36,763 nt of DNA from assembly GCA_014240065.1 (NCBI GenBank), contig JAAZXR010000014.1, positions 1-36,763 on the forward strand, written 5' to 3'. The stretch is from Myxococcales bacterium (GTDB lineage: Bacteria; Myxococcota_A; Polyangia; Nannocystales; Nannocystaceae). Positions within the stretch are counted from its first letter, which is position 1; every line of letters begins with the position of its first letter. The notes below the pieces were generated by a model. That model saw only the letters and a list, made by a program, of their open reading frames with translations, did no database searches and was not told where the DNA came from. This document shows positions 1 to 36,763 of the stretch, one piece after another. A program made the position numbers and the translations under genes.

Positions 1-510
<510 letters not shown>

Positions 511-582
511 CCCGACGGCGCTTGTCCTCCACTGCGCTCGTCCGAGGACGCAGCGCGCCGCGCCGAACGCTGCCCGGCGCAG

Positions 583-2484
583 CTAGTCTTCTGGATCTTC
601 CGGGGCGTTCGGGGCCGGCGCGCTCGGGGCCGGCGCGCTCGGGGCCGGCGCGCTCGGGGCCGGCGCGCTCGGAAGATCGTCGAGCAACGAGGCCCAGGAA
701 GGGACCGATGGCGCTGCGACCGGCGGCGCTGGAACCGGCGGCGCTGCGACCGGCGGCGCTGGAACCGGCGGCGCTGGAACCGGCGGCGCTGCGACCGGCG
801 GCGCTGCGACCGGCGGCGCTGGAAAGTCGGGAAGCGGAGCCGCCACCTTCGAAGGAGGGCTTGCGCCCCCCGCGGCGGGCCGCTTCGCCCGCGCCGGAGC
901 TTCCAATTTCGGGAGCTTCGCCGGCGCGACCGCTGCGGGTTTCAGGGGGCCGACCGCGGGCTTCAAGTCAGACGAAATGGGCTCCGCAGGCGTGGAATCC
1001 CCCGAGCCTTTCGCGCCAAGAGGATTCGCCAACGCGGCGGAGAACGGTGAGTTCACCGCTGGCGCCGGAGGCTTGTCCGCGCTTGAGGACGGTGCGGCTG
1101 CCGCGGAAGCTTTTGCCGCCCGCAACGGAGGCAGCCCCGCGAGGACACCGCCGCCCGATTGCCCGCCCATCTTGGGTCGCGTGCCCGCCGGGGTCGAAGG
1201 CTTCGCCGCCTCCGTGTCGTCGGCGATCTTCTTCAGCGACGGCAGCGACGGCAGCGACGGCAGCGACGGCAGCGACGGCGTAGGCGGCTTGAGCGGACGA
1301 GCCTCCGGCCCGATGGGAGCCTGCCCGACCGGGCCCCGCGCCTCGGCGGTCACTGGAGAGGACACCGCGCGCTCCGAAAGCGCCGCTTGTCGCGCCGCGT
1401 GCTTGGCGGCCTTCGCCTGGGCTTTCGCCTCCTGCCGCTCGCGTCGCCGCGCCTCTTTTTTTACGCGCTTGTCAGACTTCGACCGCTTGCCCTTCGTCCG
1501 CTTCGCCGGAGTTTGCGCCGTCGGAGCCGCGGGCGACGCGGACGCCTCGTCACGGGGGCCGGCCGTCTCTTGGCCCGCCTGCTGCTGGCCCGCCTGCTGC
1601 TGTCGCGCCGCTTTTTCTCGCGTCTTGAGCTCGCCGCGTAAGCTCTTGCGCGCGCGCTTCACCAGCGCGCGAACCACCGGATCCCCATCTCTCTCGTGAT
1701 CGGAGAGCCGCTCAAAACAACCGATGGCTCCATCGATGTCCCCTTCGCGATGCAGCGCGAGGCTCTTCGCCGCGAGGGCGCGCGGATGCGATGCGAGCGC
1801 GCCCTCGAGCGCCTCAAGATCCTCCACCACCTGCTTCATCGAGCCGGGATCCGAGAGCTTCGCGATGGCCAAGTCGAGTCGCACTTGCGGATCGAAGTCT
1901 TTGAGATCGCCGAGATCGTGGAGGCGGGAGAGCGCCTCCTTGTGATCGCCCGCCATGACGAGGGCGTGGGCTTGGGCCGCCTGCATCGAGCGCGACACCT
2001 CCGTCGCGACGCTCGCTTGCGCGGCGCGGGCGTAGGCCGCCGCGGCCGCCCGAAAATCACCGATCCTCAGCTGCAAGCGGCCCTCCATCAGCGGCGTGAA
2101 ATTCGCCGGTGCGAACCAATCGACGGCCTTGCGCTCGCGCAACGATCCCAGCAAAGTGCGAGCCGCGCCCGCGGTCGTGGTGTCGCGCACCTCGCCATCC
2201 AAGCGATGGAGCGGCCGCATCCCCATGGCACGGGAGAGAAACCAACCGGCGATCCCCGCCAGCGCGAAGCCCACCGCCACCCCGATTTGCGCCCGAGCGA
2301 TCCACGCCAGCAATAAACTGAACGCCGCGATGTTAAAGCTCAATAGACGGCCCTTGAGTGGCCGGGGCCCGCGGGTCCAAGACGAGGAGTCCACGCGGTC
2401 GTCAAACACAAGATCGATGGGGGCGCTCACAGGGTCGCCACTGTGCACCACTCCACGCGACGCCCGCAAGATCGACCGCGCCAT
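583..2484 (-). CDS. TPR membrane protein with Pro/Ala repeat tail
   Basis: A protein of 633 residues using the ATG at 2484, chosen because a GGGGGGAGA ribosome-binding sequence lies about 7 bases upstream; an in-frame start at 2520 lacks one. Two hydrophobic segments near residues 55-85 suggest a membrane anchor (IAAFSLLLAWIA, then VGFALAGIAGWFLS). Residues of roughly 125-280 look like TPR helices (e.g. GDFRAAAAAYARAAQ, GDIDGAIGCFERL). After about residue 290 the protein is low complexity: Gln/Ala, then Lys/Arg-rich, then LPS repeats, then PPVAA/PPVPA and APSAP repeats. Such tails are commonly flexible spacers. Function is not recognised; protein-protein scaffolding is inferred from the TPRs. 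It is divergent from the M48-like gene, with about 100 bases between starts. Confidence 0.75.
   Translation of the reverse strand: MARSILRASRGVVHSGDPVSAPIDLVFDDRVDSSSWTRGPRPLKGRLLSFNIAAFSLLLAWIARAQIGVAVGFALAGIAGWFLSRAMGMRPLHRLDGEVRDTTTAGAARTLLGSLRERKAVDWFAPANFTPLMEGRLQLRIGDFRAAAAAYARAAQASVATEVSRSMQAAQAHALVMAGDHKEALSRLHDLGDLKDFDPQVRLDLAIAKLSDPGSMKQVVEDLEALEGALASHPRALAAKSLALHREGDIDGAIGCFERLSDHERDGDPVVRALVKRARKSLRGELKTREKAARQQQAGQQQAGQETAGPRDEASASPAAPTAQTPAKRTKGKRSKSDKRVKKEARRRERQEAKAQAKAAKHAARQAALSERAVSSPVTAEARGPVGQAPIGPEARPLKPPTPSLPSLPSLPSLPSLKKIADDTEAAKPSTPAGTRPKMGGQSGGGVLAGLPPLRAAKASAAAAPSSSADKPPAPAVNSPFSAALANPLGAKGSGDSTPAEPISSDLKPAVGPLKPAAVAPAKLPKLEAPARAKRPAAGGASPPSKVAAPLPDFPAPPVAAPPVAAPPVPAPPVPAPPVAAPPVPAPPVAAPSVPSWASLLDDLPSAPAPSAPAPSAPAPSAPAPNAPEDPED
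611..670. repeat. 15-bp tandem repeat, 4 copies
   Basis: Four perfect copies of GGGGCCGGCGCGCTC, encoding APSAP units at the C-terminus of the reverse-strand TPR protein. The exact identity of the copies suggests recent slippage expansion. Confidence 0.9.
721..825. repeat. 15-bp tandem repeat, 7 near-identical copies
   Basis: Seven copies of CGGCGGCGCTG followed by GAAC, CGAC or GAAA, encoding PPV-A/P-A units in the reverse-strand TPR protein. The two main variants alternate irregularly. Confidence 0.9.
1234..1278. repeat. 9-bp tandem repeat, 5 copies
   Basis: Five perfect copies of CAGCGACGG encode the LPS tripeptide repeat of the reverse-strand TPR protein. Confidence 0.9.
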
Positions 2485-2586
2485 GACAGTTCTCCCCCCA
2501 CGCTTGCTACACTGCTCCACAGCGGCGCCACCCCAACGCGCGGTTGTTCGCCCCCTAGGTCTTTTGCGCGGTTAGCGCGGTTCCCC

Positions 2587-3528
2587 ATGGACGCAACTCC
2601 CGAAAATTCTCCTGACGACCGCGACGACGAAAGCGACGAGGCCCGCGTCGTGGAGGGCCTCCTGCATCGTCGACACAACGCCGCGCACAAGGAGCGACGC
2701 GCCCGTGACGCCTACGCCTTCGGTGTCGACGTGCGGCGCACGCGATGGTTTCTTCAACACCGTCTGTTTGGCGCGGGTCTGCGGGCGGTGGAGCGGCGAT
2801 GGAAATCGGTGTGGGACGCGGTGCAACATGACAGCCTCGAGGACGAGGCCATCTGTCCTGCGCCGCTGCTGCGCGAGCTGGCCAGCTGCGTCAAGATCCT
2901 CGGCGCGCCCACCCCGACAGTCTCCTGCCTCAACGAGCGCGCCCACCTGTCGGGCGCGTGGCCAAGCGTGACCACCTTAGGGACGAGCCACGGCGACGTG
3001 CGCCATCTGTTGCTCGACCTGCGCGGACTTCAAGCCCTCTCCGATGTCGAGCGCCGCTTCGCGCTGGCGTCAGGGCTCGGCCACCTCCAATGCGACCACG
3101 CGGTGTTTTTCACGGCCGCGCTCGTGGCTCGACTCGAAGGCTCAAGCGTCGCATATCGCGGGCTCCAACGCGCCCTGCGCCCCGCGACGAAGCTCATGTG
3201 TTTTTCTGCGGATCGCGCGGCGCTCTTGTGCGGTGACGGGCTCGAGTCGACCATGGAGGGGCTCCGCCAACAAGTCGCGGAGAGCCGCAGCGCCAACACC
3301 CGCTGGCTCCCGCAGCCGTCCAGCTACGACCTGCGAGTGACCGCGCTGCGAGAGTTCTTTCGCAGCGATGTACACGCTCGCATCCTCAGCGCTCGCATGG
3401 TCAAGGCGAGCGGCGAGCGCTCCTCTCACGGAGGCGACGGCGTCGAGCCCAAGGCCCACGTCCCAGACGACGCGTGGTCGGTCGCGAGGATAGACCGCCG
3501 CCTCACCCGGAGGCTCGGCCTCCTCTAG
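2587..3528 (+). CDS. Degenerate M48-peptidase-like protein
   Basis: 313 residues from the ATG at 2587; the open frame extends further upstream, but this start precedes an Asp/Glu-rich acidic N-terminus and sits about 100 bases from the divergent gene. Around residues 130-215 the layout resembles M48 peptidases: a strand-like segment, then SGLGHLQCDH where the family has HExxHxxxxH, then MCFSADRAALL where the family has ExxADxxA. The first His and the Glu of the motif are replaced by Ser and Gly, and the third-ligand Glu by Cys, so a normal zinc protease activity is unlikely. It is the first gene of an apparent operon with two dynamin-like GTPase genes (15 bases to the next start). The family assignment is inference from motif layout only. 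Confidence 0.6.
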   Translation: MDATPENSPDDRDDESDEARVVEGLLHRRHNAAHKERRARDAYAFGVDVRRTRWFLQHRLFGAGLRAVERRWKSVWDAVQHDSLEDEAICPAPLLRELASCVKILGAPTPTVSCLNERAHLSGAWPSVTTLGTSHGDVRHLLLDLRGLQALSDVERRFALASGLGHLQCDHAVFFTAALVARLEGSSVAYRGLQRALRPATKLMCFSADRAALLCGDGLESTMEGLRQQVAESRSANTRWLPQPSSYDLRVTALREFFRSDVHARILSARMVKASGERSSHGGDGVEPKAHVPDDAWSVARIDRRLTRRLGLL

Positions 3529-3543
3529 CCCGCGAAGCACTTC

Positions 3544-5433
3544 ATGGCTACCGACGTCAGCACACCCCTCACGAGCGACGACTTCATCGCCGCCTTGACA
3601 GATCTCGCGCGCCGTCTCTCCAACGTCGCGAAGACCCTCGGGCTGCATGATGTCGCCCAGACGATCGAAGAGGATCGGCACCGGAGGATCGATCAAGGGC
3701 GACTGCGCGTCGCCGTCATCGGGGAGATCAAACACGGCAAGAGCACCCTCATCAACGCGCTGCTTGGTCAAGATGTCTTGCCCGCCGGTGTCACGCCAAC
3801 CACCGGGGCGCTCGTCTCCGTGAGGCGGGGGGCCAAGACGCGGCGCCTCCGAATCCCCGCGAACGCTCGCGACGCCGACGTCCCGCTCGACGAGGCCACC
3901 TTTCGTGCGCTCGCGCGAGGATCCACGGGCGATGACGGAGCCGCCACCCACCAAGACGCCCTCCGCGTCGAGGTCAGCGGCGCTGAATTGCACGGTGACC
4001 TTGAGCTTATCGACACGCCGGGGCTCAACGACATCTCGAAATTTCGGAGCTTGGTCAGCCGCGACGAATTCCCGCGCGCCGACGTGCTCGTGATCGTCCT
4101 CGACGCGACGCAGGCCATGACCGCGAGCGAGCTCGCGTTGCTCGGCGAAGCCCTCGACGCCGTCGGCGGACTTCAGCGCACAGGCGCCACCTTGGAGGTG
4201 GTCATCAACCGCGTCGACTTGCTCGCGGAGGAGGACGTCGCGACGGTTGCGGATCACGTCTCCGCGAAACTGGCCGACATCTTGCCGCACAGACCGACCC
4301 CGTTCATGACGAACGCCCGCGGCGCCCTGCGAGCTCCCGACGATGAGAGCCTCGGAGTCCGCGATGTCGCCCGACTTCGAGAGCGCCTCGCGTTCTTGGC
4401 GGACTCGCGCGAGACCTTGCTACCGGCGCGCATGCGGAGCGCGCTCCTCAAGCACGCGCACCTGCTCGAGTATCACGCGGCCATCCACGCGCGATGTGTC
4501 GCGCTCGACTCGACCCAGCTTGAGGCGGAGCTTCGCGCCCTCGACCGGGCCGTCGTCGACGAGCTCCTGGATGAGGCGGCCCTTCATCAACGCATCAACA
4601 ACATGCGGGATCGATTAAAAGAGGACTTCCGCGCCTCGGTCGCTGAGCGCTTCGAGCAGCTTGGCGCGCGCGGGGCCAGGTATCTCGAAGGGGCAGACCT
4701 CCACGACCTGACCGACGCGTTCCCGGGCGCGCTCCGCACGGGGATCCTCGAAGCGGCGCTCGAGGAGTCGAAGCGACTGCGCGGCGCGCTCGACGACTTT
4801 TGCGACGAGCTCATCGCGACCCACAGCGACCTCGCATACCGCCGCGTCCTCGAGTCCAACCTCCGGCTCCGCTTCGAGACGCCGCCGATCTTCATCGAGC
4901 CGCCCTCGGTGTTCGTGGAGGCTGGCAGCCTCGCGCTCGGCTTGGGCGGTACGGTCATCATGTACTTCGGAGGGACCGTCCCCGGCATGCTCATGGCGGT
5001 CGCCTCCCCGCTCGCCTCCATGGTGCTCCGAGAGCGCGCGGTACAAGAGGCGCGGGCCCACTGCAAAGAGCGCATCCCCGCCGCCCTCGAGCTCGCCCAA
5101 GCCGCGCTCACCGGATCGCTCGAGCTCGTCATCGATCGTTACCTCCGCGCGCTCGGCGGCCACATCTCGCTCGCCCGCGACGAGCTTGGCCATCAACTGC
5201 AGGCGGTCCTTCAACACGCGCTAGAGGCCCAAGCTGACGCGGAGGCGGAACCCCCTTCACCGGAGCGCCGAGAGGACGCCCCCTTCCTCCAACCGAACCT
5301 CCGCAAGCGACAACTGCTCGACGAGGCCACGCGGTGTCGTGCGGAGGTCGCGAACGTCGCCGCCTCGCTCCACGCGCTGACCGAAGGCCCGGTGTCATCA
5401 TCGGTGTCGACGGAGCCGCGAACGCTCCACTAA
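3544..5433 (+). CDS. Dynamin-like GTPase
   Basis: 629 residues. G1 P-loop GEIKHGKS at 60-67, switch threonines in PTTG at about 85-88, G3 DTPG at 157-160 and G4 NRVD at 222-225 (the Lys of NKxD is Arg). The remainder is mostly helical with a hydrophobic Gly-rich segment at about 459-492 (LALGLGGTVIMYFGGTVPG and onward), in the place where bacterial dynamin-like proteins carry a membrane paddle or transmembrane hairpin. Bacterial dynamins bind and remodel membranes on GTP hydrolysis. The gene ends 4 bases before the start of a second dynamin-like gene, so the two are almost certainly co-transcribed and may form a hetero-oligomer, as known for other paired bacterial dynamins. Specific role unknown. 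Confidence 0.88.
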   Translation: MATDVSTPLTSDDFIAALTDLARRLSNVAKTLGLHDVAQTIEEDRHRRIDQGRLRVAVIGEIKHGKSTLINALLGQDVLPAGVTPTTGALVSVRRGAKTRRLRIPANARDADVPLDEATFRALARGSTGDDGAATHQDALRVEVSGAELHGDLELIDTPGLNDISKFRSLVSRDEFPRADVLVIVLDATQAMTASELALLGEALDAVGGLQRTGATLEVVINRVDLLAEEDVATVADHVSAKLADILPHRPTPFMTNARGALRAPDDESLGVRDVARLRERLAFLADSRETLLPARMRSALLKHAHLLEYHAAIHARCVALDSTQLEAELRALDRAVVDELLDEAALHQRINNMRDRLKEDFRASVAERFEQLGARGARYLEGADLHDLTDAFPGALRTGILEAALEESKRLRGALDDFCDELIATHSDLAYRRVLESNLRLRFETPPIFIEPPSVFVEAGSLALGLGGTVIMYFGGTVPGMLMAVASPLASMVLRERAVQEARAHCKERIPAALELAQAALTGSLELVIDRYLRALGGHISLARDELGHQLQAVLQHALEAQADAEAEPPSPERREDAPFLQPNLRKRQLLDEATRCRAEVANVAASLHALTEGPVSSSVSTEPRTLH

Positions 5434-5437
5434 CGTC

Positions 5438-8400
5438 ATGTCCACCAACGAAAAACCGGTCGGACCCCGCATCTCCGTCGGCGACGCTCTGGGAGGCATC
5501 GCCCGGCGCGTCGGTGAGTTTGTCTCTGGTGTCTCGGACTCCGTCACGCTCCCAGAGGTCGTGCGCGTGGCCCTCGCCGAGGGCGCCGCGCTCCAACAAC
5601 AAGGATCGTGTCTCGACGCGCGCGAGGTCTACCTCGCCGCGTTGCTCGAGCGACCCGACGAGCCGGTGTTGTCCCACGCGCTCGCGACTTGCTGGATGGA
5701 GGCGCGACTGTTCCATCAGCAACACTTCGAGGCGCCAGCATTTCCCACGGAAGATCCATCGCGCTGGGCCGCCATTCAGTCCCTCGTCGCCGCGGCGCAG
5801 GCCCACCACAACGGTGAGAGCGAGCGATGTCTCGAGCAGGTCCGCAAGGCGAGGCGCGCCCCCAAGATCAGCCCACGCGGCGTGCGACGCGTCGCGGATC
5901 GCTGCGCGCACCTCCTCGCCGCGCACGCCTACGCGTCGCTGGGAAGACCGCGACGCGCGGCGCACGAGGTGCTGTCGGCGCGAGGCACCGTCGACGATTC
6001 CACCAACCTCCACGTCCGCGCCGGCGTGCTCCGGCTGGGCGTCCACGTCATGATGGCCGAAGGCCGATACGAAGAGGCCGAGCACTGGGCCGCGGAGTTC
6101 GAACGAATCACCCACGGGGCGGCCCCGTTCGACCGAGATCTCCACGAGCTCCGCGCGCGGCTTTGTTCCGTGCGAGGAGATCACGGCAACGCCCTCGCCC
6201 TCGTGAATCTTAACAAGGCGGGCATCGACCCCTCCTCCGCCCAAGTACGGGTGGGGTTGTTGTCAGGGGATCCCGACCAAGCGCGCCGGATATCACTCGC
6301 GTACCTGCGCGGCGCCCCTGCGGATATTGATCGGCAACGGCTGTGGGCGTTGGCCCACCTCAAAGGCGCTGGTGGGGAAGACAACCCCCACGCGGGAGAC
6401 ATCCTCAAGGCCCTCTACGAGCGCGCCGCTAGCCTCCCCGTCGCCGCGCGCGCCCCCTACATTGACGAGTATGCCTTCGTCGCGTTGATGCTCGATCGCT
6501 GCGATCACGAGGCGCTCGGTACCTTGCTGAAAGGGCCCCCCTCGTCCGAGGAGACCGTGTTGGCGTCGTTGCGATCTTGCGATGAGGATCCATCGGCGCT
6601 CGACGAATGGGTGAGCCCTGGTCCGCCCGCGCGCCTGCGACGTCATCGAGAATTCGGCGGTCACCGAGGGCCCGACGAAGTGAGCCCGCTGCGAGATGGA
6701 CCGTCGCGTGCGCGGGTCCTCGCGACCCACCGCGCGCTGATCCTCGCGAAGTGGACGCTGGCCCGCGACCGACGTGAGGAGGCGGCCGAGCTGCTCGTTC
6801 GCGCGCTGATCGAAGATCCTAGCTCGCGACAGGCGGCCGCCATGCTCGGTGCCCTCTCTTCGAGTCAGGCGATCACCTCTCTCGAGCAGGCCCTTCGCGC
6901 GGCGACGGACGCCCTCGCGAAGATCCCTGCGAATATCGGCGGGCTCGAGGTCGGCGCCATCGACACCCATCTGCGGGCGGTCATGGCGGCACGCGAGCGA
7001 CTGGTCCGCCCCCTGACCATCGCGGTCATGGGCGAATTCTCCTCCGGGAAGAGCTCCCTGGTCAACGCGCTGTTTCGAGCCAAGGTCGCCCCGACCGGGG
7101 TCTTGCCCACCACCAGCACCATCAACATTTTTCGACGCGGCGACACCCCACGCGCGCGCGTCCATCGCCGTGACGGCACCGTCACGCTCCTCGATGAGTC
7201 GCAGATCGCCCCCTTCCTCCACACACTCGACGAGACGGGCGCCGCCCAAATCCGGTTCGTAGAAATTGAGCGAGCTGGCGAGGTCATCAAGAATGCCTCC
7301 ATCGTCGACACCCCCGGGCTCAACGCCCTCGACGCCTACCACGAGGAGGTCGCCCGAGAGTTTATCGACGAGGCCGACGCGATCGTCTGGGTGTTCTCGG
7401 CCACGCGGGGCGGGGCGGCCTCCGAGCGGGGCATGCTCGAAGAGCTCGAACGGAGCGGGCGGAAGGTGCTCGGTGTCCTCAACAAGGTCGACACCCTCAC
7501 TGGGGAGGAGCGATCAGAGCTCCTCAACTATCTGCAAACCCAACTCGGTGACGTCCTCGCCGCCCTCGTCCCGCTGTGCGCGACCGAGGCGGAGCGCTGG
7601 CGTATCGATGGGGCGGCGACCAGCGACGGGAGCGATCCCTTCGCGCCCGTGGAGGCGGCCCTCGACACGCACTTCCTCGTCCACGCGCGCGCGCTGAAGC
7701 GACGACTGACCTCACGCACGCTCTTGCGGGCGCTGGAGGCCGTGCGCGACTCGCTGCACCAGGTCATCGCGCAGCTTGAGCGAGAGCGACGACATGATGA
7801 CCCCCAGCCTGCGGACCGCGACGTCTCGGCCGCCCTCGAACGGTTCGCCGAGCGCTTGCGAGCGGCGCTGCTCGCCCAAGATGAATCGCTCACATTGGAG
7901 TGGCTCGCCTCAGGATTCTTGGAGAGGAGTCGAGGGAGCGCCGCGCCGCTCGACGTGGACGCCTCCTTCGCCTCGGATCACCTCGAGCAGGTCCTCAACG
8001 AGACGATTCGCGACACGCTCGTCATCTTCTCACGGGAAGGCGAGCTGGAGTTGACCCTCTCGGAGCACCTCGGCGCCCGCTTCTTGCCGTGGGCCGCGGG
8101 TCATATGGCGGCCCTGCGCGACGCGCGATCCCACGCGCACACCTTGGCGGAGGCGCAGCGCCGGGCGCCGGATGGCGAGGGGGCGATCCGATCATCGATC
8201 CGCGCGAACCTCGAGCCTGTCGCCGCCCGATGGAGGGATCAGATCCTCCGAATGCGTTCAGAGATCGAGGAGTCCGCGGCGGAGCAAGAGCGGCGGCAGC
8301 TGGCCACGGGCCGCGCCCTCGCCACCCGACTGCGAGCGGCGCACCTCGCCGAGATCGAGGCGCTGATCGGCTTCACACGGACACTCAGCGGCGACGGCGT

Positions 8401-8461
8401 CGGCGACGTGACGAGGGCCCAATCTGAAGCCGGTCGGTCGACCACCAAGGACGCCTCTTGA
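5438..8461 (+). CDS. TPR-dynamin-like GTPase fusion
   Basis: 1007 residues. The N-terminal half (about 40-490) is alpha-helical with TPR-like units, such as GSCLDAREVYLAALLERPDEP, GRYEEAEHWAAEFER and REEAAELLVRALIEDPSS. The GTPase domain follows: G1 GEFSSGKS at 531-538, PTTST switch I, G3 DTPGLNAL from about 625 and G4 NKVD at 682-685, all canonical. The C-terminal 300 residues are charged helical (stalk-like) with no clear transmembrane segment, unlike its upstream partner. This suggests a soluble partner recruited through TPR contacts to the membrane-binding dynamin encoded 4 bases upstream. Its stop (TGA at 8459-8461) overlaps the TTG start of rnhB, so rnhB is translationally coupled. Confidence 0.85.
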   Translation: MSTNEKPVGPRISVGDALGGIARRVGEFVSGVSDSVTLPEVVRVALAEGAALQQQGSCLDAREVYLAALLERPDEPVLSHALATCWMEARLFHQQHFEAPAFPTEDPSRWAAIQSLVAAAQAHHNGESERCLEQVRKARRAPKISPRGVRRVADRCAHLLAAHAYASLGRPRRAAHEVLSARGTVDDSTNLHVRAGVLRLGVHVMMAEGRYEEAEHWAAEFERITHGAAPFDRDLHELRARLCSVRGDHGNALALVNLNKAGIDPSSAQVRVGLLSGDPDQARRISLAYLRGAPADIDRQRLWALAHLKGAGGEDNPHAGDILKALYERAASLPVAARAPYIDEYAFVALMLDRCDHEALGTLLKGPPSSEETVLASLRSCDEDPSALDEWVSPGPPARLRRHREFGGHRGPDEVSPLRDGPSRARVLATHRALILAKWTLARDRREEAAELLVRALIEDPSSRQAAAMLGALSSSQAITSLEQALRAATDALAKIPANIGGLEVGAIDTHLRAVMAARERLVRPLTIAVMGEFSSGKSSLVNALFRAKVAPTGVLPTTSTINIFRRGDTPRARVHRRDGTVTLLDESQIAPFLHTLDETGAAQIRFVEIERAGEVIKNASIVDTPGLNALDAYHEEVAREFIDEADAIVWVFSATRGGAASERGMLEELERSGRKVLGVLNKVDTLTGEERSELLNYLQTQLGDVLAALVPLCATEAERWRIDGAATSDGSDPFAPVEAALDTHFLVHARALKRRLTSRTLLRALEAVRDSLHQVIAQLERERRHDDPQPADRDVSAALERFAERLRAALLAQDESLTLEWLASGFLERSRGSAAPLDVDASFASDHLEQVLNETIRDTLVIFSREGELELTLSEHLGARFLPWAAGHMAALRDARSHAHTLAEAQRRAPDGEGAIRSSIRANLEPVAARWRDQILRMRSEIEESAAEQERRQLATGRALATRLRAAHLAEIEALIGFTRTLSGDGVGDVTRAQSEAGRSTTKDAS

Positions 8462-9102
8462 TCCCCTCCGGTCCGCGCCCCCCCCTTCATTTTGGCGTCG
8501 ATGAGGCCGGTCGCGGTCCCGTGTTGGGGCCTATGGTCCTCGCCGCTGTCGGGCTCGACGCTCAAGGTGAGGCGACGTTGACGCAGCTCGGCGTCGCAGA
8601 CAGCAAGGCCTTCGGCTCGGGTCCGCGCGCGAAGGCTCGACGCGGCGCCCTCGCCGAGGAGGTCAACCGCGTCGCGGTGTGGACCGCCACTCGGGTCGCG
8701 ACACCCGAAGTCATCGACGCACGCGTCGCGCGTGGCGAGCTGAACGCGCTCGAGCGAGAGCTCGCTGTGTCCATGCTCGAGTCGGCACCGCTGAATTCGA
8801 GCGACACCATCATCTGCGACGGGACCCGGTTGTTTTCACCGCTGGAGCGGCAGTTTTCGGGGCTCCAGGCCCTCGACAAGGCGGAGTCAAAATCCACGAG
8901 CGTCGCCGCCGCCTCGATCCTCGCCAAGGTCCTTCGGGACGCCGCCTTCGAGCAGATCGCGGGGCGCTACGAGGCGTCGTACGGGCCGCTGAAGGGCGGC
9001 GGCTACCCCAACGCGGCCACCACCGCCTTCCTCGATTGGCACGTCGCCACGTTCGGTGAGCTCCCCCCAGAAACACGCAAAAGTTGGGGCCGCCGAGCCT
9101 GA
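8458..9102 (+). CDS. rnhB: Ribonuclease HII
   Basis: 214 residues. RNase HII cleaves the RNA strand of RNA-DNA hybrids and starts ribonucleotide excision. Visible motifs: VDEAGRGPVLGP (catalytic D15, E16), GVADSK (48-50), ICDGTRLF (D121), and KAESKSTSV..ASILAKVLRD at 141-161. The fourth metal-binding Asp (KGDS in E. coli, KADS in archaea) is Glu here (E143), a conservative change that still could bind metal. The KAxSK..SVAAASI wording is closer to archaeal/eukaryotic RNase H2 than to typical bacterial RnhB. The TTG start at 8458 overlaps the upstream stop and has AAGGA 6 bases upstream. It is oddly placed behind two dynamin genes. Confidence 0.9.
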   Translation: MIPSGPRPPLHFGVDEAGRGPVLGPMVLAAVGLDAQGEATLTQLGVADSKAFGSGPRAKARRGALAEEVNRVAVWTATRVATPEVIDARVARGELNALERELAVSMLESAPLNSSDTIICDGTRLFSPLERQFSGLQALDKAESKSTSVAAASILAKVLRDAAFEQIAGRYEASYGPLKGGGYPNAATTAFLDWHVATFGELPPETRKSWGRRA

Positions 9103-9125
9103 GTCGGCGGTCGCGACCGCGCTGC

Positions 9126-10238
9126 TCACTTGGACGACATGCGCCCACGTTCGGTGGTGAGCCAAGCGTCGAGACCAGGCTTTAGCGCTCGCGCCCTCTC
9201 GAAGTGGATCTTGGCCTTGGACAGATCGCCCGACACCTCCGCGCACAGGCCCATGCCACCGTAGACTTCGCCGAGCAGCGCGTCACCGACCTCGTCGTGC
9301 CGGGCGAGGGTCTGGTATTCGCGCAGCGCCGCGTTGCAACGACCTCCGCGCCTCAGCTTGTGCGCGTTAGACAGCGTGTCGCCCCAATCGCGCTTGGGAT
9401 CGGCGGTGTCGCCGAACGGCGACTTCTCGCCAGCCAAGCCATCGAGACCCTCGAGCGTCTTCGGCGCGCTCGCCTCGCTCGCCTTTTTCTTCGACGGGGG
9501 TCGCTGGGCCGACAGCGGCGCGTCGGCCTCGGCCTTGCCGTAGCCCCGCGCGTCGTCCTCGGCCTCGGCGTAGCCCCCTCCCTTGGCGGAGCCCCCTCCC
9601 TTGGTCTGGCGGGGCTTCGTCGAGCGGCGCGCCCGCTTGGACTCGTTCGTCGTGTCGGCGTCGAGACCGGCGAGTCCCTCCTTTGTGCCCTCATCCGCCT
9701 TGGCGTCGGCGGCGGTCAGATCGCCCCGCGCTTGTTCGCCGAGCGGCGCCTCCGGGTCCTCAGGCTCTCGCAGCGCGGGCGCCGACGCGGGCGCGCGCGC
9801 GAGGGCCTCCTCGAGCTCGTCCAGCGCTGGCGCGCTCACCGATGGCACCTCCGCCGCGGCGAACTCCGCGGGCGCGGCCCCCTCCATGGCTTGCTCCGGC
9901 TCCACGATCAAAAGCACCGCCGCGCTCACTCCAGCGAGGGCCAAGGCGGGCATCCACCAGCGGCGACGGCCGCCGGCTCTCGTCGGCGTCGCCGCGCCGT
10001 CGCGTCCTGCCGTGGCGGCCACCTCCGCGTGGGCCTTCGCCAACACGTCATCGAGCACCCCCGTAGACAGCTCCTCTTCATCGAGGTGCGACCCCACGAG
10101 CTCGAGGACGCCGCGGTAGACCTCCATTTGTTCCGCGACCTCATCGGACAAGCCGAGCGCCGCCACGTCCGTGGTCGCGACCAGCTCCCCGAGCCCGTCT
10201 TCAAGTTCGTCGAGTTGCGATGGAGAAAGGTCAGCCAT
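9126..10238 (-). CDS. Anti-sigma-like membrane protein with TPR domain
   Basis: 370 residues. An acidic N-terminal cytoplasmic region (1-90) is followed by Arg-rich GGRRR and one transmembrane helix at about 94-112 (WWMPALALAGVSAAVLLIV), then a long low-complexity linker and a C-terminal TPR-like region at about 300-360 (CNAALREYQTLARHDEV, GDLSKAKIHFERARALKP). Its ATG lies inside the 3' end of the ECF sigma gene (8-base overlap), the normal layout of a sigma/anti-sigma pair. The N-terminus lacks the HxxxCxxC zinc-binding motif of ZAS anti-sigma factors. The anti-sigma role is inferred from topology and coupling; the extracytoplasmic TPR could sense envelope partners. Confidence 0.72.
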   Translation of the reverse strand: MADLSPSQLDELEDGLGELVATTDVAALGLSDEVAEQMEVYRGVLELVGSHLDEEELSTGVLDDVLAKAHAEVAATAGRDGAATPTRAGGRRRWWMPALALAGVSAAVLLIVEPEQAMEGAAPAEFAAAEVPSVSAPALDELEEALARAPASAPALREPEDPEAPLGEQARGDLTAADAKADEGTKEGLAGLDADTTNESKRARRSTKPRQTKGGGSAKGGGYAEAEDDARGYGKAEADAPLSAQRPPSKKKASEASAPKTLEGLDGLAGEKSPFGDTADPKRDWGDTLSNAHKLRRGGRCNAALREYQTLARHDEVGDALLGEVYGGMGLCAEVSGDLSKAKIHFERARALKPGLDAWLTTERGRMSSK

Positions 10239-10920
10239 AGCCCTCCTTGGGCGCCTGTGATGATTGATCGCGGGGATCGATGTCGGCGAGGTCCTTGCGC
10301 AATTTCTCGAGCGCGTATCTCATCCGCGATTTCGCGGTGTTCTCAGAGGCACCGACGACCTCTCCGATTTGTCGAAACGACATGCCACGAAACTGCCGCA
10401 TCACAAACACCTCCCGTTGCTCGACCGGCAGTTCGCTCACGGCCGCGGCGACCCGGTCGCGGATCGTCGGCGCCTGCGCGGCGTCGTCTGTGCCCACCTG
10501 ATTCGCGGGCAGCCGTTCATGCAACGAGGGTCCGTCTCCGTCCCGCATTGACGTCGGCGCGTCCAACGAGCGGTGACGTCGAAACTTCGCCCGTCGACTC
10601 TCGTCGATGGCGATGTTGCGGGCGATGGTATAGACCCACGTGGTGAATTTTGCCGTGACCACGTAGCGCTCGCGCGCGCGGATGACCCTCAAGAACACTT
10701 CTTGAAGCAGCTCCTCGGCGCGGGAGCGATTGCCCACGCTGCGAAGCAAAAAGTGAAACAGGCCCCGTCGGTGGCGGCGGGTGAGCTCCTCGAAGGCGGC
10801 CGCGTCACCCGCACGAAAGGCTTCCATCAGCGCTTCGTCCGCGACACGCGCTTCATCGTGCGACGTCTCCACAGACGACAGCGCAGCCTTTGGTGCCCGG
10901 TTCGTCATTCGACGCCCCAT
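10231..10920 (-). CDS. ECF-type RNA polymerase sigma factor
   Basis: 229 residues from the ATG at 10920; an alternative ATG at 10908 has a GGGGCG sequence just upstream. The open frame extends to 11169 but that part is not sigma-like. Region 2 is clear at about 28-115, with EELLQEVFLRVIRAR and FTTWVYTIARNIAIDESRR (typical FxxWLxxIAxNxxxDxxRR). Region 4 is clear near the end, with AAAVSELPVEQREVFVMRQF followed by GMSFRQIGEVVGASENTAKSR. The protein directs RNA polymerase to alternative promoters, probably in response to an envelope signal through the anti-sigma-like membrane protein whose start overlaps its stop. The two make a two-gene operon. Confidence 0.92.
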   Translation of the reverse strand: MGRRMTNRAPKAALSSVETSHDEARVADEALMEAFRAGDAAAFEELTRRHRRGLFHFLLRSVGNRSRAEELLQEVFLRVIRARERYVVTAKFTTWVYTIARNIAIDESRRAKFRRHRSLDAPTSMRDGDGPSLHERLPANQVGTDDAAQAPTIRDRVAAAVSELPVEQREVFVMRQFRGMSFRQIGEVVGASENTAKSRMRYALEKLRKDLADIDPRDQSSQAPKEGYG

Positions 10921-10970
10921 GATACGCGCTGAACCACAATTTACGGGCCACGAAGCGCTCGAATGGGCGG

Positions 10971-10996
10971 GACGACGGCACGCGCACGCTGATTCC
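10971..10996 (-). promoter_or_regulatory. Candidate ECF-type promoter of the sigma gene
   Basis: Read on the reverse strand, GGAAT (10996-10992) and GTCGTC (10976-10971) are 15 bases apart, about 50 bases upstream of the sigma start. This resembles the GGAAC/GTC layout of autoregulated ECF promoters. It is a pattern match only. Confidence 0.3.
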
Positions 10997-11386
10997 CAGG
11001 ATCCAAGCGACATGCAGGGTTGGGGAGACGGGTTCATTGGCTCCCAAACGCGCCCCACGGCGCATCGGTCGATTTGTGCGGAAGAAATCGAGCTGCAAGA
11101 TCTCCGGGCACGTTGTGCGGATCGCCCGACTTGTGCGACTCGCGGCCAAGCGCGTCCGCGCAGCCGCACAAGCTGTCATCATCCGGCCGCCCAAACAGCG
11201 ACAAACGCGGCGATTCCAACGGTCTCGTCAGTTCCATGACGAAAACGAGGCGATCGAGCGCGACAACTGAACCCGCGATGGGGCCTAAAATCCCAGAATT
11301 TCACGAAGCTGCGGTTGCGGGACGCTGTGGCACAACCAATGCATATCTTTGGGACACCAGACCCGCAGCAGCGGCGTCTCACTCTA

Positions 11387-11478
11387 AAGGACCTCCACCG
11401 AAACCCCGTCACGTCTCCCCCGGCAGCTGACGAACCGGTTTCAAGCCCGAAAGGGCGGAGGTCCTTGCCTTTTTCTTG
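11387..11478. ncRNA. Candidate structured RNA or attenuator (three-helix junction)
   Basis: AAGGACCTCC (11387-11396) pairs perfectly with GGAGGTCCTT (11457-11466), enclosing two further helices: AAACC plus CGTCA pairing with TGACG plus GGTTT between 11401 and 11441, and the hairpin GCCC-GAAA-GGGC at 11445-11456, which abuts the closing strand directly. A CCTTTTT run follows at about 11468-11474. The layout (closing stem, two arms, GNRA-type loop, T run) suits a structured RNA on the plus strand or a strong terminator. It matches no riboswitch consensus I know. The strand is uncertain because the arms pair on either strand. Confidence 0.4.
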
Positions 11479-11586
11479 GGGTGTTCATCCCGCCTTCGCC
11501 ACCCACAAAATGAGGACATAGCGCGTGTTGCGCGGTTGTCGTGGCGCGGTCGAGCACCGACCGAAACTCCTGTCAGGCCGCGCGCG

Positions 11587-12456
11587 CTACGACACCCAGC
11601 GCCCACGCACCACCGGCTGCTCCGCGGGGCAGCGAACCGCCGTCCTGTTGCCCATCATCCACGCATCGAGCGTCGCGCCACAGCGGTCGCAGGCGTCGCC
11701 ACCCCGACCGTAGACGCGAAGCGCGTGCTGATGCGTGCCCGTCGCCCCGCTCGCGTCGCGATAGTCCTGCAGCGTCGTGCCCTTGTTCTCGATCCCCCTT
11801 CGCAACGCGCCTGTCGATGCTGTGGCGATCCGCTCCCACGCCGAGGCCCGCAGCCTGCTCGCCTTCGTCGCCGGGTGGATCCCCGCCTCGTAGAGCGCCT
11901 CGAGCACGTAGATATTTCCGAGCCCGGCGACCACCCGTTGGTCCAACAGCACGTCACGAATCACGCGGCGGCTGCCCTTCGCCTGCGCGGCGAGCAGCAG
12001 CCCTGTGAACCCTCGGTCGAGCGGCTCGGGCCCGAGCGATGAGATCGGATGCGACCCCTCGATGCGTCCACGAGCATCAAACCGCACCCCGCCGAAGCGA
12101 CGTGGATCGACGAAGCGCAGCTCTCGATCATCATCAAAAAAGATCCGGAGGTGTGTGTGGTCTTCGAGCGCCTCGTTCGCGTGGCACACCTCGACGTGGC
12201 CGGACATGCCGAGGTGAAGGAGCAGGCACGACTCGGCCATCTCCTCGCGATGAAACCGCATCATCAGGTACTTCCCGCGCCGGTCCACCTCGCCGGGTCG
12301 CCACCCCTTGAGCCGCTGCACCCGCTCCTTGCTCCGGCTCCACGCCTCCCCAGTCCGCAGCGCCAGGCGGCTCCGCCACACGCGCGTCACGGGCGCCCGC
12401 AGTCGAAATCTCCGGAGCGATCTTCGCACCATCTCGACCTCTGGAAGCTCAGGCAT
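11587..12456 (-). CDS. mutM: Formamidopyrimidine-DNA glycosylase (Fpg)
   Basis: 289 residues from MPELPEVE at 12456. Fpg removes 8-oxoguanine and other oxidised purines, using the N-terminal Pro2 amine as nucleophile with Glu3 and a conserved Lys (here K62 in RRGKYL, slightly later than the usual K57). The H2TH region with LLDQRVVAGLGNIYVLEALYEAGIHP is intact. The C-terminal zinc finger is not: C256-x2-C259-x16-C276 is present, but the last ligand of the CPxCQ motif is Glu (CPAEQ, E279). Other glycosylases of this superfamily survive without zinc, so activity may persist. The start overlaps the rsmA stop by 8 bases; it is the last gene of the tsaD operon. Confidence 0.93.
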   Translation of the reverse strand: MPELPEVEMVRRSLRRFRLRAPVTRVWRSRLALRTGEAWSRSKERVQRLKGWRPGEVDRRGKYLMMRFHREEMAESCLLLHLGMSGHVEVCHANEALEDHTHLRIFFDDDRELRFVDPRRFGGVRFDARGRIEGSHPISSLGPEPLDRGFTGLLLAAQAKGSRRVIRDVLLDQRVVAGLGNIYVLEALYEAGIHPATKASRLRASAWERIATASTGALRRGIENKGTTLQDYRDASGATGTHQHALRVYGRGGDACDRCGATLDAWMMGNRTAVRCPAEQPVVRGRWVS

Positions 12457-13300
12457 CCGCTTCGGTCTCCCGCGCCCGTTGGAGCGCGGCGAACTCTGAG
12501 GCGTCGAGCCGCTCCGCACGTAGCCCTGGATCGATCCCCGCCGACGCACACCAGGCGGACACCTCCGCTTTGGGCGCCAACACACTCAGGCTGTTGAGCA
12601 GGGTCTTGCGTCGCTGTCCGAACGCCGCGCGGACCAGCGCTTGAAACCCAGCCGAATCTCGCACTACCCCGAAGGGCTGGTCGCGTGGCGAGAGACAGAC
12701 GACCGTAGAATTTACGCGCGGCGGCGGGAGAAACGACCCGGGTCCAACGTTGCATACGCGCGTCATCTGGCGGGTGCGCCCGAGCGTGACGGTCGGCGCG
12801 CCATACTGCTTGGTACCAGGAGACGCGCAGAGTCGATCCGCCACCTCTTGCTGCACCATGACGATCCAAACCCCGGTGGCCGCGTCGTGCTTAAGGAGAG
12901 AGAACAAAAGCTCTCCCGTGAGCTGGTACGGCAAGTTGCCGACGACGGGGACGCGCGCGCTGTCGAGGGCCGCCCGCCCGTAGTCAAAGGTCACCGCGTT
13001 GGCCTCAAAGAGCGTGAAACGAGGGACGCCACCGAGCTCTTTGCGGAGCACATCACACAGGTCCCGGTCGCGCTCGATGGCCCAGACCTCGGCGCCTGTC
13101 TGCAGCAAGTGCATCGTCAACGTGCCCAAACCTGCGCCGATTTCCACCACTCGACCACCGGCCTCCGCCCCCGACGCCATCACGATCTCCTCGTGAACTC
13201 GGTGATCGTGTAAGAAGTTTTGACCCCAGCTCTTCCGCGGCGCGAGTCCGTACTTGCGGAGCAGCTCGCCAGGTCCAACGATCCGCTCTGGCGCTCCCAC
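12449..13300 (-). CDS. rsmA: 16S rRNA (adenine1518/1519-N6) dimethyltransferase
   Basis: 283 residues if started at the GTG at 13300. This GTG overlaps the tsaD stop (TAG at 13302-13300) by one base and has AGGAG 8 bases upstream, so it is preferred over the longer frame starting at 13423. RsmA (KsgA) dimethylates two adjacent adenines in the 3' helix 45 of 16S rRNA during late 30S assembly. Visible: SWGQNFL at 24-30, SAM motif I EIGAGLGTLT at 53-62, NLPYQLT at 122-128 (N6-adenine methyltransferase motif IV), and the C-terminal FGQRRKTLLNSL region. All key motifs are intact. Overlaps on both sides indicate tight translational coupling with tsaD and mutM. Confidence 0.93.
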   Translation of the reverse strand: MGAPERIVGPGELLRKYGLAPRKSWGQNFLHDHRVHEEIVMASGAEAGGRVVEIGAGLGTLTMHLLQTGAEVWAIERDRDLCDVLRKELGGVPRFTLFEANAVTFDYGRAALDSARVPVVGNLPYQLTGELLFSLLKHDAATGVWIVMVQQEVADRLCASPGTKQYGAPTVTLGRTRQMTRVCNVGPGSFLPPPRVNSTVVCLSPRDQPFGVVRDSAGFQALVRAAFGQRRKTLLNSLSVLAPKAEVSAWCASAGIDPGLRAERLDASEFAALQRARETEADA

Positions 13301-14361
13301 TACGTGGACTCCTCGCTGAGCGCCGCGAGTGAAAACGTAGACCGAACATTCACCGGTGACGGCATCTTGTGCGCGAGGCGAAGCGCCGCGGCGCCTGCGA
13401 TCATCGCCGCATTGTCGCCACAATATCGCAGCGGCACCGCCTCAAAAGTAAACCCATGCCGGTCCCCCGCCTCCTTCATCGCCGCGCGCAGTCCGCTGTT
13501 GGCCGCGACCCCGCCGACCACGCGCACCTGCGAAGACCCCGCTGATTTGACCGCCCGGACGGTCTTGTGAACGAGCACCTCGACCACCGCGGCCTGAAAA
13601 CTCGCGCACAGGTCCGCGAGCGCCTCACGGGACGTGGGCATGCCTTCCCGCTCAAGGTGAACAGCCACCGCCGTCTTGAGCCCGGAGAAAGAGAACTCGA
13701 GCCCCTTGGAAATCATCGCGCGCGGGAACGCGATGGCGTCGGGATCTCCGCTGCTCGCGAGGTCGTCGATCACCGGACCACCTGGGTACCCCGTCCCCAA
13801 CATCTTCGAGACCTTGTCGTAGGCCTCCCCTACCGCGTCGTCTCGGGTGGAGCCGAGCTTGGTGTAGCGACCGAACGCCTCCACCGCGATCAACTCGGTG
13901 TGGCCACCAGACACCACCAACGCGAGATGCGGTGCGAACTCCCGCGCGGCCCGCTCGCTGTCTCCGAGGAAGGAAGAGACGAGGTGTCCTTCGAGATGAT
14001 GAATCCCGAGCAGCGGAAGGCTCGCGCTCATGGCGAGCCCGCGCGCCGCCATCACCCCAACGAGCAGCGCGCCCACGAGCCCCGGGCTGTCGGTCACGGC
14101 GAGCGCGTCGATCTCTTGAAGATCCATCTCTGACTCCTCCAACGCCGCGCGGATGACCGGCACGATGGCGTCGAGGTGATGTCGGCTCGCGAGCTCAGGG
14201 ACGACGCCTCCAAACTCGGCATGAACTTCGACCTGTGAAGCCACGACGCTCGAACAGACGCGCAGACCCTCGACCACCGCCGCCGCGGTCTCGTCACACG
14301 AAGACTCTATCGCCAACACCCGGTACCCCCGGGACATCGGCGCCACGCTGTCCTGCGTCAT
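13300..14361 (-). CDS. tsaD: tRNA N6-threonylcarbamoyladenosine transferase
   Basis: 353 residues. TsaD, with TsaB and TsaE, transfers threonylcarbamoyl to A37 of ANN-decoding tRNAs. The ASKHA-fold signature ESSCDETAAAVV is at 19-30, and the metal-binding HHLEGH is at 121-126. GGHTELI and later GGVAANSGLR are also present, so the protein looks complete. The ATG at 14361 overlaps the stop of the upstream large receiver protein (ATGA), and its own stop overlaps the rsmA start, so it sits in the middle of a coupled four-gene operon. An internal ATG at 14337 would also give an intact domain. Confidence 0.95.
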   Translation of the reverse strand: MTQDSVAPMSRGYRVLAIESSCDETAAAVVEGLRVCSSVVASQVEVHAEFGGVVPELASRHHLDAIVPVIRAALEESEMDLQEIDALAVTDSPGLVGALLVGVMAARGLAMSASLPLLGIHHLEGHLVSSFLGDSERAAREFAPHLALVVSGGHTELIAVEAFGRYTKLGSTRDDAVGEAYDKVSKMLGTGYPGGPVIDDLASSGDPDAIAFPRAMISKGLEFSFSGLKTAVAVHLEREGMPTSREALADLCASFQAAVVEVLVHKTVRAVKSAGSSQVRVVGGVAANSGLRAAMKEAGDRHGFTFEAVPLRYCGDNAAMIAGAAALRLAHKMPSPVNVRSTFSLAALSEEST

Positions 14362-17300
14362 GGCGACGGCTCCGCGCCGAGCCGCTTGAGCTCTTTGCGA
14401 ATCGACGTCGCGTAGGCGTGGTCCGGCGCGACGAGCAAGAACCGCTGGTACGCGGCGATGGCCCCCTCGCTCGAACCAAGCGCCTCTTCGGCGACGCCGA
14501 TGACGATGTGCGCCTCCACGAGCGCGGGCGCCACGAGGGTCACTCGCCTCGCCACGGTCATCGCATCTTGAAAACGTCCACCCTCAAGATGAATCTTGCC
14601 GCTCAAAAGCAGGGCCTCGGGCCAGCCGCCGTCGAGCGCGAGCGCGCGGTCAAGCTGCTCCTCTGCCTGCTGGTACTTGCCTCGGTCGAACAGACGTTTC
14701 GCGGCGTCAAAATACTCGGCGGCGCGGTCCACCGCAGCCTCCTCTCCTTCGAGCGCCGGAGCCGCCGCTGACGCTCGCTCACTGGCCGGCTCCTCAGCGA
14801 ACGGGGCCTGCTCCGGCTCCTCGGGTGCCTCGGGTGCCGCGGGTGCCGCGGGTGCCGCGGGTGTCTCGGACCCACCCGCCGATGAACCGCTGCGCGCTGA
14901 ACCGTCGGTCGATGAACCACCGGAGGACGAATCCCCCGGCTGCGTTCCCGCCACCGCCCCACTGTCACCGTCGCTGGTGCCGTCCGCGTCGCCGGACCCG
15001 AGCGCTGCTTCAGCGGCTCCGACATCCGCGGTCGTCGTCCCCTTGGCCGCTGGATCGTGGGCACCGTCGTCGGTGGTCGTGTTGTCGATGATCTCCTCCG
15101 GCGCCGCCGCAACATCACTCGTCGTCGCGAACGACCGTGCTTGTCCCGTCGACGCAGCTGTCGGCTCGCCGTCTCCGGCCGCGCCCAGCGCCCCAGTGGT
15201 CACCGCGGCCTCCTCAGCATCGAGGCCTGGATTCGCGTCCAAGCCGTCGAACGCGTTGACCAGCACCCAGATGAGACCGACGCCAAAGAGCAGCCAGACC
15301 CCGTGACGAGCCAGCCACGACGGCCGCTCCGATACCATCGCGAGCATGCTCGCGGACGGCGACAGACCGGAGGGCTCCACCGCTCGTGGAATCGCCGCGT
15401 CGCTCATTGACGCCGAGGCCGCGGCGGAGGGCGGTCGCTCTCGTGCGGGGCTCGTCGCCCGCGCCTCCACCGCCTCGACATTCGTCGGTGGCGGGAGCCC
15501 AACCTGGGTCCGCGTCCCCGTTCGTTGTGTGGTCGGCCGAGGCGCCGCGTCGGCTTCGGTGGCTGCGGTCTCCTCTGTCAGCTCCTCGGTCGGCTCCTCT
15601 GTCAGCTCCTCGGGGACCCCCTCGCGAACCGACTCATACGCGGGGCGATGTCCCGAACGAATCGCCACAGAGTCGCTCTCGATCCCCGCCATGGTGCGAA
15701 GTCGATCAAAATCAGCGCCGCTCTCGGCGAGGGTCCGCCCAGCGAGTCCCGTCGGGCTCGCGTGGCTCACATCGATGTCTTGCACCGGTCGATCTGAGTT
15801 CGGCGCGCCATGATTAATTTTCACGGCACCTGCAGTAGAGGCGGCGACAGAAACCTCGGCGTCGGAATCAGCGCGGAGCTCCCGCAGGACGCCGGACTCG
15901 GAGCGAGAGCGCGCCGTGCCACGCGCCGGCTCTGAAATCTCTCCGTCGACGACAGAAAAGCCGATCATGCTCTCTTCGGCGAGGGGTCCGGTGAGCACAG
16001 GCGCTGACTGAGCGAAGCGCGACCGCTCCTCCATGGCCGCTGCTGGCTCCGTCACTTCTTGCTCGTCGTTCAGCGCCGAGAAGTCGGCCTCCGCCCCATC
16101 CGATGAAGGATACGGATCTGTGTGTGCTTCGAGCAGGGTCTCCTCGTCCCGTGCGCGCAAGATCGCCTCCGCGCGCCCGGCGAGCTGGTCGACGTCGCGG
16201 GAGCCCCCGCCCACGCCCGCGGAGCTGGGGGCTTCGCCGGATTCGGCTGTCTGGTTCGGTTCGACGGGGCTCGGCGTCGCGTCCACGTCGTCAAGCTGCG
16301 AGCGCCGAATCGCCGAACGAATCGCGTCGAGGCGGCTGTCTTGTCCCGGGTGGTGCGACCCTGCCGGAGGACCGATGTGGTCGACGTCGACATGGGCCTG
16401 CTCATCGCCCGTGCGACGCTGCGCATCGGGCGTCACGCTCGCCGCCACCGCGTCCACATCCACATACGATCCCGGCTCGGAGACGCGCGGCGAGGAGGCC
16501 TCGCCCCCGTCACGCGACCTGGCGACCTGCGGCTCGTGAGAGGCGTCGACCTGCGCCGCAGGCGACTCCGGTTCATCGTGCTCGCGCGGCACAAACTCGG
16601 GGGCTGGCGGGAGATCTGATTTTGTCGAGACCGCCGCTGCGCGGGCGGGCTCGCGCACGGGGACGTCGTCGTCATCCATCTCCATCGCGCTGTCCCCTGC
16701 GCCGTGCGCCTCGTCCCAGCGCTCGAGGGATGTGAGCGAGTCCTCCTCGTCTGCGGCGCCCGGCGCGTCGTTGGTCACCTCGACGAGACCATAAAAATAC
16801 ATCTTGCTCAGCGCCGCCGCGAGCTCGAGATCCCGTGGTCGCTCGGAGCGCAGCAAGGACTCGACCGTCGCGCCCTTCTCCGCCCGTCGCGAGAGCGTTT
16901 GAACCAGCGGCGCCTCCGCTAGTTCCGCGGCGGCCTCCTCGCCGTCCACCCGCCGCAACACCGCGCTCAACGGCGGCAGCGTCTCGAGCAGCTCATTCCA
17001 TGAGTCGATGCGCTCGAGGGCTCCTTCGAGGATCGAGGCGAGCGACTGCTTGACCGAACGACGCCTCCGCACCTCGCGGAACTCGATCTCGTAGTTCCCA
17101 CGGCGCTCACCCAAAAACGCGTGGACGCTCTCTTCTCCGTGGAGGTGACCAAGCTGCGCGTCAGTCAGCTCTCCCTCCGTGAACCAGCAATAGAACGGAC
17201 CGAGCGCGGTCCCACACGTGACGACCGCGGAGCGAGCCCCGCGCGATACGGTGGTGAGTAAATCGTAGGGCGTGGTCACCTCGAGCTTGCCTGCGAGTTT

Positions 17301-17708
17301 CGAACGTGACGAGGCCCGCAAGATGGTTGAGTACTGCGCCCGGTTGTTCAGGGTTCGAAGCCGCGTGGCGATCTCTCCGACCAACACGGGCTTCTTGAAG
17401 AAATCAAAAATTTGTAAGTCCACGGCCTTCACGCGAAGCGCGAGATCGTGACGCTCCGTCATCGCGAGAATCGGAACATCGCGATACGCCTTGAGGGTTC
17501 GAATCTCCGCGCAAAAGTCGAGTCCGCTCCCGTGCGTGTGGTCGAGGTCCGCCAGAATAAAGCCAGGTTGCACGTCTTCTAGCAGCGCGCGCGCGACGTC
17601 GAGGTCGGTGGTCGCGGTCACCGTATACCCCGCGTCACGAAGTGACATCTCGATGGCGCGGCACGCGGAAGCGTCGGACTCGATCAGGAATAGGTGGGGC
17701 TTCGACAC
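14358..17708 (-). CDS. Receiver / DUF4388-like / transmembrane / TPR protein
   Basis: About 1116 residues from the GTG at 17708; the open frame extends to a GTG at 17816, but the receiver domain begins right after 17708. Residues 1-120 form a response-regulator receiver: acidic pair in LIESD, phospho-acceptor D54 in LADLD, T84 in AMT, and K105/K106 in FFKKPV. A DUF4388 (PATAN)-like region follows at about 130-230 (LAGKLEVTTPYDLL). Then comes a long acidic low-complexity region, a transmembrane helix encoded near 15255-15325 (HGVWLLFGVGLIWVLVNAF), another low-complexity stretch and C-terminal TPRs (YQQAEEQLDRALALDGGWPEA). The layout puts the receiver and TPRs on opposite sides of the membrane if the helix is real. 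Two-component or scaffold role inferred; first gene of the tsaD operon. Confidence 0.78.
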   Translation of the reverse strand: MSKPHLFLIESDASACRAIEMSLRDAGYTVTATTDLDVARALLEDVQPGFILADLDHTHGSGLDFCAEIRTLKAYRDVPILAMTERHDLALRVKAVDLQIFDFFKKPVLVGEIATRLRTLNNRAQYSTILRASSRSKLAGKLEVTTPYDLLTTVSRGARSAVVTCGTALGPFYCWFTEGELTDAQLGHLHGEESVHAFLGERRGNYEIEFREVRRRRSVKQSLASILEGALERIDSWNELLETLPPLSAVLRRVDGEEAAAELAEAPLVQTLSRRAEKGATVESLLRSERPRDLELAAALSKMYFYGLVEVTNDAPGAADEEDSLTSLERWDEAHGAGDSAMEMDDDDVPVREPARAAAVSTKSDLPPAPEFVPREHDEPESPAAQVDASHEPQVARSRDGGEASSPRVSEPGSYVDVDAVAASVTPDAQRRTGDEQAHVDVDHIGPPAGSHHPGQDSRLDAIRSAIRRSQLDDVDATPSPVEPNQTAESGEAPSSAGVGGGSRDVDQLAGRAEAILRARDEETLLEAHTDPYPSSDGAEADFSALNDEQEVTEPAAAMEERSRFAQSAPVLTGPLAEESMIGFSVVDGEISEPARGTARSRSESGVLRELRADSDAEVSVAASTAGAVKINHGAPNSDRPVQDIDVSHASPTGLAGRTLAESGADFDRLRTMAGIESDSVAIRSGHRPAYESVREGVPEELTEEPTEELTEETAATEADAAPRPTTQRTGTRTQVGLPPPTNVEAVEARATSPARERPPSAAASASMSDAAIPRAVEPSGLSPSASMLAMVSERPSWLARHGVWLLFGVGLIWVLVNAFDGLDANPGLDAEEAAVTTGALGAAGDGEPTAASTGQARSFATTSDVAAAPEEIIDNTTTDDGAHDPAAKGTTTADVGAAEAALGSGDADGTSDGDSGAVAGTQPGDSSSGGSSTDGSARSGSSAGGSETPAAPAAPAAPEAPEEPEQAPFAEEPASERASAAAPALEGEEAAVDRAAEYFDAAKRLFDRGKYQQAEEQLDRALALDGGWPEALLLSGKIHLEGGRFQDAMTVARRVTLVAPALVEAHIVIGVAEEALGSSEGAIAAYQRFLLVAPDHAYATSIRKELKRLGAEPSP

Positions 17709-17837
17709 GCTGGGACCGGTGGGCCACGGCGCCGGGGACAAGCGGAGCCGTGGGCTCGCACGATACCCGCCGCGCTTCCGTTCGTGCAAGACTTTGGGGC
17801 TAGGGCACACCGGCACAGTTCGCTATGCTGTGCGCCG

Positions 17838-18938
17838 ATGGCCAACCACGCCGCAGCTTCGCGAACCGCATCTCGCCGCGCGCTCACGTGGTCGATCCCG
17901 TGGTTGCTCACCGCGGTCACGGGCGTCGTCATGGCGTGGGTGACGGCGCGACAGCTCCAAGCGTCGGCGGATCTCGGAGCGCTTTGGACGGGTGGCTTCG
18001 ACCCATCGGTGCTCAACCGTACAGGTGCCGCGGACGTCGCGTTAATCTGGATCGATCACGAGTGGTGGCGGGGGCTCACCGCCTGTTTCATTCACGGGGG
18101 CTGGCTGCACTGGGGAGTCAACATGGTGTCGCTGCACGCGCTGTGGCCGTGGTGCCTCGCGGCGTTCGGGAGACGCAGCGCGCTCATGGCGTTGTTGTCA
18201 GGCGGCGCACTCGCGAGCCTCGCGTCGACCTATGCCGCTGAAGGCGTGGTGGTGGTGGGCGTCTCGGGGGGATTGTTCGCGCTGGCGTCGATGGTGGTCT
18301 ACGAGCGCGGCGAGGTGTGCCGCGACATACGTGGGCAGGTGGTGGGCGCGGTCGGCTTGTGCTTCTTCCTCGGATTCGCGCTCCCGCTCGCGTGGCCGAC
18401 GGGACCGAGGCTCGCCAATATTGGGCACGCCGTAGGCTGGGTCGTGGGTGGAATGTGGAGCATCGGAATCAGCGGGCGAGCGGGAAAGGCCTGGTGGAGC
18501 TGGCGGTTCCCGGTGCATCTCGCGATCACGGTGGCGACCTTCGGAATCGCGGAATTTCGCAACAGAACAATGTTCAGTGAGGTTTGTGGGGTACATTTGC
18601 TCCAGGATGGACGCGTGGAGGAGGCGATCGTGCTGCTCGATGTTGCCCATGGTCAACGCCCACAGTCGGCGGGGCGCGCGAACGCGCTCGCCTACGCGTT
18701 GTCGTTGTCTGGGCAGCGACTCAAGCAAGCTGCGGAGCTCTCGGACACAGCGCTCGCCAGCGATCCGGCGAACAGCAGCTATCTGGATACGCGTGGTTGG
18801 ATCCACTGCCGTGCGGGTGAGACGGAGGCGGGCGAACGGTCGCTGAGGGCTGCCTTGGCAGCGGCCGGAGGTGCAGACAATACAATCGCCGAACATCTTC
18901 GGGAGTGTGGTGAGGACCATTCAGTTCGAGCCGAGTGA
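17838..18938 (+). CDS. Rhomboid intramembrane serine protease with TPR tail
   Basis: 366 residues. Rhomboids cut substrate helices within the membrane. Visible: HxxxN at H91-N95 (WLHWGVNM), catalytic Ser143 in GVSGG, and catalytic His197 in NIGHAVGW, with hydrophobic helices between about 17 and 215. The C-terminal 130 residues carry TPR-like units (VEEAIVLLDVAHGQRPQSA, LKQAAELSDTALASDPANSS, TRGWIHCRAGETEAGERSL). The catalytic dyad is intact, so it should be active. The TPRs probably select substrates or partners. The ATG at 17838 is about 130 bases from the start of the divergent receiver protein gene, and the shared spacer presumably holds both promoters. Confidence 0.88.
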   Translation: MANHAAASRTASRRALTWSIPWLLTAVTGVVMAWVTARQLQASADLGALWTGGFDPSVLNRTGAADVALIWIDHEWWRGLTACFIHGGWLHWGVNMVSLHALWPWCLAAFGRRSALMALLSGGALASLASTYAAEGVVVVGVSGGLFALASMVVYERGEVCRDIRGQVVGAVGLCFFLGFALPLAWPTGPRLANIGHAVGWVVGGMWSIGISGRAGKAWWSWRFPVHLAITVATFGIAEFRNRTMFSEVCGVHLLQDGRVEEAIVLLDVAHGQRPQSAGRANALAYALSLSGQRLKQAAELSDTALASDPANSSYLDTRGWIHCRAGETEAGERSLRAALAAAGGADNTIAEHLRECGEDHSVRAE

Positions 18939-19125
18939 CTAATGGAGGCGCAGGTACGCCGTGCCGACCGTTCGACGTCCGCGTTGTTCGCTCGCTCAGG
19001 GAGGCTCGACGCTTGGTAGCGTGTGGAGCAGGGTAGGGCGCGACGAGCTATGGAGGTCCGTTTTTGGCGGATTTCACGGAATGATGGCGACCGATGGTTC
19101 CGGGCTCCAACCCGATGGCCGCCCG

Positions 19126-19141
19126 TGTTCCACGTGGAACA
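19126..19141. promoter_or_regulatory. parS centromere-like site 1
   Basis: TGTTCCACGTGGAACA is a perfect 16-bp palindrome (18 bp including flanking G and C). It matches 14 of 16 positions of the B. subtilis parS consensus TGTTTCACGTGAAACA, differing only at the symmetric positions 5 and 12; this C/G form is the one I recall for Myxococcus parS. ParB should bind here and load onto DNA for origin segregation. Confidence 0.9.
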
Positions 19142-19168
19142 CGCGGTGCTGTTCGCACAAAATCTCGA

Positions 19169-19184
19169 TGTTCCACGTGGAACA
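19169..19184. promoter_or_regulatory. parS centromere-like site 2
   Basis: A second identical TGTTCCACGTGGAACA, 43 bases after the start of the first and in the same non-coding gap. Two identical sites side by side make chance occurrence very unlikely. Confidence 0.9.
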
Positions 19185-19240
19185 CCCCCAAAGACTCCGC
19201 GCCAAACTGTCGATCCGCCCAGAGCAGCACTGCCTGGCAC

Positions 19241-19900
19241 CTACGGTTCTGGTTGTTCGGATCGAAGCAAGCGTACCTCCCAACCTCCGAGTGCCGACGA
19301 GGCCAGCTGTGCCGCGCCGGCTGGATTGGGTGCTCCCGGCCTCACGTGCATCATCACGAGCCCCCGTCTCCCCGCCAGACTCGAACCGACCGCCCACCAG
19401 GTCTCGGCGCTCCACACGGCCCGCGCGCTCACCACCCCCGGCGACAGGGCTTGAATCTCCTCGAGTGCCGTCGATCCTCCCGCGACGCCCACCCATCGAC
19501 CGTCGTCGAATCTCGCACGAACCACGCTCCAGTCGCGCCGTCCCATCGCCGCCAGGCTCAGCTCCAGAAAGTCTGCCCGCCGGGCCCGCGGCTCCACCAG
19601 CACCCCCGGGCACGGGTGACACGCGGCGACCCAGAGGCCTGGAAATCCGCCTCCAGCACCGAGATCGAGGAAGGCCCCCTCCGGCTCCGCCGCCCGTAAG
19701 GCCAACACAGCAGCTGTGCTCGCCTCGACCTGATCGGCCAATGCTCCCAATGAAACGATGTTCAACGCCATCTGATGCCGTCTCCAACCCTCGACGCACG
19801 CAACTGCGCGTTTCGCGCATACGTCATCGAGATCGCAGCCACGCTCTGCGAGCCATCCCAAAAGATCGTCTTCAAACTTTGCAGCCACGTCCAACATCAT
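19241..19900 (-). CDS. rsmG: 16S rRNA (guanine527-N7) methyltransferase
   Basis: 219 residues from the ATG at 19900 (a second ATG directly follows; GTG at 19939 is an upstream alternative). RsmG (GidB) methylates G527 of 16S rRNA. Signature: FLDLGAGGGFPGLWVA at about 77-92, the SAM-binding loop typical of this family, preceded by ALNIVS (usual xxNLTxI region). The later part (SARAVWSAETWWAV) is a divergent version of the family's SRAxAxLxxL. The stop lies 57 bases from parS site 2. In many bacteria rsmG sits with mnmG, parA and parB; here only parS is next to it, and bioF starts head to head with it. Confidence 0.85.
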   Translation of the reverse strand: MMLDVAAKFEDDLLGWLAERGCDLDDVCAKRAVACVEGWRRHQMALNIVSLGALADQVEASTAAVLALRAAEPEGAFLDLGAGGGFPGLWVAACHPCPGVLVEPRARRADFLELSLAAMGRRDWSVVRARFDDGRWVGVAGGSTALEEIQALSPGVVSARAVWSAETWWAVGSSLAGRRGLVMMHVRPGAPNPAGAAQLASSALGGWEVRLLRSEQPEP

Positions 19901-21110
19901 GCCACACGCACTATGCTCTCGGCGCTTGACCTCCCCCACCGACAAACGGGCGCGCGCGGTCCTCGACGATCTCCAGCGACGCCACCTGCTCCGGCAAGCG
20001 CCCGCCATCGAAAACCGCGACGGCGTCCACTATCTCGTCGACGGCGCTCCAGTCGTAGGTTTTTGCAGCAACGACTACCTCGGCTACGCGAGCGCAGCCA
20101 CCCCAGCCCCACGTTCCTCGGACCGTTCCACGGTTGGCGGCGCCGGGGCGTCCAGGCTCATCTGCGGCGATCTGCCGATCCACCGCGAAGTGGAACGACA
20201 GCTCGCTTCCATCAGCGGCTGTGAAGACGCGGTCTTGTTCGCCAGCGGATTTCAATTAAACGTCGGCGTGCTGCCAGCGCTCCTTCGAGCCACAGACGAC
20301 GTCTACAGTGATCGTCTCATCCACGCGTCCATGATCGACGGCCTGCGACTGTCGGAGTGCGCCCCACAGATCCTCCCACATCTCCACGCTCCCCCGGCTC
20401 GCGCTTCCGAGCAGCGGCGACACACCGACGCCGCCGCCTCCCCGCTGCGTTGGTGGATCTGTGAATCCTTGTACTCCATGGACGCCACCCGACACGATCC
20501 GCGGCAGCTCAACGCCTGGACCGCCGCGGGCCACAGCCTCTACCTCGACGGTGCGCACGATTTCGGGCTGTTCGAAGGCGGCGCCGGGTGGACCCAAGCA
20601 AATGACGTCGCCGTGGACCTCTACGTGGGAACGCTAGGGAAGGCCTACGGAGCCGCGGGGGCGTTCGTCGCGGCGACCCAACCCATCTGCGATTGGATTC
20701 GTAACACAGCGCGTTCCTTTATCTTCTCCACCGCCATGTCCCCCCTCGTCGCCGACCAGCTGCTCGCGCGCGTCCAACACGTGCGCGGCGCGGACGGGGA
20801 CGAGCGCCGCGCGACGCTGGCTGCTCGAGTCGAGCGCATGGCCGAGCTCTTGGAGCTCCCCATCGAGACCGCGATCATCCCCCTCGCGATCGGCGACCCG
20901 ACCCTCGCGCTCTCCATGTCACGCGAGCTTCGGGCCTGCGGCTGGCACGTGCAGGCCATCCGCCCGCCCACGGTCCCCGAGGGCACCTCGCGACTGCGCC
21001 TCACGCTCAGCGCAGCCCACACGCCGGCCCACCTCGAAGGCCTCGCGGTGGCGATCAAGACGCTGTATCGACGCGCGAACCATCCCCTGCGATTGGCGAC
21101 GCCTCCGTGA
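19899..21110 (+). CDS. bioF: 8-amino-7-oxononanoate synthase
   Basis: 403 residues. BioF is a PLP enzyme condensing pimeloyl thioester with L-alanine to KAPA, the first step of biotin ring assembly. Visible: FCSNDYLGYAS (family N-terminal motif), GAGASRLICGDLPIHREVE, YLDGAHDFG at about 215-223, and PLP lysine K248 in GTLGKAYG. In the usual DEAHSxG motif the Glu is Gly (DGAHD); the Asp and His are kept. A DNA-dense start is seen: its ATG at 19899 overlaps the ATG of the divergent rsmG, so either transcripts are leaderless or the true start is the downstream TTG at 19926. It overlaps bioD (GTGA). Confidence 0.88.
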   Translation: MPHALCSRRLTSPTDKRARAVLDDLQRRHLLRQAPAIENRDGVHYLVDGAPVVGFCSNDYLGYASAATPAPRSSDRSTVGGAGASRLICGDLPIHREVERQLASISGCEDAVLFASGFQLNVGVLPALLRATDDVYSDRLIHASMIDGLRLSECAPQILPHLHAPPARASEQRRHTDAAASPLRWWICESLYSMDATRHDPRQLNAWTAAGHSLYLDGAHDFGLFEGGAGWTQANDVAVDLYVGTLGKAYGAAGAFVAATQPICDWIRNTARSFIFSTAMSPLVADQLLARVQHVRGADGDERRATLAARVERMAELLELPIETAIIPLAIGDPTLALSMSRELRACGWHVQAIRPPTVPEGTSRLRLTLSAAHTPAHLEGLAVAIKTLYRRANHPLRLATPP

Positions 21111-21907
21111 CCTCCAGCGCCACGCCCGCCCGCAATTTCCCGCGCGTCTTCGTCGCGGGTACCGACACCGGGGTCGGCAAGACGGAAGTGTGCTGCGCGC
21201 TGATCCGCGCGGCCCGCCGTCGGAATCTCCGCGCGTTGCCCTTCAAGCCGGCGCAGTCTGGAGACGAGCGACCCACGGACGCCGAGCGCCTCGCGCGGGC
21301 CGCTCAACATCCCAGCCTGTCCGTCGACGACATCGCCCCGCTCCGTTACGAGCGCGCCCTCGCCCCCGGCATGGCCCAGGACATGAGCGCGTATCTCGAC
21401 CCGGCCGCGCCACAAGACCTCTCCCATCTCGCACAGGTCGAGCGCCACCTTGACGCCCTTGAGGCGCGACACGATCCCGACCTCGTCATCATCGAAGGGG
21501 CGGGGGGTCTGTTCGTCCCCATGCCCGGAGGGACCTGGCAACCGCGGTGGCTCGAGCGCCTGGGTGGCGCGGTCGTGCTGGTGGTGCGGCCGAGCCTCGG
21601 CACCATCAACCACACCTGGCTCACGCTCCACGCGCTCGAGACCTGCCGCGTCTCCGTGGCGGGGATCGTCATCAACGACGGCGCGAGTGAGGATGCGAGC
21701 GCCGACGACAGCGTCAGCCTCAACCGCCAGATCTTGGCGAGCCGCCCCGACGCGCCACTGTTAGGGAGCTTCCCACGCCGCGGCGACCGCCCGACACCCG
21801 CCGCGGAAGACCACCTCTTCGACGCGCTGTGGTCCCGCCTCCAACGGGCGGAGTCCATCGCGGCCGACGGAGACGTGAAGCGAGCCTCACTTTCCGATAC
21901 AAAATGA
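21107..21907 (+). CDS. bioD: Dethiobiotin synthetase
   Basis: 266 residues from a GTG at 21107 that overlaps the bioF stop. BioD closes the ureido ring: DAPA plus CO2 and ATP gives dethiobiotin. Visible: P-loop GTDTGVGKTE at 18-27, FKPAQSGDE (family K-P-x-xSG motif for substrate binding), and IIEGAGGLFVPM (family EGAGG motif). The core is complete, with slight C-terminal extension beyond the usual 220-230 residues. The 3' end overlaps the convergent mnmE gene by 21 bases. No bioA or bioB is in the window, so the pathway is split. Confidence 0.92.
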   Translation: MTSSATPARNFPRVFVAGTDTGVGKTEVCCALIRAARRRNLRALPFKPAQSGDERPTDAERLARAAQHPSLSVDDIAPLRYERALAPGMAQDMSAYLDPAAPQDLSHLAQVERHLDALEARHDPDLVIIEGAGGLFVPMPGGTWQPRWLERLGGAVVLVVRPSLGTINHTWLTLHALETCRVSVAGIVINDGASEDASADDSVSLNRQILASRPDAPLLGSFPRRGDRPTPAAEDHLFDALWSRLQRAESIAADGDVKRASLSDTK

Positions 21908-23278
21908 GCTAAAAATCTCCTCGAGCACCCGCGCCCCCACTGGCCCGGTCGCGCTGCGCCCCAAGATCGCGTCGAGCCGCCCCTGCGCCTCCTGCAAGGG
22001 CAGGGCGGCGATCTCCAAGGTCCCGGCGCCCCTGCCAAGCTCGTCCGCGGCGTCACGCAACGACGCCGCCGCCTCGCGGCAGCGCGCCTCATGGCGTCGC
22101 AGCCCGATCCACCCGCCGTCCGTCTCGCCCCACAGCCGCTCGATGATCGCGGCGCGGAGCGGGTCGATTCCACGGCCCGAATGCGCGCTCACAGACAACC
22201 CAGCCTCCGGCTCAAGCGCGCCCCGCTCGGGACCCGACAGCAAGTCTACTTTCGTTGCAATCGTCAGCACGGACGCCGCGCCCCGCTCCACCAACGGCGC
22301 GGGCAGGGCGGTCCTGGCTTGGTCCACCCCGCGGATCCACAGCACCAAGTCCGCCTTGTCCACTTGCTCGGCGCTCAACTCCACCCCCGCCGCCTCGATG
22401 GCGTCCCGCGCCCCCCGAAAACCCGCGGTGTCCACGAGGGTCAAGGCCTTGCCCGACCACTCACACTCCACCTCTACGTAGTCGCGCGTCGTGCCCGGCA
22501 CATCCGCGACGATCGCCCGCGACGCGCCTACGAGCGCGTTGAACAGCGCGCTCTTCCCCGCGTTCGGCGCCCCCGCCAACACCACCCGTAACCTGCTCCG
22601 CGCCCGCATCCCCTGGGCGAAGCGAGCCAGCCACGCGCGCACCTCCGCCTCAAGCTCCTCGCAGCTCACGCTCCACCGCGCCACCTCTTCGTCGGCGAGG
22701 TCCTCTGGAAATCCGATCGCCCCCTCCACCGCCGCGCGCAGCGACGCCAACCGATCTCGCACCCGCTCCACCTCTCGCGTCAGCTCGCCGGACATCAGGC
22801 GGCGACCATGCTCGAGCTCCGCCTGGGTCGTGGCCCCGATGACCGCCGCGATCCCCTCCGCCTGATCGAGCGTCAAGCGACCGTGCTCGAACGCACGACG
22901 CGTGAAATCACCGGCGCCCGCCGGCCTCGCCCCCGCACAAATCAACCACTCGACCACATCATGGACGTTGCGCTCCCCCGCGTGGACGTGCAACTCCACG
23001 ACATCCTCCCCGGTGAACGACCGCGGCCCCGGCATCCACAACACCATCCCCTCTTCGCGGCGCGCCCGCCTCGTCGCCTCGCCGTCGCCCGCCTCGTCCG
23101 CAGACGCGATGACGCGAACGCTCGCGCGCCTCGCCTCCGGCATCGGACCCCGGATGACGCGCGCGGCGATCCTCGCCGCGTCGGGTCCGCTCAGCCGAAT
23201 GATGGACACGCCACCGTCGGGGGTTCCTGTCGCGACGCCGACCAAGGTCGCGCGCGCCGCCCCCTCGAGCGCGCTCAC
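21887..23278 (-). CDS. mnmE: tRNA modification GTPase MnmE
   Basis: 463 residues from a GTG at 23278, 3 bases after the jag stop with GGAAGG upstream. MnmE with MnmG makes the cmnm5/nm5 modification on wobble uridine 34. The N-terminal folate-binding domain includes ATGTPDGGVSIIRLSGPDA. The GTPase domain has G1 GAPNAGKSALFNAL near residue 240, G2 GTTRD, G3 DTAGF and G4 TKVD. The C-terminus ends in CIGK, the conserved C-x-GK motif essential for catalysis. The gene is last in the rpmH-rnpA-yidD-yidC-jag-mnmE cluster, its classical position near oriC. It converges on and overlaps bioD by 21 bases. Confidence 0.95.
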   Translation of the reverse strand: MSALEGAARATLVGVATGTPDGGVSIIRLSGPDAARIAARVIRGPMPEARRASVRVIASADEAGDGEATRRARREEGMVLWMPGPRSFTGEDVVELHVHAGERNVHDVVEWLICAGARPAGAGDFTRRAFEHGRLTLDQAEGIAAVIGATTQAELEHGRRLMSGELTREVERVRDRLASLRAAVEGAIGFPEDLADEEVARWSVSCEELEAEVRAWLARFAQGMRARSRLRVVLAGAPNAGKSALFNALVGASRAIVADVPGTTRDYVEVECEWSGKALTLVDTAGFRGARDAIEAAGVELSAEQVDKADLVLWIRGVDQARTALPAPLVERGAASVLTIATKVDLLSGPERGALEPEAGLSVSAHSGRGIDPLRAAIIERLWGETDGGWIGLRRHEARCREAAASLRDAADELGRGAGTLEIAALPLQEAQGRLDAILGRSATGPVGARVLEEIFSSFCIGK

Positions 23279-23281
23279 CCG

Positions 23282-23803
23282 CTAGCCTTCCGCGTTGGCG
23301 AACACCACCACGTGCCGGCGGCGACCTTCGCCCTCGGACTCGGTCCGGAGGCCGGCCTCGGCCATGGCCATGTGGACCACGCGACGCTCCATGGCGCTCA
23401 TGGGCTCGAAGTGATGGGACTTGCCGGACGATTTCACCTTCGCGGCGACGCCGTCGGCGAGCTCCTTGAGGCTGTCCTCGCGGCGGGTGCGATATCCACC
23501 CACGTCCAGCGTAATCCGCATGCGCCCGAGGCCCTCCGCTTGGAGCACGCGCAAGGCGAGGTACTGCAGGGCGTCGAGGGTGGATCCGTGTCGACCGATC
23601 AGCAGGCCCTCTTCGTCCGAGCCGCAGTTCAAATCGCAGTGCAGACCGTCCTCCTCAAGGTCGATGTCGACCTCGACATCAACGCCGAGCATGCCGAGCA
23701 CCGATTCCAAGAACGAGCGAACCACGGGGACCGCCTTCGTGATTCGGTCGGTCAGGTCCTCGGCGGTGGTGGAGGTGTGAGCGGTTGTATTTTCTTCTGA
23801 CAT
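23282..23803 (-). CDS. jag: Jag/SpoIIIJ-associated KH-R3H RNA-binding protein
   Basis: 173 residues from the ATG at 23803, with AAAGG about 6 bases upstream; a longer frame reaches 24439 but that part is antisense to yidC in another frame. KH domain with GLLIGRHG at 66-73, and a C-terminal R3H motif (R140-x3-H144) within MSAMERRVVHMAM. The protein lacks the N-terminal Jag_N domain of Firmicutes, as is usual in Proteobacteria-like lineages. Role: RNA binding linked to the membrane insertase YidC by conserved adjacency; molecular function is still unclear. It starts 8 bases after the yidC stop. Confidence 0.92.
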   Translation of the reverse strand: MSEENTTAHTSTTAEDLTDRITKAVPVVRSFLESVLGMLGVDVEVDIDLEEDGLHCDLNCGSDEEGLLIGRHGSTLDALQYLALRVLQAEGLGRMRITLDVGGYRTRREDSLKELADGVAAKVKSSGKSHHFEPMSAMERRVVHMAMAEAGLRTESEGEGRRRHVVVFANAEG

Positions 23804-23811
23804 GAAAACCT

Positions 23812-25521
23812 TTAAGAGGCCTCGGCCTGGGCTGCGTCGTCGTTCGCCTGCGGGCGGACGATCGCCAGCGTCTGAATCACGCCGATGACAGTGCTCGCAA
23901 AGATATACACCGTCAAGCCGGCAGGCAAGAACAGCATCATGACGGTGAAAATGACTGGCATGAGGGTCTGCATCATCTTCGCCTGCTCGTTGTCTGCGGC
24001 CGGTGTCGGCTGCAATTTGGTCTGGAGATACATCACCGCGCCCATCGCGAGCGGCAAGATGTAGTAGGGATCTTGCGAGGTGAGGTCGGGGACCCACAAA
24101 AACGGCACGTGATACAGCTCCACCGCCGCCTGCAAGCTCGCGTACAACGCGATAAACACGGGAAACTGCAGCAGGAGTGGCAAGCAGCCGGCCAGCGGGT
24201 TCGCCCCCGCGCGCGACATGGCCGCTTGCATCTCTTGATTCAGCTTCATCTTGTCGTCTTTGTACTTTTCCTTCAGCGCCGTGAGCTCGGGCTGAATTAC
24301 CTTCATCGCCTTCATGCTCTTCATCTGCTTGAGGGTCAACGGCAACATGGCGATACGCACCACCACCGTCAGCAAGATGATCGCGAGACCCCAGATGCCG
24401 GTGAGGGAATAGAACCATCGCAGCATGCTCAGCATCCAACCGCCGAGCACCTCACTGAGGGAGCCGAACCATCCCCAGTCGATGGCGCGCTTGAGCGACA
24501 CGCCCTCGACGGCGCCAAACTGCATCAAGTCATTCTCGAACTTCGGCCCCAAAAAGAGCCCGAACCGGTAGGTGCGCGTGGCGCCTGGGTCGACGGTCTC
24601 TTTGCCGCCTAGCAGCGTGCTGTATTGGGTGCGGTCTTCCTCGGTGTTCATCGCGCACCCGACTCCGCTGAAGCCATCGGGGACGATCACTTGCGCGAAG
24701 AAGTTCGTGCTCACGCCCGTCCACTGCGTCGGCGCCATGGACCGCTGCTCCTCCCCGGGCACGGCATCCTCGCCTCCGCCACCAAAGGGGTTGCAGCCGC
24801 CCCCTCCAAAGTCGGTCGTGTCGCGGTCCTCCATCTCCTCACCTTGGGAGCAGAGGGTGCGGTGAATGTCGTAGCGGTCTTCTTCTCCGCTCGCGCCGAG
24901 CCTGGTGACCAGGTTAAGGCGGTGCGTCTTGGGGACCGGCCCCTTGTTCGTCACCGTCACGACATACTCCGCCTCGTAGCCCTCCGTGAGGGTGAGGCGC
25001 TGGGTGACCTCGGCCGACGCGCTGGACTGCGAAACCGTGACGCTGCGCTCATCGAGGGCGGTCACGTGCTGGGGAGCGTCGCGCAGGTCGAGCTGGTTGC
25101 CGTCGCCGTCGAATTGCAACTCGAGGGTGCGGTGATTACCGAGCAAAAAGAGGTCTGCGACCTCGCCGTCCGCCCGTTCAAACTGCTCCCCAAGAATCTC
25201 AATATTTGAGATGAGACCTTGACCCGCGTTCGTGACGTCGAGGACGAGCTTGTCTCCTACGAGTTTGCCCTCACGGCGCTCAAACACCTGGGCTGGGGCC
25301 GCGACGTCTTCCGCCGCTGCGATCACCTTTGCGTCGGCGGTCTCGGGGTCCTTGGGCTTCACGACCTCTGCAGATTTCTCTGGCGCGACCGCTGCCTCCG
25401 GTCCTTGTGTTTCCTCCGGCGGCACCGGCGGGAACGCCAGGTTCCATCCGGTGATCATCAACAACGAAAGACCGCTGAAGATCAGCATCCGCTGCGTAAA
25501 GCTCATGTCCTCAAGTGCCAT
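23812..25521 (-). CDS. yidC: Membrane protein insertase YidC
   Basis: 569 residues. It inserts and folds inner-membrane proteins with or without Sec. Gram-negative layout: N-terminal helix (MLIFSGLSLLMITGWNLAF), a large periplasmic domain to about residue 350, then the conserved five-helix core with WGLAIILLTVVVRIAMLPLT, the cytoplasmic charged hairpin (KEKYKDDKMKLNQEM), NPLAGCLPLLLQFPVFIALY, and the last helices with GLTVYIF. The hydrophilic-groove Arg is present in VVVRIAMLPL. A Gly-rich insert (GGGGCNPFGGGGED) in the periplasmic domain is unusual. Start alternatives at 25521 and 25506; 25521 is used. Followed by jag with an 8-base gap. Confidence 0.95.
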   Translation of the reverse strand: MALEDMSFTQRMLIFSGLSLLMITGWNLAFPPVPPEETQGPEAAVAPEKSAEVVKPKDPETADAKVIAAAEDVAAPAQVFERREGKLVGDKLVLDVTNAGQGLISNIEILGEQFERADGEVADLFLLGNHRTLELQFDGDGNQLDLRDAPQHVTALDERSVTVSQSSASAEVTQRLTLTEGYEAEYVVTVTNKGPVPKTHRLNLVTRLGASGEEDRYDIHRTLCSQGEEMEDRDTTDFGGGGCNPFGGGGEDAVPGEEQRSMAPTQWTGVSTNFFAQVIVPDGFSGVGCAMNTEEDRTQYSTLLGGKETVDPGATRTYRFGLFLGPKFENDLMQFGAVEGVSLKRAIDWGWFGSLSEVLGGWMLSMLRWFYSLTGIWGLAIILLTVVVRIAMLPLTLKQMKSMKAMKVIQPELTALKEKYKDDKMKLNQEMQAAMSRAGANPLAGCLPLLLQFPVFIALYASLQAAVELYHVPFLWVPDLTSQDPYYILPLAMGAVMYLQTKLQPTPAADNEQAKMMQTLMPVIFTVMMLFLPAGLTVYIFASTVIGVIQTLAIVRPQANDDAAQAEAS

Positions 25522-25551
25522 TGTCGCTCGTCGTCGTTCCCGCGCGCAGGT

Positions 25552-25878
25552 CTACACCAATGTGTCCGCCGCGTCTTCTTTGAGCGCACGCCCTCGTGAG
25601 AGCGCCGCGCGTGGCGGAGGATCGTAGCCCCCCTCGTTGAATGGGTGGCAGCGTGCCACACGTCGCGCGGAAAGCCATCCTCCGCGGACTAGACCATGCT
25701 CACATAGGCAGTGCGCCGCGTAGTGAGAGCAGGTCGGGCTGAATCTGCACCGGGGGCCGAGCAGCGGAGATATCCAGCGCTGGTAACCGCGCAAAACCCA
25801 CAACAGCGGCAGCACCCACGCGCTCGCGTAGCGATCTGGTCGCTCGGCGAGACTTGGCTCCTCCACCGGGCTGGTCAT
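25552..25878 (-). CDS. yidD: Membrane protein insertion efficiency factor YidD
   Basis: 108 residues. YidD is a small inner-membrane-associated protein that helps YidC-dependent insertion. The family signature is clear: LRGYQRWISPLLGPRCRFSPTCSHYAAHCLCEHG and CHPFNEGGYDPPP, with both cysteine-containing motifs. The N-terminal 20 residues ([20 protein letters not shown]) are an extension with no known role. The ATG overlaps the rnpA stop by 4 bases, and yidC starts 30 bases downstream. Confidence 0.95.
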   Translation of the reverse strand: MTSPVEEPSLAERPDRYASAWVLPLLWVLRGYQRWISPLLGPRCRFSPTCSHYAAHCLCEHGLVRGGWLSARRVARCHPFNEGGYDPPPRAALSRGRALKEDAADTLV

Positions 25879-26255
25879 GGGCGTCCTCGAGGTGCGAGCT
25901 GGCCCGCGAGCGCGTCAAAGTCGGCGAGCACCTCTGCGTAGGAGACGCGTGCCGCGTTGCGCTTCGCCACAAACACGAAATCCATGCCGATCGGGAGCTC
26001 GCCGCGGCGATGTCGAAAAACTTCACGCACCCGCCGCTTAACCGCGTTGCGCCGGACGGCATTCCCCACCTTCTTGGTCACTGTGATCCCGAGACGTTGC
26101 GAAACTTCGTCCTCTTGAACACGCGGGCGTCCAGAGGTGAAGACCATAAAAAACCGGACGTGGGTCTTCGCGCCACGTCGTTGGACGCGCAGAAAATCCC
26201 GGCGCTTTTTCAGTCTCCAACGGGCGCCGTACCGGCGCCGGAGGTCACTTGCCAC
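25875..26255 (-). CDS. rnpA: Ribonuclease P protein component
   Basis: 126 residues. RnpA is the protein subunit that binds the tRNA leader and supports RnpB RNA catalysis in tRNA 5' maturation. The RNR motif region [21 protein letters not shown] is at 61-81, preceded by RLGITVT. Starts with GTG at 26255, inside the end of rpmH (11-base overlap), so it is coupled to rpmH; no strong SD is visible. A later internal start is possible but would cut into the conserved N-terminus ([11 protein letters not shown]). Canonical position between rpmH and yidD. Confidence 0.94.
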
Positions 26256-26394
26256 CCGTGGACACAGTCAGTCGCTTGCGACCTCGACGGCGTCGGGCCG
26301 CGATGATCTTGCGGCCGTTCTTGGTGCTGTTGCGTGCCCGGAATCCGTGGGTGCGCTTACGACTGATGTTGGAAGGTTGGTACGTGCGTTTCAT
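26245..26394 (-). CDS. rpmH: 50S ribosomal protein L34
   Basis: 49 residues from [20 protein letters not shown] at 26394; the longer open frame to 26508 is not L34-like. The Arg/Lys-rich body ([18 protein letters not shown]) is standard, with a short C-terminal TVSTGGK. It is a structural component of the large subunit. It is the first gene of the reverse cluster rpmH-rnpA-yidD-yidC-jag-mnmE, with a sigma-70 promoter about 105 bases upstream. Confidence 0.97.
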
Positions 26395-26498
26395 GGCGTT
26401 GGCTCGCTTTCCGGCGAGGAAAAAAATGTGTGCGGCGAGGTGTTTCCCGCCTCCGTACGACGATCGACCGATCGGTTCTTGCCGTCGTTGGGTCGCGA

Positions 26499-26527
26499 TC
26501 TCTAGCAACGGCTCCGAGGGCTGTCAA
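26499..26527 (-). promoter_or_regulatory. Sigma-70 promoter for the rpmH operon
   Basis: On the reverse strand a perfect -35 TTGACA (26527-26522) is followed after 17 bases by TAGAGA (26504-26499) as -10. It lies about 105 bases upstream of the rpmH ATG and in the right direction. The perfect -35 and exact spacing make this convincing despite the weak -10. Confidence 0.6.
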
Positions 26528-26836
26528 ACCCTCTTCGAAGCCCACGCGGCGCTGATCGCGGAGGAGTCGACGGCACGTTTCCCCGCTCCGTGCGTCGCCG
26601 GCGTCGGCCGGCTTCGGATCGAGTCCGTGGTGCCTGATCAATCGTTCACTCGAACGTCCCGCCAACCGCGCTGAGCCTCGAAAAAGCCCCTTGATGACTG
26701 ACCGTTTGGCACGACCATCCTCCTGGTCCCGAAGCCGCAACTCACCGCCCGCTAAAACCCGCATGACAAGCGAACTTCCGGCGCTTGAAACTCGGAAATC
26801 GGCTCGACATGCGGGCGCTCCCGCAGTCCCAAGAAT

Positions 26837-26861
26837 GTGAACATAAATTCACAAGTGAATT
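26837..26861. promoter_or_regulatory. Alternating GTGAA/TTCAC half-sites upstream of dnaA
   Basis: GTGAA (26837-26841), then TTCAC (26848-26852), then GTGAA (26855-26859). The central and right elements form a perfect 7-2-7 inverted repeat AATTCAC-AA-GTGAATT (26846-26861). The arrangement is AT-rich in a GC-rich genome. It looks like an operator or origin-associated protein site about 360 bases upstream of dnaA. The binding protein is unknown. Confidence 0.45.
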
Positions 26862-27220
26862 CAATATCTTACTTTACCTCCGGGGAAAACTCGCCAGCTG
26901 CTGTCTAAAAAACACTCACGGCGGATTTTTTTTTCCCTCATGATTTCGGCCTCTTGAAAAACTGTCGTCCCCCGGATCTTGCGGCTCACTTCCAGCGTCC
27001 CGTACAACAAAAAGCCGCACGACGCCCCGCGACAGGGCGACGATGTGTCCCCCAGCTCTGCGAAGCAGCGTAGTTCACACGCTGCCGCATCGGTCTCCAA
27101 GGCCTCCCAGATTCGCGCACTTTACGCACTGTGGACTCTATGGGGATATCGCGTCAAAAAAATTCCATACAACCCAATAATTTCAAACGCATACATCTCT
27201 CTCGACCTCCCTATATCTCT

Positions 27221-28627
27221 GTGAATTCTCGTTCGGAACATCCCGCCTGGAACCAGGCCCTCGCGCAACTGCAAGCGCGGGTTGGCGCGCAAACCTTCGA
27301 GCTGTGTCTCGAACCCATCGCACTGCGCAAGTTTGAAGACACGCTCATCTCGCTCGCTGCCCCGAGTCGATTCATCAAGGACTGGTTTGAGGACCACTAC
27401 CTCGCTGAGGTCTTGGTGGAACTCGAAAAAGTGTGCGGCCACGCCATGACCGCGCAAATTGAGGTGGATCCCGCGCTCGAGGCCGCGCAGTCCTCCGCCG
27501 CCCTGGCCACGTCGAGCCCTGACCACGATGGAGCGTCTGCCGCCACCGCCACCGCCACCGCCGAACCGGCCACCAGCGTCCCGCCGAGCGAACCCGCCCG
27601 GCGTCCGCGAGGGCTGATCCAACGCTACGACTTTCAAACCTTCATCCTCGGGGCGAGCAACGAGCTCGCGGCCTCGGCGGCACGGGCCGCCTCCGAAAAT
27701 CCCGGCCAGCGCTTCAACCCGCTGTTTATCTACGGTGGCGTGGGCCTTGGAAAGACCCACCTGCTGCACGCCGTGGGCCACGCGCTGTACGAGCGCGACC
27801 CCACCACACGCATCAGTTACATCAGCGCGGAGCAGTTCATGAACGAATTCGTCACCGCCGTGCGCCAAAATCGCTTCGACGAATTTCGCGCACGCTACCG
27901 CAACGATTGCGACTGCCTCCTCGTCGACGACATTCAGTTCATCGCCGGTCGCGACCGCACGATGGACGAGTTCTTCCATGTGTTCAATTCGCTGTACGAG
28001 GCTGGCAAACAAATCGTCGTGACCGCCGATTGCGTGCCCTCGCAGATGAAAGGCATGGAGGAGCGGCTAACCTCCCGACTGAACTGGGGCCTCGTCGCAG
28101 ATATCCAGGCGCCGGATCTTGAGACGCGCCTGGCGATTTTGTACGAGAAATCGACGCGGGAGGGCCTAGATCTGCAGCCCGCCGTGGCCATGGAAATCGC
28201 CAAACACGTCAAATCCAACGTTCGCGAGCTTGAGGGCGCTCTGTTGCGAGTCACGGCCCTCGCCGAGCTGCGCGGATGCGACCTCCATCCCGAGTTTGTC
28301 CGCGAAGTCTTAATGCTTCGCAGCGAGCCGAAAAAGGCAGTCACGGTGGAGTCGATTCAAAAGGCCGTGGCCCAGTACTTCACGGTGAAAGTGGCCGATT
28401 TGAAGGGCAATCGCCGACACCGCGCCATCTCTCGGCCGCGCATGATCGCGATGTACCTGTCCCGCGAGCTCACCGGCGCCAGCTTCCCAGAAATTGGGAT
28501 GCGATTCGGAGGCAAAGACCACTCCACGGTGATCAACGCGTGCAAGCGCATCCGCGCGCTTCAGCAAGACGACGACGACACAGAGACGGCCCTCACCTCC
28601 ATCCGTGCGCGCTTGAGCCCCCGATGA
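27221..28627 (+). CDS. dnaA: Chromosomal replication initiator DnaA
   Basis: 468 residues if started at the GTG at 27221 (upstream in-frame GTG 27131 and ATG 27140 exist, but the intervening sequence is AT-rich and gives an atypical peptide). DnaA opens oriC and recruits helicase. Visible: N-terminal domain I WNQALAQLQARVGAQTFELCL, a low-complexity linker of Ala/Thr repeats, Walker A GGVGLGKTH with K178, Walker B LLVDDIQF, sensor regions, and the DNA-binding signature GGKDHSTVINACKRI from about 431. All functional elements are present. It heads the rightward dnaA-dnaN-recF-gyrB row and diverges from rpmH. Confidence 0.96.
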   Translation: MNSRSEHPAWNQALAQLQARVGAQTFELCLEPIALRKFEDTLISLAAPSRFIKDWFEDHYLAEVLVELEKVCGHAMTAQIEVDPALEAAQSSAALATSSPDHDGASAATATATAEPATSVPPSEPARRPRGLIQRYDFQTFILGASNELAASAARAASENPGQRFNPLFIYGGVGLGKTHLLHAVGHALYERDPTTRISYISAEQFMNEFVTAVRQNRFDEFRARYRNDCDCLLVDDIQFIAGRDRTMDEFFHVFNSLYEAGKQIVVTADCVPSQMKGMEERLTSRLNWGLVADIQAPDLETRLAILYEKSTREGLDLQPAVAMEIAKHVKSNVRELEGALLRVTALAELRGCDLHPEFVREVLMLRSEPKKAVTVESIQKAVAQYFTVKVADLKGNRRHRAISRPRMIAMYLSRELTGASFPEIGMRFGGKDHSTVINACKRIRALQQDDDDTETALTSIRARLSPR

Positions 28628-29043
28628 CGGCCGCAGCGCGCCGCGCCTCCGCATCGCCCGCTCTCGGCGCGCTGTGGGCCACAGATCGACGCCGCCCGAA
28701 AACGGATCCGCCACGTCCGCCACGAACCGGCCACGCCGCTCACAAGGGCGCCGGCGCCTCGTGTCGTGACGCGCGCCGGCGTCGCTCCATCGCGCCGACG
28801 AACGAAGGGCGCTGCGTCGTCGGGAGCCCGCGCACCATCGATGATTTCCACTCCGGCGAAACTGTATTCTGCGGGCAAATAGCGGCGCGGACCCTCATTT
28901 TTGAGGAAGTCACACACACCCTGTGGGCGGACCGTTGTGGAGCGGCGCTCGCGGACTACTTTCCCCCAATCTTGACTGCTTTATTCCCACCACTCCCCAA
29001 GGTTAAACTCCGATTTTCCTGTGCATCTCCACGGGTTATGGTG

Positions 29044-29060
29044 TTGTCCACAAATCCACA
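29044..29060. promoter_or_regulatory. Tandem DnaA-box-like sites
   Basis: TTGTCCACA (one mismatch to the TTATNCACA consensus) overlaps by one base with AAATCCACA (two mismatches). They lie immediately upstream of the AT-rich palindrome. Confidence 0.5.
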
Positions 29061-29080
29061 GCCCAGATCAGGATCACTAG

Positions 29081-29094
29081 TTAATTTAAATTAA
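29081..29094. promoter_or_regulatory. All-A/T palindrome, possible unwinding element
   Basis: TTAATTTAAATTAA is a perfect 14-bp palindrome composed only of A and T, followed by GAATTTGATCTCTTTT. It lies about 40 bases before dnaN and 20 bases after the DnaA-box-like pair. Confidence 0.4.
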
Positions 29095-29133
29095 GAATTT
29101 GATCTCTTTTCTTGGAAGCAAACCACCTCGCTC

Positions 29134-30231
29134 ATGCAAACAACCGTCGAACAATCCCACCTCTCCTCCGCGCTTGGTCTCGCGCAAACAGTCGCGCCCT
29201 TGCGTCGCATCAAGCCGATCTTGGCGAACGTATTTTTGCAGGCAGACGGAGATCATCTGCGATGTTCCGCCACGGACTTGATCGTCTCGTTGACCGAGCG
29301 AGTACCAGCGTCCGTGAAGACGGGCGGCTCGATCACCGTGAACGCTCGAGACTTTAACGGCATCATCCGCAACCTCCCCGGGGGGGCCTGCGTGTTGAAA
29401 GCGGACGCGAATCACAATCTTGAGCTCAAGGCGACCGCAGCGCGATTCAACCTCGTCGGGATGTCGGAGGCCGACTTTCCGTCGTTGCCCGATCCGAAGG
29501 CGGTCGAATTCAGCACAGTCCCAGCGCACCTGCTCTCCGATCTCATTCAAAAGACGACCTTCTCGGTGTCCGACGACGAGGCCCGCGTGAACCTCAACGG
29601 GGCGCTGTTGCAAAGCGACGGGAGCCACGCGTCGACGGTGTCCACCGACGGCCACCGTTTGACCTTCTTCAAGCTCCCCTTCGCGGGTCCAAAGCTCGCG
29701 AAAGACGTGATCATTCCGCGCAAGGGGATGGTCGAGATTCGCAAGGTGCTCGAGCGGGTCTCCGGGGACGTGGAGCTGGGTTTCTCCAAGGATCACGTGT
29801 TCGTACGCAGCGAGGCGCTGCTGTTGTCTGTGAAGCTCAACGACGTCGCCTTCCCGCCCTATGCCCAGGTGATTCCAAAAGGGCACAGCCGCGTGGTGCT
29901 CGTCGATCGTGAGCATTTGCTCGCGAATCTGCGCCTCGCGCAGCAGCTAGCCCCGGAGCGGGCGTCGACCGTCAAGCTTGAGATCTCCGCGGAGGAGATG
30001 GTCTTGACCGCAGACAACCCTGACAAGGGGGTCGCGGAATTGAAGCTGCCCGTGACGCTGGAAGGGGAGCCCCTCGTGACCGGGTTCAACGCGAGCTACC
30101 TCACCGAGGCGGTCGAGGCCTGCGACACCGAGCAGGTCCGAATGGAGTTCCAAGGCGAGCTCGATCCCTGCGTGGTGCGACCGAGCGAAGGCCCTGAGCT
30201 CCTCGCGGTGGTGATGCCGATGCGGATTTAG
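29134..30231 (+). CDS. dnaN: DNA polymerase III beta sliding clamp
   Basis: 365 residues, the usual length. The ring-shaped clamp tethers polymerase III to DNA. Visible: N-terminal LRRIKPILANVFLQAD, second-domain STDGHRLTFFKLPF, and the C-terminal VVMPMRI that closes all clamps and shapes the protein-binding pocket. The ATG at 29134 follows GGAAG at a long spacing of about 15 bases. It is the second gene of the rightward origin row, with recF starting 26 bases downstream of its stop, so the two are probably co-transcribed. Confidence 0.97.
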   Translation: MQTTVEQSHLSSALGLAQTVAPLRRIKPILANVFLQADGDHLRCSATDLIVSLTERVPASVKTGGSITVNARDFNGIIRNLPGGACVLKADANHNLELKATAARFNLVGMSEADFPSLPDPKAVEFSTVPAHLLSDLIQKTTFSVSDDEARVNLNGALLQSDGSHASTVSTDGHRLTFFKLPFAGPKLAKDVIIPRKGMVEIRKVLERVSGDVELGFSKDHVFVRSEALLLSVKLNDVAFPPYAQVIPKGHSRVVLVDREHLLANLRLAQQLAPERASTVKLEISAEEMVLTADNPDKGVAELKLPVTLEGEPLVTGFNASYLTEAVEACDTEQVRMEFQGELDPCVVRPSEGPELLAVVMPMRI

Positions 30232-30256
30232 CGGCGCGCCAACGAGAAAGTACGTC

Positions 30257-31396
30257 TTGGAGCTTCGAGAACTCAAGCTAGCGCAGTATCGAAACATCGC
30301 TGAGGCGACGCTGCCGCTCGACGTGAGGTTCACGGTCATCTGGGGCGAAAATGGAGCTGGGAAGACGAACCTCATCGAGGCGATTTACCTGATCAGCACC
30401 TTCCGGTCGTTTCGTACCAACGATCAGCGGGTGCTGCTGCGGGCGGGGCATCGAGAAGCGCTCACGAGCCTGACGGCCTTCGATCCTTCTCTCGGTCTGT
30501 CCTCGACCTTTGAGGTTCGGATCGCGCAAAATGACCGCTCGACGAGGAAGACGGGGAGCGTTGATGGTAAGCGGGTGGCGGCCGCCAAAGACTTTTATGG
30601 TCGGGTCCGGGCGATCTTGTTCACGCCGGAAGATCTCGGGATGCTCCGCGGCTCACCGAGCGGTCGGCGACAATTCCTCGATCGGGTGATCTTCGCCCAA
30701 GATCGAGCGCACATTGGCGACATCCAGGATTACGAGAAAACCGTCCGCTCCCGAAACAAGATCCTGAAATCGGAGGGGGGCGCTGGCGCGGCGCAACAAG
30801 CGGCCTTGCTGGACAGCTACGACGAAGGGATCAGCGCACTCGGGGCGCGAATATGGTGTCGGAGGGCCGCCGTCGTGGACGCAATTCGGCCTGGGTTCTT
30901 GCGAGCGTTTGAGGAGATTCATGGCCCTGGGCTCGCGCCGGCGCTCGACTATGCCTCTGGGGTCCAGCTCGGGGAGGGGCTGCCTGCGCGAGCCGAGGTC
31001 CAGCGGCTGTATCTCGAACAGCTTCAAGCCAAGCGCGGACAAGATCTCGCCCGCGGCGCGACGTCGGTGGGTCCTCATCGAGATGACCTCCAGTTCACGG
31101 TATTTCAGTCCCCGGCGGCCGATTTTGCCTCTCAAGGGCAGGCGCGGGCCCTCGTGTTGGCCTTCAAAATTGCCGAATTGCGCCTCACCAGAGCGCGCAT
31201 CGGCTATGCCCCGATCTTGCTGCTCGACGACGTCTCAAGTGAGCTCGACCCGTCGCGGAACGCCAAGCTGTTCGACATGCTCTGGGCGGACGCTGGGCAG
31301 TGTGTGCTGACGACGACCTCGCCCGATTTCATCCGCCTCGCGGAAGGTGCTTCCCGGAGGACCGTAGAGGTCGTGGGCGGCTCACTCTCCACGTAG
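30257..31396 (+). CDS. recF: DNA replication and repair protein RecF
   Basis: 379 residues from the TTG at 30257 (GAGAAAG just upstream). RecF is an SMC-like ATPase that loads RecA on gapped DNA together with RecO and RecR. Visible: N-terminal MELRELKLAQYRNI (family LxxFRN), Walker A GENGAGKTN from residue 30, the signature region ASQGQARALVLAFKIAEL at about 290, and Walker B with D-loop ILLLDDVSSELDPSRN. All conserved parts are present. Position between dnaN and gyrB is classical. Confidence 0.95.
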   Translation: MELRELKLAQYRNIAEATLPLDVRFTVIWGENGAGKTNLIEAIYLISTFRSFRTNDQRVLLRAGHREALTSLTAFDPSLGLSSTFEVRIAQNDRSTRKTGSVDGKRVAAAKDFYGRVRAILFTPEDLGMLRGSPSGRRQFLDRVIFAQDRAHIGDIQDYEKTVRSRNKILKSEGGAGAAQQAALLDSYDEGISALGARIWCRRAAVVDAIRPGFLRAFEEIHGPGLAPALDYASGVQLGEGLPARAEVQRLYLEQLQAKRGQDLARGATSVGPHRDDLQFTVFQSPAADFASQGQARALVLAFKIAELRLTRARIGYAPILLLDDVSSELDPSRNAKLFDMLWADAGQCVLTTTSPDFIRLAEGASRRTVEVVGGSLST

Positions 31397-31541
31397 CCAA
31401 GCCCCGCGATCCCGCCGATCCGCGTGCGCCGAGCGCCGCTGAAGAGCAGCGTTGGCGTCGCAGTTTCGTGCTCGAGGAGCCCGCGTTTTGGGGCCGCCGA
31501 CAATCCTCTCAAAGACCCAGAATCCGGCCGCCTCGAGGGGG

Positions 31542-31572
31542 CCTTTGGGAGGCCGAATTCCTCCCTCAAAGG
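31542..31572 (+). terminator. Hairpin downstream of recF
   Basis: CCTTTG (31542-31547) and GGAGG (31548-31552) pair with CCTCC (31560-31564) and CAAAGG (31567-31572) around a 7-base loop, with a 2-base bulge. It is 145 bases after recF and is not followed by a real T run, so a terminator role is uncertain; a leader element is an alternative. Confidence 0.35.
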
Positions 31573-31621
31573 GGCCTAAAATGCGGTCATACGCCTGGCT
31601 CCAACACGGCTACGGTGTTAG

Positions 31622-34225
<2,604 letters not shown>

Positions 34226-34394
34226 CCCTTCTCGGGACGCCGGTTGGTGTGGGCCCGCCCCCATCGGCCTCGTTCGGTTTCGCGTCCGCGCGACGTCGCC
34301 CGAGGATCGCGTCGCCGGCTGGTTTGGGCCTCAAGACGGGAGGGTGCGCGACGATGTGAGGGGGTGCGACCACGAGGTCGGGCACGAGCAACCC

Positions 34395-34883
34395 ATGCGC
34401 TTCATTCGAATGTACCTTGGTGGTGAGTCCGGTGAGCCGGGCTTGACGCTCTACGAGATTGACGCCATCGGTTGGGTGCATCGCCAGGTGCAGATCCACG
34501 CTGGCGGCTCCCGCTTTGCGCCGGAGGAGATCTTGATGCAGCGCCCCGTGAACCCCGAGTATATGGCCTCGCATCCCGCGGCCGACGAAATCGAAGCGGC
34601 TGAGTTCGAGCGGCTCTGGTCGGAGATCGAGGGATGTCGCAGCTTTCGTGACAGGTTGCCAGACCCAGGGTTGAGCTGGGAGGGCTGGATCGGCCACCGC
34701 GACGGCGCGCTGCGCTTGCTGTGGCAACCGAATATGGCGCCAGCCACACCGGCGTGGACGCGCGTGCCGGGCTTCAACACGCTCTATTGTCAGGGCGACG
34801 CGCTCAAGGTCCGCGAAATCCAACGGAGCTTGTTCTTGGAGCGCCCGATCCATTGGTGCACCGCCGTGCCTCAGGCCGCCTAG
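34395..34883 (+). CDS. Small DUF6881-like protein
   Basis: 162 residues from the ATG at 34395; an in-frame GTG at 34344 would add 17 residues that look non-conserved. The first 80 residues (MRFIRMYLGGESGEPGLTLYEID, VHRQVQIHAGGSRFAP, AAEFERLWSEIEG) resemble the DUF6881 layout seen in small orphan or immunity-like proteins, in which an opening strand, a Glu-containing YxEID, a R-x-VEIF-x-dG element and a closing eFexvW occur in order. The rest is unrecognised. No signal peptide or transmembrane segment. It lies 170 bases after gyrB and converges on cdnL. Function unknown; the resemblance is from memory only. Confidence 0.6.
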   Translation: MRFIRMYLGGESGEPGLTLYEIDAIGWVHRQVQIHAGGSRFAPEEILMQRPVNPEYMASHPAADEIEAAEFERLWSEIEGCRSFRDRLPDPGLSWEGWIGHRDGALRLLWQPNMAPATPAWTRVPGFNTLYCQGDALKVREIQRSLFLERPIHWCTAVPQAA

Positions 34884-34913
34884 GACACGTCGAAAGATCG
34901 CGCGTTCAACGCC

Positions 34914-35402
34914 TCAGTTCTCGAACATCTGATCGATTTCGCGCGCGATATCTTCTTCGCTCTGATCTTTGGCGAGCGCCAGCTCTTGAACGAGGAGCCC
35001 ACGCGCCGTCTCCAGCATGTTTTTCTCGCCGTACGAGAGCTCTTTGCCCGAGCGTAGAATACAGAGATCACGCAAGACAGAGGCGATCTGGAGCAACGAG
35101 CCCGTCTTGATCTTCTCCATGTACTCGCGGTGGCGACGGTTCCAGGTGGCCGTCGAGATCTTCTCGTCGCGGCGCCGCAGCACATCGTACACCTGGGAAA
35201 CCTGCTCATCGTCCACAAGCCGTCGAAGCCCCACCCGACCCACGTTATTCATGGGCACAAACAAGGTCATATCCTTGCCTAGCGCCTCCAGGAGGTAGCC
35301 TTCGGTCTCAAATCCGGCGAGGTCGCGGGTCTCCTTACCTGTCACCTCTGCGACCCCGTGACCTGGGTAGACCGCCTTATCACCGGGTTGAAATTCGGGC
35401 AT
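34914..35402 (-). CDS. cdnL: CdnL/CarD-type RNA polymerase-binding regulator
   Basis: 162 residues from MPEFQPGDKAVYPGHGVAEV at 35402; a longer open frame to 35696 is not CarD-like. The N-terminal Tudor-like RNA polymerase interaction domain (FVPMNNVGRVGLR) contacts the beta subunit. The C-terminal helical DNA-binding part (WNRRHREYMEKIKTGS, LSYGEKNMLETARGLLVQELALAKD) matches CdnL from Myxococcus and Mycobacterium CarD. These proteins stabilise the open complex at rRNA and other sigma-A promoters. The length is typical of CdnL; the HMGA-like tail of Myxococcus CarD is absent. Three GTTCC repeats lie just upstream, and a perfect palindrome is at 35472. Confidence 0.94.
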   Translation of the reverse strand: MPEFQPGDKAVYPGHGVAEVTGKETRDLAGFETEGYLLEALGKDMTLFVPMNNVGRVGLRRLVDDEQVSQVYDVLRRRDEKISTATWNRRHREYMEKIKTGSLLQIASVLRDLCILRSGKELSYGEKNMLETARGLLVQELALAKDQSEEDIAREIDQMFEN

Positions 35403-35720
35403 GGGAACACTGGAACGGGGAACAACGCCACGAACAGCACCAGCAAAGTACCATAAGGCTCCCAATTGGTCAATGAAGCCGCGGGCTTCATTCCGCGTAA
35501 TTTGGCTGATATCGCCAGTATGGGAGCATTTTAGCGGCGACTTGGGGCTTGCCCCCTCCATTGATTCTGGTCTGAGCTGACACTGCCATCCGCACCGACC
35601 GGGCGGAGCGACCGGCGGTGTGTGCGCTCTTTCGTCGGAGCTGCGGACCGAGTTCGTCGTTGTTGACTTGCCGTTCTGTGGCTTGTGCCCAATCATGCGT
35701 GCGTGATCTCAGGGAACTCC
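35403..35720. other. cdnL-lipoprotein intergenic region
   Basis: 318 bases between divergent starts, no gene recognised. Notable: the palindrome at 35472-35492, a short GGGGC-TT-GCCCC inverted repeat at 35544-35555, and three GTTCC units spaced 7 and 8 bases (on the reverse strand) directly before the cdnL ATG. Confidence 0.6.
35472..35492. promoter_or_regulatory. Perfect 9-3-9 inverted repeat upstream of cdnL
   Basis: AATGAAGCC (35472-35480) and GGCTTCATT (35484-35492) are perfect inverted copies separated by GCG, 70 bases upstream of the cdnL start. Could be an operator or an RNA hairpin in the cdnL leader. Confidence 0.45.
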
Positions 35721-36224
35721 ATGAGGCCCGTGGGGCTGCGGCTCCGTCGCCTCGGTGCGGTCTTGATGGCGGCGGCGGCCATCATGTCCTCTGGCTGCGT
35801 GACGACGAGCCCTGAGAGGCTGCCGCCATTGGACCGTCGGTTCTACGAGAACCTCTCGTCCGCCGAGCTCCGCGCGGAGTTTTTGCTCCTCCGTCCGTCC
35901 AAACGGCAAGCATTTCTCGAGCGAAAGGGTCTGTGGGCCGAATGGAAGCGCCTCACTGCCGTCGAGCGCGCCGGCGTCGAAGACGGCGAGGTGGCGGTGG
36001 GATTCCTCGCGTTTGCCGCCCATATGGCCTGGGGTCGGCCCGCAGACGTCAAGCTCATCGAGTCTGGGACGCGAGAGGTGACGTACGAAATTTTCATTCG
36101 TTGCACCTCTGGTCCCCGGACTGGCGACCACGTCCGCCAAAGCATGGACTGCGATGGGACGTCCTCGGAGCGGCAGATCGCCGTGGAGAACGGGCTGGTC
36201 ATCGAACTTCGCTACCTTGACTAG
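35721..36224 (+). CDS. Lipoprotein of unknown function
   Basis: 167 residues from the ATG at 35721, with AGGGA 6 bases upstream. The N-terminus is a lipoprotein signal: Arg-rich MRPVGLRLRR, hydrophobic AVLMAAAAIM, and a lipobox-like SSGC with Cys26, so it should be lipidated and exported. The mature part has a helical region (FYENLSSAELRAEFLLLRP, KRQAFLERKGL) followed by a domain with two further cysteines (IRCTSG, MDCDG). Acid/aromatic content is typical of a small periplasmic or outer-membrane lipoprotein. I do not recognise the family. Confidence 0.75.
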   Translation: MRPVGLRLRRLGAVLMAAAAIMSSGCVTTSPERLPPLDRRFYENLSSAELRAEFLLLRPSKRQAFLERKGLWAEWKRLTAVERAGVEDGEVAVGFLAFAAHMAWGRPADVKLIESGTREVTYEIFIRCTSGPRTGDHVRQSMDCDGTSSERQIAVENGLVIELRYLD

Positions 36225-36307
36225 CTTCGAACGAGGCTCCGCACGTCGAAACCAGTGTCTCCGACTTGTTTTGAATTGCGGATTTGTGAAATCTTGCGGT
36301 TCGGCGA

Positions 36308-36334
36308 ATGCGCCAACCGCCAAATATGGCGCAT
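36308..36334. promoter_or_regulatory. Inverted repeat ATGCGCCA/TGGCGCAT
   Basis: Perfect 8-base arms at 36308-36315 and 36327-36334 around an 11-base spacer, about 250 bases upstream of the histone-like gene promoter. Operator-like; it may also be an RNA hairpin downstream of the lipoprotein gene. Confidence 0.4.
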
Positions 36335-36560
36335 GAAACGCAACCTTACGCGACCGCCGCATTGCGTAAAACCCGCGAAACTACGTCAACTTTTGCGCTC
36401 TCGAGCCGCGTGGGCACGAAAACATACCCAAATTGCGTGACTCACGCGATTATGCACGTTTTCGGATTATTAGAACATAAACATGGTACTCAAAACCCAT
36501 CGATCACGGTCAATGAGACTACAGATACACATAATTAAGTATCAAAGAACCTCACTCTCG

Positions 36561-36589
36561 TTGACATCATCACCCACGCTCTGTACGTT
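36561..36589 (+). promoter_or_regulatory. Sigma-70 promoter of the histone-like gene
   Basis: A perfect TTGACA at 36561-36566 is followed after 17 bases by TACGTT at 36584-36589. It lies about 32 bases upstream of the ATG at 36621. Confidence 0.65.
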
Positions 36590-36602
36590 CACCCTGTCCC
36601 TG

Positions 36603-36609
36603 AAGGAGG
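36603..36609 (+). promoter_or_regulatory. Strong Shine-Dalgarno sequence
   Basis: AAGGAGG, a near-perfect complement of the 16S 3' end, 11 bases before the ATG at 36621 and the strongest SD in the window. It decides the start of the last gene. Confidence 0.8.
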
Positions 36610-36620
36610 GTTTCTGCATC

Positions 36621-36763
36621 ATGATGACTGAAGAAGCAAAAAGCGCAGCTCCCAAAAAGGCAGCGAAGAAGCGCAAAAAAGTAGCAAAGAAAAAGAAGAA
36701 GGCCACCAAGAAGAAGGCCACCAAGAAGAAGGCCACCAAGAAGAAGGCCACCAAGAAGAAGGC
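36621..36763 (+). CDS. Histone H1-like lysine/alanine-repeat protein (3' end outside window)
   Basis: The frame opens at ATG 36621 and runs off the window edge after 47 codons. It begins MMTEEAKSAAPKKAAKKRKK and then repeats KKKAT, encoded by a 15-bp unit. Strings of Lys and Ala/Thr are typical of bacterial histone H1-like nucleoid proteins, such as Chlamydia HctB and Pseudomonas AlgP tails, which bind DNA non-specifically; such proteins are also present in myxobacteria. High expression is suggested by the strong SD and promoter. AAG-rich codon use and lower GC set it apart from the surroundings. The C-terminus and any folded domain cannot be seen. Confidence 0.75.
   Translation, partial: MMTEEAKSAAPKKAAKKRKKVAKKKKKATKKKATKKKATKKKATKKK
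36693..36763. repeat. 15-bp tandem repeat (KKKAT codons)
   Basis: Four perfect copies of AAGAAGAAGGCCACC and a partial fifth that reaches the window edge. Each encodes KKKAT. Confidence 0.9.

Follow-up and report, generated by a model that had tools for sequence, protein, structure and literature searches.

Three adjacent forward genes near the left end of the window (the whole analyzed stretch of 36,763 nucleotides, i.e., the first 36.8 kb of an 83-kb contig from a 4.7-Mb genome) encode an M48-like protein and two unlike dynamin-like GTPases. Our preferred reading, held with moderate confidence, is that they form a two-dynamin membrane-remodeling machine served by an M48-derived, here noncatalytic, adaptor or regulator. 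The first-pass annotation of this DNA had likewise proposed an uncharacterized dynamin module, and its two unlike dynamins and M48-derived pseudo-enzyme were recovered, as was a conserved gene order. Bacterial DLPs usually occur as operon pairs, and paired bacterial dynamins hetero-oligomerize (PMC6104087); here, two unlike DLP genes share one operon, and their products may hetero-oligomerize as well. Open-licence papers retrieved under M48 plus dynamin, or under dynamin in Sorangium or myxobacteria, do not describe the operon. The relevant features of the window are as follows.

583..2520, - strand, TPR-like gene, divergent, conserved upstream in most Nannocystaceae loci
2587..3528, + strand, gene 1, predicted M48-like pseudo-peptidase, 313 aa
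3544..5433, + strand, gene 2, DLP1, dynamin-like GTPase, 629 aa
4906..5028, + strand, hydrophobic trunk-tip (paddle-like) segment of DLP1, residues 455 to 495
5438..8461, + strand, gene 3, DLP2, TPR-type N-terminal half, dynamin GTPase and C-terminal part, 1,007 aa
8458..9102, + strand, rnhB (RNase HII), overlapping the end of DLP2

The three open reading frames are spaced by 15 and then 4 bases, in agreement with the first-pass annotation. The co-directional run extends into rnhB, the TTG start of which overlaps the TGA stop of DLP2 by 4 bases. As rnhB also adjoins the set in many Nannocystaceae and Kofleriaceae-like loci, it is probably a co-transcribed housekeeping passenger. The divergent TPR-like gene evolves faster than the operon (see below) and probably lies outside the module. 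Nearby genes encode an ECF-type sigma factor, MutM, a KsgA-type methyltransferase and TsaD, and dnaA was identified by Pfam ~19 kb from the three-gene operon. Farther away are what we take, from their open reading frames, to be biotin genes, the genes for MnmE and YidC, and a dnaA-dnaN-recF-gyrB cluster (oriC). As these surroundings consist of housekeeping genes, the locus is part of the core chromosome.

The gene 1 protein of the window on its own matched nothing in Pfam, NCBIfam, PADLOC or PDB sequence searches, and its link to M48 was therefore made through orthologues and a structure model. Orthologues in the same operon slot matched Peptidase_M48 (PF01435) at up to 3e-26. The AlphaFold model (pLDDT 93) was closest to M48/M56 peptidases among solved structures, with a Z score of 9.2 against the putative Zn peptidase 3C37 of Geobacter and with BepA, Ste24/ZMPSTE24 and BlaR1 also near; Z scores were 7 to 9 for 3C37, BepA and Ste24/ZMPSTE24 and 5 for HtpX. 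M48 proteins also ranked near the top of a Foldseek search with the model, but these matches were weak (best E value, 0.065), and the VIA Z of 9 is no more than moderate; the fold assignment therefore leans on the homology of the intact orthologues. Taken through orthologues and model, an M48 fold and common descent were supported.

Alignment with orthologues revealed that the HExxH motif is replaced by S162-G-L-G-H166 (H162 to S and E163 to G, with H166 kept) and the third zinc ligand, the Glu of the E-x-x-x-D-R helix, by C205, while D209-R210 and H171 are retained. The window protein therefore has neither of the two features, HExxH and the third-ligand Glu, that mark a catalytic M48 metallopeptidase and that are found in BepA, Ste24/ZMPSTE24, HtpX and 3C37, which its model otherwise resembles in fold. 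In its Nannocystaceae relatives, the third-ligand position is occupied by V, A, M or P with D209-R210 kept, and HExxH was degenerate in all Nannocystaceae copies examined. No strong hydrophobic segment, transmembrane segment or secretion signal was seen in gene 1 of the window. Overall, it is strongly indicated that gene 1 descends from an M48 zinc peptidase and that the catalytic motif was lost in this lineage; the window copy is predicted to be catalytically inactive.

The first-pass annotation had described this gene as M48-like with replaced catalytic residues, the second gene as a dynamin with a hydrophobic paddle-like segment and the third as a TPR-dynamin without one. All three descriptions held, and the comparison it suggested of a predicted structure of the first protein with M48 placed M48/M56 peptidases among the top matches. 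In DLP1, Dynamin_N was found by Pfam at 6e-19, and the GTPase motifs are intact (G1, GEIKHGKS at 60 to 67; G2, T86-T87; G3, DTPG at 157 to 160; G4, D225, which is conserved in relatives). The DLP1 model has a long helical trunk and matches BDLP, IniA, mitofusin and the Cj-DLP pair. Its hydrophobic segment (residues 455 to 495) lies between two long trunk helices at the trunk tip, in the position known from BDLP/mitofusin-type proteins, although the tip itself is modeled with low confidence; G469, G481, A487 and P489 within it are four of the 27 invariant DLP1 residues. DLP1 is thus strongly indicated to be a dynamin GTPase of the BDLP/mitofusin type, and its conserved hydrophobic tip is predicted to bind membrane.

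DLP2 also belongs to the dynamin superfamily, with Dynamin_N at residues 528 to 684 (4e-24) and invariant G1 to G4 motifs. TPRs in the window copy fell below the Pfam threshold; its orthologues show tandem TPRs in the N-terminal half (TPR_2 to 5e-27; TPR_19 in 9 of 23). A hydrophobic segment like the DLP1 tip is absent, the maximum 19-mer hydropathy being 1.09. These features strongly indicate another dynamin, one that combines intact GTPase motifs with a TPR half.

Among relatives, an uncultured bacterium of the Nannocystaceae is the nearest (its DLP1 is 81% identical), and family members include Nannocystis, Plesiocystis and Enhygromyxa. Gene 1 was present, with DLP1 directly after it, in 26 of the 28 other Nannocystaceae genomes searched. 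DLP1 is followed by DLP2 and usually rnhB in most of these genomes, and likewise in distant families of the class. Within Nannocystaceae, DLP2 was not seen in the sequence after DLP1 in one genus (L039 and L041), and in L046 it lies ~4.5 kb farther downstream.

A scan of named genomes with the DLP1 alignment yielded 80 loci, all from Myxococcota or from metagenome-assembled genomes with older labels such as Deltaproteobacteria. In 75 of the 77 loci with enough upstream sequence, DLP1 is preceded on its own strand by an M48-like gene, which overlaps the next gene in 32 loci and is at most 100 bases away in 33 more. These M48-DLP1 loci span Nannocystaceae, Kofleriaceae, Sorangium, Polyangium, Sandaracinaceae and Bradymonadia. 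In Nannocystaceae and Kofleriaceae-like lineages, DLP2 is part of the linked set; the pair occurs without linked DLP2 in Polyangiales (Sorangium, Polyangium, Labilithrix) and Sandaracinaceae, and in Bradymonadia (Lujinxingia) an FHA-domain gene lies upstream of it instead. Genes for a histidine kinase, an AIR synthase-like protein and an argininosuccinate lyase lie downstream of the pair in Polyangiales but do not accompany it across the phylum. In a phylum-wide sample of 132 Myxococcota genomes, with counts tallied by hand from tables, a DLP1 orthologue (E < 1e-90) was found in 38, and an M48-like gene lay on the same contig within ~1.5 kb of it in 36 of these; one of the two exceptions is at a contig edge. 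A second dynamin (frame of ~800 codons or more) was present in 35 sampled genomes with DLP1, and all 22 genomes with a DLP2 match (E < 1e-60) also had DLP1. Where DLP2 is unlinked, a second large dynamin is usually encoded elsewhere in the genome. The conserved core is the M48-DLP1 pair, with DLP2 linked in some lineages only. Of the three-gene order that the first-pass annotation had proposed to look for in other genomes, the M48-DLP1 part was upheld and the DLP2 part was confined to those lineages. Neither outcome named there as refuting, a predicted structure without an M48 fold or a gene order not shared by relatives, was encountered. As judged from sequence, the M48-DLP1 pairing is ancient in Myxococcota and vertically inherited.

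Catalytic residues are intact (HECGH, HELGH and the like plus E..DR) in 56 of 89 gene 1 orthologues and altered in the remaining 33. The first-pass proposal of a pseudo-enzyme partner thus applies to the window copy, but not to the module as a whole, in which the degenerate state is not fixed. Mapped onto the DLP1 tree, a quick tree with some long branches, catalytic state changes seven times, and supported branches force six of these changes; the gene itself remains at its locus throughout. As HExxH is the ancestral M48 state, the changes are most simply read as losses, about six of them independent. dN/dS values between the window and a congener were 0.11 for the M48-like gene, 0.12 for DLP1 and 0.11 for DLP2, compared with 0.22 for the divergent TPR-like neighbor; the estimated purifying selection on gene 1 equals that on the dynamins. 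As the motif was lost while the gene was kept under selection, gene 1 would be retained for something besides catalysis, and since catalysis was lost repeatedly with the gene kept, cutting is argued not to be its essential function. Most Polyangiales and Bradymonadia have intact sites, which suggests a role for proteolysis in these groups. Covariation of pairwise distances among the three proteins exceeds what rnhB accounts for (residual r, 0.68 to 0.84 within the family; P = 0.0005), although the M48-DLP2 covariation was weaker with a second control gene added (r = 0.36; P = 0.054). No significant association was seen between catalytic loss and DLP2 linkage; about two of six independent pairs agree and four do not differ.

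In the proposed mechanism, the DLP1 tip would enter the inner membrane from its cytoplasmic side, and DLP2 would be a noninserting partner that assembles with DLP1, its TPR half recruiting DLP1 to a site or cargo. GTP cycling would then drive membrane tethering, fusion or repair. The M48-like protein may bind DLP1 or the DLP1-DLP2 complex, perhaps via its old substrate-binding face, and could act as an assembly factor, clamp or off-switch. Copies with intact sites may cut as well, but the conserved function would be binding and not cutting. That a retained protease was switched off repeatedly speaks for a scaffold or regulator and against a cutter. A broader reading, which we offer only tentatively and hold to be somewhat doubtful, is that M48 and dynamin form a control unit throughout Myxococcota. 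This unit would be the bacterial counterpart to OMA1-OPA1, its protease having turned several times into a noncatalytic clamp or assembly factor. The protease-derived factor would then serve a two-dynamin membrane machine in which one dynamin does the targeting via its TPRs.

Three other explanations were considered. In mitochondria, the M48 peptidase OMA1 cleaves the dynamin OPA1 under stress (PMC8027119), which by analogy resembles the association of an M48-family protein with a dynamin GTPase here. Cleavage of DLP1 or a partner under stress could accordingly be the ancestral and widespread role of the M48-like protein, with the window lineage as a derived case that has kept binding or inhibition only. 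The many intact orthologues beside DLP1 fit such a switch; however, we consider it unlikely, as catalysis was lost about six times independently without loss of the gene. Furthermore, OMA1 is catalytic and resides in the intermembrane space, whereas the window protein has no catalytic motif or clear membrane anchor, M48-like proteins of the window family are without a clear transmembrane segment, both dynamins look cytoplasmic, and a cleavage site was not identified. Intact copies may still cut in this way, whereas the window copy is not expected to.

Paired dynamins are also known in defense and envelope stress. A dynamin system for anti-phage or stress defense, comparable to LeoBC or Bacillus DynA and using the M48-like protein as its sensor or effector partner, is accordingly a conceivable but improbable reading, although membrane repair has been speculated for paired dynamins (PMC6104087). 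The weak PADLOC matches to LeoA/LeoBC in its favor rest on the shared GTPase domain, and the genes lie in the core chromosome by rnhB, the sigma factor gene, mutM, ksgA and tsaD, ~19 kb from dnaA, with conserved gene order and inheritance by lineage instead of patchy gain and loss. The phage-defense setting raised in the first-pass annotation was set aside on these grounds, the surroundings being housekeeping genes and not a defense island. Most improbable of all is that the M48-like gene is a decaying, functionless leftover in this lineage, kept by translational coupling to DLP1. Such decay would explain the lost motif, and the M48-like stop overlaps the DLP1 start in many loci, but a dN/dS equal to that of the dynamins, the confident fold, retention through the whole family and the invariance of Y43, L105, P110, H171, D209, R210 and R250 across intact and inactive forms all argue against it.

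Bacterial dynamin pairs are known, but we know of no regulators of them. The conserved M48-derived partner, catalytic or inactive depending on the lineage, provides a natural series for comparing dynamin control by cutting with control by binding. The same series would bear on the origin of pairings like OMA1-OPA1. The locus also flags a proposed core membrane-remodeling system in this phylum, whose bacteria are predatory and social.

Among characterized systems, Cj-DLP1/DLP2 of Campylobacter jejuni (PMC6104087; PDB 5OWV, 5OXF) likewise comprises two unlike dynamins encoded next to each other, with an accessory third gene in the same operon; DLP2 of the window matches 5owv_C at 8e-16, and the DLP1 model matches 5OWV. 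However, the accessory gene there is HcpA-like and not M48-like, no M48 protein was reported (PMC6104087), and both dynamins are without a TPR half, unlike DLP2 of the window. The best solved matches of DLP1 in both sequence and fold were BDLP1 of Nostoc punctiforme (PDB 2J68/2J69/2W6D) and mycobacterial IniA. These share with DLP1 a hydrophobic membrane-binding tip on the trunk (predicted for DLP1), although identity is only ~16%. LeoABC of enterotoxigenic Escherichia coli is also a bacterial dynamin operon, to which PADLOC similarity was weak, and is located in a pathogenicity island rather than the core chromosome. To our knowledge, BDLP1 and IniA have no M48 partner, and LeoABC has no M48-like member.

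A cousin locus was observed in other Myxococcota families, in which an M48-like gene is followed by a gene for a 440- to 470-aa protein and then by one for a full dynamin. The 440- to 470-aa protein can be aligned to the DLP1 profile (hhalign probability, 97.5; E value, 6e-12) but has no P-loop, and most of the cousin M48-like copies are without HExxH. Judged from these loci, with their M48-like protein, P-loop-less protein and dynamin, Myxococcota repeatedly link M48-like proteins to dynamin pairs and repeatedly show decay of enzyme members of such sets.

A cousin operon occurs in the Myxococcota sample at loci L150, L151, L153, L154, and L155 (genomes G107, G093, G084, G127, and G070), where genes for an M48-like protein, a dynamin relative without a P-loop, and a full dynamin follow one another in that order. 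HExxH is absent from most of these M48-like proteins. The middle protein aligns with DLP1, the tip-bearing dynamin of the window (hhalign probability 97.5%), and has a hydrophobic tip; it is a pseudo-GTPase, a dynamin relative whose P-loop was lost. In Bradymonadia and relatives (L101, L108, L123, L135, L143, and L147), a gene upstream of M48 and DLP1 encodes an FHA-domain, coiled-coil protein, a hint that phospho-dependent recruitment stands in for the TPR dynamin (DLP2) there.

Three features of the window concern the M48-like protein and the operon's surroundings:

2587-3528, forward strand: M48-like protein gene, with H-x-x-C-x-H (H166, C169, H171) at residues 166-171
583-2520, reverse strand: TPR-like protein gene, divergent from the operon
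27131-34225: dnaA-dnaN-recF-gyrB cluster

H-x-x-C-x-H is conserved in the inactive family; its cysteine is mostly asparagine in intact dynamin-linked copies. The motif could form a different metal site or be structural.

The replication cluster lies ~19 kb from the operon, and the dynamin module may therefore be origin-proximal in this genome. The TPR-like gene is conserved next to the operon in most of Nannocystaceae; its product has a long Pro/Ala-rich tail and evolves faster. Loci L072 and L046 belong to one contig, on which DLP1 and DLP2 stand ~4.5 kb apart; the interval contains a sigma-factor-like gene in the opposite orientation. Strict adjacency is thus not absolute within Nannocystaceae.
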